DNA of 64,000 nucleotides. Source: Hypoxylon rubiginosum (taxonomy: Eukaryota; Ascomycota; Sordariomycetes; Xylariales; Hypoxylaceae). A program made the translations under genes and the position numbers. Below are positions 1 through 64,000 of this stretch, one piece after another; the stretch's first letter is position 1; every line of letters begins with the position of its first letter. The stretch lies in the NCBI GenBank assembly GCA_902806565.1, contig CADCXA010000055.1, positions 992,001 to 1,056,000 of the forward strand, given 5' to 3'. A model generated the notes under the pieces. That model was given only the letters and a program-made list of their open reading frames with translations, had not been told where the DNA came from and did not search any database.

Positions 1-1602
1 TTTGCCCTCCTCAAGAAGACCGTAAAGCGACGCTCCGACCTCAAGATAATTGTCACATCGGCTACGCTAGATGCTGACAAGTTTTCGACTTACTTTAATG
101 AGTGCCCAATCCTCACTATTCCCGGACGCACGTTTCCTGTCGAGATTCTTTACAGCCGAGAACCCGAGTCCGACTACCTCGACGCAGCCCTAGTGACGGT
201 CATGCAGATCCATCTCACCGAGCCGCCTGGAGACATCCTGGTCTTCCTCACAGGTTCAGAAGAGATCGATACTTCCGCGGAAATTCTATACGAACGAATG
301 AAGGCTTTGGGCCCGGGCGTTCCCGAGTTGATCATCTTGCCAGTATATTCGGCGCTCCCTAGCGAGATGCAGAGCAGGATTTTCGACCCTGCACCTCCTG
401 GCAGTAGAAAGGTTGTGATCGCTACCAATATCGCAGAGACCTCCATCACTATCGATCATATCTATTATGTCGTGGACCCTGGCTTCGTCAAGCAAAACGC
501 CTACGATCCCAAGCTCGGAATGGATTCTTTGGTTGTTACGCCTATCTCGCAGGCCCAGGCCAACCAACGAGCCGGTCGAGCCGGTCGCACTGGTCCCGGT
601 AAATGTTTCAGACTGTATACCGAAGCCGCCTACCAGTCTGAAATGCTTCCGACAACCATCCCTGAGATTCAGCGTCAGAACTTAGCTAACACTATTCTCA
701 TGCTAAAGGCCATGGGAATTAACGACCTTCTTCACTTTGATTTCATGGACCCGCCGCCTACGAACACCATGTTGACGGCTTTGGAGGAGCTATATGCGTT
801 GTCGGCGCTCGACGACGAAGGTCTGCTAACTCGTCTTGGTCGCAAGATGGCTGACTTCCCCATGGAACCCGCACTAGCCAAGGTTCTCATAGGCGCAGTT
901 GACATAGGATGTTCTGATGAGATGCTCAGCATCGTCGCCATGTTGAATCTTCCCAACATCTTCTACCGACCGAAGGAAAAGCAGACACAGGCGGATCAGA
1001 AGAAAGCGAAGTTCCACGACCCGCATGGCGATCACCTCACCCTACTCAACGTCTACAACTCCTGGAAGAGCAATGGTTATTCGGCACCGTGGTGCTTTGA
1101 GAATTTCATCCAGGCCCGTTCGATGAAGCGCGCGAAGGACGTTCGCGAGCAGCTGGTGAAAATCATGCAGCGCTATCGTCACCCCATTACTTCCTGCGGC
1201 CGAGACACTCAGAAGGTCAGACAGGCACTGTGCTCGGGCTTCTTCCGCAACTCGGCAAGAAAGGACCCGCAGGAAGGATACAAGACGTTGGTCGAAGGTA
1301 CACCGGTCTACCTGCACCCGAGCTCAGCGCTTTTCGGCAAGCAGGCCGAATGGGTCATCTACCACACGCTCGTGCTCACCACGAAGGAATACATGCACTG
1401 CACGACTAGCATCGAGCCGAAGTGGCTCGTCTCGGCGGCCCCGACCTTCTTCAAGGTCGCGCCGACTGATAAGCTCAGCAAGCGCAAGAAGGCCGAGAGG
1501 ATCCAGCCTCTGTACAACAAGTATGCGGCAGAAGACGACTGGCGACTCAGCGCCCAGCGAAAAGTCGGACGGTCTGGCGGAGGTGGTGGTACTTGGGGAT
1601 AA
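1..1602 (+). CDS. prp22: Pre-mRNA-splicing factor, DEAH-box RNA helicase Prp22 (5' end outside window)
   Basis: The reading frame is open from base 1, so the N-terminal part (S1 domain, P-loop and DEAH box) lies upstream of the window and 533 residues are visible. It begins just before helicase motif III ([12 protein letters not shown]). It then shows the second RecA domain with motif V ([12 protein letters not shown]) and motif VI ([12 protein letters not shown]), the winged-helix/ratchet region, and an OB-fold domain with [13 protein letters not shown] and HPSSALF, which are typical of Prp22/DHX8. Prp22 uses ATP to release spliced mRNA from the spliceosome in the nucleus. The C-terminus ends in a Gly-rich tail before the stop at 1600-1602. 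The visible part is a single exon. Prp16, Prp2 and Prp43 are related, but the [19 protein letters not shown] region and the C-terminal [15 protein letters not shown] stretch favour Prp22. Confidence 0.93.
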
Positions 1603-3712
1603 AGCTGGGAAGAGTCTTCGCTCATACGTGTTGTTCTTAAAGCAGTTGAACCGACAGACGAGTTTACAGACCGTCCTAGTTGCCTTCCAAATACGCAGCA
1701 TTGCAGGGTTATTATTCTTGAGTCTTGAGGTTCTGGCATTCGTATCAGCCATGCGCAATGCCATTGCAATTCAGATAGGATGATACTCCATAGCTTTTTG
1801 CTAGTGGTTAAAAGTCGCTGTGCTCAAGCCAGTAACCCTACCTAACCCTAGTATTAATAGAATGACATTCAGATACCATCGATTATTTTCGTTGATTTTC
1901 CCACGTCTCTTCACGTATTGGCACAGCAGCTAGGAGATACGGGTCACAAGTGCTCTCCGCAAGATTTTCAATGTGTCACACACGTATTAGAAATGTACCT
2001 TATTAGATAATATCAACAATTACGCCTTCGTCACTTTATTCGTACACAAGACTCTTGAGCTGCATCAACACCACTTTCCCGTCGTCGCGACTAATTCAAG
2101 AGTGCTAGATCGAGAAATACAAATTAACTGCTTACCTACCATTACTCTCATTAAGCCACTATCTACGTACATGAAGCCCCCTATACCAATTCTCCGAAGT
2201 TTCTCAAATCTCCGAACATCCCGAGTACTACTCGCACACATGGAATAGATCAGCCCAGATTAGATTCACGTGGAACTTACTACTTTAATACGTGTCTGTG
2301 TATCATACCATAGGGAATCAGTTCTCTTTATTAAAAGGCAAGACATACATCTAACTAGCTGACATACGAAATAGCCTCAGGGCTTCTCACCCAATGCTGT
2401 CGATGTCTTGGCGCGAACAATCTACGACGCCGGGATGATCTCGCGACAAGTCCGAGTCGGCCATCCCAATACGGGCGCCACAGCCCGGCGCGATATTGGA
2501 AATCGTAAGATACGAAAGGCGAAGGGGGGGTGTTGTGCCAGGGCACAGCTGCAGCTACCTATAGACAGGAGCTGGTTCGACTTGTTGATGCGTGTCGCGG
2601 CGGTATGTCGACGCCCGCCAATATAAGCAGATAATCTAATAAATGCGCAGGAGTCGGGGAGACGGAGTGGACGATGTTAAATATTACCTACAAATATATT
2701 CGATTCCTTTGACCGCTCAAGGTGAAGGCCGGATAAAATCGCGAACAGTTTATCCCCAATCCAGTATCGCGGCGACAGTCGTTTCATCTAGAGCGGCGGA
2801 CTACCGAAGCTAGCTACGCTATGCACCGCATGTGTTACCTCGTAACATCGATTAATAACTGCAGCCTACATATATGGCTCCGTAGGACGACGGTGCAATA
2901 TATATGGGAATGTGCTACCTTTTTAGTCGGGCTCTTCGAAGCGTGCACTACATATGTAGGCAGAGTCGATATACCTATGCAGCATGTGTATGCAGGCACG
3001 GGACTTGGATATTGCGTGGAGAGGGTTGCATGTAGGGGTGAAGCAAGGAAATCTTCAAGAAATGATCTTCCTTTGGCGCGGTAAAGGGAGGGTTAGGCAA
3101 GGGGAGACATTTTAACCATCCAGCCATCCAACCTGCCAACTTAACGAGCCAACGAGCTACCAGGCTGCTTACCCAATTTTTCCCGAGATGAGGGTAGAAA
3201 ACATTGTTGATCTCACTCTGCATGTTGTGGGTTTTTTTTTTGCTTGCTTGGCTATTATGACGTCGATCCCTTTTCGACTTCATCCGGTCGCAACGAAATA
3301 CATACCTAGGCAAGAAATGACGACGATCGTCGCATTTCGCCTGTGAGACCACGGGACGGGCTGCAGTGATCGACCGGAACGAGACAACTCTAATCCAGCA
3401 ACAGCGCACCTGCGCACCGGCAACGTAGCAACGGCTCACGTAACGAGGTAATGACCAACCCGCTTGATCAAGTAAGCTGTCACCGTGACGAGAAATCTCT
3501 GTATGGTACTTTTGAGGGGTATAATGAAAATAATCGCATTATGAATATCTTTACTTTGTATACTATGCTAATAAAGAACTAAATTCGCCACTGCCCCTAA
3601 TGCAGTTTGGCTAATGAGTGGTATCAAATATGTATTCCCCCGTGCCCATTATCCTGAACGCCAATTCGCCTATATCCATGCTTATTCCATGCAATATTCC
3701 AGGATGATGCAC
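1603..3712. other. Intergenic region, no gene seen
   Basis: About 2.1 kb between the 3' ends of the Prp22 and GH76 genes, which converge here. I see no convincing coding exon on either strand. The first few hundred bases are presumably 3'UTR of Prp22. The rest is A+T-leaning with scattered palindromic ACCTAGGT-like stretches and a homopolymer T run near 3232-3241. Confidence 0.6.
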
Positions 3713-5017
3713 TTAGGCTACCGCCGCGGCCGCCACGAGAACGTCCAGAGCAGAGCTCTGGGTACCCGCTGTTGCGTTCGTGTAGGGGCCTTCCCAAGTA
3801 CCACCAAGCTGGTTCTGGGCGTTGCGGTTATTGGCCCATATCGTGTCGGCATTCGTGAGGAGGAAGTTCTTGATGGGGTCCATAGGGGCCGCCTTTTGGA
3901 GGTAGTGTAGGTTCCGCATGAAGATCCCCTTGAATTGCGAGCCATCACTTCCGCAGTCGGGCTCGCAGCCCTCGAAAAGGATGCCGTCCTTGGACAACCT
4001 GGTGATTGCGGCCGAAGCAATGGTCTGAGCCTGGGTAAGAAGTGACCGATCACCCGTAGCTGTGGAAAGCTCCACCAGTCCACCCAGAATTACTCCCTGG
4101 TTGTAGGTCCAGGTCTGCATGCCGTTGTTTTTGCAGTCGTCGGTCAAACCATCATTAATCAGGTTATCGCCGTTGATCAGCCCGCTGTTCTTAAACCAGT
4201 TCCACTGGGTTTGGGCGATGTCGAGGAAATAATCCTTCCTTTCGGGGATCCGGTTCGCGAGCGATGCGGCAACACTGAGGAAAAGCTCATTTGCGATGGC
4301 ATTGGTATACGGAGTGACCTTGCTCCAGAAAATGCCACCGCAAGTAGAGTTACCCTTCTTCATATCTTCGAAGATGTCAACCGCAGCCTGGAGGTACTGC
4401 TGATCTCCAATACCCCTGACACCGACATCGTAGCTGTGGATCATGGCAAGGGCCCACCAACCCTCATCGTCGTAGTAGTCGTTGAGGAAGTTGTCAAATC
4501 CTCTCTTCTCGATCTCTCTTTTCGAGAGCCTGGTGTATGTTGAAATGGGAAGACCTCCGGCTGACAGGATCTTGGTTGCCTGCACCGGCGTCTTCTGCGC
4601 TTGATCGTACTACAGCATTGTTAACAATCTATTGTATGTAGAAAGTTACGAATACATGTGCATTATGACATTACGAAGCTTGTTTTAGAGTTCATGTCCT
4701 TATGTGAAAATGGAAAAGGCAGCAGACAACTCGGATATACTTACGGTGTTCTGAATAATCTCAGGGATGTTCAGAGTATCAGAGGCGGCGGGATCGATAA
4801 TAGCAAAGTCGGCCAATACGGTAAGGCAATTGGCACTGTTCCACCAGCCAGTAGTGTCCCAGAGACCCGTCTCACGGTTATACCACGTCTGTAAGGTGTT
4901 CAATGCGTCGACGGTGTGGGAAGCGTAGGTTGCTGAGTCGGCACGACTGCTGATATGACTAGACATTAAGAAGACTGCCCTGGAAGCCAGGGAGCCAATG
5001 AAGGACGAAGAAACCAT
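3713..5017 (-). CDS. Secreted GH76 alpha-1,6-mannanase (Dcw1/Dfg5-like)
   Basis: Two exons read on the minus strand: 5017-4745 and 4609-3713, with a phase-0 intron (GTAAGT donor, GTAG acceptor), giving 389 residues. Family GH76 enzymes cleave or transfer alpha-1,6-mannan and act on cell-wall mannan or GPI anchors. The diagnostic adjacent aspartates lie in NDYYDDEGWWALA, near residues 138-139. Also typical are TGLWDTTGWWNSANCL near the N-terminus, the middle motif QTWTYNQGVILGGLVEL, and the late GIFMRNLHYL. The N-terminus is only moderately hydrophobic and could be a weak signal peptide ending before residue 30. The protein stops shortly after the catalytic domain (SSALDVLVAAAAVA), with no Ser-rich linker or hydrophobic GPI-attachment tail. 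A soluble secreted enzyme is therefore more likely than a wall-anchored Dcw1/Dfg5. The start was chosen as the first ATG after a TATA-like box about 100 bp upstream. Confidence 0.88.
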
Positions 5018-5112
5018 GACGACCAGACTAGGGAGTGATGCGTAGGGATATGGATGTTTCGTATGATGGAGAAGTCTTCCAGAAACTTTTCGAGGTCATG
5101 AATAGAAGAGTA

Positions 5113-5126
5113 GTTATATATAAATA
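5113..5126 (-). promoter_or_regulatory. TATA-like element of the GH76 gene
   Basis: The minus strand reads TATTTATATATAAC here, about 100 bp upstream of the ATG at 5017. The spacing fits a TATA box followed by a short pyrimidine-rich leader. The assignment rests on position and composition only. Confidence 0.45.
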
Positions 5127-7947
5127 CAGAAACAGAAACAGAAAGAGAAGTCAAGTAACACTTGCCACCTGACTCAAGAGCAAGACTTGCACATTACATA
5201 GTACAGTGACTACACAGCATACTATATGATTAAAGGAGATGAGATGAGCAAGGTCGTGTGTGTGTACCATGTCGTAAAACAGGCTAGATCTGGATGATTA
5301 TCTCATATGCGACATACTCACATGAGCCCACCACGGATGCGTCCAAACGGGTACAAAACCAAGAATACAGAATTCCAGACATGGGTCGTCTCGCGACCCG
5401 TAGATCAGGTTGACAGTACGAAGTACCATAGTAGTGACTAGGGGACTAGACACTGGGGAGGAACACAGTAGGGGACAAATAGGGCTGGTAGGACCAACAG
5501 GCTTTTTGTCGGGAGCCGAGCCAGCGGGCTTGTTGGCTGTCTTCCCTGGGATCGAAAGTGATGATCGCGGCACTTGGTGATTGGCGGTGCGCTGTCCACG
5601 GATGACATTTGACAATCTGACAATGTGAGTTATGTGAGTGAGGATATGAGGAAAGGGATGAACGGGGGTGGAGCAAAGATGCCGGTGCCGGGTTAAAGCC
5701 TGTGACAGAGTGATTAAGATCTCCGATAGGGTTGTGGTCCTGTTTCAGAACAGGCATGATTCTCATGCTGGACATGCTAGGCATTGCCTGGATATGCTGG
5801 AAATGCTGGACATTTTGCTGGGCCCGTCTTGGACCCGTGTTGCATGAACTGCATGAACAACCTTTAAAAGTCGACCCTTCAACCAAATACACCAAATACA
5901 CGATAATAAAATTCCGGATCGTAGCCCGTCGTGTCCACTTTGTGTTCAGCTTGTATCCACTTAGATGTTGCTGAGCCTCGAGATTCCCAACTCTAGAGTA
6001 CATCACCTTCCTAAAAATCCGTGTCCGTTTTCGAGAACGCCCCAAAAATGCCATCTGCATACGAAAATGGTCACAAGAATTGAGAGTGATGCAAGCAACA
6101 AGCCTCGTGGTCTTGGGGAAACACATTCCAATGTTCGTCAAACCGCCCCAGCCGCCGACCTTTTTTTTTTTTTCTCCTTGGCTAAAGTTTTCATCTTGAT
6201 TTGTTTAACATGCTTGACTTGCTGTAAGCTCTGCTAAGCAAGAAAAAAAAACATTGCGGGTGGGACGTATTGCCAGCGTTAGATGAAACAGGCTGCGCTT
6301 AATTAAGGTACCAATGTCAGGTACCGAAAATTATGCCAGATAAGAGGGAGGCTTAGGGGGCTTGGAACCTTGGTGGAAGCAGGTAGATAGGGGGAATAAC
6401 CTTTATCCAGCCGCTAATAATTGGGATGGATTTAGCGACTTCCAACCTTTCCTCTAGGTACCAAGCAGCCCTGGAGCTAAGCAAGGGGACAGGGACAAGA
6501 GGAAAAAACCACCACTTAGGCCCCACCTGGGCAATCCGACCTTGCACCGCATTAGGTAGCACATGTCCGTAGCAGGTAGTACGATGCCCAATAGTGCAAT
6601 AGTGCTATCCTTAGCGTCCTATCAACCTAAAGTTAGCCGCTATGCCGTATTCACTTGTTATGCCAATTTACTTACGCATAACAACATGCAAATGGAATAT
6701 GGACGATGGACGATGGACGATGGACGATGGACGATGGACGATGGACGATGGACGATGGACGTCGGACGTCGGTAAAGGGAGCGGGTATTACCTAAACCAC
6801 CTGCGGCCCAGGTTACCTTCGTTACCTCAAGTTTGCTTCCGGCTCTCCGCAACCCGATCCGTCCAGACTCCCATAGGCTCAGTTCCATCTCCGCCAATGT
6901 CCAATGTCCCAACTCAGCACTTGGCTTCCAACTGCACCCCAAACTGCATGCTATGCATCATGTACGATGACGACGATGCTTGAGCCCGAGTGTGTGTGCT
7001 TGTGTATTTGCGACAGACAGTCAGCAAATGTGATGTGCGAGCACATAACCCACAGAGTCTGAGAGTCCACATACAGACATACAGACATGTAATCACCAGT
7101 CACGAGTTCCATTATACCCATCATCTATTGCACTTACTTCCGCTCGTCCTATGATGAGAAAGAAGCGAGAAACGAACAATAGCGTGTCAGAAAAATCACT
7201 CAACTCATAAATTACAACCCAGATCCAGCTGACTGGGAACAACGCCGAAGGTGACAGGGGGAGCCTGAGAGAAGACGGTTGCACTATGCAAAAGACTAGT
7301 CAACATCAGATGAACTACGAGGCTCGGCGTTATAGGTCCTATTCTAGATCATCTGGCCCAGGAATCGGTTGCACTGGGACATCTCAAAATGATCGACGCC
7401 AATCTTCAGCCCGTCTCCATTTCATGCAAGACCGCCTCGGATCCCTCATGTTGCTCAACACACATCGTCGGTTAGATTTTTCAGACCTATAGCGCCGGAC
7501 TAAGATGGGTTCTGTTGACCAAAAAGGCACCGCAGCACCGCACAGATCATGGTAGCCCCTAGATGAAAAACCTGGGGGCTGAGCTATGCAAGCTCTTTGG
7601 CTCAGCTCTCTCGCTGGATCTTCCGCCGAGAACCGAAGATGCCTTTGCGGCCCTTGGCACCTCTCCAACCGTCGATTCTCCGCAGCCATGTGCCCTAATA
7701 CTAGTCCTCCCCACAAACTCCCCCGCATTCGACATCTCTCCCCCCTTGTCTAGTGGGCGGAAGAATTACCCTATAGATAGAGCATGGCTTTCTCCAACTG
7801 TAATAGCTGGTTCATTAGCCTGGGGAGCTCGCTGTAAGGCAATTCCGAAGATCAACAATATAAACAAGCTACCCGTATTAAAGATGGTTTACAAGGTAGG
7901 CTAATATTCTCTCGTATCACGCGTCGGAGTCTTGAGGTCGAGTCAAG
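5127..7947. other. Intergenic region between divergent GH76 and rhamnogalacturonate lyase genes
   Basis: About 2.8 kb of shared upstream sequence. It holds a degenerate GCTGGA/CATGCT-rich patch (5755-5825), a 7-bp tandem repeat (6699-6760) and poly-T/poly-A runs near 6161-6250. A TATA-like ATATAAAC at 7858-7865 lies about 85 bp upstream of the lyase start codon. I see no credible coding exon. The longer open frames here have random-looking translations and no supporting splice signals. Confidence 0.55.
6699..6770. repeat. 7-bp tandem repeat (ATGGACG)n
   Basis: About nine near-perfect copies of ATGGACG run from 6699 to 6760, followed by two degenerate copies in which ATG becomes GTC. The period of 7 is not a multiple of 3, and the block lies outside any gene. 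It is probably a slippage-generated minisatellite. Confidence 0.9.
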
Positions 7948-10626
7948 ATGCTGTTCCAAATCCTCTCTCGTTCGTGTCTCATTCTCCTGTCTCTTTCTAG
8001 GTCTGTGTGCGCGGAAGTGGTTGCAACCGAGAATGGCACGCAGCTCGTCATCCAGAATGATCGGCTGTACACACGTGTCGACAAGGCCTCTGGAGCCATG
8101 GACGCGGTGGTGTTGGACGGTCAAAATTTACTCGGTACACGATCAGGATCTACCGGCATATTCAACTTAGATTGCTATTGGTGAGTAACAATCTGAAACT
8201 TATACGAAGTAACGTAGCGTGCTGAAGCGAATGAAGCACACCAAACGGATTCTGGACGCCCGGATCAACTCAGCCCACCTATGAACTGTATTCTGGGACG
8301 GACTCGACGGGGACCAGTTACGGCGGCATCAAGATGTCGGATACCTACACCCCGACCGGCCAAACCCTCGAGCAGTATTGGTTCCTCAGGGACGGGGAAA
8401 CGGGGTTGCATGTGTTTTCACGTATCGCGTATTACAACAAGACAACTCCGTTCTTGCGCAACCTTCAGGAATTTCGGACACTTTTCCGACCTAACTCGGG
8501 CATATGGACGCATCTCGCTACGAATGCGGTGCAATATGCGCCACTGCCAGGCAGCGAGGCTAAGAAGAACGAGGTCGTCGTACAGGGTAGGCAATAATTA
8601 GAATTCTTGTCGAACAGTCCTATCAGCCGCACTTTCCGGAGGAAATATGTTTCGGGTGTCCCGAGACACGACCGTCGAGTCTCTCTCGCATGTGATATCC
8701 TGGTTCTTGGAGTATTGCTAATCACGAGCGGTTGCAGATGCTACTTGGTACATGGGTAATACACCTGACGATGCTTACGTCCAACAAGAGGCCGACTACT
8801 TCACCAAATACACGTTCCAGGATACTTGGAGGAACCATGATGCTCATGGGATGTAAGTCGATATACTGTTAACGAATTAAGCGCTAAACTAACATCTTGT
8901 ACCAGGTACGCCGATGGGTCCCAGATAGGGGATAATTCAACATTTGGAGCCGTATGTACAAACGCCGACGTCTTGATTTCCCCTTCGGCTCCTCGTTGAG
9001 GCCTCACCTACCGTGGGCGCATGACATAGACCTCACACACCTTGGCACCAATCCATCCTTGAAATCCTACGCTCTGGCCTTGGAACTAACCTCCATCTCT
9101 GTAGTGGATGGTTATGAACACCAAGGAAACCTACTTCGGCGGTCCTCTACACTCTGACTTGGTAGTTGATGGAATCGTCTATGATTACATGGGTCAGTGA
9201 TTATCAGTTTCTTATCAAAGCATTACTAAGTTACTGACTCGGCTTTTAGTCTCAAATCACCATGGAGATCAAACGGCAAGTTGACGTACACTACTCAGAG
9301 ATACATGGCGACTAACAGACCAAAAGCCGAACATAACCGACGGGTTCGATCGCACATTTGGCCCAGTCAGTCAACTGAATCACATACACTTGGGCGTTTG
9401 TACTAACTCACTCAGCAATACTTCTACTTCAACCACTTTCCTGCGGGGACTGACCTGCAGGTGCTCCGAGAGGATGCTACGCAATACGCAGACCCAGAGT
9501 GGAGTGCCGAGTTCTACGATTCGATCGCAGAATACGTGCCCAACTTCGTTCCTAGCACGCAGCGGGCGACTTGGCAACTGCAGGCGGACCTACCTGAGAA
9601 TGCCAAAAATCCCATAGCGGTACTAGCACAGAATGGAGTAGATTTCCAGGACAATGTCTTCGATACCAAAGCGTACCAGTACTGGGCTGAGATTGACGAG
9701 AGCGGCCTTGCCAACATCCCCCGGGTGAAAGCAGGCACGTATCGACTCACTATCTACGCCGATGGTATATTCGGTCAGTACATCCAGGACGATATAGTAG
9801 TGCAGGCCGGGGAGGTCGAAGTGACCCAAATAAAGTGGGAAGAAGAAACCGCCGGTGAGGAAATCTTTCGTATCGGTACGCCTGACAAGAGTAGCGGTGA
9901 ATACCGGCACGGCTACGAGCCCGACCCGACGCACCCCCTCCACCCCGAGCAATACAGGGTGTACTGGGCTGTCTATGACTTCGTAGACGATTTCCCAGAA
10001 GGCGTCACATACAAGGTTGGCGAGAGCGACGTGGCTAAAGACTTGAATTACGTCCATTGGAGCGTATTCGGAGGCTATGCTAACTCGCTCCGTACTACAC
10101 CACACTATGGCGACGGCAATGTCAATAACTGGACCATCGTCTTCGACTTGGAGAAATCCCAGTTTGAACAGAAGAATCAAGCGACCTTCACCGTTCAGCT
10201 AGCCGGAGCCAAGACCGCAGCTGGAAACACAGATGTTTACAACGCGTCCGAGCCTCACTCCAACTTGGCGTACACAGTTAGTATCAACGGGAAGGATCTC
10301 GAACCTTGGGTTATCCCGTAAGTACCTGCTTTCTTGGTGTCTTGTACCAACTTGTCGACTGGGGTACGGCTAACGGCCTATGCAGTTATTATCACAGCAG
10401 CTCGTGTGCGGTTCGGTCTGCAGTCATCTGTTACAACATTGCCAACAAGTTCGTCTTCGATCCAGCCCTGCTACAGGAGGGCGAGAATCAGATCATCCTG
10501 AGCTTGCCGTTCAACGCGACAGACTACGAAAGTGCGGTGCTGCCCAGCTCGGTATATGTGCAATATGACGCGTTAAGGTTGGAGGTCAGCTCGACAAAGA
10601 AATGTGGTCGCAAGAGGGCCACGTAA
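7948..10626 (+). CDS. rglB: Rhamnogalacturonate lyase, PL4 family (RglB-like), secreted
   Basis: Nine exons: 7948-8180, 8237-8586, 8738-8852, 8906-8951, 9105-9192, 9250-9275, 9327-9365, 9416-10317 and 10386-10626. They join in frame to 679 residues, close to the length of known fungal RglB proteins. The enzyme cleaves the rhamnogalacturonan-I backbone of pectin by beta-elimination outside the cell. A signal peptide with a Leu/Ser-rich core is visible at residues 1-22 (cleavage around VCA-E). The N-terminal catalytic beta-sandwich carries DRLYTRVDKASG, TPNGFWTPGS and SYGGIKMSDTY. It is followed by a fibronectin-III-like segment (VKAGTYRLTIYADG) and a C-terminal carbohydrate-binding-like domain starting near HWSVFGGY. 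Intron 6 (9276-9326) starts with GC (GCAAGT), and exon 6 is only 26 nt. Exon joins are supported by family motifs crossing each junction, for example DCY-CTPNGF and TFGA-WMVMNTKETYF. Confidence 0.9.
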
Positions 10627-12709
10627 ACTATTTGAAATCAAAGCTCTGCTGAAGCGCAACTAAAATCAGGTTTACTTCTTACCACTACCTAATAAGATTC
10701 ATTTCCCTTCTTGCTATACATATACATATGTACGCCCTGCAGAGATCTACAACGTATCAAGTTCTAGGCTCTTGAGTAATGAGCTGAGGAACTTTGAGTA
10801 CGTGTGCTAGGGGGAAGGGGCTAGAACAATGGCCTAGATGACCCTGCAAACCCCCTAAATTTCATGATATTATCAGATCGTCGCTAGCCCACTCCCGGCT
10901 ATGCACCCGAGAGGACTGCTTCGGCCTAGCCTAACCACATCCAAACCACATCCATTGGCCTCCCCTAAAACAAGAGTCTGACATAGTGGGCATGTTAGGG
11001 CCGAATCACCGTCAGGGATCTTGAATATCAACTGATAATCTGCATCGATCCCTCGGGGTGGTCGCAGATGCGCCGGGAGAGGCGTCGTCATGGTGGTCAG
11101 ATACGACCGAGGCGCAGATAAACAGCGTGTTCGTGAGACGAACATGCGAGCCCGAGGGTAAATTGGACCACTTTAGAGCATTACTGGATGCTGAATATTC
11201 CGTATTGTACACTGTTTTGTCTTTCAGGCTCGTGGAGGTTGGTGTCCAAGTCCAGTGCCTCGGTCTACCTACGTCTACCTACGTCTACCTACGTGTAGGT
11301 ACAGTAATGTGCTAGAGTCATTACTCGTTACCTTACACGCATTTCAGGGCCTACCAACGTCTGTCCTCTTGAAACCCGAGTCAGCAATTGGGGATACCTG
11401 CATTAGGTCCTTGGAATATTGGATGAGTTATCCTATCACTGGAACTAGCATCTCGATATCCCATTACGCCCTGCAGCTCGAATATTAAAGGGAGCTGAAT
11501 GTTTTTAGTGAGAGTTCTCGTGTTCATTCTTGCTGAGCCACGCTTGTTCATATTCAAGTTCACACGCAGAACGAGACTGGGCAAAGAACCACGTAGATGA
11601 GGAGAAGCCCAGAATATCCACGAGATAGATACTTGTGGGAACTATCCGGCACAGCCTGTCTCTAAAGGATTTGCCTTAGAGGTAAAGGCTGCTCAGTATC
11701 TAATGAATACAGACAGTGTTGGAAGCAACCCAATAGACCAAAGTTGTTCCCGTTAATGAAGCAGGTTAGGCGCCTATGCAAGCCTTCGAGACTCAGGGGG
11801 AGACGAGCTTTAAGAGTACCTACCTTAGGTAGGTACCTAACATTAAATCTATTAAAATTCATTCCAGGGACAAATTAGAAGCAAATCGTCAGCTGCATAT
11901 TGCGCTATCCAAGAATCGATCGTGGAGTCTTTGCATATCTGTAGGCATCTAAGTCAAGTTTAAACCTGCTTGTCGTATACTGGACGGACGAGTTGACCAA
12001 AAGCCATTCGCTATTTCGGCCCACGCGTGACGTCGCATGCATGAGCAAGATGCACCCTCCGTTTCGGACTTGCTGATGGCCGCTGGTATTGGTCAGGCGG
12101 CTTCTCTCGAAACGGTATCGGCGATTTTTCCTCGCCCCGAGGACTCCAAACAAACTCCCTTTCTTTCTCTCCTAACACCCCCGCCTGAACGCATCTCCCG
12201 AGCTCGGCCAGCTTTATTCGACTACCTACCTATATGTAAGCTTCTTATGTATGTATAGGTAGGTAGGTAGGTAGTCGGGGAAAAAGAAAAAAAAGCTTAT
12301 GATGAGGCTCTGCTTTTCCCACCCAACATCTTAAGACGTCTGTCCTACGTAACCTACATATTATGTCTCAGCCGTAGCCAGACCGCTAGTTCGCAACGTC
12401 GCTCCAGGAACCAGAAACCTTCTATCGCGCTTCTACCATAGCAGCTGAGGTGCCTATGCAGGAATGAGACATTTGACGCCTCTGATCAGGTATACTCTAC
12501 ATACGCTACGTGTACATATACTTGCTGACCTTGGACAGTACATAGGACGTAGGTAGCTTGAAAATAGTCTCATTCGATCCAGGTCCTAGCTCTACGTAAC
12601 AGACGGGGTCACATCTCAGCCAATACGCATCACGCGACTTCACACAGTACTTCGACAGGATTCAGGCACCCAGACCACCGCCACCAAGCCACCAGACGCC
12701 CCCGTGGAA
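10627..12709. other. Intergenic region with AGGT-type repeats
   Basis: About 2.1 kb with no convincing coding sequence. It contains short tandem CTACCTACGT units at 11262-11300, an AGGTAGGTACCT cluster near 11817-11840, and an AGGT inverted repeat at 12219-12277. The last few hundred bases should include the promoter and leader of the MOSC gene. The leader is CA-rich just before the ATG at 12710. Confidence 0.55.
12219..12277. repeat. Inverted repeat built on (AGGT)n
   Basis: The left arm 12219-12234 (CGACTACCTACCTATA) is the reverse complement of the outer and inner parts of the right arm 12254-12277. The right arm carries two additional AGGT units. A 19-nt spacer separates them. The sequence could fold into a hairpin. 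Confidence 0.8.
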
Positions 12710-13997
12710 ATGCCAGAGCGAGACATGAAGATCAAGATCACCGAGGTGAGCCAGCCAGCCGTTCATCTCATTCCCCGCCCCCACTTAGAACCTACCTACC
12801 TCCTCACCTAGACACTCACCGTATATACTCACCGTAACAAAGCTCTACATCTACCCCATCAAATCGCTCCGCCCCATCTCGGTCCGCAGCGCGCAGCTCC
12901 GGCGCGAGGGCCTGCGGCACGACCGGCGCTTCATGCTGCTCAGGGCCGAGGCCGACGGCCGGTACACCAACATCCAGGTCTCGCGGTTCCCGGAGTGCGC
13001 CTTGTTCGCGCAGGCCCTCGACGGCTGCGGCCACGTCGTCGTCACGTACCAAGGGGAGGAGGAGAATGAAGAGAAAGGAGCCCCCCGGCTGCGCGTGCCC
13101 CTAGACCCGGCCGCGGAAGACTTGCGACGGAACGGCGCCGTCGACGTCCTGCTGTTCGGCAGCGCGGCGCGCGCCTTCCGCGTCGGCGACGAGTGCGACG
13201 CCTGGTTCTCGGCGCGCCTGGGCTACCGCGCCGTGTTAGTATATATCGGCGACAACCGGCGTCCGGTGCTGGCGCACGCGCCTCCTTCTTCTCTCCCCCT
13301 TTCCTCTTCGTCTGGTAGCAAAGGCTCGTCCTGGTTCTCGTATGCCGCTTCGTTCCTACCGTCCTATCTACATCAGCAGCAGGGAAAGGGGTCCCAGGAG
13401 GAGGGGGGAGAAGAGGGGCTCGCGTTCAACGAGGCGGCGCCGTTCCTGCTGACGTCGCGGGCGTCGCTGCGCGACGTCGAGGCCCGTATGATGCCGAACG
13501 GCGAGGCTGTGGATATGATCAAGTTCCGGCCGAATATCGTAGTGGACCAAATTCCATCTTCTTCTTCTTCATCCTCCTCTTCTTCGGACGGGATCGAGGT
13601 TCTTGGCGCCTGGGACGAGGACTTCTGGGGAGAGATCGCGATCGGCGACCCCGCCGCCGCCGCGCAACGACACCGGCACCGACTGGCGCTGACGGCCAAT
13701 TGCGGGCGCTGCGTGTCTATCGATATCGACTACGCGACGGGGCGGCGAACGGACGTCGTGCTCAAGAGGCTGATGCGGGACCGCCGCGTCGACGCGGGTT
13801 CCAAGTGGTCGCCCATCTTCGGGCGTTACGCGTTCCTACTCCCGTCGTCCGCGGGGGGCGGTAGCAGCAGCAGCAACGAAGAACAGGGAGACACGCTATC
13901 CACTACTGCTGCTGCTGCTGCTGACGTCGCCGTGGGGGACGAGGTCGAGGTGACGAAACGTCTTAGTGAAAGAGACGTGTGGGCCTGGCCGACGTGA
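12710..13997 (+). CDS. MOSC-domain molybdenum cofactor protein (mARC-like)
   Basis: Two exons, 12710-12745 and 12843-13997, encode 396 residues. Exon 1 gives MPERDMKIKITE and splices in phase 0 to LYIYPIKSLRPISV, the standard opening of a MOSC_N beta-barrel domain. The C-terminal MOSC domain includes KFRPNIVVD, EDFWGEIAIGD and LTANCGRCVSIDID; the last contains the Cys region expected to bind the Mo cofactor. It continues to TGRRTDVVLKRLMRDRR and a GDEVEV element. Relatives reduce N-hydroxylated compounds or carry sulfurated Moco. Low-complexity insertions are visible: Ser/Gly-rich near residue 150, a poly-Ser run encoded by TCT/TCC repeats at 13556-13585, and Ser/Ala tracts near the end. A second ATG is in frame at 12725. 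The acceptor (AAAG before 12843) has a poor pyrimidine tract, so the exact join is less certain than the domain call. Confidence 0.85.
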
Positions 13998-16499
13998 GCC
14001 CCCCCCCTTCCCCCGCCGGGCGGCGGCCCGCCATACGGGCGATAACGAGACGAGGCGAGCGCGGACGGACTGGCCGAGAAGGCGATCAGATCCATACAGC
14101 AGAGAGGATGAGAAATTGACGAGGGAACGTGCTCGGATGGAGCCAGCGATCTTCTTTCTCTCTCTCTCATTGCCGGTTCTGCTGCCGATTCCTGCCTTTC
14201 CACGCGCCGCGCCGCGCCAGCTAAGCAATCAAGCAAGCACTATTAGAAGGAAGCACTTTTTTATACGGACACAGCGGGTGCCACCTGTCCTTCGGGTAAT
14301 TGGCTTACGTACGAGGCGGGAACCGGATCGCGATCGAGTTACATCCCGTCGGGCCAAACATCTTGTGTCTCGGGGAATTAAAAGGAAGAAAAAAAAGGAA
14401 CGACGAGGAAGAGGAAGACATAGGGCAAGCCGTTAGGGAGTTACCGATATTCTAGGAGATATTCTAGGAGATATTCTAGGACAACCTAGGGGACGCAACA
14501 GTTTGGTCGCACACCTACGCCGTACGCGCGTGCGGCAAGCGTAGGGCAAAGATTTTACCTAGGTAGGTTACAAGAAGAAAAGGCGGACACACACACAACA
14601 CAGAGGAAACGATGAAGGCATGTCATGCATGCATATCGCCTGGGCGTTTTAGGTACCTAACCTAACCTACATACATAACCTAAAGCATGGGGGTTACGTA
14701 TGGGGGTTTCCAGGGCTGGGCCGCCCGCGCCCTGTGCTCCCCCCAAAAAACGTCGACTACCGTTACCCGTGTACAAACGGGGAACGGGGGGGGGGGAGAG
14801 GGACATGTGAACGGCGGCCCTGCCAGCCCCTCCTTCCCTCAAATCGATTTGTTCCAAACAACGTTCCAGAAGCCGACGGGACCTTGCAGGTCCGCCGCGT
14901 GTTGCGTGTGCGAAAAGCGCGTGTTTTCTCCACGTTGCACGGCGTTTCTGTAAGGTAGCCCTGCCTAACCTCAGCTTTGGTCCCCCCCCCCTTTCCACTC
15001 CCACTCCCCTCCTCTTACATAGTTGGGCTGCACGCGGCAGCCTCAACTTTGACTTCATCGTAACCCGAAACTTTTCCAACGACGTAAGCCCAAAAAGACC
15101 AAACATAGAGAGCAGATAACGAGCTGATTCAGACTGCAACGTGGCATCAAGAGTAATGAGTAATAAGTCGGAACGTTGGGGGAGGCGGGCTTGTGTGTCC
15201 GAAACCAACAAAAATTTCGATTCTATTTTAAGGAGTAATCAACATGACTGTAGTGGTATTCATTGTGTACTTGCGTACTGGGCTTTCTTTTTGCCATAGT
15301 TTTTTCTTTTTCTCTTTCACGCCAGACCATAACCATACCAGAAACACCGCCGTAAACGAGGGATGGACTGACGGGCGCAGGATATAGTAAGAGTTTAGCC
15401 AGCGGCCAACTTGCTAACGTATATCACCGTTTGGACCGAGTTCCCTGCGTCCGCCGTACCAATGACCCTGTACGAGAAAAATAAAAAAAGAACGAGAATG
15501 AAATGAGATCCGTCATAACACAGAAGGCAAACCATTTCCAGTCCAATCCCGTCAATTTTGTTTGACTTTTCCTTTTTTTTCCTTTTCCAGCTCGTCCCAT
15601 TCATTGTACATTCGAATTTGAAAAGGGTGAAAAAAGGAGGAGAGAAAAAGAAAAGAAAATTCTATTGTGTAAAGGACCCTGACAAAATTGGCAATGCAAA
15701 TCCTGCACGCCCCTAGAACTCCGAGAACGTCCATCCTTAATAACAGAAAGAATTAGGCTACCCGGCATCTCCAGTGGGAGGCCACTAGACACCCTTTTTC
15801 CGTAAATACGCCGTTCTATTTGGGGGGTACAATTGGGAAAAAGAAACGAAATCGTAATCATGAGTGCCGTCAAACAGGGCTAAAGGGTGTGTACCGCGTA
15901 CAGCCTGTGACATCGGTGTAACACTGTCGGAAAGTGATCTATCTCATCGGGATCTCAGAAGATTGGACCGGGATGCGCTGTGGCTCGTTTTGGGTGGCTT
16001 GAAGAAAGCAGGGCAAGGGATTTGTGAAAAAGGTGTCAGTGAGAAGACAACGGTCTAGGCCAATAGGATCGTTGCTATGGCTGTTGTGGTCACCACCTGC
16101 AGCATCTTAGCGGTGCTAGACAAGGGGTCCCCCGCGCCAACTTCCGGATATCGATGTGCATTGCGTGTTTCGAGAAACCTTTTTATCCTGTCGGGGGATT
16201 CGAAGAAGAAAAAAATCCATTTTTTTTTTCTCTCCGTATGTAAATCCTTGGACCGTAATGCCGGTTGACAGTTTCTCACGAATTGAAAACTGGAAATAAA
16301 AAACCTGGCTTCGACAAATGCCCTGAGACCTTGGTTTCGAGACTAAATTAGATGCCAGGTTAGCTCTCCTACTCGTCAAGTCTGTCATATTCCGAATGCC
16401 AGGTGATGACATGTGAGACGTGACAGACTAGAGTCATCCAGCTTACCTCGACCGAAACCCCAGCGAACACGGCGCACCCCGATCCCACGCCTGCCGTGA
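13998..16499. other. Intergenic region with homopolymer and short tandem repeats
   Basis: About 2.5 kb downstream of the MOSC gene. It contains a C run, purine-rich tracts, a 12-bp triplication (14446-14481), G and C runs near 14785 and 14985, and pyrimidine/purine strand-biased stretches around 15300-15660. I see no gene. A short coding-like segment on the minus strand near 15393-15465 was considered and not accepted. Confidence 0.5.
14446..14481. repeat. 12-bp tandem triplication
   Basis: Three perfect copies of GATATTCTAGGA stand head to tail. No gene covers them. Confidence 0.95.
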
Positions 16500-16664
16500 C
16501 TAGACGTTGTGAACGCAAGCCCGGCACGTATGGATCTTGCAGTATCTACACTCGAAGATCCACCAGTGGGGACCCGAGTGACACAAGTTGCAGGTCCACT
16601 GGATGAGCGTGCTGTCCGACTTGAGCATCTTGAAAGAGTGTGCACAGTTGCTTCCCACAGCCAT
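16500..16664 (-). CDS. Small cysteine-rich protein, 54 residues (possible zinc-binding)
   Basis: A 54-codon frame on the minus strand runs from ATG 16664-16662 to TAG 16502-16500. The protein opens MAVGSNCAHSFKMLKSD. It continues with WTCNLCHSGPHWW and ECRYCKIHTCRACVHN, giving three CxxC pairs plus conserved-looking His and Trp residues. This spacing suggests one or two small zinc-binding knuckles. I do not recognise a named family. The surrounding DNA looks like a real Pol II gene. A TATTTAAA box on the minus strand lies near 17030, followed by a pyrimidine-rich leader. The leader holds a canonical 5'UTR intron (16847-16778) with GTGAGT donor, GCTAACT branch site and CAG acceptor. The function is unknown; an RNA- or protein-binding role would be a guess. 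No neighbouring gene explains it. Confidence 0.68.
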   Translation of the reverse strand: MAVGSNCAHSFKMLKSDSTLIQWTCNLCHSGPHWWIFECRYCKIHTCRACVHNV

Positions 16665-16777
16665 TGTTGGATGATGCGGTGACGAATGTGCCCGTAGAAG
16701 AGTGAATTTCTGGGGGTCTTGGGGTACAGAGTCTCAAGACGGGTTGGAAGTATTAGTGGCGAGTTGCTTGGTTTGTC

Positions 16778-16847
16778 CTGGTCGACGAGTTAGCTACACG
16801 GTCACGGTAGACAGACGGGCTGCTGCTGTCGGGCTGTTAAAACTCAC
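16778..16847 (-). other. Putative 5'UTR intron of the small cysteine-rich gene
   Basis: On the minus strand this 70-nt segment begins GTGAGT, contains GCTAACT about 10 nt before its end, and finishes CAG. It lies about 113 nt upstream of the ATG at 16664. These are standard fungal splice signals. Confidence 0.6.
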
Positions 16848-17024
16848 CGTGAGGGGATCAAGTAGCAATGGTTGGCTATTGGCTTGGTTTGGCGAGTATA
16901 GCGTGGTTACGAGTGAGTGAATGTGGTGTGCTGTTGTGTTGTGCGTATGCCGAGGTCTGATGGTCTGATGTTCTGATGTGAGAGGGTTGAGTGAGGGAGG
17001 TCTCGAGGCAACGGGAAGAAGGCA

Positions 17025-17039
17025 GGTTTAAATAGACAA
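17025..17039 (-). promoter_or_regulatory. TATA-like box for the small cysteine-rich gene
   Basis: The minus strand reads GTCTATTTAAACCTG. It is followed over the next 100 nt by a C/T/A-rich leader with many CTCAC elements, typical of fungal transcription start regions. Confidence 0.5.
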
Positions 17040-20000
17040 CGGGTGAAAGCCAATGGACGACCTTGAGGTCCAACAACACGTTGGGTTTATGTTGTCTCTG
17101 ATTTTGTTTGCCAATTGTGGACTTGGGACACGGGAAGAAGAAGAGTTAGGTACGAGGGAGGTCCTGTTTGTAGTTGTAGGGTAGGCGAGATTGTGGTCGA
17201 TGAAAACGAGGAGAGGCGAGGGAGGTATTTGAGTGACGAGAGTGAAAAAGGAAAACAGAGAGACAACGGATGGAGAATGATCGAAAAAAGGGAAATGTGA
17301 TGTGTAACTATTCATGTCGTTGGCGAGCTTTAAGGGTTAAGGGTCTCGAGGGAGGCTCAAATACATGTACGGCTCCCGCTGCCGCTGCCGTCGAGGTTGG
17401 CGTTGGCGTTGGCGTTGGCAAACCCTGGCTTGCTATGACGATGCTCGGCACTGCTCCTGCCAGGTCCATACTAGGTAACTCGGCATCAGTGTAGGAAACA
17501 TACCCAAAGCGAGGTACGGGCACGGACGCGGGTAGTTAGAAATGGGGAATGGAAACGGGACTTGATCTTGGGTGAGGTGATTGACATTGACATGACAGGA
17601 GTTTGAGTGGAACTGGCATTTGTCGTCCGACGACCAGGGCAAGTGGATTTAAGGAAGAAAGAAACGCGATGTTCTGCGACAAGGGCCAACAGGGCAACCG
17701 GTAATACCATTGGGCTACTTTAAGAAGATAGGCTACTTTTTTTTTTTTTTTTTTTTAAGATGGGGATGGGGTTCTGGGTTCAACTGGGTTCTAGGTTCTG
17801 TCATTTGAGGTTTTCAATTTTGGGAGACATCTACTATGTAGGCATGTTACTATGTCACTTATTAACCTAATACATGAATAAAATCTACATGTATCAAAAG
17901 TGAGCTATATGTACCCAAGTACCCTCTCGAGTTCGGTACATCGTGCTGCGTACTTCATTCCTACTTTAGGTAGGTTAGAGAATAGAGGGTTAGACGTTTA
18001 ACTGCCTGAACGGGGACCGTGTGAGATAATAATCTTTTTTTTCTTTACTGTCGGCTCAAACCGTCCTGCTAGGTACGGATATGTATGTGTATGGATATGG
18101 GTATGGGTATAGGGATGGGGTTCAAAAACTAAAAGCACTTAGGTAGGTGGGCAGTAGTACATTTGCAGTGATAGTCATGTAAGTGAGCGCGTTATGTATA
18201 CTTTAACACGTAGTAGTTGAGGTATGCACATGTCTAAGTCCAAGGTACCTAACCCAGCCCATAGCCCGTAGCCCCCATAGCCCATAGCCCATAGCCCATA
18301 GCCCACAGCTAGTACCGTATGAGTACTTGATGGAGAACTGCTACACACACGGCACACATTCATACACCACATATACATACAGCACACACACTTATACGAA
18401 CGAGAAATAATATAATCGTACTAATAAAGAGACGGATATGAAAAGAAAGAGGAGAAATATTATTTTTAGTCTACGACAGCAATTAAAAAAAATCGAAGCA
18501 GTAAGGTCCCAGGGCGAAGGGCGAACCGCAACCCTTCTTTGGCGATTGACAGCCTGGGCACTTTAGCATGTGCATGGGGCAATGACACGACATGGAACGA
18601 CGGCGGCCTGGCTTTGGAGACTTGCGGATTTTTTCAATTCTCGTCAAAATTAACTGTCATTCTCTTTTTTTTGGTTTCTTGTTCTCGATCTTATTTCCTC
18701 CATATGGCTATTTGTCGTTGCTGTTGCTGTTCCCGTCCCAGTCTGACTACTTACCTGCAGAACCAAGACCGGTCTGCCGTACGATGTACGATGTACGATG
18801 CAGAGGTAAGTCAAGCCACCTGGCTGATGTACCACTACATGTACATATCCTACTTTCTTTCCTATACCTTGGGGATATATAACTTTTTTTTCCCAAGGTC
18901 AAGGTCTGGGATTGGACAAGGTAAGGCGTACAGAGGAATTTTTATTATTATCCTAACGGCGTTTTAACCACTGGGACTGGGAGACCAGTCACAATCTGAA
19001 GCTAGCGGACGGCACGTACACGGAAACGTATTGGTCTTATCCTCTCACCGGTCGGCTCTCGCCGCCTACCCCTACCCTACCTTAAGTGACAGAAATTGCC
19101 GAATCGGTAAGTAGAGAGGGCCTTACCGGTCACCACACGGGTCTGCCCTCGAGAAAGGGTGCTGGTTCGCGTAAAAGTGCTCATGTACCATCTTTTGAGC
19201 CTAGGTGCAAAATAAGAATCTCGACCAGACATGGCACTTGTGCGGTTTCCTGTTTCTGATCGGAGAACCATATAGTTCCGTAGGACGTAGCAGCAGAACA
19301 GAACAGGGTCTCTCCCGTTCGAGGTGCTCGAAATATATGGTTCAGGAACCATTCGCGCGCAAGACAGAGAGCATATGTATCCAGGTGAACCGGACCAGAC
19401 CAAAGTCTGGTCTGGAGCGGTTTGCAATGATCAGTCGTCCCGCCAAGTATGATTATCCATACCTGACCGGCGTTGGCATTTATTGGTCGCGTCGAGGCCA
19501 GTATTTCATCATCCACTTATATAAGACTCCCGTATACCCACATAACGTTGTCTTGCAAACGGGTCCGGGGGTCACATTACGTGCGCGGGTGTAGGGTGTT
19601 TAGCGTGTGTAGGCGGTCATATATCCCGTAGGTATGTATTGTACCAAGGTTCGAAGTTCAAGGTAGTCCCCGTCAGTCCCTCCCCTCCCCTTCTGCGGCA
19701 ACATCCCGATGTGCGACCTAAGGACGTATTCAGCTCCCATTGCACATGCGCTGCGAGATCTGACTGCAACGCAAGGCCGTCGTACCGGACGTATTGGGCA
19801 TGATGGGCGCTGTGGTACGCCGGAGTTACGGTTAGTTGGGACGGCCAACTTCAGGCTAGGGTAAGAATCGAGCCGGATCTCACAGGTTGACGTTATACCA
19901 CGAGGCTTGCCGAAGAAAAATTTCAGACACCGAATGGTTGGTTGACGTTCCCAGGCTGGACCAGGGCGGGTAACACAACGACTACTATGTGAGAGATTCG

Positions 20001-22830
20001 AGGCTCATTGGGCAGGGGGATGCTTATAGCTGACTAAATATAAACAATTCCAGCCGGTGTGAGATTTAATTCTTACACATACAGATGATGGTGCGGTTTT
20101 TTACTCCGTAGAGAGAGAGAGAGGGAAAAAAGGGGACCCCACCATCTTCATCCGGGACTCAAGCCTTTTGGGGGCCCCTGGAACTTTGGGATCGATGGAT
20201 CATGTGAACGTGAAGGCTATAAGACGTACGTATAGTATACCTAGCTGAGCATACCGCATGGCCGCAATACCGCGATATAGTATATAGTACCGCATCGGCA
20301 TCGCGAGCAGGTTTTTTTTGACAAAACAAGTAGCTACCCACCTAGGTAAGTTGCACGTTGGCGGTCGACGCATGCAGCGCCGGTACGGGTGCAGCGAGAG
20401 TGGCTGAGTCGTGATGATAAGGGCGAACCATTATTCTCCGAATACCTGGCTGATAACTGTGCGACCTTGAAAACCAGAACGCTGACGGCGGGTATCGAAG
20501 GCTTTTCAAGTATCAAAGTATCAGGTATCAGGTACAGATATAGGGCAGTTGAAGCAGTTGAGGAAGCGCGGGGTGGTTTAATAGTACCTTTGAGAGGAGG
20601 GGGGGCTTCACGGAAGTACCCAGGGGTTAGGTACCTAGTGTACATACCTGTAAATATGAGGTAGTAGGTGGGAGGTAGGTCTCAACAGTTAGGTATAATA
20701 CCAAGAGCTGTCTGTGCCTGTCAAAATGCAGAATAAAAATATGGAAAATGTAAAGCTCGCATTTTGGCATTACACACGTAAGTGGTAAGATGCTAAGATG
20801 TTAGGCAAGTAATTAATTTACCTATACCTATACATATGCATATACATACATTACATATTACATATACATATATGTACCTACTTATAGATTCCTCATCTGC
20901 CCACCTCATAGCTCATAGCTCATAGATCATAGATTAGTAGATATCAATATGCTATGTAATCTATGTCCCTGTCCCTGTTCCGAACAACAGCTTACATCTT
21001 TACACCTTTTACACCTGTCCATCCGTCCACTTGTCCATCTGTCCATCTGTACACTTGTACACCTATACACCTGTACACCTGTACAATACACCTGCACACC
21101 TGCCTCATTCTCTCTATCTAAAGCGTTACATATTCAGGTACGAACGAGTCGTTGTCGGTTATTGGTGATGTAGTAATGTGACAGCGGCTGACGAGCTGCC
21201 AGGTGTCCATGCTAAGATGCTAAGCCGTCACCTTCGAAAGTAGAAGAAAAGGGGGGGGTAAAGGAGAGAGAAGAAAAAACCCATTTTGGTGTCTTCTTCT
21301 CAGGTACCAATGGCACCGATGTCACCAATGTCACCAATGTCACCAATGTCACCAATGTCACCAATGTCGCCAATGACACGCAGCTTTTGGGCTGGGCTGG
21401 AACGGCGACCATGCCACATCCACTACCCTGCACATATCCTAGGCGGTCGCTAGGACCTTTTCCATCGGAACATTGAAACCTCGTGCCTGGCGTAATCTAG
21501 ATGCAGCGACACCCATGATCCAACCCATGATATCGCAGGGTTATATTACACGCAACTACTTACTATTTTGAGCCGCCTGCACGTCTGCCGAATCGCATTC
21601 TGCTTCTGTTCTCTCCTCGACCTCGATTTGTCTAGCTGCGTCCCAATTCAACCCAACCAAGGAATCCATCTTTAGCCGAAGCTGTTGAGGCCTCCACCAG
21701 TTATTTGTTGGATTTTCTGCTCATGCTGACTGTCCGGCCATGCCCTGGGCGAATTCTACCTACCTACTTAAAGCGATCCAAGCTGCACCGGCACGGCATT
21801 GCCAACTTGCTAGGTGCGCGATACGTCTTTTTCCCCTTCGCGATTACAACTTATGGGGGCGTGTGGGTAAAGAGGGATTACCAACTACCTTAACGTGCTT
21901 TAGCCCGGGGAGTGCACTAGTAAGATATTGCTTCGTACGCGTTCCGCTTTGTTACCCTGTTACCTTCGTCCATACTGAAGACGGCAAATAAGGGGACAAT
22001 AGTTACGAATCCTTGGTAATACCTCTGAGTCAGCTCCCCATTTTCAGGCATTCTCAGGCACCACGACAAATTTTCAAATTACTATGTACGTGCTCGGTCC
22101 GGATACGTCTAGGGTTCGCATAAGTTGAGGTCACGATCGCCTCGTCTAAACAAGCTCCCTTCTTCGAGAGTTGCACTTTTACTTATCTATATACCTGGCC
22201 CATAGCCGAGTCATAACCTTATCGTTAAGACTATTGTCTGTAAGGATTATTATCTGTAAGGATCATCAACGAACCCCCCCCCCCCTCCACTCCCTACCCT
22301 CCACCCTCCCTACCCTCCCTCCCCATGGCACCCTTGGCCCCCCCCCCTAGCACCCCTAATACACACCCCTTGCCCGCCGAAGATTGAAACGTCAACACCA
22401 TTCCATACTAAAATATGATGTAGGCGAACAAGCTAACGTCGTCCCAAGAGCCGGGCACCTCCTGGTTAGGCCCGCCCACTTATTAGCTACCGACACAGAA
22501 GCTTGTAGGGAAACCCGGGTCTGGAAGCATTCGAATACCCGCTTTCGGGTGGAGTTTTCAGCTCTTTACAGCAGAGCCCTACGAGTCTCATTAGGGCTTG
22601 CAGTTTCAAAATTAGGAAACAGACTCGCCAGATTTGATCAGGCATGATCATTATTTAGGCATGTTAATGCCGTCTTCCCGTCTATTAGGCCGTCTGTCAG
22701 AACATTTGTCATCCATGTCGATCCAGGAAAATGCAGATTACAGATTACAGGTTACAGGTTACAGATTACGAAAAAGGGTTCTTTTGTCCCACGTTGTCGG
22801 CAATCTAACTAGCCTTTCATTGAGGCTCCC
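17040..22830. other. Gene-poor region, left part: simple repeats, no gene supported
   Basis: No open frame here has coding-like composition or splice signals that I trust. Visible structure includes a GTTGGC hexamer run (17398-17421), a T run of about 20 (17738-17757) and a CATAGCC repeat (18267-18306). There are also a GTACGAT triplication (18779-18800), CATAG repeats (20905-20932), a degenerate decamer GTACACCT/GTCCATCT array (21018-21105) and a CACCAATGT nonamer array (21307-21376). A C-rich low-complexity stretch (22273-22365) completes the set. The motif AGGTAGGTACCT recurs throughout. Confidence 0.5.
21307..21376. repeat. 9-bp tandem repeat (CACCAATGT)n
   Basis: About seven copies of CACCAATGT with minor variants at both ends (GGCACCGATG at the left, CGCCAATGAC at the right). 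On the minus strand it would read as Leu-Val-Thr repeats, but no gene context supports translation. Confidence 0.9.
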
Positions 22831-23302
22831 TCGGTAGCCCAATTATGATCCGGGGGGTATATGAATAGAAGGTAAGTCGGCAGACCGGGCAGACTTATAG
22901 ACATGTACCTATTCCGAGATATACGGTACCTAGGTAGGAGGTACTTTGAAGTTGGCGCATGGATTTGTGGCTTGGGGATGTAGGTACCGACTCGGCCTAA
23001 CTCGCCTAATTCGCCTAACTCTGAAGAGGGCAAGGAGGCTTTGGGGGCTCGGGGGTTCGGGGGGCTAGTGCAGGTCAAGCCGGCAGACCAGTCAAAGCTA
23101 CTATGTACTTGGTAACTAAACTACACGTACCTAGAAGCCACGACGTGCTATCATGCTATCGTCCTATCTTGTTAGGCTCTTTCTTCTGCTGATATCTGCT
23201 GACCACACCTTCATGCGCAATAACCTGCGGCCCTCCTGCGGCCTGCGGGAACTTATTTCTCAGGATGCGTAGCCGCGTGCCGGCGCCTGGGCTTCTGGGC
23301 TT

Positions 23303-23340
23303 CTGCTGCTGCTGCTGCTGCTGCTGCGGCTGCTGCTGCT
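23303..23340. repeat. CTG trinucleotide repeat
   Basis: An almost uninterrupted CTG run with a single CGG interruption. It lies outside any recognised gene. Confidence 0.9.
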
Positions 23341-23737
23341 ATGTACCTAGGGCTACTGAGCTAGTGAAGGGCTAGCACAATAGTAAAGGACCTTCTAGCG
23401 TTTCTAGCGAGGTCCATCCCAGTACGACAGGTTTCACTATTCGAATACCCCGGAGATTTTATGAGGAACAAATCATAAAATCCCCGACACTCCGACTTGC
23501 ATTCAAGTCACGAGCTGCAAGCAAGCCAAGCTTCTATGTAACAACATTGAAGCTGAAAGGGACTCTCTAGCCTTTCTAGACTTTTCAGACATTCTAGAGA
23601 GATTCCACCGCCCTTCCTCCCACCGCGCGCAGGCTTTCGCACAGATTTGGATAAACTTGGACAGAAATAGAAATAGAACAGAAATCTCCAACGTCCATCC
23701 TTCGATTTGCCGATTCTAGACGAAGTTGTACGCACGG

Positions 23738-23801
23738 ATGCTGATGCTGGTGCTAATGCTGATGCTGGTGCTGGTGCTAATGCTGGTGCTGGTGCTGGTG
23801 C
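23738..23801. repeat. Hexamer array GCTGGT/GCTAAT/GCTGAT
   Basis: About ten 6-bp units of the form GCTRRT. The minus strand would encode an Ala-Pro-rich stretch, but the surrounding frame shows no other protein-like features. Confidence 0.85.
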
Positions 23802-23860
23802 TGTTTGGATGGGCAGCCCTGCCAACTCCAACCCCACCATCCGAACTTGTTGTATTATGT

Positions 23861-23891
23861 AGCCAGGCAGCCAGGCAGCCAGGCAGCCAGG
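23861..23891. repeat. 8-bp tandem repeat (AGCCAGGC)
   Basis: Nearly four consecutive copies of AGCCAGGC, outside any gene. Confidence 0.9.
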
Positions 23892-26800
23892 ATATTCCTA
23901 GGGTTAGGGGGGGTAAAAGTTGATTATCTAAAGGTATTGGCCAGCGTCGTCACCAATCGGTTGGCTTCCCTCACCGTTCGCTCCCCCGTTCGACTCCCGG
24001 GTCACGGCTCCCAACCCCGTTCACTAGTCGGGGGTCGGGGCTCGGGGCGGTCAGCTGTTTGGAAGTCCTCCTCTTCGACCTTGTCGAGTCTTATACCAAT
24101 ACACCCGTATCCCCATATCCCCATATCGGCTACGTCTCTCAACCTCAACAAATACTATAGTACCGACGGATGCGCAACGCCAAGACGCTTCTCATACGGA
24201 AGAGAGCAAACGGTCGTAATTGATGCGAGATCGCATCCGACTTCTGCTGCTTCGGCATCCAATCATTTCCTAATAAGCCGAGATCGTGATCGTATACCTC
24301 TTGCATTACGAGATTCGAAGTTGTTGTTGTGCATGTGCAGGAGGTCATCACTCTATCCAATCTCGGTCGCCTCTGGTTGGCCACGAGGAGATGCAGATGG
24401 CCTAAAGCGGAAGTCCCCCAATTTACCATGACACGAAACTACCGGTCTCTTACAGCGAGCCCTAGCGGACTGACTCGCGCACGATGTGCTGTGCTTGAAA
24501 ACGAATCTAGAATAACGGCCGCGTTCGTATTGATCATCCTAGAACCAAGTTCATATACTATAGCTTGGGGGGGCCGCTCACCGGTTGACTCGAATACAAC
24601 ATCAAAATAAAATCACCTTATTCCAGTCTCCGCCGCCGTAACCGATTGTGGAAGAGGCAGACAGAACGACGGCCCGGTGGAATGATGGATGATGAGTACG
24701 ATCGTTTCCCAATATCAAACCAACGCTAGCATTGGCCCTTAGCAAACATCGCATCCATGGTTTGCGTGCTGCGAACCCTATAATACATACCTGGTATGCT
24801 CTAGCTGGGCGCTTCGATCCTGCCACCCTCGATCGTGATAAGGCAAACATCGAAAGATAATAATACTACATGCATACGCAATGCTGTCGACACCATGGTC
24901 CGTCGAAATGTCCACCGGTCTAGACCAACAAGCGGCTGGTCATCTCATTGGTTATCCAAGATATCGACGTTTATGCTCGAGAACATTTTCGTTGTCGCGA
25001 TATTAGGAAGGAAAGCCGTCGTGAAGAGCAGCTGATGATGGGTCGGTTCCTCAATATGGGCGATGAGGTCAGTGCTGGGACGAGGTTATGTGGAGGACGT
25101 TTCCCCCCCCCGACATGATCTTCAGATCCAAGACGAACGCTTCTGCCCACAGGCTAATAAGTGCTCTCGTTATGGAGCTGCGCCCCTATGCAGGTAAGCA
25201 GAGCGGAACCAGACGAGGGCTCACCAGGGTTCGTTTTCCCTACGACGTAGTGCCGCGAGGTGTGAGCTTGTCCCGTCCCGCCCAGCCTTGCCAACCTTGG
25301 CCAAGAGCGTCCAGAATCCAAGAGACGTTTCAGTACCTGCTCGACGGTCGCTTGCAAATTGCAACGCACGACTTACCGCTTCTTTTCCCAGGACTACCTA
25401 GGTACGCTACCCACGATGGCTCTGCTCTGCTGGTATTAGAGTGCCTGTCAGACCTTAACCCCTTCCACTTCCACCCCTTGACTTTCTTATTTCATTCTCG
25501 TCTTCTTATCGAAACCGACCAGCGAGCTTCCCCTGCTAGTCCCCCACCATAGGCGTCTCTCTCTTGCCTTCCATAGTCCCATCATCGCTGTCGCCCCCAC
25601 ATTGAATGATCCCACGTCACACGGCCTAGTCGCAAACGTCTGGGGAACAGCCAACCGGTAGATGTGCCGGAGCACGCGGTACTCTTGACGTTGCTCTATA
25701 TGTGCAAGGCAGACCCTGTCCAGACATGTCCGGCTGTCTGATATGAAGAGCGTCCCCACGAACGGAATGGGATGAACTAGAAACTTACTGATTCGTACTA
25801 TCACTATATTCCACGTTGTTGACAGGCGAAGTTCGCGGTGTTGAACCCCACTTTGCTCGATACAACTATCTCACGATGCCTGTCCTGCTTGTCATGCAGC
25901 GTGCGTTTTCCGGGCAGGAGGTGCTCATGGGGCTCTGGACTTTAAACGGGAACCCCAAGTCAGGACCCGAGGTTCCATCGGGACAGGGTCTGGTTCTACC
26001 CAAACGCGAAGTCTGGTTCGGTAAAATTAGACAACCGGAACGTTGATGATGGACACAGGCAATGCATTTTTCCCCCTGAGCCCTGGACGGCCAGCTACTC
26101 CGAAGCTGAGCGGGCGATTTCATTGGACAGGTATCAGCCTCGTTTGAAGAGGCTTCGACTACGACATAACTGACGTTACTGAGCAGCACGCCAACCGGAA
26201 GATTCAGAATCAGCCTCAATTTAAGGTGACGCGGCAACAAACGGCGTGCCGAACGGCGTCGACGGTAACAGCTCCTCCCCTGGTCCGTAACCTCTCTCCC
26301 CCATCATAAGTACCAGCCTGGTTTAGCGATCTCGCAGCCCATTTATCATCATTTTCTGGATTGTTCGGGACCCTCGTGGATCTATTCCGTCGTCCCTTAA
26401 CCCTCCCTGCCTCCCCTGCCTCTGGTCCCTTTAAATTGGCGGGGCAGGCATCTGTTCACGATAGCCAGATTTCGTGCGACATGCCATAATATGATCTATC
26501 ACATTTTGTGACACTCCCTTTTTTTTCTCCCCTTCCCACATTCCTACTCCTACCTAAAGCCGTTCCCAAAGCCGGACCCTCGGTTAACTACCATGATGGT
26601 ATTAGATCCCGTATCTGCCTATCTACCCTGCTACCATGTACTATCTGGTATCTGGCTCCTGGGGTCATCTCTCTCTCTCTTTTTTTTTTTTTTACTGGGT
26701 TACAGACGACTAGCCTAATTGGCATAGATCGAAGGCACCTCGGAGAAGCTGACCGACGCTATTCTCCGTCACTAACGCCTTTTTCCTACAGAATGGTACC

Positions 26801-28474
26801 TACCAATACGGCGCGCCTATCATACCCAAACATGCGAGCGTTGGATGTTGCGTGCGCATGCCCGTGAGACGCTAACTACGACGCAACGCAAAAAAAATCT
26901 GGTTCATCACGGTTACGCATCCCGACCACCAGATCAAGTATCTGTCGGTCATCTATATGCGATCAAGAAGGGGTCATCATCCTCCCCTTTTGTTTTTTCT
27001 CTCTCTGCCTTCGCATCTGATAACCCAAAGTTTTCCGACTCAACCGAATGAAATTTTTCTTCTCTCATTTTAAAGGGGAGGAGGTTGAGGCACGGCCGAC
27101 GTCCGTTGCAACCTCGCTTCAGCGTTTGCCGGGATTGTCTACCATTATTACCTTCTCACACAATACCCTCTCTTTTCAGCTTGTCTTCTGTCACTTTCCT
27201 CCTTCAAATCTTTTGGGACCTAACTAACCTAGGAATGAACCCCCCCTGGTGACGTTCAATGATGCATTGATGATGGATGATGCAAGGGACGGACGAGCTC
27301 GCTCGCCTCCCCGAGAGTGAGAAGGGGACAAGAAATAAAAAAGGGGGTAGAATAACGAGCGGTTGCAGTGATACAAAATATGATAATTTCCAACCACCCC
27401 CTTCCCGTGTCCCATCCCCTTTCTAATTTTGCGCGGCGGTGAAGAGAAAAAGAAAGGATAGGATAGGAGATGGAAAGGGGGGGGGAGGAGACGAGATAAA
27501 AAAAAAAGAATTAAAATGATAATAACGAAAGGTCGGAAACCGAAATTCTTTTTGAGCATCATCGTGATAAGTGATGTGTCAACAAAAAAAAACCGTCCCC
27601 CCGTCCCAAAGAGGGTTAAAGGGTTAGAGACGGGACAAACGCCGCCAGAAAAAACTAAGGAACCATCTCGCATCGGCGATCCGGCATCGGTTATGTGCGT
27701 TGCAAATCTAAGGGTTGGGGTGTAAGATTTTTGAAGCTAAGTAATTCTAGTCCATTCATACATATAATATGCGTCCCATTACATATTTTCCATTTTTACT
27801 ACACTACATGTTATAATATCCCCCGACGCGGCATACATAACGCCTATCCACGTGGGTTTGGTTCGCTGCCGCCTCTCTTCCCTCCATCTTCCCACCCACC
27901 CCCCTACCCCTAATCTAATGCCGTGTCTAGTATGTACCTATATGTGTACCTACCTAGAACGTATCCATGTGTTTGTGTGTGTGTAGTAGTAGTAGCAGTA
28001 TATACAAAAGCATACACACCATCTTTTATTCGTTGGTAACTGTACATACATAAGACTGAGCGCCAGCCATGCAGGAGAAAAGCCCAGCCCGTTCCGCATT
28101 GCTTCGACGCACGTCATTGACGCTTATCTCATAACCCATTTCCTTTCTTGACCTCTCGCTGTTTAATGCATGTAAGGTGTGTGTGTACGCTCGTGTGTGA
28201 GTGTGTGTGAATGTGTCTTACTCCTTTTACAATCCCTGAACCTCGTCGCCATGAGATAGGCTCACCGCCTGCTTGGCGTCCGGGAGAAAACGAAACCATA
28301 CTATCGGCTCGTTCTCTCTCTGGCCCTCTCTATCTCTCTCTCAGTACCTTCATATACGACTATTAATCCACCGGCTCCTTATCCGGATTCCGTGCCGCTT
28401 CATGCAGGCCGTCATCTTTTTTTCCCCCCTTTCCTGTCTTTTCCTGTCCTTTCCTGTACATCTCTCGTCTAGCG

Positions 28475-31400
28475 TCATGGGTTTTCTGATGTGTGCTCGA
28501 CAGAACCTTCCTTGGAAATCTCTGATGATCCAGGTGCCACTATTCCCGGCGCATCTGCGGCCGGAGGCAGAGCAGCCGTAATGACGGTTGCAACGGGGGG
28601 TGGAAGAGGCTGCTCGTCAATGATACTTGTCGCTGCCGCCTCAGTGTCGTCACCGCGATCGGCTCTCTTTGATGGCCCGGCGGCTTTCATCATGAGCCCA
28701 TCGGCATCGTCATTAGCGTTGTCCTTGTCTAGACAGTCCCCCTCGGAATTTTGGCGCTCCTTCTCCTGGAACGTGAAGGCGTCGGAGAGGTTTACTGCGA
28801 GGAAGGTCTTGGGTAGTTTGACCCTATTGGTTATGAACAAGTCAGTGACCACATTCACGATATAGTAACGGCGATTTCTCTATTTCCGTTATGACGTCGG
28901 CGCCCCGTGCCGGGAACTTACTGGTGGAACTTGGCTCTGAGCGTCTCGATGACCTTCTTCCAGTCTCCGTGAGGCGTCAGGCTTCTCCGGGGTGCACACC
29001 CTATGCAGTGCTTGCTGTCCAGTTGGATGTCTAGCGGGTCGAAAATATGACAACCAGGACTGATCGTGATGCGGATGCTGTAATTGAACGTAGGCTGATC
29101 GGCGAGGGCGGCATCCGCCGTCACCTTGGTTTCGGACTCGTATAGCTCGAAGCAGATCTGCGAGAGATAATCAAGTTCAGGGATCGTCCTGCGGTTAATC
29201 TTCGTCTCGATGCCACCCTCGAGGATGCAGTTTAGCAACGTGTATATATGTGATTCCTTCGTGAAGTAGAAGAATGATTTGGCATCATCCGAGGCCTGCA
29301 TCTCTTCGAGATCCTGGACGATCTCCTTCAGCAACGGTAGAGACGTCAGGAGCCCGATCTCGAGCTGCGGTATCACGTCAATATCCCCGTCTTTCTCGGA
29401 CGCCCGTAAGGGGGGGAAACTCACCTTTTCGCTGTCCGAAATACCATATTCCTGTGGGCAGATGAAATCGAATAGCACCTTAGCTAGCTGGTAAAGCTCT
29501 CGGAGAGGTTCAAAGCACTCGTCTGTCTTTGCCTTGGTCCGGTTATTGCCTTTGGGTAAGTGGAAATATTCGGCAGGCCTATCGACCTCTTGGGGGTGCT
29601 TCATCCATGATCTCCTCCGGAAAATGCGCTTCACTGACTTCTCTGGCCTCTCCGTCTTCTCCGGCCGCTCCGTCTTGTCAGATTTCTCCGCAGTTGTTGA
29701 GCCTAGAACTTGGCTTTTATCCGATTTGTCATCGGTTGTTTTGCCGCCGTCTTCGGACTCCTTGGGTGACGTTTTACCGTCACGGCTTATCGTTATGCCG
29801 AACTCCTCCTCTAACATATGCTTTGGTGGCGTGAACACCCACTCGAGGAACTGGCGGTTATGCAGGGCGTCAAACTTCATAGTATCGTACAGTTCCGAAA
29901 TCTTACTAGGATCGACTTTCTCGTGGTCGCAGAACTCCGCGAAGAGCTTCTCCCACCGTTCGCGAAACAATTCTGCATCCTCGCCGCAACACCAGCGGGC
30001 CTGGATGCTGTTGATTACACTTGCTGGAGACTGTGATGAAGCGATAGATGCGCTAGACCCGTCGCCATGAATCTTCTCTTGACTTGGTGAGTTGATCGCG
30101 TTGAGGGAAGTCACCGCACCGCTCTGGAGCTTGTTGTAATTGTGCTGCATTACACGACGATGGAATTTCATCAGCTGTACGACACGTGTTTGTACCTCAG
30201 CAGGTTCGGGCATGCCCTCGGGCCAGGCAAACTGAGATGGTCGTTCGTTCCCCTTACGCAACAACCCTTTCAGCCTCTTCTTCACCTTGTCCATCTCGTC
30301 TTTGGCCGCGTTGGAGTCGTCGAGTAGATCTTTTCGGATGGTAATGAAGTCTTCTGGTAGGTCATTCTTCTCGAGGAACGAGGCTGCCCAGATCTGCGCA
30401 CTAGCCGTGACTCGACGCTCGGAGCTGCTGTAAACATGAACCTCGTCTAAGATACCACGATTTAGCAAGAGATAATCATTCCGCATATTCTGTGCCAACT
30501 CCTGAGCTTGGTAACGGGCCGAGTGTGTCGGTTCTCCTCCCCACTTGACGATAAGCTGTAACTTATCTAGAACGAAACTGTTGTCTGCTGCAGTGAATTT
30601 TGACATAGTTACCCCTGACATGGAGTCTTGGCGTCGCGGTGGAAGTCTAGTCAGATTTTCAGCATCGGACACGACTGCTTCCGCTGTGTCAAGGCCGTTC
30701 CGACCGTCGTCGGCATTTGGCTGCTGTTCCTTTGATGAGGCCTGGCCCTTTTCAATATCGTCTTGCTTTTCTCCCATAAATGAGGTGGCTGTGACGTCGG
30801 ACTCCAATTTTACCCCTTCGGTGACTTTGGGAGTTGATTCGTCTCCCATTTCTGCCGTTTTCTTCTTACGGAACATCGGCTTGATTTGCACTTTTGTTCC
30901 CGCCCAACCTCCTTTCTTCACTAAGACATTGCGAAGAGACTTGAGCTTATTTCGGTCTTCTTCGCCGGCTTTCAAGGCTAGGTCGACAGCATCGAGAACT
31001 CTGGCTAAGGCTGGCTCCCCAATAAGGAGTACTTCCTCCTGATGACCTTTTAGGAGGTCAATGAATGGCTGCGTGTGAAAGGTGAACTTGTACTTCTGCT
31101 TTGGAGTACGATCGGCGTGCCGAATGACAGACACCATGCCCTTCAGCTTCCAAGAATGTTTAGGTGGAGGAGGCGGCGGGGTTGCTTGTTCTAGCTGGTG
31201 TTCAGCCTTCTCTATTGACATTAATGGAGTCGTAGGGATGGTCGACGGGGCTGTAGTAGGTACGCTATTCGCAGCAGAGCCGTTAGCGAGGTTGGCTACA
31301 GGATTTATAATACCGTTTTGCAGCCTCGTTGCAACGCCTGCCATCCCCGAATCAGATTTGGGCGGCGATGCATTCGCTACGTTCTGCTCATCTTTAGCTT

Positions 31401-33572
31401 CCTTGCTCTCCTCGAGTGAAAACGAGCCTGTGGTCGCCGCAAGCTTCGTCTGACTTGCATGTCTCGTACTAGCCTGCGACTCTCTCTCTTTGGCGTTTAA
31501 TAAAGCTCTGGCTAGCGGATCGCCAATGTCAGATATAGTGGGCGATGGCATGGGTGGAGTTGGGCCCCCTCGGCGAATCTTCTCCTTGACGAAAATATCC
31601 TTCAAAATACTAGCACAGTGGTCGTAGTAGGTCTCATTGTCTTTGACGAAACTCCAGCCGTTCACATCGATGACGTAACTCTTGCCTCCGGCTCGAAGCA
31701 AATCAAAACCGCAGACACGCTGGCCAAACGTATTGGCGATCTTGCTTGCGATCTCCTTCTCTTCCGGACCTAACGCGGTAACATAGCGGATTTCTTTGCC
31801 ATGGGTGTTACGCCGGACAATGCCGTCTACCACGGGCGATTTCCTCGTCTCGGCATGACAATAGTGCGGCCCGACGGTATATGCTTTTACATCTTCAGCA
31901 TTGTCCACTTGCATGAACTTCTCGTAGATGAAGCTGCCTTCCAGTTCGGTGATAGCACGGGGAACAGTAAGATCCTTAATGAACTCGGAGCTCTTGTTGC
32001 CAATTTTCCTGAAGAGCTTCCGGGCACCTCCGCCAGCCGATTTTGGGAAATAGATGATGATGTTGTGGTCTTCCCCACTCGTCGGCTTCTCAACAAATGG
32101 TTTCTTCAATAAACTGCCGTCCACGCTGAGGATATCCCCGTCGTCAAGCAGTTCAACCTTGCGAGGAACACGATAATTCTCCAGCCCACTAGGCTCGAGG
32201 GTAATGCTCGTAACTTCCTTTATGTGCTTCACGACATCCGGGGTTAATATACTCGGCCCTCCGTCGCGATTTACTTCTATTCGTTTCGGAGTCGGTACAT
32301 TTATCTTGTCGAGTATTCGCAGGCAGAGTCGCCTGTCCCAAAGTACCTTTTGCATGGGTACATCGTTGACACAGAACGGTTTTCGGGCTTTGACGTATGC
32401 GATGGCCTTCTCTAACGGAAACCCATCCGAGTAGAATGATATTAAATAATCACATATCGGCCAGTTCTCGACTTCTGCTTAGATATTAGCAATCTATGTC
32501 AACAAATACCATACTTGGCGACGTGCTTACCTTCATCTAGAATTGTCTTGTCCCCGAACACGACCACGTCAAATTCGCGATTTGCAATTAATCTGTTCAG
32601 GATATTTCTACTCGGCTTGCTTCTGGCCTTGGAGTCCAGTGCACAAACACCGATGATACCCCACGGCGCTGGTTTGACCTCTTCTTTCTCCCTAGTGTGA
32701 GGTCCACGGTCACTACTAGGACTGTGACTGCTGGCCGCAGTACTACCACTCAACCGGCGCTTAGCCCTACTGCGAGACCTATTCACTTGGGGTCGAGAGG
32801 CCGGGTTAGATGTGGGTGCTGGGTTTCGCTTCACGAGATCCAGAGGATTGGTATGAGTACCATCCCGTGGAGTCAACTGAGGACCGCCGACGGGATTCTG
32901 GTTGTTCGTGTTCGAGGATGTGGTGACTGTTACGTTAGAGACACCGGACTCGGACTGGCTTGGGGATAGACCGAGACCCTTGCTAGAAGCCATGATGGTA
33001 GAGGCAGAGCGTTGAGCACTACCACTATCGGAGCCGTTGGTAGAAGGGGCGGAGCTCGTAACACCGCGAGATGATGCGAGAGAGAAGACGGAGGAGACAG
33101 AGACGCGTTTCCCGGTCTCTTGTTCGGGTGAAGAGGACGCAGGAGGGTTCACAGCGGGTTCAGGTAGTTGATAGGAAGAACTCGCATCTGGAAGAGTTTG
33201 GCCCGGTATTAGCTTCGGAGTGCTATCGGTATCATCGACGGCTACGTCGTCAATAGCAGTAGTAGTGGCGCGGGCAAAGATTTCATTCCATACATCGGAG
33301 CCAGATGACTCGCGTCGATACGGGGATGGAGGAAGATGAAGCGGCTTTAGTGGTTTTGCCGAAGACGGCATAGACAAGCTTGCAGGCTCGACTGACACAT
33401 CAGTAGTGCCCACAGGTTCCGCATGTCGACCTTTCCCACCTGCTATGGAGTTGGCGATGCTACTAGACGGAGAGCGAGTGCGGGACTGAGATAGAGACCA
33501 AGAAGAGGTCGAGAGTCTTTTGCCGGAGCTGGTGCGACCCGAGTTGGCATTGGTAGAAGTGGTCGTCTCCAT
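28475..33572 (-). CDS. vip1: Inositol hexakisphosphate/PP-InsP5 kinase-phosphatase Vip1/Asp1 (PPIP5K)
   Basis: Three exons on the minus strand, 33572-32531, 32474-28922 and 28823-28475, encode 1647 residues. Vip1 phosphorylates inositol hexakisphosphate at position 1 to make pyrophosphate messengers, and a second domain removes that phosphate. Residues 1-300 are Ser/Thr-rich and disordered. The RimK/ATP-grasp kinase follows, with [49 protein letters not shown] and [12 protein letters not shown] (near 616-623). After a disordered linker comes a histidine-acid-phosphatase domain with [15 protein letters not shown] (near 797-811) and ESHIYTLLN. Exon joins are supported by ILDE-EVENWP and [13 protein letters not shown] continuity. 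The ATG at 33572 was preferred because the frame extends upstream only through a TTG. The N-terminal extension and the large linkers make it longer than yeast Vip1 (about 1150). Confidence 0.93.
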
Positions 33573-34363
33573 CGTTACTAATAAGACTGCCCTAAACTTT
33601 AACAATTCTGTATAGTGATGTTTAAGGCAAGTATGTCGTCATTTGATAAGCCTTAAAAGATGGTATCAGCACGGGCTGCATTAAACCTTTCCCACCTTTC
33701 AGTTGTAGGTATGTCTGTCCGTTAAGGCTTTGCTTGCTATATCGCTTTGCAGCTCTTGTGTTTAGGCTCTGGTCAGGAAGTAGACTCCTGTCGAGGTATA
33801 GGTGCTCACTGTATTCCGTAGACAACTGACAAGACGAGTTCACAGACTTTGAAGTGGCAAATATACTCGATTTCCCACCTTACCTAGTATCGTGCTTAGT
33901 TAAGGTGGCGTAATAGACCCGTTCCCTTCGCGATCGAGAAGATAATTAAATATTTCCTACTTCGCTATAGAAAGGACTTGTTCGTGTCCAGAAGAACTTG
34001 TGCGCATTAATTCCAGTTCCACGTTCCGTCGAAAGAAATATCGACTCGGTGCCCCGATTTTTTCTTTTTTAGTCCACCCGTAAATAGTTGGAAGTGGGTC
34101 GCGGGTACGGTAAAGTTACCCGGAATCTTAAAATCATTGGGATTAACTAGGATTAACTAGGGATGCATCATCATGACCTTCATTGGCAGTTTGAAAAAAA
34201 AAATATCTCGACGGCTTGCATCTGCGGTCCGTGGTTGGAATACTACGTGGCGAACAAACGGACCAGTAAAGGATCTAGGCCGCTGGGCGGAATATCAGCA
34301 TCTCACTAAGAAGGCCCTTTCTTTAGCTTGAAGGGAAGAAAAGGCGATATTAGAGTGACTCAA

Positions 34364-34390
34364 GACTGTATGACTGTATGACTGTATGAC
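34364..34390. repeat. 9-bp tandem triplication
   Basis: Three copies of GACTGTATG run head to tail and abut the candidate minus-strand exon. Confidence 0.9.
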
Positions 34391-34533
34391 TAGACTAGGA
34401 CACCACCAATGGAATCGTCTAGAAGATAATCTCTTTCTCGCTCGTAGCCAAATGTCGACAGAAAGATATCGATGGCATTTGTTAAGCGTACAAAGTCTGA
34501 AGGACGTCTCATGATGGTCTCCTTGAGCACATG
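34390..34533 (-). CDS. Candidate terminal exon of an unidentified gene
   Basis: On the minus strand, a TAG acceptor just after GTCATGGCAT is followed by 47 sense codons and a TAG stop at 34392-34390. The translation begins HVLKETIMRRPSDFVR and includes LTNAIDIFLSTFGYE and RDYLLDDSIGGVLV. It has well-mixed amino acids, amphipathic periodicity and C/G-ending codons, unlike the other frames here. An internal ATG (residue 8) could also start a 40-residue peptide. I could not find convincing upstream exons. A 184-residue frame overlaps it in another phase but looks less protein-like. I do not recognise the family. It could be the 3' end of a small conserved gene, a relic, or chance. Confidence 0.3.
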   Translation of the reverse strand, partial: HVLKETIMRRPSDFVRLTNAIDIFLSTFGYERERDYLLDDSIGGVLV

Positions 34534-35345
34534 CTAATGCCATGACGTTCACAGCATATGTCCCCAAGGCCCCTAAAAGTTCAGGGGTAATGGACGAATA
34601 GGACCAAGTAATTGGGATTGTTGTGGCGCTTGGTGGGGTTGTATTCAAGGGCTGTTTTCGGCACTGAGGCGGTGACAGCAGCATTGGCAGATTGACAGCG
34701 TGAGCATTGCTGCAACTGTACCAATTACGTAGTACTAGAGACATCCATTTTGCTTTTTCCATATGCGAAAACATCGACCTTTTTTCAATGCTCCATAACG
34801 GAGTGAACACTTTACAAAATGCCGATCCTATCCATTTCGATTCCATCAAGTGGGGTTAGACTGCAGAGGTCGAGGCCTACCGATAACGATAACAACGATA
34901 AGGAGCGATATACTTAAGTCTAGTGGTTAGTATCCAGTACTTTGCATAGATGAATTGCCCACAGCATAGTATCAAAGTGATTACGAGTGAAGGAACTTAT
35001 ACAAATATAACATGTCAGAATAAATGAAACCAATAACAGTTAATTATTATAAAGACCGAGTATAATAATGAGCAATCGGCTTTGCTCTCCATATCTGTTG
35101 AGAAGTAGCGAAATAGGCGTTGATATATACATAGGTACGTCCTATTCTCGCACTGCACTAAAATTGGCGGGGCTAATGTACAAGGTACATGTCTCCAAAA
35201 TATCTGCTTCTGGCCCAAGAAAAAAAATTCATCCACACGCAGCTCAAGCAGAGCTTCGCGTATTCTCGAATGCGACGACAAATACAGCCCAAGTGTATAA
35301 TCGACCAAGGAATTTAGGGCATATTTCGACAACGACCTCTTCACG

Positions 35346-38300
35346 ATGCCTCACTCTGAGCATGAAGGACCTTTGGTCAAGCGCCAGAAGCTCAGTAATG
35401 TCGCGAAACCCAAGTCTTCATCGTCGCAACAGTCCAGAATCTTTGCTCCATACAGGGTATGTCCAGACACAGTCAAAATAGCAATTATGATATCTATCTA
35501 CTAGAGTTCTAATAAATATTACTAGACGATTGGACTCGTCTCTCCTACTAGTGTACCGTTCACCTCTGTTCCCCTGGGAAACACTACCTTCCAAGTTACA
35601 ACATCCACAGGTCGTTCGCTCCAGACTTACGACCTAAAACGCGGCCTCAACCTCGTTTTCATGACCCGACCCCAAACACCATCCACGATCACCTCAACAT
35701 GCGCCTGGAGACAAAAAGTATTCGCTGCGTGGGGAGATCCTCGCGAGGGCTCCTCTCAGGGTGTTTGGATATTTCAGAGAGGGAAGAAAGTAGGCCAGTT
35801 GGAACTTCCACTCGATCTTCACGAACCTATCAAGCAGATTGTTGTATTCGGTTCCTGGGTTCTTGTGTGCGGCTTGACGAGGATAGAAGTATTCAAGACG
35901 GCAACAATGGAACACTATACGACTCTTTTTATCATGGCTTCGCAGAAAGGCGACAACGAGCTCACTGGTGGCATTTGTACCATGCCGACGTACTTGAACA
36001 AGATCTTTGTCGGGCGTCAAAATGGATGGGTTGAAATCTGGAACATCTCTACCGGCAAATTGATTTACACGATCCTACCTCCCTCTCCGAAGTGCGGCGC
36101 CGTCACCTGCATGCAACCTACCCCCGCGCTTTCGTTGATGGCCATCTCATACGCGGAGGGTCCGCTGGTCATCCACAATGTTCTCACGGACAAGAAGGTA
36201 CTCGAAGTTAACGCAGGGACCGAAGACGCGCCCGTAACGAGCATCTCATTCCGTTCGGACGGTATTGGGGCAGGCGAGGACGGGCGTAAAGACGGGGTCA
36301 TGGCGACAGCGACGGAATTAAGCGGCGACGTTACGTTTTGGGATCTCAACAAGGGGGGTAGGATTATGGGTGTTCTTAGAAGCGCTCATAATCCCCCAAC
36401 ACAAGAGGGAGCCTTAGTTCGTGGAGGTGTGAGCAAGGTCGAATTCCTTGCTGGTCAGCCAGTCATTGTCACCAGTGGCAGAGACAATTCCCTCAAGACT
36501 TGGATATTTGACGAGACACCCTTCTCACCGGTACCACGAATTCTGCATACGAGGAGCGGCCATGCAGCGCCGGTCACTTGTCTACTATTCCTACCCTCCG
36601 ATTTTGAAGGCGCCGAAGCTGGTAATAAGTGGCTCCTCAGTGGTGGTAAAGACCGGAGTCTCTGGGGCTGGAGTCTTCGACGCGACGGTCAAAGTACAGA
36701 GTTGAGCCAAGGCAATATCCGCAAAAAGGCTAAGAAGTTTGGCATTCTTGACAGTAGCACTCTAAGCCGCGGTCCGACTACCACCCTCGACGACTTGAAA
36801 GCGCCGGAGATTACTTGCATAGCATGTTCGCTAAACAGAGACGGCGGTATGGGTGCGTTGCCCGGCAAGCAGGTATTGTGGCAAAAGTCCCAAAATCAAA
36901 AGAAGCCTATAAACGCCGAGGTTAGCAGCATGACAGGTTGGGAAAGCGTCGTTACAGCCCACAAGGATGACTCGTACGTTCGAACCTGGTTCTGGGGCCG
37001 AAAAAGGGCAGGGAGGTGGGCATTCCAGACTGGCGACGGTGCCAATGTATCGACTGTCGCTATGAGCCCGTGCGGATCTTTCGCTATCGTGGGCTCAGTT
37101 GGCGGGTCAGTCGACATGTTCAACCTCCAGTCAGGGTTGCACCGCCAGCGATTTCCATCGAAGCTCACACCGGCACAAGCGAGACAACTGAAGCTACAAC
37201 AGTTAAGACAGGCAGACACCGTGGTGCAACTTCAAGCTCGCTCTACTATTGGTTTCGCACCAGGAACGGGCAAACATACAAAAGCTGTCACCGGAATCGT
37301 GGTTGACTCCATGAATAAAAACGTGATTACTTGCTCCTTGGACGGCAAGGTAAAATTCTGGGAGTTCCTTACGGGCAATTTGCTAGACGAAATCAACTGG
37401 GCCCCCATGACGGGGATCACAGGTTGCCGCTATCATGCTGCGAACGATTTGATGGCCTTCTCCTGCGATGATAACTCTGTGCGGGTCGTGGACATCGAGA
37501 CAAAACAAACGATACGTGAATTTTGGGGATGCCAGGGCAAGATCAACGACTTTATCTTCTCTAACGATGGCCGTTGGATAGTTGCGGCATCGCAGGATGC
37601 TATCATACGAGTGTGGGATTTGCCGACAGGACACCTAATTGATGCCATTCGGCTGGACAAACCTTGCACCGCACTAGCCTTCTCAGCCACGGGTGAATAC
37701 CTAGCTGCGGCTACTGAAGGAGAGCTAGGCGTGAACATCTGGAACAACAAGACACTCTTCACTCACGTACCAACCCGGCAAATATCGGAAGAGTCAATCC
37801 AGCAGATATCAGGACCGACAGCATCCGGAGAGGGAGGTCATGGTCTGCTTGAAGCGGCTTTCGAAGAGGGGACGTCCCAAGACGGAGAGGAGGACGAAAT
37901 GGCTGTGCCCAGCTTAGATCAGCTCAGTGCCGACATGATGACTCTGAGCTTGGTTCCACGAAGTAGATGGCAGACTCTGCTGCATCTTGACTTGATCAAA
38001 CAGAGAAACAAACCTACGGAAGCGCCAAAAGCTCCAGAGAAAGCACCGTTCTTCTTACCATCAGCAACTAATACGGGGGTCTCAAATACAGATGTAACCC
38101 AACAAAAAACTGATCAAGATCCAAGCCAATCAAGAATCACGCGCTTCGATCGTAACAGGGCAGAGCAGGAATTTACCAGCAAACTCCAATCGGGGGCTGC
38201 TAGCGGCAATTGTAAGATCCTCTTCCCCTTTTTTCCGTCTGTTCGTCTTTTTTTATCTGATCTATTCGTCATAAGCTAATACGCAATAGATGATGAATTC

Positions 38301-38627
38301 GTCGAACATCTTAAGTCTTTGCCCCCAGCTATGGCGGACCTGGAGCTACGTTCTCTAACATCCGGGAACGACGCTGGGTCAAACGAGCTGTTTCATTTCA
38401 TCCGCGCCATGACTAGCCGCCTTGTGGCACGGCGCGACTACGAACTTACCCAGGCTTGGATGACCGTGTTCCTTCGTCTGCATTTCGATTTGATCTTAGA
38501 GAGCGATACCCTGATGAGCGCGCTGGCAGAATGGAAGAGGCACCAGGCGGACGAGTGCAATAGACTAGATGATCTTGTTAGTTACTGCGGTGGTGTGGTA
38601 AGCTTCCTGAGAAGTCCTCGCACCTAG
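35346..38627 (+). CDS. utp21: U3 snoRNP / SSU processome WD40 protein Utp21 (WDR36)
   Basis: Three exons, 35346-35456, 35526-38211 and 38290-38627, encode 1044 residues. Utp21 belongs to the Utp-B subcomplex of the small-subunit processome and is needed for 18S pre-rRNA cleavage in the nucleolus. The N-terminus has a basic VKRQKLSNVAKPK stretch and IFAPYRV-TIGLVS, the usual start of the first propeller. Two WD40 propellers follow. Diagnostic are LHTRSGHAAPVTCL, LLSGGKDRSLWGWSL, SQGNIRKKAKKFG, VITCSLDGKVKFWEF, FSCDDNSVRVVDIETK and WIVAASQDAIIRVWDLPTG. The C-terminal Utp21 domain begins near LVPRSRWQTLLHLDLIKQRNKP and runs to the stop. Both introns are short (69 and 78 nt) with GT-AG ends, and joins were set by frame. 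Confidence 0.94.
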
Positions 38628-39385
38628 GAATCGCCACGTCGAAGATATGTAACAGCAGTTATAATGCAAATATTTAGCCAAAGTAAGGCTAAGGCTTTTT
38701 GTAGCGTATTGATTGACATTCAGACTCTTGCTTGAAAGTGAATCAAAGTACTACCTCAAAAATAACTACGCGGTGATCTGATTGTGTTGTGTTGTGTTGT
38801 GCTATGGCTTGACTATGACTATGACTATGACTCTAGAAGGGCACATAACACCTATCCGCAGTCCTACAACAAACACTTCGACACTTTGCTACTACGTACT
38901 AATATAAGTTAGTAAGTCATGATTAGAAAGTCTCATCCGAAAGAGTTCTACAGGACTTGGCACCAACTCAACTCACCTGCAACTCGCCCGTAGCTCACCT
39001 GTGAATCACCCATGACACTTGCCTCATCACAAAATCGTACCTGTAAAATATGAATATATAGGGGCCTCAGTAGCTAACCTACGCTCTGTTGCCCTGCACT
39101 TTGGCTTCCTTTTTCTTTTGCAACTGCAGAAGCAGCCAACTACGCTCAACTCCATTCTAAGCTCGTACTTTCGAGGACTGAATGCATATTGAATCGACAC
39201 CTTCCACCAGTGCAGAAATATCCGTTTCCCCTTCATTCCCGTCCATCATTCCTTTTATCTTCCACTCAATCACAAGCAAACCACCAACATTCCTATTTAC
39301 CACAGCAACCATCGCATCTACCGACCTCCACTCTCTTAAACTCCATTAGAAGTTTATGCCATAGATCATACATACCATACTTACC
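38628..39385. other. Intergenic region
   Basis: About 760 bp holding the Utp21 3'UTR and the presumed promoter and leader of the orphan gene at 39386. It has short GTGTT (38785-38803) and ACTATG (38814-38832) repeats. The leader from 39180 on is rich in C, A and T, as expected for a fungal 5'UTR. No gene seen. Confidence 0.6.
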
Positions 39386-41011
39386 ATGCCGTACAACTAC
39401 TCGAGCCACTCACATCCTGCCAACGATTGGTCCACGTTGGGACAGGCTTATTACGACTCGGCTTCGCAATGGAGTACTAAGCCTTTTTATCCCACAGGAA
39501 CGGTGCCAAACAGTCCTAAAGACGAAGAAGGAGATGCTCTCTCCGGGATTGACGGGCTGCCGGCGCCTAGAGTTGTTAGAACTGCCAGAACTGTCACTGC
39601 TGGTTCATTTGCAGATTATCTCCCAACCGCCATGCCTGAGGAATCTCGACCGCCGTTTTGGTTCGACAGTACCGGACTGGGCCTCGACGCCGCTCGCACA
39701 GAAGAGAGGCTGCATCCATCCAGGCGACACCCTTCTTTCGAGGCCATCCTAGCTTCGACACGTGCTCAGACACCAGCACGGAGCCGTGAGGCCAGCCGCC
39801 ACGAAAACGGCCGCCCCAACAGCTCTGCGGCGCGGACAACGGCGCCCTTACCTAGTCCATACGCTCCTGTCTCATACGCGCTGAGGGAGAATGCAGCGTT
39901 CTTCCCTTTATCACCGCGGCCTCGACGAACCCAACACCATTTCTTCAGGCACACGACGCCTGGAAGCTACAGGAACGGGCAGAGATACGTGGGCGAGCCG
40001 TCATTGCCCGGGCCCCCAAGCCCCGCTAGAGGAGCGACGCATTCGACGGGCCTCGCAGGCACCGATCTAGAGGAGGAGGAGGAGTACATCCCGCTGCCGT
40101 CGTCCGGCAGCCCCCTCGTTGGTAGCAGGACGGCTTGGGATATCGAGGTAGCCGGGTGGCCACCGGCACGCGGACAAGACCAGAACGCCTCGAGAGGGAC
40201 CACGGCGCAGCCACGGGGCGACGATAGACTGCGCTCCCAGACGGCAATCCCGTCGGTAGAAGTTCGCGATGATCACAACGAATGCACCCACGACAATTCC
40301 AAGCCGGAGCAAGGATCGGAGTCTGCACAGCACGCCACTAGCCACACCGACACACAGCGCTCAGGCCGTGGTCAACATGACATGGAGGACCGCGACGTAG
40401 GACTCGAGGTCTTGCGGGAGCGAACTGACGAGTCCTCCTCTGATTCAAGTACAATAGCCCCAATACGGCCAACAGCCCCGGCAGCCCCGGCAGCCCTAGC
40501 ATCTCAGCAGGGCCTACGTGTCCCGGGGCGCTCTCACGAATATGACGACAACACCGAGCTCGCCGGCGAGGAGGAAGGTGTACAGCAAGAACACCGCCGG
40601 TCCCGGCAGGGCACCGAGGACTGGGCGGAGGTGGTCGGCCGGATCGCGACGTCGACCAACCGGCTCATCTTCGTGGTCGAGGGGGACTGCCACGTGGACC
40701 TGTCGTCGCCCAACGCGGTGGTCGACGAGCCGCTGGTCGTGCACGTCAGGGGCGACCTGCACATAGGGACGGCGGGGAGGCAGCCCAAGAACAAGAAGAG
40801 GAAGAGGGACAGCGGCTCTAATAACGACGACGACGAGAAGATGAATGAGGTGGGGGAGCAGGAGGAGGGGGAAAGCGGTCGCCCCGGTCAGCGAGACGGA
40901 GAAGGAGAAGATGCTAGTGAGGAGGAGAATGCCGACGGTTGGCCTGCGAAGCGGCGCCGTAGTCCTGCCTACACGCCGAGTAGCCCTAGCCCGGTCTACC
41001 TGGGTTTATAA
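39386..41011 (+). CDS. Hypothetical disordered protein, probably nuclear
   Basis: A single 1626-bp exon encodes 541 residues that I do not recognise. Most of it is low-complexity and disordered: Ser/Pro/Arg-rich in the first 250 residues, acidic in the middle, and very Glu/Asp-rich near the end. One compact, ordered-looking segment lies around residues 405-470 (EDWAEVVGRIATSTNRLIF, then VVEGDCHVDLSSPN and PLVVHVRGDLHIG). It may form a small beta-rich fold and is immediately followed by a bipartite-like basic cluster, KNKKRKRD, that could be a nuclear localisation signal. A second basic patch, AKRRRSP, is near the C-terminus. The start is the first ATG, preceded by a C/A-rich leader. The length and continuous frame argue for a real gene, but the function is unknown. 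Confidence 0.68.
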   Translation: MPYNYSSHSHPANDWSTLGQAYYDSASQWSTKPFYPTGTVPNSPKDEEGDALSGIDGLPAPRVVRTARTVTAGSFADYLPTAMPEESRPPFWFDSTGLGLDAARTEERLHPSRRHPSFEAILASTRAQTPARSREASRHENGRPNSSAARTTAPLPSPYAPVSYALRENAAFFPLSPRPRRTQHHFFRHTTPGSYRNGQRYVGEPSLPGPPSPARGATHSTGLAGTDLEEEEEYIPLPSSGSPLVGSRTAWDIEVAGWPPARGQDQNASRGTTAQPRGDDRLRSQTAIPSVEVRDDHNECTHDNSKPEQGSESAQHATSHTDTQRSGRGQHDMEDRDVGLEVLRERTDESSSDSSTIAPIRPTAPAAPAALASQQGLRVPGRSHEYDDNTELAGEEEGVQQEHRRSRQGTEDWAEVVGRIATSTNRLIFVVEGDCHVDLSSPNAVVDEPLVVHVRGDLHIGTAGRQPKNKKRKRDSGSNNDDDEKMNEVGEQEEGESGRPGQRDGEGEDASEEENADGWPAKRRRSPAYTPSSPSPVYLGL

Positions 41012-42243
41012 AGGATCGAATATTGGAAGCACATGGTGCTACAACGGCTTATGACGAGACGAGCGGGCAAGCTCCTGCGAGAGTTTGATGCACGGAAACC
41101 CCCCTTTCCTCCTTTCAAAATGGATCTCCCCGGAGATTATATCTGTGCATCTGGCAATGGCTGAAGGGTTGTTTGGACCTGCGTGCCCACGGCTATTTCT
41201 TAGAATAGGTACCTATCCATGCTTAGGCACTATAACAAGAATTAACTACCATACATACCTCCTTGCCTAGCTTAACCTAGGTACCAGTGCTTTTATCCTC
41301 AAAGGTCAGCTCCGTGACTAGATAGGGAAAATGCTTGTACGTTGTCCCGAAGAGCCTGCAGTCGTCCGTGGCTTTATTAATACGGTGCTGTGCGAAGCCA
41401 ACTACCCGTGGCACCGGTGAGTGACAGTGCTGATCGGGACGTCTGCCATCCCACAGACACGTGGCAATAGTCGACTGCTACCGGTGATGAGGATGTATAA
41501 CAGTATGTCTATGACAGGCCTTACAGTTAATTGTCTTACATCCTCCGTGTCTCGGGAGTATTCAATCCCAAGTTTGTTGGGTTGTTGAGCTGTTGGTTGG
41601 TCGGTATGTCGTGGAATTGTGTGACACGTATGGGTGCGGTCAAACGCTCCTATCCCTTGACTTAAACTCCCTTTATTCAGTACCATGCCATATATCCTTC
41701 TACCGTAGTAGACATATTCGGTTCGTATATCGAAGGGTAACTAGCTGTAAGAAGTGGACATTTCGTATCGCGTATATGGAAAGTTCAACATTTCCTTCGG
41801 CACCTGGCGTTAAGAATATAAGCATTATTATGTGATCTGCATACCTACTCTCCCCCGGAAATAGTAAGGTCAACTACGCGAGGCCCGAACTAAGCTCCGA
41901 AGCTGCACCGGTCCTGGTCGGGTCGGGTCGGGGGGTCTCGTGGCGGTCTAGCCAATAGCGTAGTAGCAATGTGGGATAATGGCGCTACGATCTTGGGTTG
42001 AAAGAGCGAAACCCCTGCTTTATTAGCAATCATCCCACAAAGACCCCATGTGGCACGGGCTCCCGGTTCCATTACCGTGTACCGGGTATATTTGAAAGTG
42101 TTTGCCTTAGGTAGTAGAGAGACGGACAGAGAAAAAATTTACTACTAGGTCCTTTTTTTTCCTTGATTGCGTCGGTGGGAGCGATTCATTAACCTAGCTA
42201 CCTCCGACAATAGCTTTGGTTCGTCAAATCCTTTGAGAAAATC
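41012..42243. other. Intergenic region, no gene seen
   Basis: About 1.2 kb between the orphan gene and the MFS transporter. It contains a short GGTCGGGTCGGG run at 41919-41934 and AGGTACCTA-type elements at 41207-41282. The proximal 150 bp should include the transporter promoter. No coding-like exon was recognised. Confidence 0.55.
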
Positions 42244-44225
42244 ATGGCGACGCCACCCAAGCAGGTTTCTCAGGTCACTGAAGTATCGCCCGAGCTCACG
42301 AGCGGCAAGATGGAGGAGACGACGAAATCCTCGGATTTCGAAGAGACCACGCCGACTGCGGTCAGTACTAGCAACGAGGAGGAGGGAGAGCATCATGATG
42401 ACCTATCGAGGCTCGAGAGGATCCAGACGAACTTCGGGGACCGCCCCGAATGCTTCAAGAACACCTTCCAGGAGATCTCCTTCGTGTTCCAGGCCACTGT
42501 CGCGACCGCCACCACCTCGTTCCTGATGGGCGTCGGCATGATCATCACGGTCCCCGTCTCGCGGGACCTGGGCATGACGCAGGGCGAGATAGCGTGGATC
42601 AGCGCCTCGACGTCGTACGTTTAGACTATCTCCCTTTCGCGTCCTACTCACCTTTTGAGAAAAAAATTTGTGGGGGGGTTTTTTTTAACGCTGCTAATAT
42701 TTGCAAACCCCCAGCCTCGTAGCCGGCGCCCTCCAGCTCGCCCTCGGGCAGCTCGCGGACCTGCTAGGCCGCAAGGCCATGTTCATAACGGGCATGGCCA
42801 CGTTCAGCGCGTTCGCGCTCCTGGTGGCCTTCTCGCAGAACCCCTTCTGGATGCTCATCGTCTGCGGCATCCTGGGCGCGTGCTCGGCCATGGTCGTGCC
42901 GCCGGCCATCGGGGTCCTCGGCGCCGCCTACGCGACCCCCTCGAAGCGGAAGAACATGGCGTTCTCGGCCTTCAGCGCGGGCAACCCGTTAGGCTTCGTC
43001 TTCGGCATCATCCTGTGCGGCATCGCCACCCAGCTCTCCAGCTGGAGGGCCGCCTTCATCATGCTCTGCATCATCTGGGCCGTGTTCACCGTCCACGCGG
43101 TATGGGCCGTGCCGAGCGTGGAGAGCTTCGATCGAGCCCCATTTAAGCAGCGGTTGGGAAGGCTGAAGGAATTTGACTACGTCGGCACCATTCTGACCAT
43201 CTTTGGCACGGGCATGTTTACGGCCGGTTTGACGTAAGTCCTTCTCAAATCGTGCCAGCTTCAGAGTACTGACGAAACTAGGTTGGGCCCCGAGGATGGT
43301 TGGGCAAAGGCACATGTCATTGCGTTGATCGTCGTCGGCGTCGCATTACTTGTCATCTTCGTCGTGTGGGAGAAAATGTTCCCAACCCCCTTGATGCCTC
43401 TGCACATTTGGAAGGACCGGAACTTTAGTCTCGTAAGTCCATCAGTCCCAAGATACCTATCTTACTAAGGAGCTGACTCGCTATAGATTATCGGTGTTGT
43501 CATCCTCGGCATGATGAGCTTCACGTCCAGCGGCTTCTGGACTGCCTTCTTCTTGCAGGAGATCAAGCAGTTTTCCACACTTATGGTCGCCGTACACCTT
43601 CTTCCGATGGCCGTTGCAGGGCTGCTTTGGAACATTATTGCCGGCCGTATCTTGCACAAAGTCAACAACACGGTCATCATGATCTTCGGCTCTGTGTGCT
43701 ATCTCGCTGCTAGCTTGCTATTTTCCTTTATTAGGCCGGATACTAGCTATTGGGCAATGATGTTCCCTGCGCTGATCTTAAACGTAGCTGGTGCGGATTT
43801 CCAGTTCAACGTCGCCAACGTAAGCCCCGTTTCCCAACTCTGGATGTATGATTTCGTCTGACAATCATTAGATGTACGTGATGCAGTCGCTACCTAAGCA
43901 TCAGCAATCTCTCGCGGGCGGCATCTTCAATATGGTCATCCGGTTGTCCAACACTGCCATCATGGGAATATCAACGGCGGTATTCAGCTCGGTAGAAATG
44001 ACAGCAGAAGGCATGACCGATCCGATGGTCAAATTCACTAGGACATTTCAGGTGTCAGTGGCTCTCTCTGCCGTCGGTCTGCTGTTGTCGGTCTTCATTC
44101 GGTTAGGAACGCAGGGTAATCACCCGAAGGAAGAGACACAGGAGGAGGAAAAGAACCAGTCCGAGAACTCAACGGTCATAGTCGCTAGTACGCGTGACAG
44201 CGAGCTGGAAGAAAAGAAGGCGTGA
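42244..44225 (+). CDS. MFS transporter, DHA2-like (14-TM drug:H+ antiporter family)
   Basis: Five exons, 42244-42614, 42715-43233, 43282-43432, 43487-43819 and 43872-44225, encode 575 residues. An acidic cytosolic N-terminus of about 85 residues precedes the membrane domain. MFS motif A is present as GQLADLLGRKAM after TM2. The TM5 region has GILGACSAMVVPPAIGVLG, in the position of the antiporter motif C. The number of hydrophobic segments (about 14) and the TM13 stretch GIFNMVIRLSNTAIMG fit the DHA2 group that includes yeast Atr1 and YOR378W. These export drugs, boron or other small molecules from the plasma membrane. The substrate cannot be deduced. The C-terminal tail is Glu/Lys-rich. The gene is convergent with the next one, with only 107 bp between the stop codons. 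Confidence 0.9.
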
Positions 44226-44332
44226 AGTGTAAATAGGTACCTTTAGAGAAATAAAGAGCCAAATCGCCATTACGGACTTAGGTAATCGGTACTATGAAGC
44301 TGTTAGGCACACGGCGACGACGAGACGAAAAA

Positions 44333-45085
44333 TCAGTCTTGGAACTCCTGCCATTTGACCATCCTATCCTTCAAGTCCAGGATTTCCCCATCGACGACGA
44401 ACGTGCCGTCGCCGCGATGGTGGAACATCTTGCCACCCTCGCCCGGCTTCTTGCTCGGGTTGATCCACGCCTTGACGGGCTTCAGGACCCACATCGAGTA
44501 CTTGCTGACCATCTTGGTGTCCTCGACCACGCACTCGATGTTCGCGATGACGTCGCTGCCGCCCACCAGCGGCGCCTTGACTTTCGCAGCAGGCACCGCC
44601 TCGAGTCCAAAGCGTTGCCATTTGTTGGTTCCCTCAGTTTCGTTATCGTCGTTACCATCGTTATCATCGTTATCATCGTCGGCAGAACAGTTCCCCACGT
44701 CGACGACCACGGGAGCCATCTCTACAGACGGCACGGCAAGCACGCACTCGCGTCGTTTTTTGAGAGCGGTGAAGGACGCGTCCCAGGGCCCGAGACAGAT
44801 GCCGATGAGGGGCGGCGACTCGTGCTGCATCACCATGTGGAAGCCGATGGTCATGACATTGTGCGTCGCGTCCGCCAGCGAGCCCGTCGTAACTAGTAGC
44901 ACGGGGCCGGGCTCGATAAGGCGGTACACTTTCGACGGCGGATACGGTTCGAAGCCGTGGTGGAGATTAGCGTCGCTCTGCGGCTGGGACGACTTCTCCG
45001 CCTTGCTAGCCTTTTGCTGTTTGGGGGTCGGTGCGGAGGAAGAAGCCTCGCCTTGTTCTTCTTGGCCTTTGCGCTTCCGGCCCAT
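44333..45085 (-). CDS. Flavin reductase-like, FMN-binding split-barrel protein
   Basis: A single exon of 250 residues. The N-terminal 45 residues are basic and Ser/Gln-rich (MGRKRKGQEEQGEASSS), possibly a nuclear signal. The split-barrel domain starts near YPPSKVYRLIEPGPVLLVTT. It continues with NVMTIGFHMVMQHESPPLIG, the typical FMN-phosphate-binding strand pattern of the flavin-reductase/NtaB (DIM6) family, then FTALKKRRECVLAVPS and DVIANIECVVED. A hydrophilic insert of Asp and Asn (DDDNDDNDGNDDN) near residues 135-147 is encoded by GATAACGAT-type repeats and interrupts the domain. Proteins of this kind bind FMN and may reduce flavins with NAD(P)H. The partner monooxygenase is unknown and not adjacent. 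The start is a clear ATG. Confidence 0.82.
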   Translation of the reverse strand: MGRKRKGQEEQGEASSSAPTPKQQKASKAEKSSQPQSDANLHHGFEPYPPSKVYRLIEPGPVLLVTTGSLADATHNVMTIGFHMVMQHESPPLIGICLGPWDASFTALKKRRECVLAVPSVEMAPVVVDVGNCSADDDNDDNDGNDDNETEGTNKWQRFGLEAVPAAKVKAPLVGGSDVIANIECVVEDTKMVSKYSMWVLKPVKAWINPSKKPGEGGKMFHHRGDGTFVVDGEILDLKDRMVKWQEFQD

Positions 45086-45751
45086 GGCGAATTAAGTATA
45101 GGTTACGTTAGATAGCCTAGTTTTCGCGAAACCTTAGGTTAGGTAGTTACTAAGTTGCATATGCATCCGCTTCAACAACTAGGCGGCGCCGGCGAATTGT
45201 GACGTTGGGCTCGGACAAGGTTGAAAAAGGTCTGTATTGGCCGACTCCGAGTGGCCCGTGTTTTAGAGATCGACGAGGAAACCATCCGAGGTCGGACGAG
45301 ACGGTCTTTCTTTGTTCAGCTTAGGAACATATAAGTTGACGTTAATATAGGCTATCGTTACGTCCTCTCTGCTATTAGGTCGATATAATTGGAACTGTTA
45401 CCAGATAGGCATATGATGTTATACGAAGGCAATAAGGCACGAAGGCAGACGTACAGGACGTAGTAGCGCTTATGCAAGGGTTGTTGTACAATCGATAGCC
45501 CTGTAGTGGCCGTGTGAGTCAGATCAGATCACCTATATCCGAACTTCAAAACTCGTGGATAGCTCGTGTCTCGCCTCGGCGCTTAGATCCTCAAATCATA
45601 TTTATAGAACCTTTTGATTTGTAGCCTTCGAACTATCTTCTCTTCTTATTCTTCCTACCTAGGTAGATACCTTCAACATCATTGCAACGTTGTTTATTAC
45701 CTACCGAGGTAGTCTAGTGTTGAACCTATCCCACACCAGAGTTCGTTAACC
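45086..45751. other. Divergent promoter region between flavin-reductase-like and GNAT genes
   Basis: About 670 bp shared by the two divergent genes. The final 150 bp before 45752 is pyrimidine-rich (TCTCTTCTTATTCTTCC) and fits a transcription start region for the GNAT gene. AGGTAGNTACCT-like palindromes occur near 45656-45672. No gene seen. Confidence 0.5.
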
Positions 45752-46854
45752 ATGTCGTCCAAACATGCTTCGAAGATAGAGGTTAGCTTTCAACCCAACG
45801 ATTCGCTTACTATTGGTTCTTCATATTTCTCATTTTCTCGTTTTAATGGTCTTGTATCTAGCTGCATTGGGTATCATTGCTGATGTCTCGAGTATTGTAT
45901 AGCTCATACCTTGGGACCATACAAGCCCGGAACATGTACAGAGAATGTACGACCAACGTGTCGCTTGTGGTTGGAGAGCTGACGAGGTGCCCTTGGTGAG
46001 TTACCTCTAGCTTTCCTGGGGAGAGTGGGCTCATGTTGCTTTCACGTTCCGAGGTCGCACGAGAACATTCGAGAATTCTTCAGATGCAACTCCTAACGGT
46101 GACGATGTAGTGGGTAGAAGCCGCTAAGAAAGGTGGAAAGATATTCTACTGGGCAGTGAGTTTCGTGCCAATATCATGACATCCCTAATAGCTAATGGAT
46201 TAGCTCCTTTCGGATGTCGTTCCAGACCGCGAGAAGCTGATAGAAAAGCATATTGAGGCGTATCCGAAGGTAGGGATATATTCATCTACCATATAACGGA
46301 GTAGCTAAAGAATGCGAAAAGGAGGCAACCCGGTTAAGAGATACGGCAGCAGAGATTCGGTTAGTTCCGCGGCAGCCAACCAACGCCGAGTTCATCCCCA
46401 TTGGCCACGTAGCCGTCGATATTCACGAACCCGAGGAAGATATGAAATTGGGGCTTCCGCCTACCGGAACGGTCTGGATCCATCAGCTGTACATATCACG
46501 GGCATTGCATCGAGGTGGATTCGGTGCCGGAACCATGTCCAAAATCGAAACACTGGCCACGCAGAGCCCAATGAACGCGAACATCATGGCCCTAGATACC
46601 ATATCCAAGGAGATGCAGACTGTTCCCGCTTTTCGGGACGTTCTATACGGGGAAGGACGTATTCCAGTCCCATCGGTGAGTTATGGCGGCATTACTAAGT
46701 CTTTGCAGCATTGCTTAACGCTGTTGACTTAGATCTCCAATGAAGATTGGTATACCGGACTAGGGTATAACGCCTTTAAGCGAGAGAAAGATGCGTTTGT
46801 ATCAGAGCCGAAACAAGGAGTCAGTGTGTCTAGTGAGTACACCTCGTTGCTGAT

Positions 46855-46953
<99 letters not shown>

Positions 46954-47124
46954 GCATATATTACTCACTCCTCTCCATTCGTCTTTCTCTCTCAACTTGT
47001 AGCTATATGCTCGCGGGTTATATCTAGCGGCGTAGAGTTGCTTATTGCGCCTTTTTCATATTTAACAGCCACTAACGTCAGTGCTACAGTTGACTTGGTC
47101 TATATGAAAAAGGCGATTGTGTGA
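45752..47124 (+). CDS. GNAT-family N-acetyltransferase
   Basis: Seven exons, 45752-45781, 45903-45995, 46111-46155, 46204-46269, 46322-46675, 46733-46832 and 47090-47124, encode 240 residues. The protein opens MSSKHASKIELIPWDHTSPE and later shows FIPIGHVAVDI and TVWIHQLYISRALHRGGFGAG. The last is the acetyl-CoA-binding motif A (R-x-x-G-x-G/A). DWYTGLGYNAF lies near the end. It should acetylate an amine using acetyl-CoA; the substrate is unknown. The last exon joins as VSVS-IDLVYMKKAIV after a 257-nt intron with a strong ACTAAC branch site. That intron contains a 94-nt TC microsatellite and a second possible acceptor. The exon 5 start (after AAAAG at 46321) was chosen because it is the only in-phase acceptor. 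Confidence 0.82.
46857..46950. repeat. (TC)47 microsatellite inside the last GNAT intron
   Basis: A pure TC dinucleotide run of 94 nt followed directly by GCAG. It lies within the intron 46833-47089. Confidence 0.97.
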
Positions 47125-48278
47125 TAGTGGTATGTAATGTGTCGGATACTGTCTATGAAGGATTAGAATAGAAAAGCCATTGTGTTTCCCTGACCTTGAT
47201 TAGCCTCGCAACAGATTGATTGGACTTGGACCGTGGGAATTTAGAACAAGGTGACTCCACCAATGTTGCCTGTGTGAACTCCGTTCTCGCATCGCATACG
47301 TAGAAGGGGAGGCAGAGGAGTGGAGTGCCTGTACAGTGAAGGGTGATGAGAGGTTCACAAGAGGCAACGTAAATTCCCTCTGCGCGACTCTTTTATAGGA
47401 AGTCTGTGTGGTGTCTGTGGTGTGGTGCCTAACATCTATGAGGATATGAGGACTTAGACGCGAGCCGGGTAGGATTGCATCGGAAAGAATCGCTTGCCTC
47501 GCTTCTTGCGAATAGGGAGATAGGGAGATAGCCGCCCCGTGAGATTTGAATGGTCGGACGAGAAGCGATGGGCTAGCAGCTCATGCAAGAACAAGTCATC
47601 TAGTATATCAAAGAAGGCATGTCATAGAACGTGGCCGAGTGAGGCGACCTGTCAGACGATGGAGTTTGGGGTAGTTGGGGAATAGGAAGAAAGTCGTGGG
47701 GGGGGTTGAAGGTGTTCTAGAGAAGAATCCGGGGGTGACCCGTGCGCGAGATGGATGCACAAATGCACGGACCCCTACAAGGACCCCTACACGACCTACA
47801 CGGGCTAAACCCTACTAGGAAACTTACAGTGGTTTACAAGCGACATACAGTGGCAGGGGGGTTCTAGGAGTGTATTGGAGACAGACGCGAAAAAGTCGCT
47901 GGACGTGCAGACGTGCAGGAGCAGGAGCAGGAGCCAAAAAGTCGCGAGGCTTCTTAATCTGAATCTTTTCTTCCTACAAACCCCCACCAGTCGACTTGTC
48001 GACTACATCCATTGGGCCATCGTCAGCCATCCTGCACCTAGACTATTTCAACGCTTCGCAGCTACTCGTTGCGACCCAACCTCGTCGTCGCATTGGGCAC
48101 GGGATGGCATTATAATACATAATAATACGGGTTTGCCTCTTTACCTATCGTTCACCCGTTTCGTCTGCCATCCGCGGTCGAACACGTCGAGATTGGACCA
48201 CACCTACGTCGCAGCTATCGAACGCGTCACAATAGTAACAACTAGCAGTCGAGACTTATGTAGAGTAAACAAAGGCTT
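47125..48278. other. Intergenic region and probable long leader of the Ecm11-domain gene
   Basis: About 1.15 kb. The first half has no coding-like frame. From about 47950 on the plus strand becomes rich in C, A and T, as in fungal 5'UTRs. A 234-codon open frame crosses this region and overlaps the Ecm11 gene in another frame, but its translation looks random. Confidence 0.5.
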
Positions 48279-50006
48279 ATGTGTCTCTCCTTCCGAAACA
48301 TTTCCAAATCAGTCCCCGTTCAGATGCCGCCAGCCAGCCAGTTCCTCAAGCATTCAAAGACGAAAATGCAGGCTTGGGTTACTAGCAACGGGCTCGCTCC
48401 AAACCAGGCCTCTCCTGCCGCGTCTGGTCCGGGACCGGGACATGACGGACACGGTCAGACCAATATTCCCCAGCGCCACGTTTATATGCCACCATCAACA
48501 CTTCCCGCAGCACAACAACAACAACCTCAAACTACGCAGACAACACAAAACTCGCCCCCACGATCACGCGCACCCATAATCAATGCTAATTCCAACCGGG
48601 CTGCCGCCGTCGCCGCAGCGCGTCTTCCCATTCCGGCCGTCCGCACTAGCCATGCCCGAGACGCGTCACTTAATATGTCACGAGCTAGGGGGATCGCTTC
48701 CGAACCTATTCAACCTTCGCGAAGACAAGGGCCGTTCTGGGACGGGTCGACCGCAGACGGCTCCATGTTTAGCGACACCGCTAGTAACGGTGACGCGAGC
48801 ACGGCCGTCACATCCATGTATCGAATGCCATTTCGAGCCCCTACCTACCAGAGGGGAGAAACTCCACGTCCTCGCCTTCCCGTAAAGCAACAGGAAACGC
48901 ATGCCCCGCCGGACCAACATCAACATCCCCCCTTTATTATAGGTGCAAACGGAATGATAGACCTGGTAGGTGGTCCGCTTACTAGGAGTGCCTCGACACC
49001 GGATACTAGGAAACAACTCAACCGCTTGAAGGGCCTCTCTTCTCCCGACCCTGACCTTGATCAAGACTCCGAAGACGGCGCATACCATACGAGTCCGGAG
49101 AAGACTCCTTCTGCCAAGCGGCTTCATCACACGAAGCCGCTGGCTTTACATACTAACCGCCGTGGTTCCTTCTCCGAAAGAGCCACTTATTCTAACGCTT
49201 ACCCCCAAGAGGAGAACATCGTATCCTCTCCTAAATCACAAGCTTATCAGAATCCCCAGAATCATTTAGATGAGGCGCAGCTGGGACGCCCTATTCATCT
49301 GAGAGTGAACACAAAGCAGGAATCACAACCACACCGCTCCACCATTTTCGCCGACACGGATACTCCCATGGCCAGCCACCCCGACGAGTCGGAACACGAG
49401 AGCATTGAACCAGAACCCACACCAGAGCCCACGCCAAAGCCAGCCGCGAAGGCTAAACCTCCAATCAGTCGGAAGCTTTTCCCTAAGGATAGTAAGAGTA
49501 GAGTAGGACTTGACGAAAGTGCAATGCCCCGTCCATCGACGGAAAAACGGCCTTCGGGTTCAAAGAAACGCCCACACGAGCAAGAGCAGGACTATGACGA
49601 CGGTGTTCTGGCAACGATGGACTATGCGGAATTGAGGAACGAAGCGTTTGATTTCGACCCGGCCCAAGAGGAAGCGCAATCGGTGATAGGTCCGCCTCGA
49701 GGGACCTTGCCGGAAAAACTTAACCATTTCCTAGATAAGGATCAAGCTAGCCAACTGGAGTTCTTCACCAAGATGCCCGTCAAGGATTGGGAGACCTCGG
49801 GCGACTGGTTTCTTCAAAGATTTGGCGAGATCACGCAACGACTCGGGGACGCTCGTCGGTCGAAGCGAGCCATGGTAGAGAGCTTCGAGAACGAAATTGC
49901 TGATCGGGACGACGCTGTCCGGAGCAAGATTCAAGGGATCGACAAAACGCTTACCGAGTTCAAACGCGAAGGCGAAGGTATGATGGTAGGGAAAGAGATT
50001 GAGTAA
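48279..50006 (+). CDS. Ecm11-domain protein (synaptonemal complex component-like)
   Basis: A single exon of 575 residues from the first in-frame ATG; a second ATG at 48324 (MPPASQFLKHSK) would give 560. The first 430 residues are Pro/Ser/Gln-rich and disordered, with many basic SP/TP sites. The C-terminal 140 residues match the Ecm11 domain: LATMDYAELRNEAFDFDP, LPEKLNHFLDKD, FFTKMPVKDWETSGDWFLQR, and a long coiled helix with RRSKRAMVESFENEIADRDD to the end. Yeast Ecm11 works with Gmc2 to assemble the central element of the synaptonemal complex in meiosis. In filamentous fungi the domain occurs in poorly studied nuclear proteins. The domain call is firm; the meiotic role is inferred. Confidence 0.82.
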   Translation: MCLSFRNISKSVPVQMPPASQFLKHSKTKMQAWVTSNGLAPNQASPAASGPGPGHDGHGQTNIPQRHVYMPPSTLPAAQQQQPQTTQTTQNSPPRSRAPIINANSNRAAAVAAARLPIPAVRTSHARDASLNMSRARGIASEPIQPSRRQGPFWDGSTADGSMFSDTASNGDASTAVTSMYRMPFRAPTYQRGETPRPRLPVKQQETHAPPDQHQHPPFIIGANGMIDLVGGPLTRSASTPDTRKQLNRLKGLSSPDPDLDQDSEDGAYHTSPEKTPSAKRLHHTKPLALHTNRRGSFSERATYSNAYPQEENIVSSPKSQAYQNPQNHLDEAQLGRPIHLRVNTKQESQPHRSTIFADTDTPMASHPDESEHESIEPEPTPEPTPKPAAKAKPPISRKLFPKDSKSRVGLDESAMPRPSTEKRPSGSKKRPHEQEQDYDDGVLATMDYAELRNEAFDFDPAQEEAQSVIGPPRGTLPEKLNHFLDKDQASQLEFFTKMPVKDWETSGDWFLQRFGEITQRLGDARRSKRAMVESFENEIADRDDAVRSKIQGIDKTLTEFKREGEGMMVGKEIE

Positions 50007-50283
50007 GACAGATGAGCGAGCAGTCGGTACCACAGGCCCTGGGGATTAAAAAAATTTCATAAACGGCGGGTGTGAATGAATTCGAGATTTCATGGAGTCG
50101 TCATAGGGGGTTACGATGGTGTGTTAGTTTGGGACATTGGGCTTGCTACGATTATTATGCATGAGCTGGAGCTGGTGGCGTTTGCTTTACTAAATCAGTC
50201 CGTACTGCAGGACGAAGAATCATGTCACTGGACTGTGATGCTGAGGGAGGCTAACTGGTAAGATACCCACATGCTCGCACGTA

Positions 50284-51585
50284 TCATATGACGGTTGTCT
50301 GCTTAACTTTTCTATCTTTACCGACAATCAACCTCAACTGACATTTTGGCTTGTCGGGGAACAGCCCGTTTCTCATCTTGTCGGAAAATAATTCATAGGC
50401 CGGATAATAAGCATCGACAAACTTGACGACCTGCTCGTCCGTCATACCCGTGCCTCTCTGTCGTCGCAGCATCGCCTCCTGCTCTAACCTCCAGTCGTAT
50501 ACCCATTCGGTATCTTGGGCGTCGATGTGAATGAAGGCGTCGAACATGTCCGTGATGGCGTCGTAGTCCCGAAGACGGTCGTTGACGAAGTTCAGGTGTT
50601 CTACGGCGTGACGGCGCAGCGTTCGGCTCGGCGCGTCCCATTTACGGGACACCTCCGTCGGATCCAAGGGGCGGAAGCCGACGCACCAGCCTTCGAAGAT
50701 GACGACCTGGACTTTCGGCTGGCCGGGGCCGTTGACCGTCTCCCATTGCGACTCCGGGACCCTGTCGCCTCGGCCCGCGTGCGCGGACTTGTCATACTGC
50801 GGCACCTTGACCGGCCGCCCCTCGCACAGAGCTGTGAAGAAGTCTCGGGCTAGGTTCATGTCATGCGTGCCTACAATGTAGCTAGTATATTAGGAACTAA
50901 ATGAACGAAGAAGAAAAAAAAATAACATTTATCATCTTGAATTATGTGAGAGCAGAATCCGTTCCGTACCTGGCTCGCCTCGGACCTGAACCAGCAGGTT
51001 GTCCGGGTGCGATTCCGCCAGGGCCTGCTGGTCCTCGCGTCGCAAATAGAAATCGTCGATGCTGCAGACCAGCGTCTGCAGGCCCTCGCCGCCCCGCAGC
51101 TTCGAGGATAGGGCTTTGACTAGGGTGGTCTTGCCGGCACCTTGCACGCCGTTGAGCCCGATGATGAAGGGCCGGACGGCGGCGGCGGGGTTCGTCGAGG
51201 CGCTGTAGCTCCTGTAGCGCTCGAGGATGAAGGGTATGCATATGGGGCTCTTGTCGTCGATGATTGTTTCTGCGGTCGACATCTTTGCGGCCTTCTGCTT
51301 GTTATTGTTGTTGATGCTGCTGTTGTTGTGCTTGTCGCCGCCGCTCGGTTGGGAACTACTATTGTGTCTCTTCTTCTGCTGTCTTGTGATCGGCCTGGGA
51401 TGCGGCGGCTGCAGGTACAAGACGGGCTCGGCGATTCGGGTGGTTGGCGTGGATTTGTTACTACTGCCACTGCTACTACTACTACCCCAATCCGCGTCAC
51501 TACTGCATGGCCATACGTTTCTCCTAGTAGCTTGGAACGGAGATACCAGCTTGAGAGTAGTACCCGACTTCCATACCGGTTTCAT
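50284..51585 (-). CDS. P-loop kinase, Tda10/D-glycerate 3-kinase-like
   Basis: Two exons on the minus strand, 51585-50970 and 50870-50284, encode 400 residues. The Walker A motif is GLNGVQGAGKTT (residues 143-154). It is followed by LVCSIDDFYLRREDQ, the split RGEP-GTHDMNLARDFF crossing the intron, VVIFEGWCVGFRP, and a C-terminal YPAYELFSDKM. These match yeast Tda10 and plant glycerate kinase, which phosphorylate D-glycerate to 3-phosphoglycerate. The yeast substrate remains uncertain. A second ATG at 51282 (MSTAETIIDDKSPICIPF) starts exactly where family members usually begin. The preceding 101 residues are Ser/Asn-rich with a basic, hydrophobic start (MKPVWKSGTTLKLVSPFQA) that could be a targeting sequence or untranslated leader. 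The gene is divergent from fox2. Confidence 0.87.
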
Positions 51586-52566
51586 CGGCCTAGACGCTGT
51601 GGGGATGGGGGAAATGCGGGGAGAGGTTGGGTAAGTCTCAGAAGCTAACTTGTGGATTGAAGACTCTAGTGTACACTAAGCTTATGAAATAGTGAGACGG
51701 AATGTTGAGATGAGTTTCTATGTATTGAGCTAGACAGATCTTGGTCATTTAGTATAAACTCATACTTATTTCTATACTCTTCTTTTCCACGTATTAAGGA
51801 ATACAAGACGTGGTAGAGTTAAAGGTTAGATTACTCCGTACAGGCGGCATTCGTCCAGTTCGGCTCTTTACATAGCACTCAAAACGGATAATTGGCTTTG
51901 GGCTGAACACCGCATGCTAGATGTATTAATGTCTCTAACTCTCCACACTTCTTACCGTCATCATCTACTGGCTTGCTGACTTATTACAAGAAAAGAGTAA
52001 GCTTAAAACAGTCGAGGCGAAAACAATTCACATGATAACGTTTGCCGTATAAGGGGACTTGAATCTCAGGAGTCAGCATACACATGACCTCATCAGAAAC
52101 GTTCAAGTCTCGACATGTGAACGCGCAGCAAAGCAGAACTTAACCCCGAGTCCCGCTATACCGGATCAGGTATAGCGAACTCATCTTGTCCCGGTCCACG
52201 CGAGTCCAGCAAAACCACGGTGCCCTGTCTTGTCGCCAATACGCCAATACGCCCTGCCACCAGCCATTTCTGGGGCCCCTCGGCATTCCTGGCCAGCTCT
52301 GGTGAGCTGCCTCGGCTGAATAGCCGGACAACAGATGCGGCACATTAGAAAAGCTCTCCTTTATTACCACACCTTCACCCTCCCGTAGTAGTCCGGCTTT
52401 TTTTTGTCATCGGAGTAATTTGTTTCTTTTCTCTACCAATCGTGTACTACCTAGAAGTAATTCCTGTCAGTCCTCCTTGGGTACATACTTAACACATACT
52501 ACACTACTTGGTCTTTCCTTTTGATACCCTCCCAATCCGAATCCGAAATCTCAGAGCTTCAACACG
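51586..52566. promoter_or_regulatory. Divergent promoter region between the Tda10-like gene and fox2
   Basis: About 980 bp between the two start codons. Two copies of CCTCGG, the core bound by the fatty-acid regulators FarA/FarB in Aspergillus, lie at 52278-52283 and 52310-52315, about 250-290 bp upstream of the fox2 ATG. The last 150 bp is pyrimidine-rich, as expected for a transcription start region. No coding exon seen. Confidence 0.5.
52278..52315 (+). promoter_or_regulatory. Pair of CCTCGG elements (candidate FarA/FarB sites) upstream of fox2
   Basis: CCTCGG occurs at 52278-52283 and 52310-52315 in the same orientation, 32 bp apart start to start. In Aspergillus nidulans this hexamer is enriched upstream of peroxisomal beta-oxidation genes and is recognised by FarA and FarB. 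Two copies in a short stretch in front of fox2 fit induction by fatty acids. Confidence 0.45.
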
Positions 52567-55500
52567 ATGGCAGGTGAATTGCGATTTGACGACCAGGTCG
52601 TCGTCGTCACCGGCGCTGGTGGTGGCCTGGGCAAAGCATATGCTACCTTCTTCGCCTCAAGAGGAGCTAAGGTCGTAGTCAATGACCTTGGTGGTTCATT
52701 TAAGGGGGAGGGCAACTCGACAAAGGTAAGGAAAGATGCGAAGTTCCCACAACACTTCAATTGCGCTGCGTGCTTGTCGAATATTGCTAACATGTTTACT
52801 GCAACCCCTAGGCTGCCGATGTAGTTGTCAACGAGATCAAAGCCGCCGGTGGCCAAGCCGTGGCCAACTACGACAGCGTCGAGAATGGCGAGAAGATCAT
52901 CGAGACGGCCATTAAGGCTTTCGGCCGAATCGACATCCTCCTGAACAACGCCGGTATCCTACGAGACATCAGCTTCAAGAACATGTCGGATCAGGACTGG
53001 GACCTGGTCCTGAAGGTCCATGTCAAGGGTTCCTACAAGTGTGCGCGCGCAGCTTGGCCCTATTTCCGCAAGCAAAAGTACGGCCGCGTCATCAACACCG
53101 CATCGGCTGCCGGCCTATTCGGCAGCTTCGGTCAGGCCAACTATTCCGCCGCCAAGTTGGCTATGGTCGGTTTCACCGAGACGCTGGCAAAGGAGGGCAT
53201 CAAGTACAACATCATCGCGAACGTCATCGCCCCTATCGCTGCGAGTCGCATGACCGAAACTATCTTGCCTCCGGACGTCCTGGAAAATCTGAGGCCCGAG
53301 TGGGTTGTTCCGCTCGTCGCCGTTTTGGTCCATAAGAGCAACACCAACGAGACCGGCAGCATTTTTGAGGTCGGCGCTGGCCACGTCGCTAAGCTAAGGT
53401 GGGAGAGGTCGAGCGGTCTCCTCCTAAAGGCGGACGACAGCTACACGCCGGGCGCCATTCTCAAGAAGTGGGACAAGGTCGTTGACTTCTCGAACCCCCA
53501 ATATCCGACCGGTCCTAACGACTTCATGTCGCTCCTCGAGGAATCGCAGAAGCTGGGACCGAATGAGCAAGGAGAGAAGCTAGACTTCACCGGCCGTGTA
53601 GCTCTAGTTACGGGTGGTGGCGCCGGCATCGGACGAGCCTATTGTCTTGCGTTCGCCAAGCACGGCGCATCTGTTGTCGTAAACGATTTAGTCAATCCCG
53701 ACACTGTTGTCGAGGAGATCAAGAAGTTGGGCGGCAAGGCTGTTGGTGTCAAAGCCTCTTCCGAAGAGGGTGATAAGGTCGTTAAGGGCGCTATTGACGC
53801 CTTTGGCCGGATCGACATCATCATTAACAATGCCGGTATTCTACGGGATAAGGCATTCAGCAACATGGACGACAATCTTTGGGAACCCGTCCTCAACGTC
53901 CATCTCCGAAGTACATACAAGATCACCAAGGCGGCATGGCCTTACTTCTTGAAGCAGAAGTACGGACGTATTGTGAACACGACATCGACTAGCGGTATCT
54001 ACGGTAACTTTGGACAAGCTAATTACTCCGCAGCGGTAAGTGAAGAAAAATATAAGATGGTAGAATTGTGGCTAATGATAAATTACAGAAAGCCGGCATT
54101 CTCGGATTCTCCCGCACGATAGCTCTCGAAGGTGCCAAGTATAACATTTACTGCAACACCATCGCTCCGAATGCTGGCACGGCCATGACCCGTACCATTC
54201 TACCGGAAGAGCTAGTTCAAGCCTTCAAGCCCGACTACATTGCTCCTCTCGTTCTCGCTCTCTGCAGCGACAAGGTGCCCAAGAACCCTACGGGCTACCT
54301 GTACGAAGTAGGCAGCGGTTGGTGCGGCCGGACGAGATGGCAACGGACCGGAGGTGTCGGCTTCCCCGTAGATGTCAAGCTGGTTCCGGAAGAGGTCGCT
54401 AAGAACTGGGCCAAGATCGTCAACTTTGACGACGGCCGAGCGGATCATCCCGAGAAGGCCGCAGACTCGGTCGGGAAGGTTATGGCCAACATGGAGAACA
54501 AGCGAGGGGCATCCAAGGTATGATGAGCTCACTCTTTTTCTTCCTTGATGCCCCCTCTCATATTCGGGCTATCCTGTATATATACAATGTTCTACAATGT
54601 TCTATCTAGTCTAGCATATGAATGAAATATTCGTGTTAACATATCATTTTTGGCATAGAGCACCGAGAGCAACCAGTATCTCGAGGCCCAGAAAAAGGCC
54701 ATAGCCGCCAAGTCCCCCGAGACGGAATTCACCTACACGGATCGTGACAGCATGCTCTACAACCTAGGCGTCGGCGCCAAGCGGACCGAGCTGTCGTACG
54801 TGTTCGAGGGCGCCGAGGACTTCCAGGTGCTGCCGACGTTCGGCGTGGTGCCGCAGTTCGACGCCAGCATGCCGTTCAGCTTCGACGAGGTGGTGCCCAA
54901 CTTCTCGCCCATGATGCTGCTGCACGGCGAGCAGTACCTGGAGATCAAGAAGTACCCGATCCCGACGGCGGCGCGGACGCGGAACCTGGCCAAGCTGATC
55001 GAGGTCGTGGACAAGGGCGGCGCGGCGGTGCTCAAGAGCGGCGTCACGACGGTCAACGCCGAGACGGGCGAGGAGCTGTTCTACAACGAGGCCACCGTCT
55101 TCCTCCGCGGCTGCGGCGGCTTCGGCGGCCAGAAGAAGCCTGCAGACCGCGGCGCCGCTACCGCCGTTAATAAGCCGCCCGCTAGGCACCCGGACGTGGT
55201 TGTCGAGAGCAAGACGACCGAGGAGCAGGCTGCTATTTACCGGCTCAGCGGTGATTATAAGTAAGTTTATCATCCTCCAACCCCCCCCCTCCACCCCCTT
55301 TTCCCCTTCATTCTTAAAGCACACACACACACATACACACACTACATCATTCCGAAGCTAACCGCCACGTCTCTAGTCCCCTACACATCGACCCGGCCTT
55401 CGCCAAGATGGGCGGCTTCAAGGTGCCGATCCTGCACGGCCTGTGCTTCATGGGCGTGGCCGGCAAGGCCGTGTACGAGAAGTTCGGCCCCTTCAAAAAC

Positions 55501-55674
55501 ATCAAGGTCCGCTTCGCCGGCACCGTCCTACCGGGCCAGACCCTCGTCACCGAGATGTGGAAGGAGGGGCCCGCCAAGGTCGTCTTCCAGGCCAAGGTCA
55601 AGGAGACCGGGAAGCTGGCCATCTCGGGCGCCGCCGCGGAGCTCGTCGGCGGCGGCGGCGGCGGGAAGTTGTAA
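52567..55674 (+). CDS. fox2: Peroxisomal multifunctional beta-oxidation enzyme Fox2 (MFE-2)
   Basis: Five exons, 52567-52725, 52812-54035, 54089-54517, 54659-55260 and 55377-55674, encode 903 residues. Two short-chain dehydrogenase domains are followed by a MaoC hot-dog hydratase. Domain A has [22 protein letters not shown] and the catalytic YSAAK near residue 164. Domain B has [12 protein letters not shown] (near 317), INNAGILRD and YSAA-KAG across intron 3. The hydratase part has [18 protein letters not shown] and PILHG, which carry its active-site Asp and His. The enzyme hydrates trans-2-enoyl-CoA and oxidises (3R)-hydroxyacyl-CoA in peroxisomes. The chain ends in a Gly run followed by GKL, a weak form of the usual SKL peroxisomal signal. 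A GTAAGC sequence overlaps the stop codon, so an unseen extra exon is possible but none was found. Confidence 0.95.
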
Positions 55675-56591
55675 GCGTGTGTATTTATAAGGGGGGGTGG
55701 GAACTAAGGAGGGCGGGTGGAGAGTGGGGGGGGGAGCTTACGCGGCGTTGTGGCGGTTGTGGATGACATGCTGCGACGGGTGGTATTGTACCTTAGAAAT
55801 CGTATCCGGATTTGCCGGAAGATGGGATTTTAGTAAAATTTTGGCATGTAGTTTTGGAATGTGCCTTTTTGCCTTTTTAAAAACTCGGTATAGGTAGGGT
55901 GAGTTTACGCATGAATACAAACGGGCATACAGTTCAACCCCCTTTTTCGTCTCCTCTTGGTTACTCAGCATTTCCACCAAGGGACTTAGAGATCTGGTAT
56001 TAGACACGTAAACTGAACGGGTCTCCTCAAGATGGTTCGACTTTGTAAGCCGTGACAAGGCTGCTTTGTGATTCATATTGCTTGTCTTGTATTCAGTGTC
56101 TGTCTACTCCACTGGAAGATGCGAGGTCATGTAAACACTTCGATTCTAAGAGTATTTAATGTCTCGTCCCCTTAAGATCTGACTAGAAAGTTGAATTACT
56201 TGTATAAAACTATTAGAACGCCAGTCTTTTCTTCTTCCTTTTTGGCCTTGTGATTTTCCAAAGTTGGCTCAACCGGCGACGATAGGGTTTGATTAAGTGA
56301 ATGTATCCGATACTCTATATTACTTGGGGCTACATATAGCCTGCAATAAGTTGATGTTGTTGTTGCATGTACAATGCTGCTGGTGGGTATAACACATGCG
56401 ATCCTAATCCTGTCCTTAGTATACAACACGTTCGTATTTTAGAAAAACGCCGAATCCCAATGCGATGCTTCGCCTTCGAAAGTTGAAACCAAAGAAAAAC
56501 GCGTCCGACTGGCAAAAAACCAAGTATGCTCCTTTTGCACAAACCTTTAGAAAACTCACAAAACTCCATACCCGTTTCCATCTCGACTCCA
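55675..56591. other. Intergenic region between convergent fox2 and RBR ligase genes
   Basis: About 900 bp of 3' flanking sequence for both genes. G runs occur at 55690-55735 and A+T-richer sequence towards 56300. No coding-like frame was accepted. Confidence 0.6.
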
Positions 56592-58568
56592 TCATACGAA
56601 TATGGTCTCTATAATAAAATCGCAAAACTCCTCGATGCTGGGCACTTTACCACCTGGAATCATATGTCCCAGGCCTTTATTTCCGTGACGAAAACCACCT
56701 CCGTCTTCGAGGTACGCCTTCTCCGCGTCGGATAGCTCTCTCTTTTCGCATTCTCTCCACTTTCGCTCGGCTTCCGCTTTGGCCTTTCGGAGTATCTCGT
56801 CGGTATTCTCGGCCTCCCATAGATTGCATTTGTTGCATTCCTTACATCGTCGTCCGTCGCCTTCGGGTCTAAAGTGCTGACAGAAATGTTGATATCCTTC
56901 GTTCGGTGTACCGATGTCCTTGCGACAGACATAACACATCTTATAGCCGCAGGGACAGGTCAGCTTGTTGCATCCAGCTGTCTTCACAAATGATGTGCTG
57001 CAGCGCGGACAGACGCGTTTGACTGCCATCGACATGGCCTGCTCCACCTGCGTGCGCAAAGCGACAAGAGACGACTCGTGGCAGACGTGGATATCCACCC
57101 ACGCTTTCGAACATGACAGGCAAGACGAACGCGCGCAAGCCGGATTCTGACAGGTGAACTTCAATCCGCGACGACGACGCTGATACCGGTCGAGTGCTGC
57201 TTTGAGATGTTGAGATGCGTAGTCCCTAAATGACCGATTGAAACAGAGGAGACCGCAGACTAGCGATATCATCAGAGTAGGAAAGGAAAATGGTGGCAAG
57301 AGAAAGCAGATGAAGGTGATAATAATCGTAGGAAGATTGCTAGTGCGGAGCTTAGGCCGGCGTGCATGTGCCGGCATATATAGATCGTCGATCTCGGCGT
57401 AGCTGCAGAACGGGCACCGGATGAGAGGCAATCCGCTAGATAGAAGGCCGTGCTCCGCCAGGCGTTGGTCTAACTTCCGTATGATCTCGTCCCCATTCTT
57501 CGCGCTTCGCATAGCTCGATGAATATGCTCAGACGATACACAGCCTTCGCACTCTATCGATGCGACAGCAGGGCACCGAAGACCACCCGTTTCCTTGTCG
57601 ATGCTACGTTGCCAACCCTGTCCGAAGACCGCTTCGGTGATGGAATGCTGAACACAGTGAAAACAGACCATATGGCCTTCCGTACCGCAGACGGTGAGTT
57701 CCTCGAAAATAGCATCTCCATAACAGCAACTACATTCGTACGTTGCTTCAACGGCTTCGGCTTCCTCAGTAAGCAGGGAAACGGCCAAGGCGCGATCACT
57801 CTCTTCCCTCGCAAGTCGTTCGCGTCGCTTCAGTGGCATAATCAGCTCCTCAAATAATTCTCTATCCAACTCGGAGCTGCCGGTTGCCTTTAGAGTCGGT
57901 ATCATGGTCCCATTGTCGGAGGGGGTCCATATAATAAGCGGGTGGGTTGCTGCCTCAGCAGAAGTTACCGTCTTACGACGGAAGAATAGAGAAGATATGG
58001 CAAACTTCCAGGACCTAGAAGACAGGTCTACAAGGGTCGATCGGGCATCGAGATAGGAGTAGTTGTATTCGGACAAAACGGCGTCGATGGAGGACTTGGA
58101 TATGCCCTTGAATTCCTGCGTCGCCAGGGCTCGCACCGCATCCTTATATTCCGCCGTTCGGAACGCATCGGCTCGCGACACTAGGGTGGTCGAGTCGGGA
58201 GTAGTATGCTCGCCGGCTCTCCGTCGACCCTTTACGAATTCCCCAGGATTTTTTAACAGCTTGTCGGTGATGATGAATAACCGCGACTCTTCCGAAAACG
58301 ATGCGAGCATCTCCCTGAAGACTTCTATCTGTATGTTGGGAAACAGCCCGGCGAGCATCTCGAGGTTTTGGTTGAGATCGAGGACATCTTGTGGCGGTTG
58401 GTTGGCAGGCTGGAGCTGCGACTCGTCGAAAAGATATTCAGGAGGATGATCGAGGGTTCGCGCTCGGGACGGTGAGACTTCGGGAGAGTCTCTAGAGGAT
58501 TTGGACTTGTTTGATCTGAAGGAAGCATTCCGGCCCGAAGAAGGGCGTAGCAGACTTGAGAGAAACAT
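56592..58568 (-). CDS. RBR-type E3 ubiquitin ligase (RNF216-like)
   Basis: A single exon of 658 residues from the ATG at 58568; the frame extends further only through a TTG. The first 270 residues are Ser/Arg-rich, then helical, with a CUE-like stretch (NLEMLAGLFPNIQIEVFREML, residues ~67-87). RING1 starts at CSCCYGDAIFEELTVC (about 279) with HMVCFHCVQ. The IBR region has CQNPACARSSCLSCSKAW (about 473-490). RING2 reads CPRCSTSFVKTAGCNKLTC, whose GCNK cysteine (about residue 533) is the expected catalytic thioester site, then CGYKMCYVC. RBR ligases pass ubiquitin through this cysteine to a substrate. Unusually, a strongly hydrophobic stretch (about residues 412-443) sits between RING1 and IBR and could span or enter a membrane. 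A Leu/Lys/Glu-rich helix follows RING2. Confidence 0.9.
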   Translation of the reverse strand: MFLSSLLRPSSGRNASFRSNKSKSSRDSPEVSPSRARTLDHPPEYLFDESQLQPANQPPQDVLDLNQNLEMLAGLFPNIQIEVFREMLASFSEESRLFIITDKLLKNPGEFVKGRRRAGEHTTPDSTTLVSRADAFRTAEYKDAVRALATQEFKGISKSSIDAVLSEYNYSYLDARSTLVDLSSRSWKFAISSLFFRRKTVTSAEAATHPLIIWTPSDNGTMIPTLKATGSSELDRELFEELIMPLKRRERLAREESDRALAVSLLTEEAEAVEATYECSCCYGDAIFEELTVCGTEGHMVCFHCVQHSITEAVFGQGWQRSIDKETGGLRCPAVASIECEGCVSSEHIHRAMRSAKNGDEIIRKLDQRLAEHGLLSSGLPLIRCPFCSYAEIDDLYMPAHARRPKLRTSNLPTIIITFICFLLPPFSFPTLMISLVCGLLCFNRSFRDYASQHLKAALDRYQRRRRGLKFTCQNPACARSSCLSCSKAWVDIHVCHESSLVALRTQVEQAMSMAVKRVCPRCSTSFVKTAGCNKLTCPCGYKMCYVCRKDIGTPNEGYQHFCQHFRPEGDGRRCKECNKCNLWEAENTDEILRKAKAEAERKWRECEKRELSDAEKAYLEDGGGFRHGNKGLGHMIPGGKVPSIEEFCDFIIETIFV

Positions 58569-59102
58569 TTTCTTATGTCGTGTCAAATGACCTTGGGGGG
58601 CAAACCATCGTAGCCGTCGGTGTTGCTTGAGCGGTTTCTCGAACTGGAATGAGATGGACTACTAAGGTCCCTTATAAGATAAGCCTATTGGTCGGGAAGT
58701 TCGTATTCGTAGAGGCTCGCAACTTTCGTCGTACGAGGACGGCTCCTCGCAAGATTATTTTCAAAGAAAGGTGTGGGAGATGGAAAAGAACATGAACTTG
58801 GGAGAGTGAATGACATGAATTAAAACTGGCGATGGAGTCGCGTTGGAGGCAACTGAGGCAACTGACTTCGTACACTAATACACACAGATGATTTCCGATT
58901 TCCAACATTGGGGTAGGTACATGTACTATGTATACAGGTATATGTAAATATGGGTCCGTGCAGGGGCGGACAGGGGCGGATCGGCTACTTTCAATTTTAG
59001 TGGGTCCATCCCCCAACTAGCTTACGCTGCCCCACAAGTGTGCATGAATTGCGCTTTGGTACATAAAGGACTATTTCACTCCCTCCATCACAACAACAGA
59101 GC
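58569..59102. other. Promoter region of the RBR gene and upstream flank of the tRNA
   Basis: About 530 bp, presumably with the RBR ligase leader and promoter on the minus strand. GTACATGTAC and TATACAGGTATA palindromes occur around 58918-58943. No coding-like frame seen. Confidence 0.55.
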
Positions 59103-59138
59103 GGCTCAATGGTCTAGTCGTATGATTCCCGCTTCGGG

Positions 59139-59169
59139 TGAACCTGAATCCAATCATTCTAAATGATAC
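59139..59169 (+). other. Canonical tRNA intron (after position 37)
   Basis: A 31-nt insert between G37 (59138) and T38 (59170). Its CCTGAA (59143-59148) pairs with the anticodon-loop TTCGGG (59133-59138) with one G-U wobble, as in standard anticodon-intron pairing used by the tRNA splicing endonuclease. Confidence 0.75.
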
Positions 59170-59183
59170 TGCGGGAGGCCCCG

Positions 59184-59234
59184 GTAATTTCATAACCCCC
59201 AGATATGAATAAAACAATAGCTAACAGTTTCTAG
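59184..59234 (+). other. Spliceosomal-type intron-like insert in the T-stem of tRNA-Pro
   Basis: This 51-nt segment begins GTAATTTC, contains GCTAACA (59220-59226) with the branch A at 59224, and ends TTTCTAG, 10 nt after the branch. These are normal signals and a normal size for introns in this genome. Removing exactly this segment rebuilds the T-stem as CCGGG opposite CCCGG. The insert could alternatively be an unrelated insertion with accidental GT/AG ends. Confidence 0.6.
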
Positions 59235-59264
59235 GGTTCAAATCCCGGTTGAGCCCGACTCACC

Positions 59265-59274
59265 TTTCTTTTTT
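59265..59274 (+). terminator. Pol III terminator of tRNA-Pro
   Basis: TTTCTTTTTT begins nine bases after the discriminator base of the tRNA. Runs of four or more T are RNA polymerase III terminators. Confidence 0.8.
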
Positions 59275-59509
59275 GCAATTTTTCCAAAGTTCTCTGCTTT
59301 GTAATGGTCAATTGCATCATAGCTTCAACCTAAAAACTTTAAAAGTGCATATCACGCCGTTAGATTGGTTACGTAAATATCTATCAAGGATAACACCACC
59401 AATTAATTGTTCGAAAGATTGTTTAACCCGTGCAAGTAACATCTTTATTACAAAGCCACCCCCTGGGCGGCACAGTAGCCCGGAGTTTACGGAAAGTTAA
59501 ATCCGATCA

Positions 59510-62500
59510 CATATCTAAGAAATCATACTCTAAAATACACACTTTTTATTTAACCTTATAATAAAATTTAATAAGAAATATATTTTATAAATATTATAAT
59601 TATTATAACTATCTTATACCTTTTAATTAACCTCGCTTATTTTATTTTTCATTATATAATTACTATTTTTTTTTATCCTTAAAAAAATCTTAAATTAAAT
59701 TAACTTTATTATATATAATTATTAGAAAAATCACTTTTTAAATATTAATAAATTTTACTACTTTTAAATATTATATTTATTTTTATTTTTACTTTTATCC
59801 TAATTATTTAAAACTTTTACATTTATATTAACTTTATTTATAATTTATTTTTTAAATATTAAATTATTATCTTTTTTAATATTAAACTTAAATTCCGTTA
59901 AATTAAACATTTTTTTCTTTTTAACGTTTAAAATTAATAATTATTTATTATAAATTCGTTTTTTTAAAAAACTTATAATTTTTTATTTTAAGTTTTTAAA
60001 TATTTAAAACAAAATAAAATATTTAAATTATTTATTTTTAAAACTATTTAAAATTTATTTTTTAAACGCCTTTATTAATTATATAAATTTATCGTAAATA
60101 CTTTTATTAGATATAAAAAAAAAAGCGTTTAAAACAAAAAATTAAAATTAAATTAAAAATCCCACTAAATAAAAATCTTTTTTAAATATTATAATATAAA
60201 TAAAATAACGCTTTTTATACTCGTTAAAAAAACCAAGTTTATTATCTATTTATTTAATATAATCTATTAAAAGTTATTTATAAATTTAACCGTTATAATA
60301 AATATATTATTTGTTTTTAATTTTTATATTATTTATTATTTTATTTATTACTTATAAATATTTTTATTATAAAAAATTATTAAAAAATATATAAATATAA
60401 AAATAATAAATATTAATTTTAAACAAGTTTAATATTTAACTACTTTAATTTAAATAGAATTAAACTTTAATAAAAACACCGTTTTAAAAAAAAACTTAAA
60501 AATTATCTAAAATTATTTATAAAAATATAAAATCTAATATTATATAAATCTAACTTTAAAAAATACAATTAATAAATTTTATTTAAATTAAAACATTATT
60601 TATATTTATAATTTATAAGTTTAATAATTTATTATATTAAGTTAATTTATAATATAATTATTAAAGTTATTAATATTTACTATTATATATTAAATAATAA
60701 TATTTTTAATAATATATATTAAGTGTTATTAAATTTAACGTTTTTTTTTAATCCGGTTTTAAATATTTATAATATAAAATTCTTATTTAATAAAATTACT
60801 TTGTTTTTATTAAAATAAAAGTCCTTTATAAAAAAAATATAAGTAATTAATATTATTTAGAATTTATAAAAAAACTTCTTAATATTAAAAAAAATAAAAA
60901 TAATAACGTTAAATATTATAATATAAACAGTTATAATTACAATGTTAAATTTAATATACTAATTATCTTAAAAGATTTTTTTAAATTTAATAATTATAAT
61001 AATAAAGTTTATATAAAAATTTAATTTAAAAACAGCTTTTATATTATTATATTAAAAGTAAGTAAATATATTAAAAATAAAAAATATTATAAATTATATT
61101 ATATAACAGGTTTTTTAAAAAGGTTTTAGGATTTAAAAAAAATATAAAATAATATTAAAAAATAATATAATAATATTAAAAATATATATAAAATATATAT
61201 AAATTAAATTAAAATTAACAAGCTATAAATAAGTTTATTATAAAAGATTTTAAATATTTAATATATATATTACGTTTCTATAGCCACCATTAATTCTTAA
61301 AATTTATATTATTATATATTATTATTTTAATTAATAATTATTTCCATATAATAACATTATAACTATTTATATTATTTAATAACTTTATTAAAATCCTTAT
61401 TTTAAAGCCGTTTTAAATTTTCTTAATTTAATAAACTTAAGTTTTTAACAATATTTATATTAATATTAATAATAATTATATTAATATTATTAATATTTAT
61501 AAATATTTTATATTATTTATATTATTACTTTTAATTTAATGTTTTAAAATAAATTTATTTAAATTAATCCTTTTTATTTATTATATAATAATATAAAATA
61601 CACCGGCCTTATAAAACAAATAACAATATTTGCGGCTAATTTTTATAACTAAATTTTTTTATATTAAACTAATTTTAATTAAAACAACTTTTTTACTACC
61701 TAAAAAATAACAACCAATATAACGTTTTTTAATTTTATTAAAGCTTTATTTATATAAATTACTATATTAAAATAACTTATATATTATTAAAAATAGATTT
61801 TTATAATTAATTATAAATAAATAAAAATGTAATATAAGTTTTATTAATAAAAGCTATTTTTTATTACCAATTAAATAAAAAAGTTAAAACTATTTTATTT
61901 ATTTATATATTACCGCTCCTATTTATAAAATAAATAAATAAATACCTTTAATATTAATATATTATTTTTAATAAAAATACTTTATTATAACTTTAATAAT
62001 TTTAATAAATCGGTTTATTAAACTTTATTATTTTATTTTTATTATTTTAACATATATAATATTTATTTAAATATATAGCTTTCGTTTTTATTTAATATAT
62101 TTATTTTAATAATATTTTTTTTATTTTTAATTAAATAATTTATACTGTTTTTTTTTCGATAATAACACTATTTAAAACTAATATTATAAAATACTACTTA
62201 TAATATTAATATTTAAAACCTAAAATAAATTTATATTTATTTTTATTTTATATTATATTACTAATATATTAAAACTAGATTTTAAAGTTATTAAAAATAA
62301 ACATATAAAGCTTAAATAAAATCTTTTAAATATATTAATAATATCTATAAAAAAATATTATATTATTTTAAAAATTTTAAAGCTAAATAATTATAATATA
62401 ATAACTAAATATATATCTTTTAAAAAAACCCACTTAATTGTTTTTAATAATTTTAAATATAAACTTAAAATAACTAATAATAATATATAACGTTAAATTA

Positions 62501-64000
62501 TAAACTATACCATAGCTTTTTATATTAAAAAATATTAAAAAAAAAAAAACGCTTTTTTTAATTAAACCTTTTTACGGCTTATTTTTAATTTATATAAAAT
62601 AACTTTTATATTAAATTTTATAATTAAAATAATTAATTTTAATATTATATTAATTAAATAATATTATTTATATTTTATATAATATATTTTTAAAAATTTA
62701 AAAATAAAATTATAAAAATCTTTTTCCTTTTTTTTACTTGGTTATTTATATATATTTATATTATTAATATTTAGTTAAAATAAATATCGTTTTAATTATT
62801 TAAATTATTTCTTATATAATATAAAAACTATTATAATTTATAAAATATATTCTCTTTAATTTAAATAAAACAAAATATTTATATATTATTAATTAAATAT
62901 ATTAAAGGTATTTTATATATATTTATTTCCATTTTTTTTAAAAAACTTTTATTTTCTTAAAAAACGTTTTCTCGTTTTTATTATCGTATTTAGTTTTATT
63001 AATAAATTAATATTAAATTTAAAAACGAATTATTTTTTAAGTATAACATATTATAAAGTTATAAAACATTTTATAATTTTTATAAACAATATTTTAATTG
63101 TTATAAAAATTCTTTTTTAAAAACTTAAAATTATTTAAAAATATTTTCACATTATATAATATAATTAAAAGGAATTTTAAAAAAGAAACCTTTTACTAGT
63201 TTTTAGTTTTTAAAAAAATCTTATAAAAAAAATATTAGTTTTTTTTTTTACTATTAATTATTTTTATTAAAACATTACTATTAATAATATTTTTTAGTAG
63301 ATATAAATAAATAAAAATGAAATATTAATACCGGATATTATATTAAAAATTACTTATATTAATAATATAAAAAAAAAGGCCGCGGAATATACTAAATATA
63401 TATTTTATTTTAAAAATTAAAAACTAATATTAAATAATAATAATAACGTTATATTATCACGTTAAAAGGTTAATATTAATAACCTTATTATTTTTACCTT
63501 AAATTAAACAGTTTCTAAGAATTTAAAATCCCTTAAAACTGGCAAATATAATTTATTACACTTATATATTAATTTATATTATAAAAACAAAAATAAAAAT
63601 AAAAATAACACAATTAATAAAAAAAATTAATTAGATATTATCTATAAAATAAAAAAAAAATCTTTATTTAATATTATAAAAGGTAATTTTTTTAAAAATA
63701 CTATCTATTAAAACATTTTATTTTTTATAACATCTTCCAGATTTTTTTTTTTATTAAATAGTTAAATAAATAACATTAAAAAAATCTAGTTTATTTAATA
63801 ATATTTTTTAACTAAAAATATAATTGTTTAATTAAATAAAAAATCTATTAATAAAAAACTTAATTTAATAAAAATATCTATTAAACATATTATAAACAAT
63901 AAACTATATATTTATATTAAATTAAAAAATAACTTTTTATCACCATTTAATCCTTATTATTTTACTTTTATTTTTATTAAAATTCTATTATATAAATAAA
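59510..64000. repeat. A+T-rich RIP-like heterochromatic block (degraded transposon-type sequence)
   Basis: From about 59,510 to the window end the sequence becomes overwhelmingly A and T with abundant TA dinucleotides. No open frame of 60 codons or more starts in it on either strand. Small islands with C or G survive (for example near 61282, 61602, 63380 and 63530). The change from the neighbouring balanced sequence is abrupt. This is the pattern left by repeat-induced point mutation of transposons in Pezizomycotina. No element type can be read from the remains, and no terminal repeats were recognised. Confidence 0.85.

Follow-up and report, generated by a model that had tools for sequence, protein, structure and literature searches.

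Whether an intron of the kind removed by the spliceosome can come to lie inside a nuclear tRNA gene, and what then becomes of that gene, is a question raised by a locus in the wood-inhabiting fungus Hypoxylon rubiginosum. Proteins encoded in the DNA agree with this species or a very close relative as the source: a Fox2 query assembled from exons of the window is 100% identical over its 753 residues to H. rubiginosum P0241, and the last exon of an MFS transporter is 100% identical to H. rubiginosum P0121. In the stretch of DNA analyzed here (the window, 64,000 nucleotides), positions 59103-59256 form a tRNA-Pro(CGG) gene that is interrupted twice, by segments of 31 and 51 nt. The sequence favors the reading that the longer of these is a spliceosomal (U2-type) intron sequence, which was probably gained seamlessly in a redundant second tRNA-Pro(CGG) gene. 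From the same sequence we infer how it was gained, that the gene is a Pol III template, that the insert could be spliced, and in which order the processing steps would follow.

A Complete tRNA upon Removal of the Insert

In the unspliced DNA, ARAGORN calls no tRNA at this locus, whether in the window or in the extracted loci (L001, L032, L039, and L077), and in Rfam searches the unspliced locus has no match at the gathering score and none at E ≤ 1 either. When the insert is deleted in silico, ARAGORN recognizes a tRNA-Pro(cgg) of 72 bases that contains a 31-nt intron, in agreement with an earlier note on this DNA, which had claimed that the gene is complete only if two segments are removed. 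As the program is lax in this setting (at least 424 tRNA calls over 4417 sequences, namely 4416 deletion variants and the intact locus), the boundaries of the insert are not fixed by ARAGORN alone. They are fixed by the equality of length and stems with those of the intact CGG gene of the same genome (L038): without the insert the tRNA has 71 bases plus the discriminator, the length of L038, and 20 of its 20 stem pairs are standard. The boundary can slide by one base in either direction, which gives three registers, one of them GT..AG. Excision in that register restores the T-stem, as had been proposed, and the coordinates previously given for the two interruptions (59139-59169 at 37/38 and 59184-59234 in the 5′ strand of the T-stem) prove to be exact. 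Once the insert is removed, the gene displays the cloverleaf, CGG anticodon, and 37/38 intron of a nuclear tRNA-Pro(CGG).

Table 1. Layout of the twice-interrupted tRNA-Pro(CGG) gene in window coordinates
Feature	Position	Strand	Content or basis
Exon 1	59103..59138	+	Acceptor 5′ strand, D arm, anticodon stem and loop to position 37
A box (assigned) TGGTCTAGTCG	59110..59120	+	Usual apart from G18 to C at 59119
First intron, 31 nt at 37/38	59139..59169	+	Ordinary tRNA intron, without GT..AG
Exon 2	59170..59183	+	Anticodon stem 3′ strand, variable loop, T-stem 49-51
Spliceosomal-type insert, 51 nt, between positions 51 and 52	59184..59234	+	Donor GTAATT, branch site GCTAAC (59220-59225), acceptor TAG
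Exon 3	59235..59255	+	T-stem 52-53, T loop, 3′ strands of T-stem and acceptor
B box (assigned), unbroken, opens exon 3	59235-59245	+	Sequence
Discriminator C	59256	+	Sequence
T-rich run TTTCTTTTTT with T6, possible Pol III terminator	59265..59274	+	Sequence

The A-box and B-box assignments are those that we take from the box consensus, and the T-rich run is presumed to be a possible terminator by the T-run rule. Because the insert ends exactly where the B box starts, this promoter block is uncut. In the predicted fold the 5′ part of the first intron pairs with the anticodon loop, and the fold of the precursor is not unusually stable (z = -1.36, with 19 of 200 shuffles folding equally well).

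The Insert Judged as a Spliceosomal Intron

The fungal branch site has been described as RCTRAY, 6-36 nt upstream of the acceptor (available portion of PMC5832005). The GCTAAC of the insert falls inside that range, with 10 nt from the branch-site A to the last G, and in one of the three registers the insert has GT and AG ends at 59184-59185 and 59233-59234. The standard of comparison is a set of 17 introns from the same genome, of which 7 in the window were obtained by spliced alignment to H. rubiginosum proteins (lengths of 48, 52, 53, 54, 86, 100, and 141 nt) and 10 with a P450 profile derived from the genome itself; the latter are less certain than the former, and none was dropped. Intron L103 has two equal solutions, of which GTAAGG (77 nt) was chosen over GTCACG, and in L095 the P450 profile yields one intron candidate per strand. 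An ab initio collection of introns (39 candidates over 314,603 bases) was discarded whole and uncounted, since most of them appeared by eye to be wrong-strand frames. Among the introns of the window, the first in the MFS gene (42615-42714) is 100 nt long and contains a G7 + T8 run; the other three in that gene measure 48-54 nt.

At 51 nt the insert has a length usual for this genome, in which the reference introns extend from 48 to 141 nt and 5 of the 17 fall between 48 and 54, and the previously remarked likeness in length to nearby mRNA introns holds for those of the window (48-141 nt). A matrix score of donor, branch site, and acceptor, computed for the reference introns in leave-one-out fashion, gives 19.6 for the insert, more than for 12 of the 17 reference introns. 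Neither 60,000 random 51-mers from the window nor 60,000 full shuffles of the insert included a sequence scoring as high; among 60,000 shuffles confined to the interior, with GT and AG retained, 0.17% did. The mRNA-intron signature that had been ascribed to the insert, with GT at its start and a branch site 10 nt before a TAG end, is supported by a score beyond that of all the random 51-mers. One feature had been missed by the earlier note: the donor, GTAATT, has T at +5 and so lacks the G that is usual there, though not obligatory. That G is present in 16 of the 17 reference introns (15 with the other solution for L103), including all 7 of the homologue-guided ones, and the single exception, GTAATA in L093, has T at +5 like the insert. 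That the insert is an intron in origin can be held with considerable confidence.

Other tRNA-Pro Genes and the State of This Copy

A pattern search with up to three mismatches over the genome (48.27 Mb in 70 contigs) found eight tRNA-Pro genes: five AGG (L036 being assigned to AGG by reading), one TGG, and two CGG. The wider tRNA set comprises 78 ARAGORN calls in 77 loci, with duplicated loci and one or more false long-intron calls among them; it was seeded from 63 scored of 1644 candidates, by gathering methods that are blind to T-arm inserts. The other tRNA-Pro(CGG) gene, on contig C53 (L033, L038), is complete and has a single intron of 14 nt. An intron at 37/38 occurs in all seven of the other tRNA-Pro genes found (that of L036 is placed there by reading, ARAGORN misplacing it), and it is with these fungal tRNA-Pro introns that the first intron of the interrupted gene belongs, whereas the 51-nt insert does not. 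L036 itself (C62:435796), a tRNA-Pro(AGG) that ARAGORN names Asn, stands out by the length of its intron, which the program puts at 54 nt and which is read as sitting at 37/38. A further misnaming is seen at L066 (C12:315055-315172), a tRNA read as Lys(TTT) with a 44-nt intron in the anticodon loop, to which ARAGORN gives the name Ala.

Position 18 is C in the insert-bearing copy and G in all seven of the other tRNA-Pro genes found, each of which has GG at the A-box site; we take this position to be where the D loop touches the T loop and to be part of the A box. Decay of the D-stem, suggested by a U13-U22 mismatch, was considered and dropped. T22 is common to five of the seven other genes (L036 and L040-L043), the remaining two having G (L037) and A (L038), so that only the loss of G18 counts as damage. 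Together with the existence of a spare gene, this loss fits a copy that has been weakened or recently freed from selection, and for these two reasons a weak or inactive gene is likelier than a productive one. Among the observations that the earlier note had named as telling against its reading was an intact single-intron CGG gene elsewhere, with the present copy silent; of these two parts the first, the intact gene, is there on C53.

The same loss of G18 from the D loop and A box, the intact paralogue, and the donor lacking +5 G are also what might be seen in a pseudogene, that is, a dying tRNA copy in which a chance insertion of 51 nt merely resembles an intron. This explanation is improbable in view of an intron score that none of the random 51-mers or full shuffles matched, the seamlessness of the insertion, and the preservation of the stems. 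The insert-bearing copy differs from L038 at six of 71 positions with all 20 stem pairs kept, an outcome that six random changes give in 2.5% of 300,000 simulations. The pair 28-42, which is T-A in six other tRNA-Pro genes and G-C in L038, is C-G in the insert-bearing copy; a pair changed on both sides and still kept, along with the complete stems, points to a functional past.

Genomic Surroundings and the Transcript

mRNA-type introns belong as a rule to Pol II RNAs. From this rule, and from the intron anatomy of the insert alongside a changed A box, it could be argued that the insert is spliced out of a long Pol II RNA running through the locus, in which the tRNA, now a relic, serves as an exon. 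The surroundings make such a transcript quite unlikely. The nearest protein gene, an RBR-type gene (frame 56592-58658) that is 90% identical to Hypoxylon sp. FL1284, lies on the opposite (-) strand, and no + strand open frame of at least 120 codons is listed downstream of 58449, although a non-coding RNA would still be compatible with this. From ~59500, ~250 bases downstream of the tRNA, there begins an AT-rich block, perhaps a region of the repeat-induced-mutation type, with a GC content of ~0.06-0.12 to the end of the window (64000) and of ~0.1 for 2 kb beyond it (L077). Moreover, a long RNA would have no evident reason to keep all of the stems of a tRNA.

An intron of the tRNA endonuclease is the other kind of insert to be considered. 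The insert lies at 51/52, not at 37/38. When examined for the strict bulge-helix-bulge (BHB) motif in its accepted geometry, none of the three registers forms it, the central pairs numbering 1, 3, and 0 of 4 and the outer pairs 0, 1, and 0 of 4; the best of these values, 3 central and 1 outer, belong to the GT..AG register. By the strict motif the insert is unlike a tRNA-endonuclease intron in every register. Position alone does not rule out the endonuclease, for the nuclear tRNA-Ile(UAU) of Cyanidioschyzon merolae has a T-arm intron at 53/54 that, like the Hypoxylon insert, occurs in addition to an intron at 37/38; in that organism T-arm introns are processed before the anticodon intron (PMC9602550, in the part available, where the 53/54 intron is not described as GT..AG). 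The Hypoxylon insert differs from it in its position at 51/52, in its splice signals, and in having no strict BHB. Thus a non-canonical tRNA intron cut by the endonuclease, despite the C. merolae precedent and the three central pairs of the GT..AG register, is hardly credible, since the strict motif is missing and GT, branch site, and AG would all have to be coincidence.

Further Copies and Origin of the Insert

The earlier note had suggested a search of the genome for similar 51-nt inserts, as introner-like copies: a 67-base query matches itself alone at E ≤ 10 in the genome, and at the same cut-off neither a second copy of the insert nor a parent intron was found. Split tRNAs were sought with a 2520-base concatenation of 35 tRNA sequences (40 of 119 candidates scored, 44 matches), which recovered L036 in two pieces and missed the insert locus itself. 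Two patterns combining a branch site with a B box occur at 4 and 2 places, one of them shared and the tRNA-Pro locus itself being among them, as against 1 and 0 for the reversed-pattern control. One place of this kind, on the - strand (G000:C2:20579-20614), carries CTAAC, then CAG, then a B-box-like GGTTCGAAGCC, the arrangement seen at the tRNA-Pro locus; the reversed-pattern control also gave one match. As for other structured RNAs, no spliceosomal intron was found in the two above-cut-off U6 matches or the two U3 matches of the genome. Both U6 genes match their model end to end (100 and 104 bases) and so hold no intron, two more U6 matches fall below the cut-off (17.1 and 15.2 bits), and the U3 matches span 301 and 295 bases for a model of 274 positions.

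At either end the insert has one base in common with the adjoining exon, which, with the normal length of the empty tRNA, indicates that there is no target-site duplication. Seamless gains without such duplications have been described by Fekete and colleagues for stwintrons and derived introns in the Hypoxylaceae and Xylariaceae, and these authors propose that intron RNA is patched into double-strand breaks at random sites (available parts of PMC12403724, PMC8469720, and PMC9024468). Those introns resemble the insert in coming from the same fungal family, in their seamless new positions, and in lacking target-site duplications. As portrayed in the available text, the published gains sit in protein genes and are similar to one another in sequence, whereas the insert is 51 nt long, lies in a tRNA gene, and has no genomic copy at E ≤ 10; the term tRNA does not occur in the main texts of the three papers. 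Five sister stwintrons have been counted in H. rubiginosum (parts of PMC12403724 and PMC8469720), and for this species the accessible part of PMC8469720 reports no cropped sister introns of the canonical kind. Sister stwintrons are marked by similar copies in the genome, of which the insert has none at E ≤ 10, the published sisters being compared by description only. Given this, and the absence of reported cropped sisters, the insert is not placed in a proliferating intron family. The likely route of gain would be the one proposed for protein genes of the Hypoxylaceae, with the RNA of a U2-type intron patched into a DNA break within the T-stem of the redundant second tRNA-Pro(CGG) gene, seamlessly and with no target-site duplication.

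Processing, Precedents, and Implications

Were the interrupted gene transcribed by Pol III, its transcript would have to meet the spliceosome, as happens to U6 transcripts in some fungi. Removal of the 51 nt at GT..AG would rebuild the T-stem, and excision of the intron at 37/38 would fall to the tRNA endonuclease. That the gene is alive in this sense, with the spliceosome acting first at 59184/59234 and the endonuclease afterward to give a tRNA in need of both systems, is a possibility on which we would not rely, and productive splicing into a mature tRNA is in our judgment equally doubtful. The insert appears spliceable in principle, and the output of tRNA is probably low. Of the three readings offered in the earlier note (a tRNA requiring both splicing systems, a recent intron insertion into a Pol III gene, and an inactivated copy), the intron anatomy stands and gain of an intron by a redundant copy is favored; the intact paralogue and the loss of G18 suit a copy that is weakened.

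As of 2017, frequent interruption by an intron was known among small structured RNAs for U6 snRNA and U3 snoRNA alone (portion available of PMC5832005). Where fungal U6 and U3 genes have such an intron, it is of the form GT..RCTRAY..YAG and lies within a small structured non-coding RNA. The tRNA-Pro gene shares these features, and U6 is a Pol III transcript, as is proposed for this gene. The present case differs from U6 and U3 in that the host is a tRNA that also has a 37/38 intron and in that it is a single locus, known from DNA alone and accompanied by an intact paralogue. Another source asserts that every major RNA type has introns of every class and, in its accessible part, does not name a spliceosomal tRNA intron (PMC11782384). 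Searches restricted to open-licence literature, a scope outside which most subscription papers lie, brought up no tRNA gene described as having an intron of the spliceosomal kind.

If true, the acquisition of such an intron by a tRNA gene would mean that in these fungi it does not matter for intron gain which polymerase transcribes the target or whether the target is coding, and it bears on the model in which introns originate from RNA patched into breaks. If the gene is silent, it would be a clear example of insertion of an intron into something other than a protein gene. If the insert is spliced, one tRNA would depend on two unrelated splicing machines, and both the access of the spliceosome to Pol III tRNA transcripts and the order in which the two machines act would become testable.
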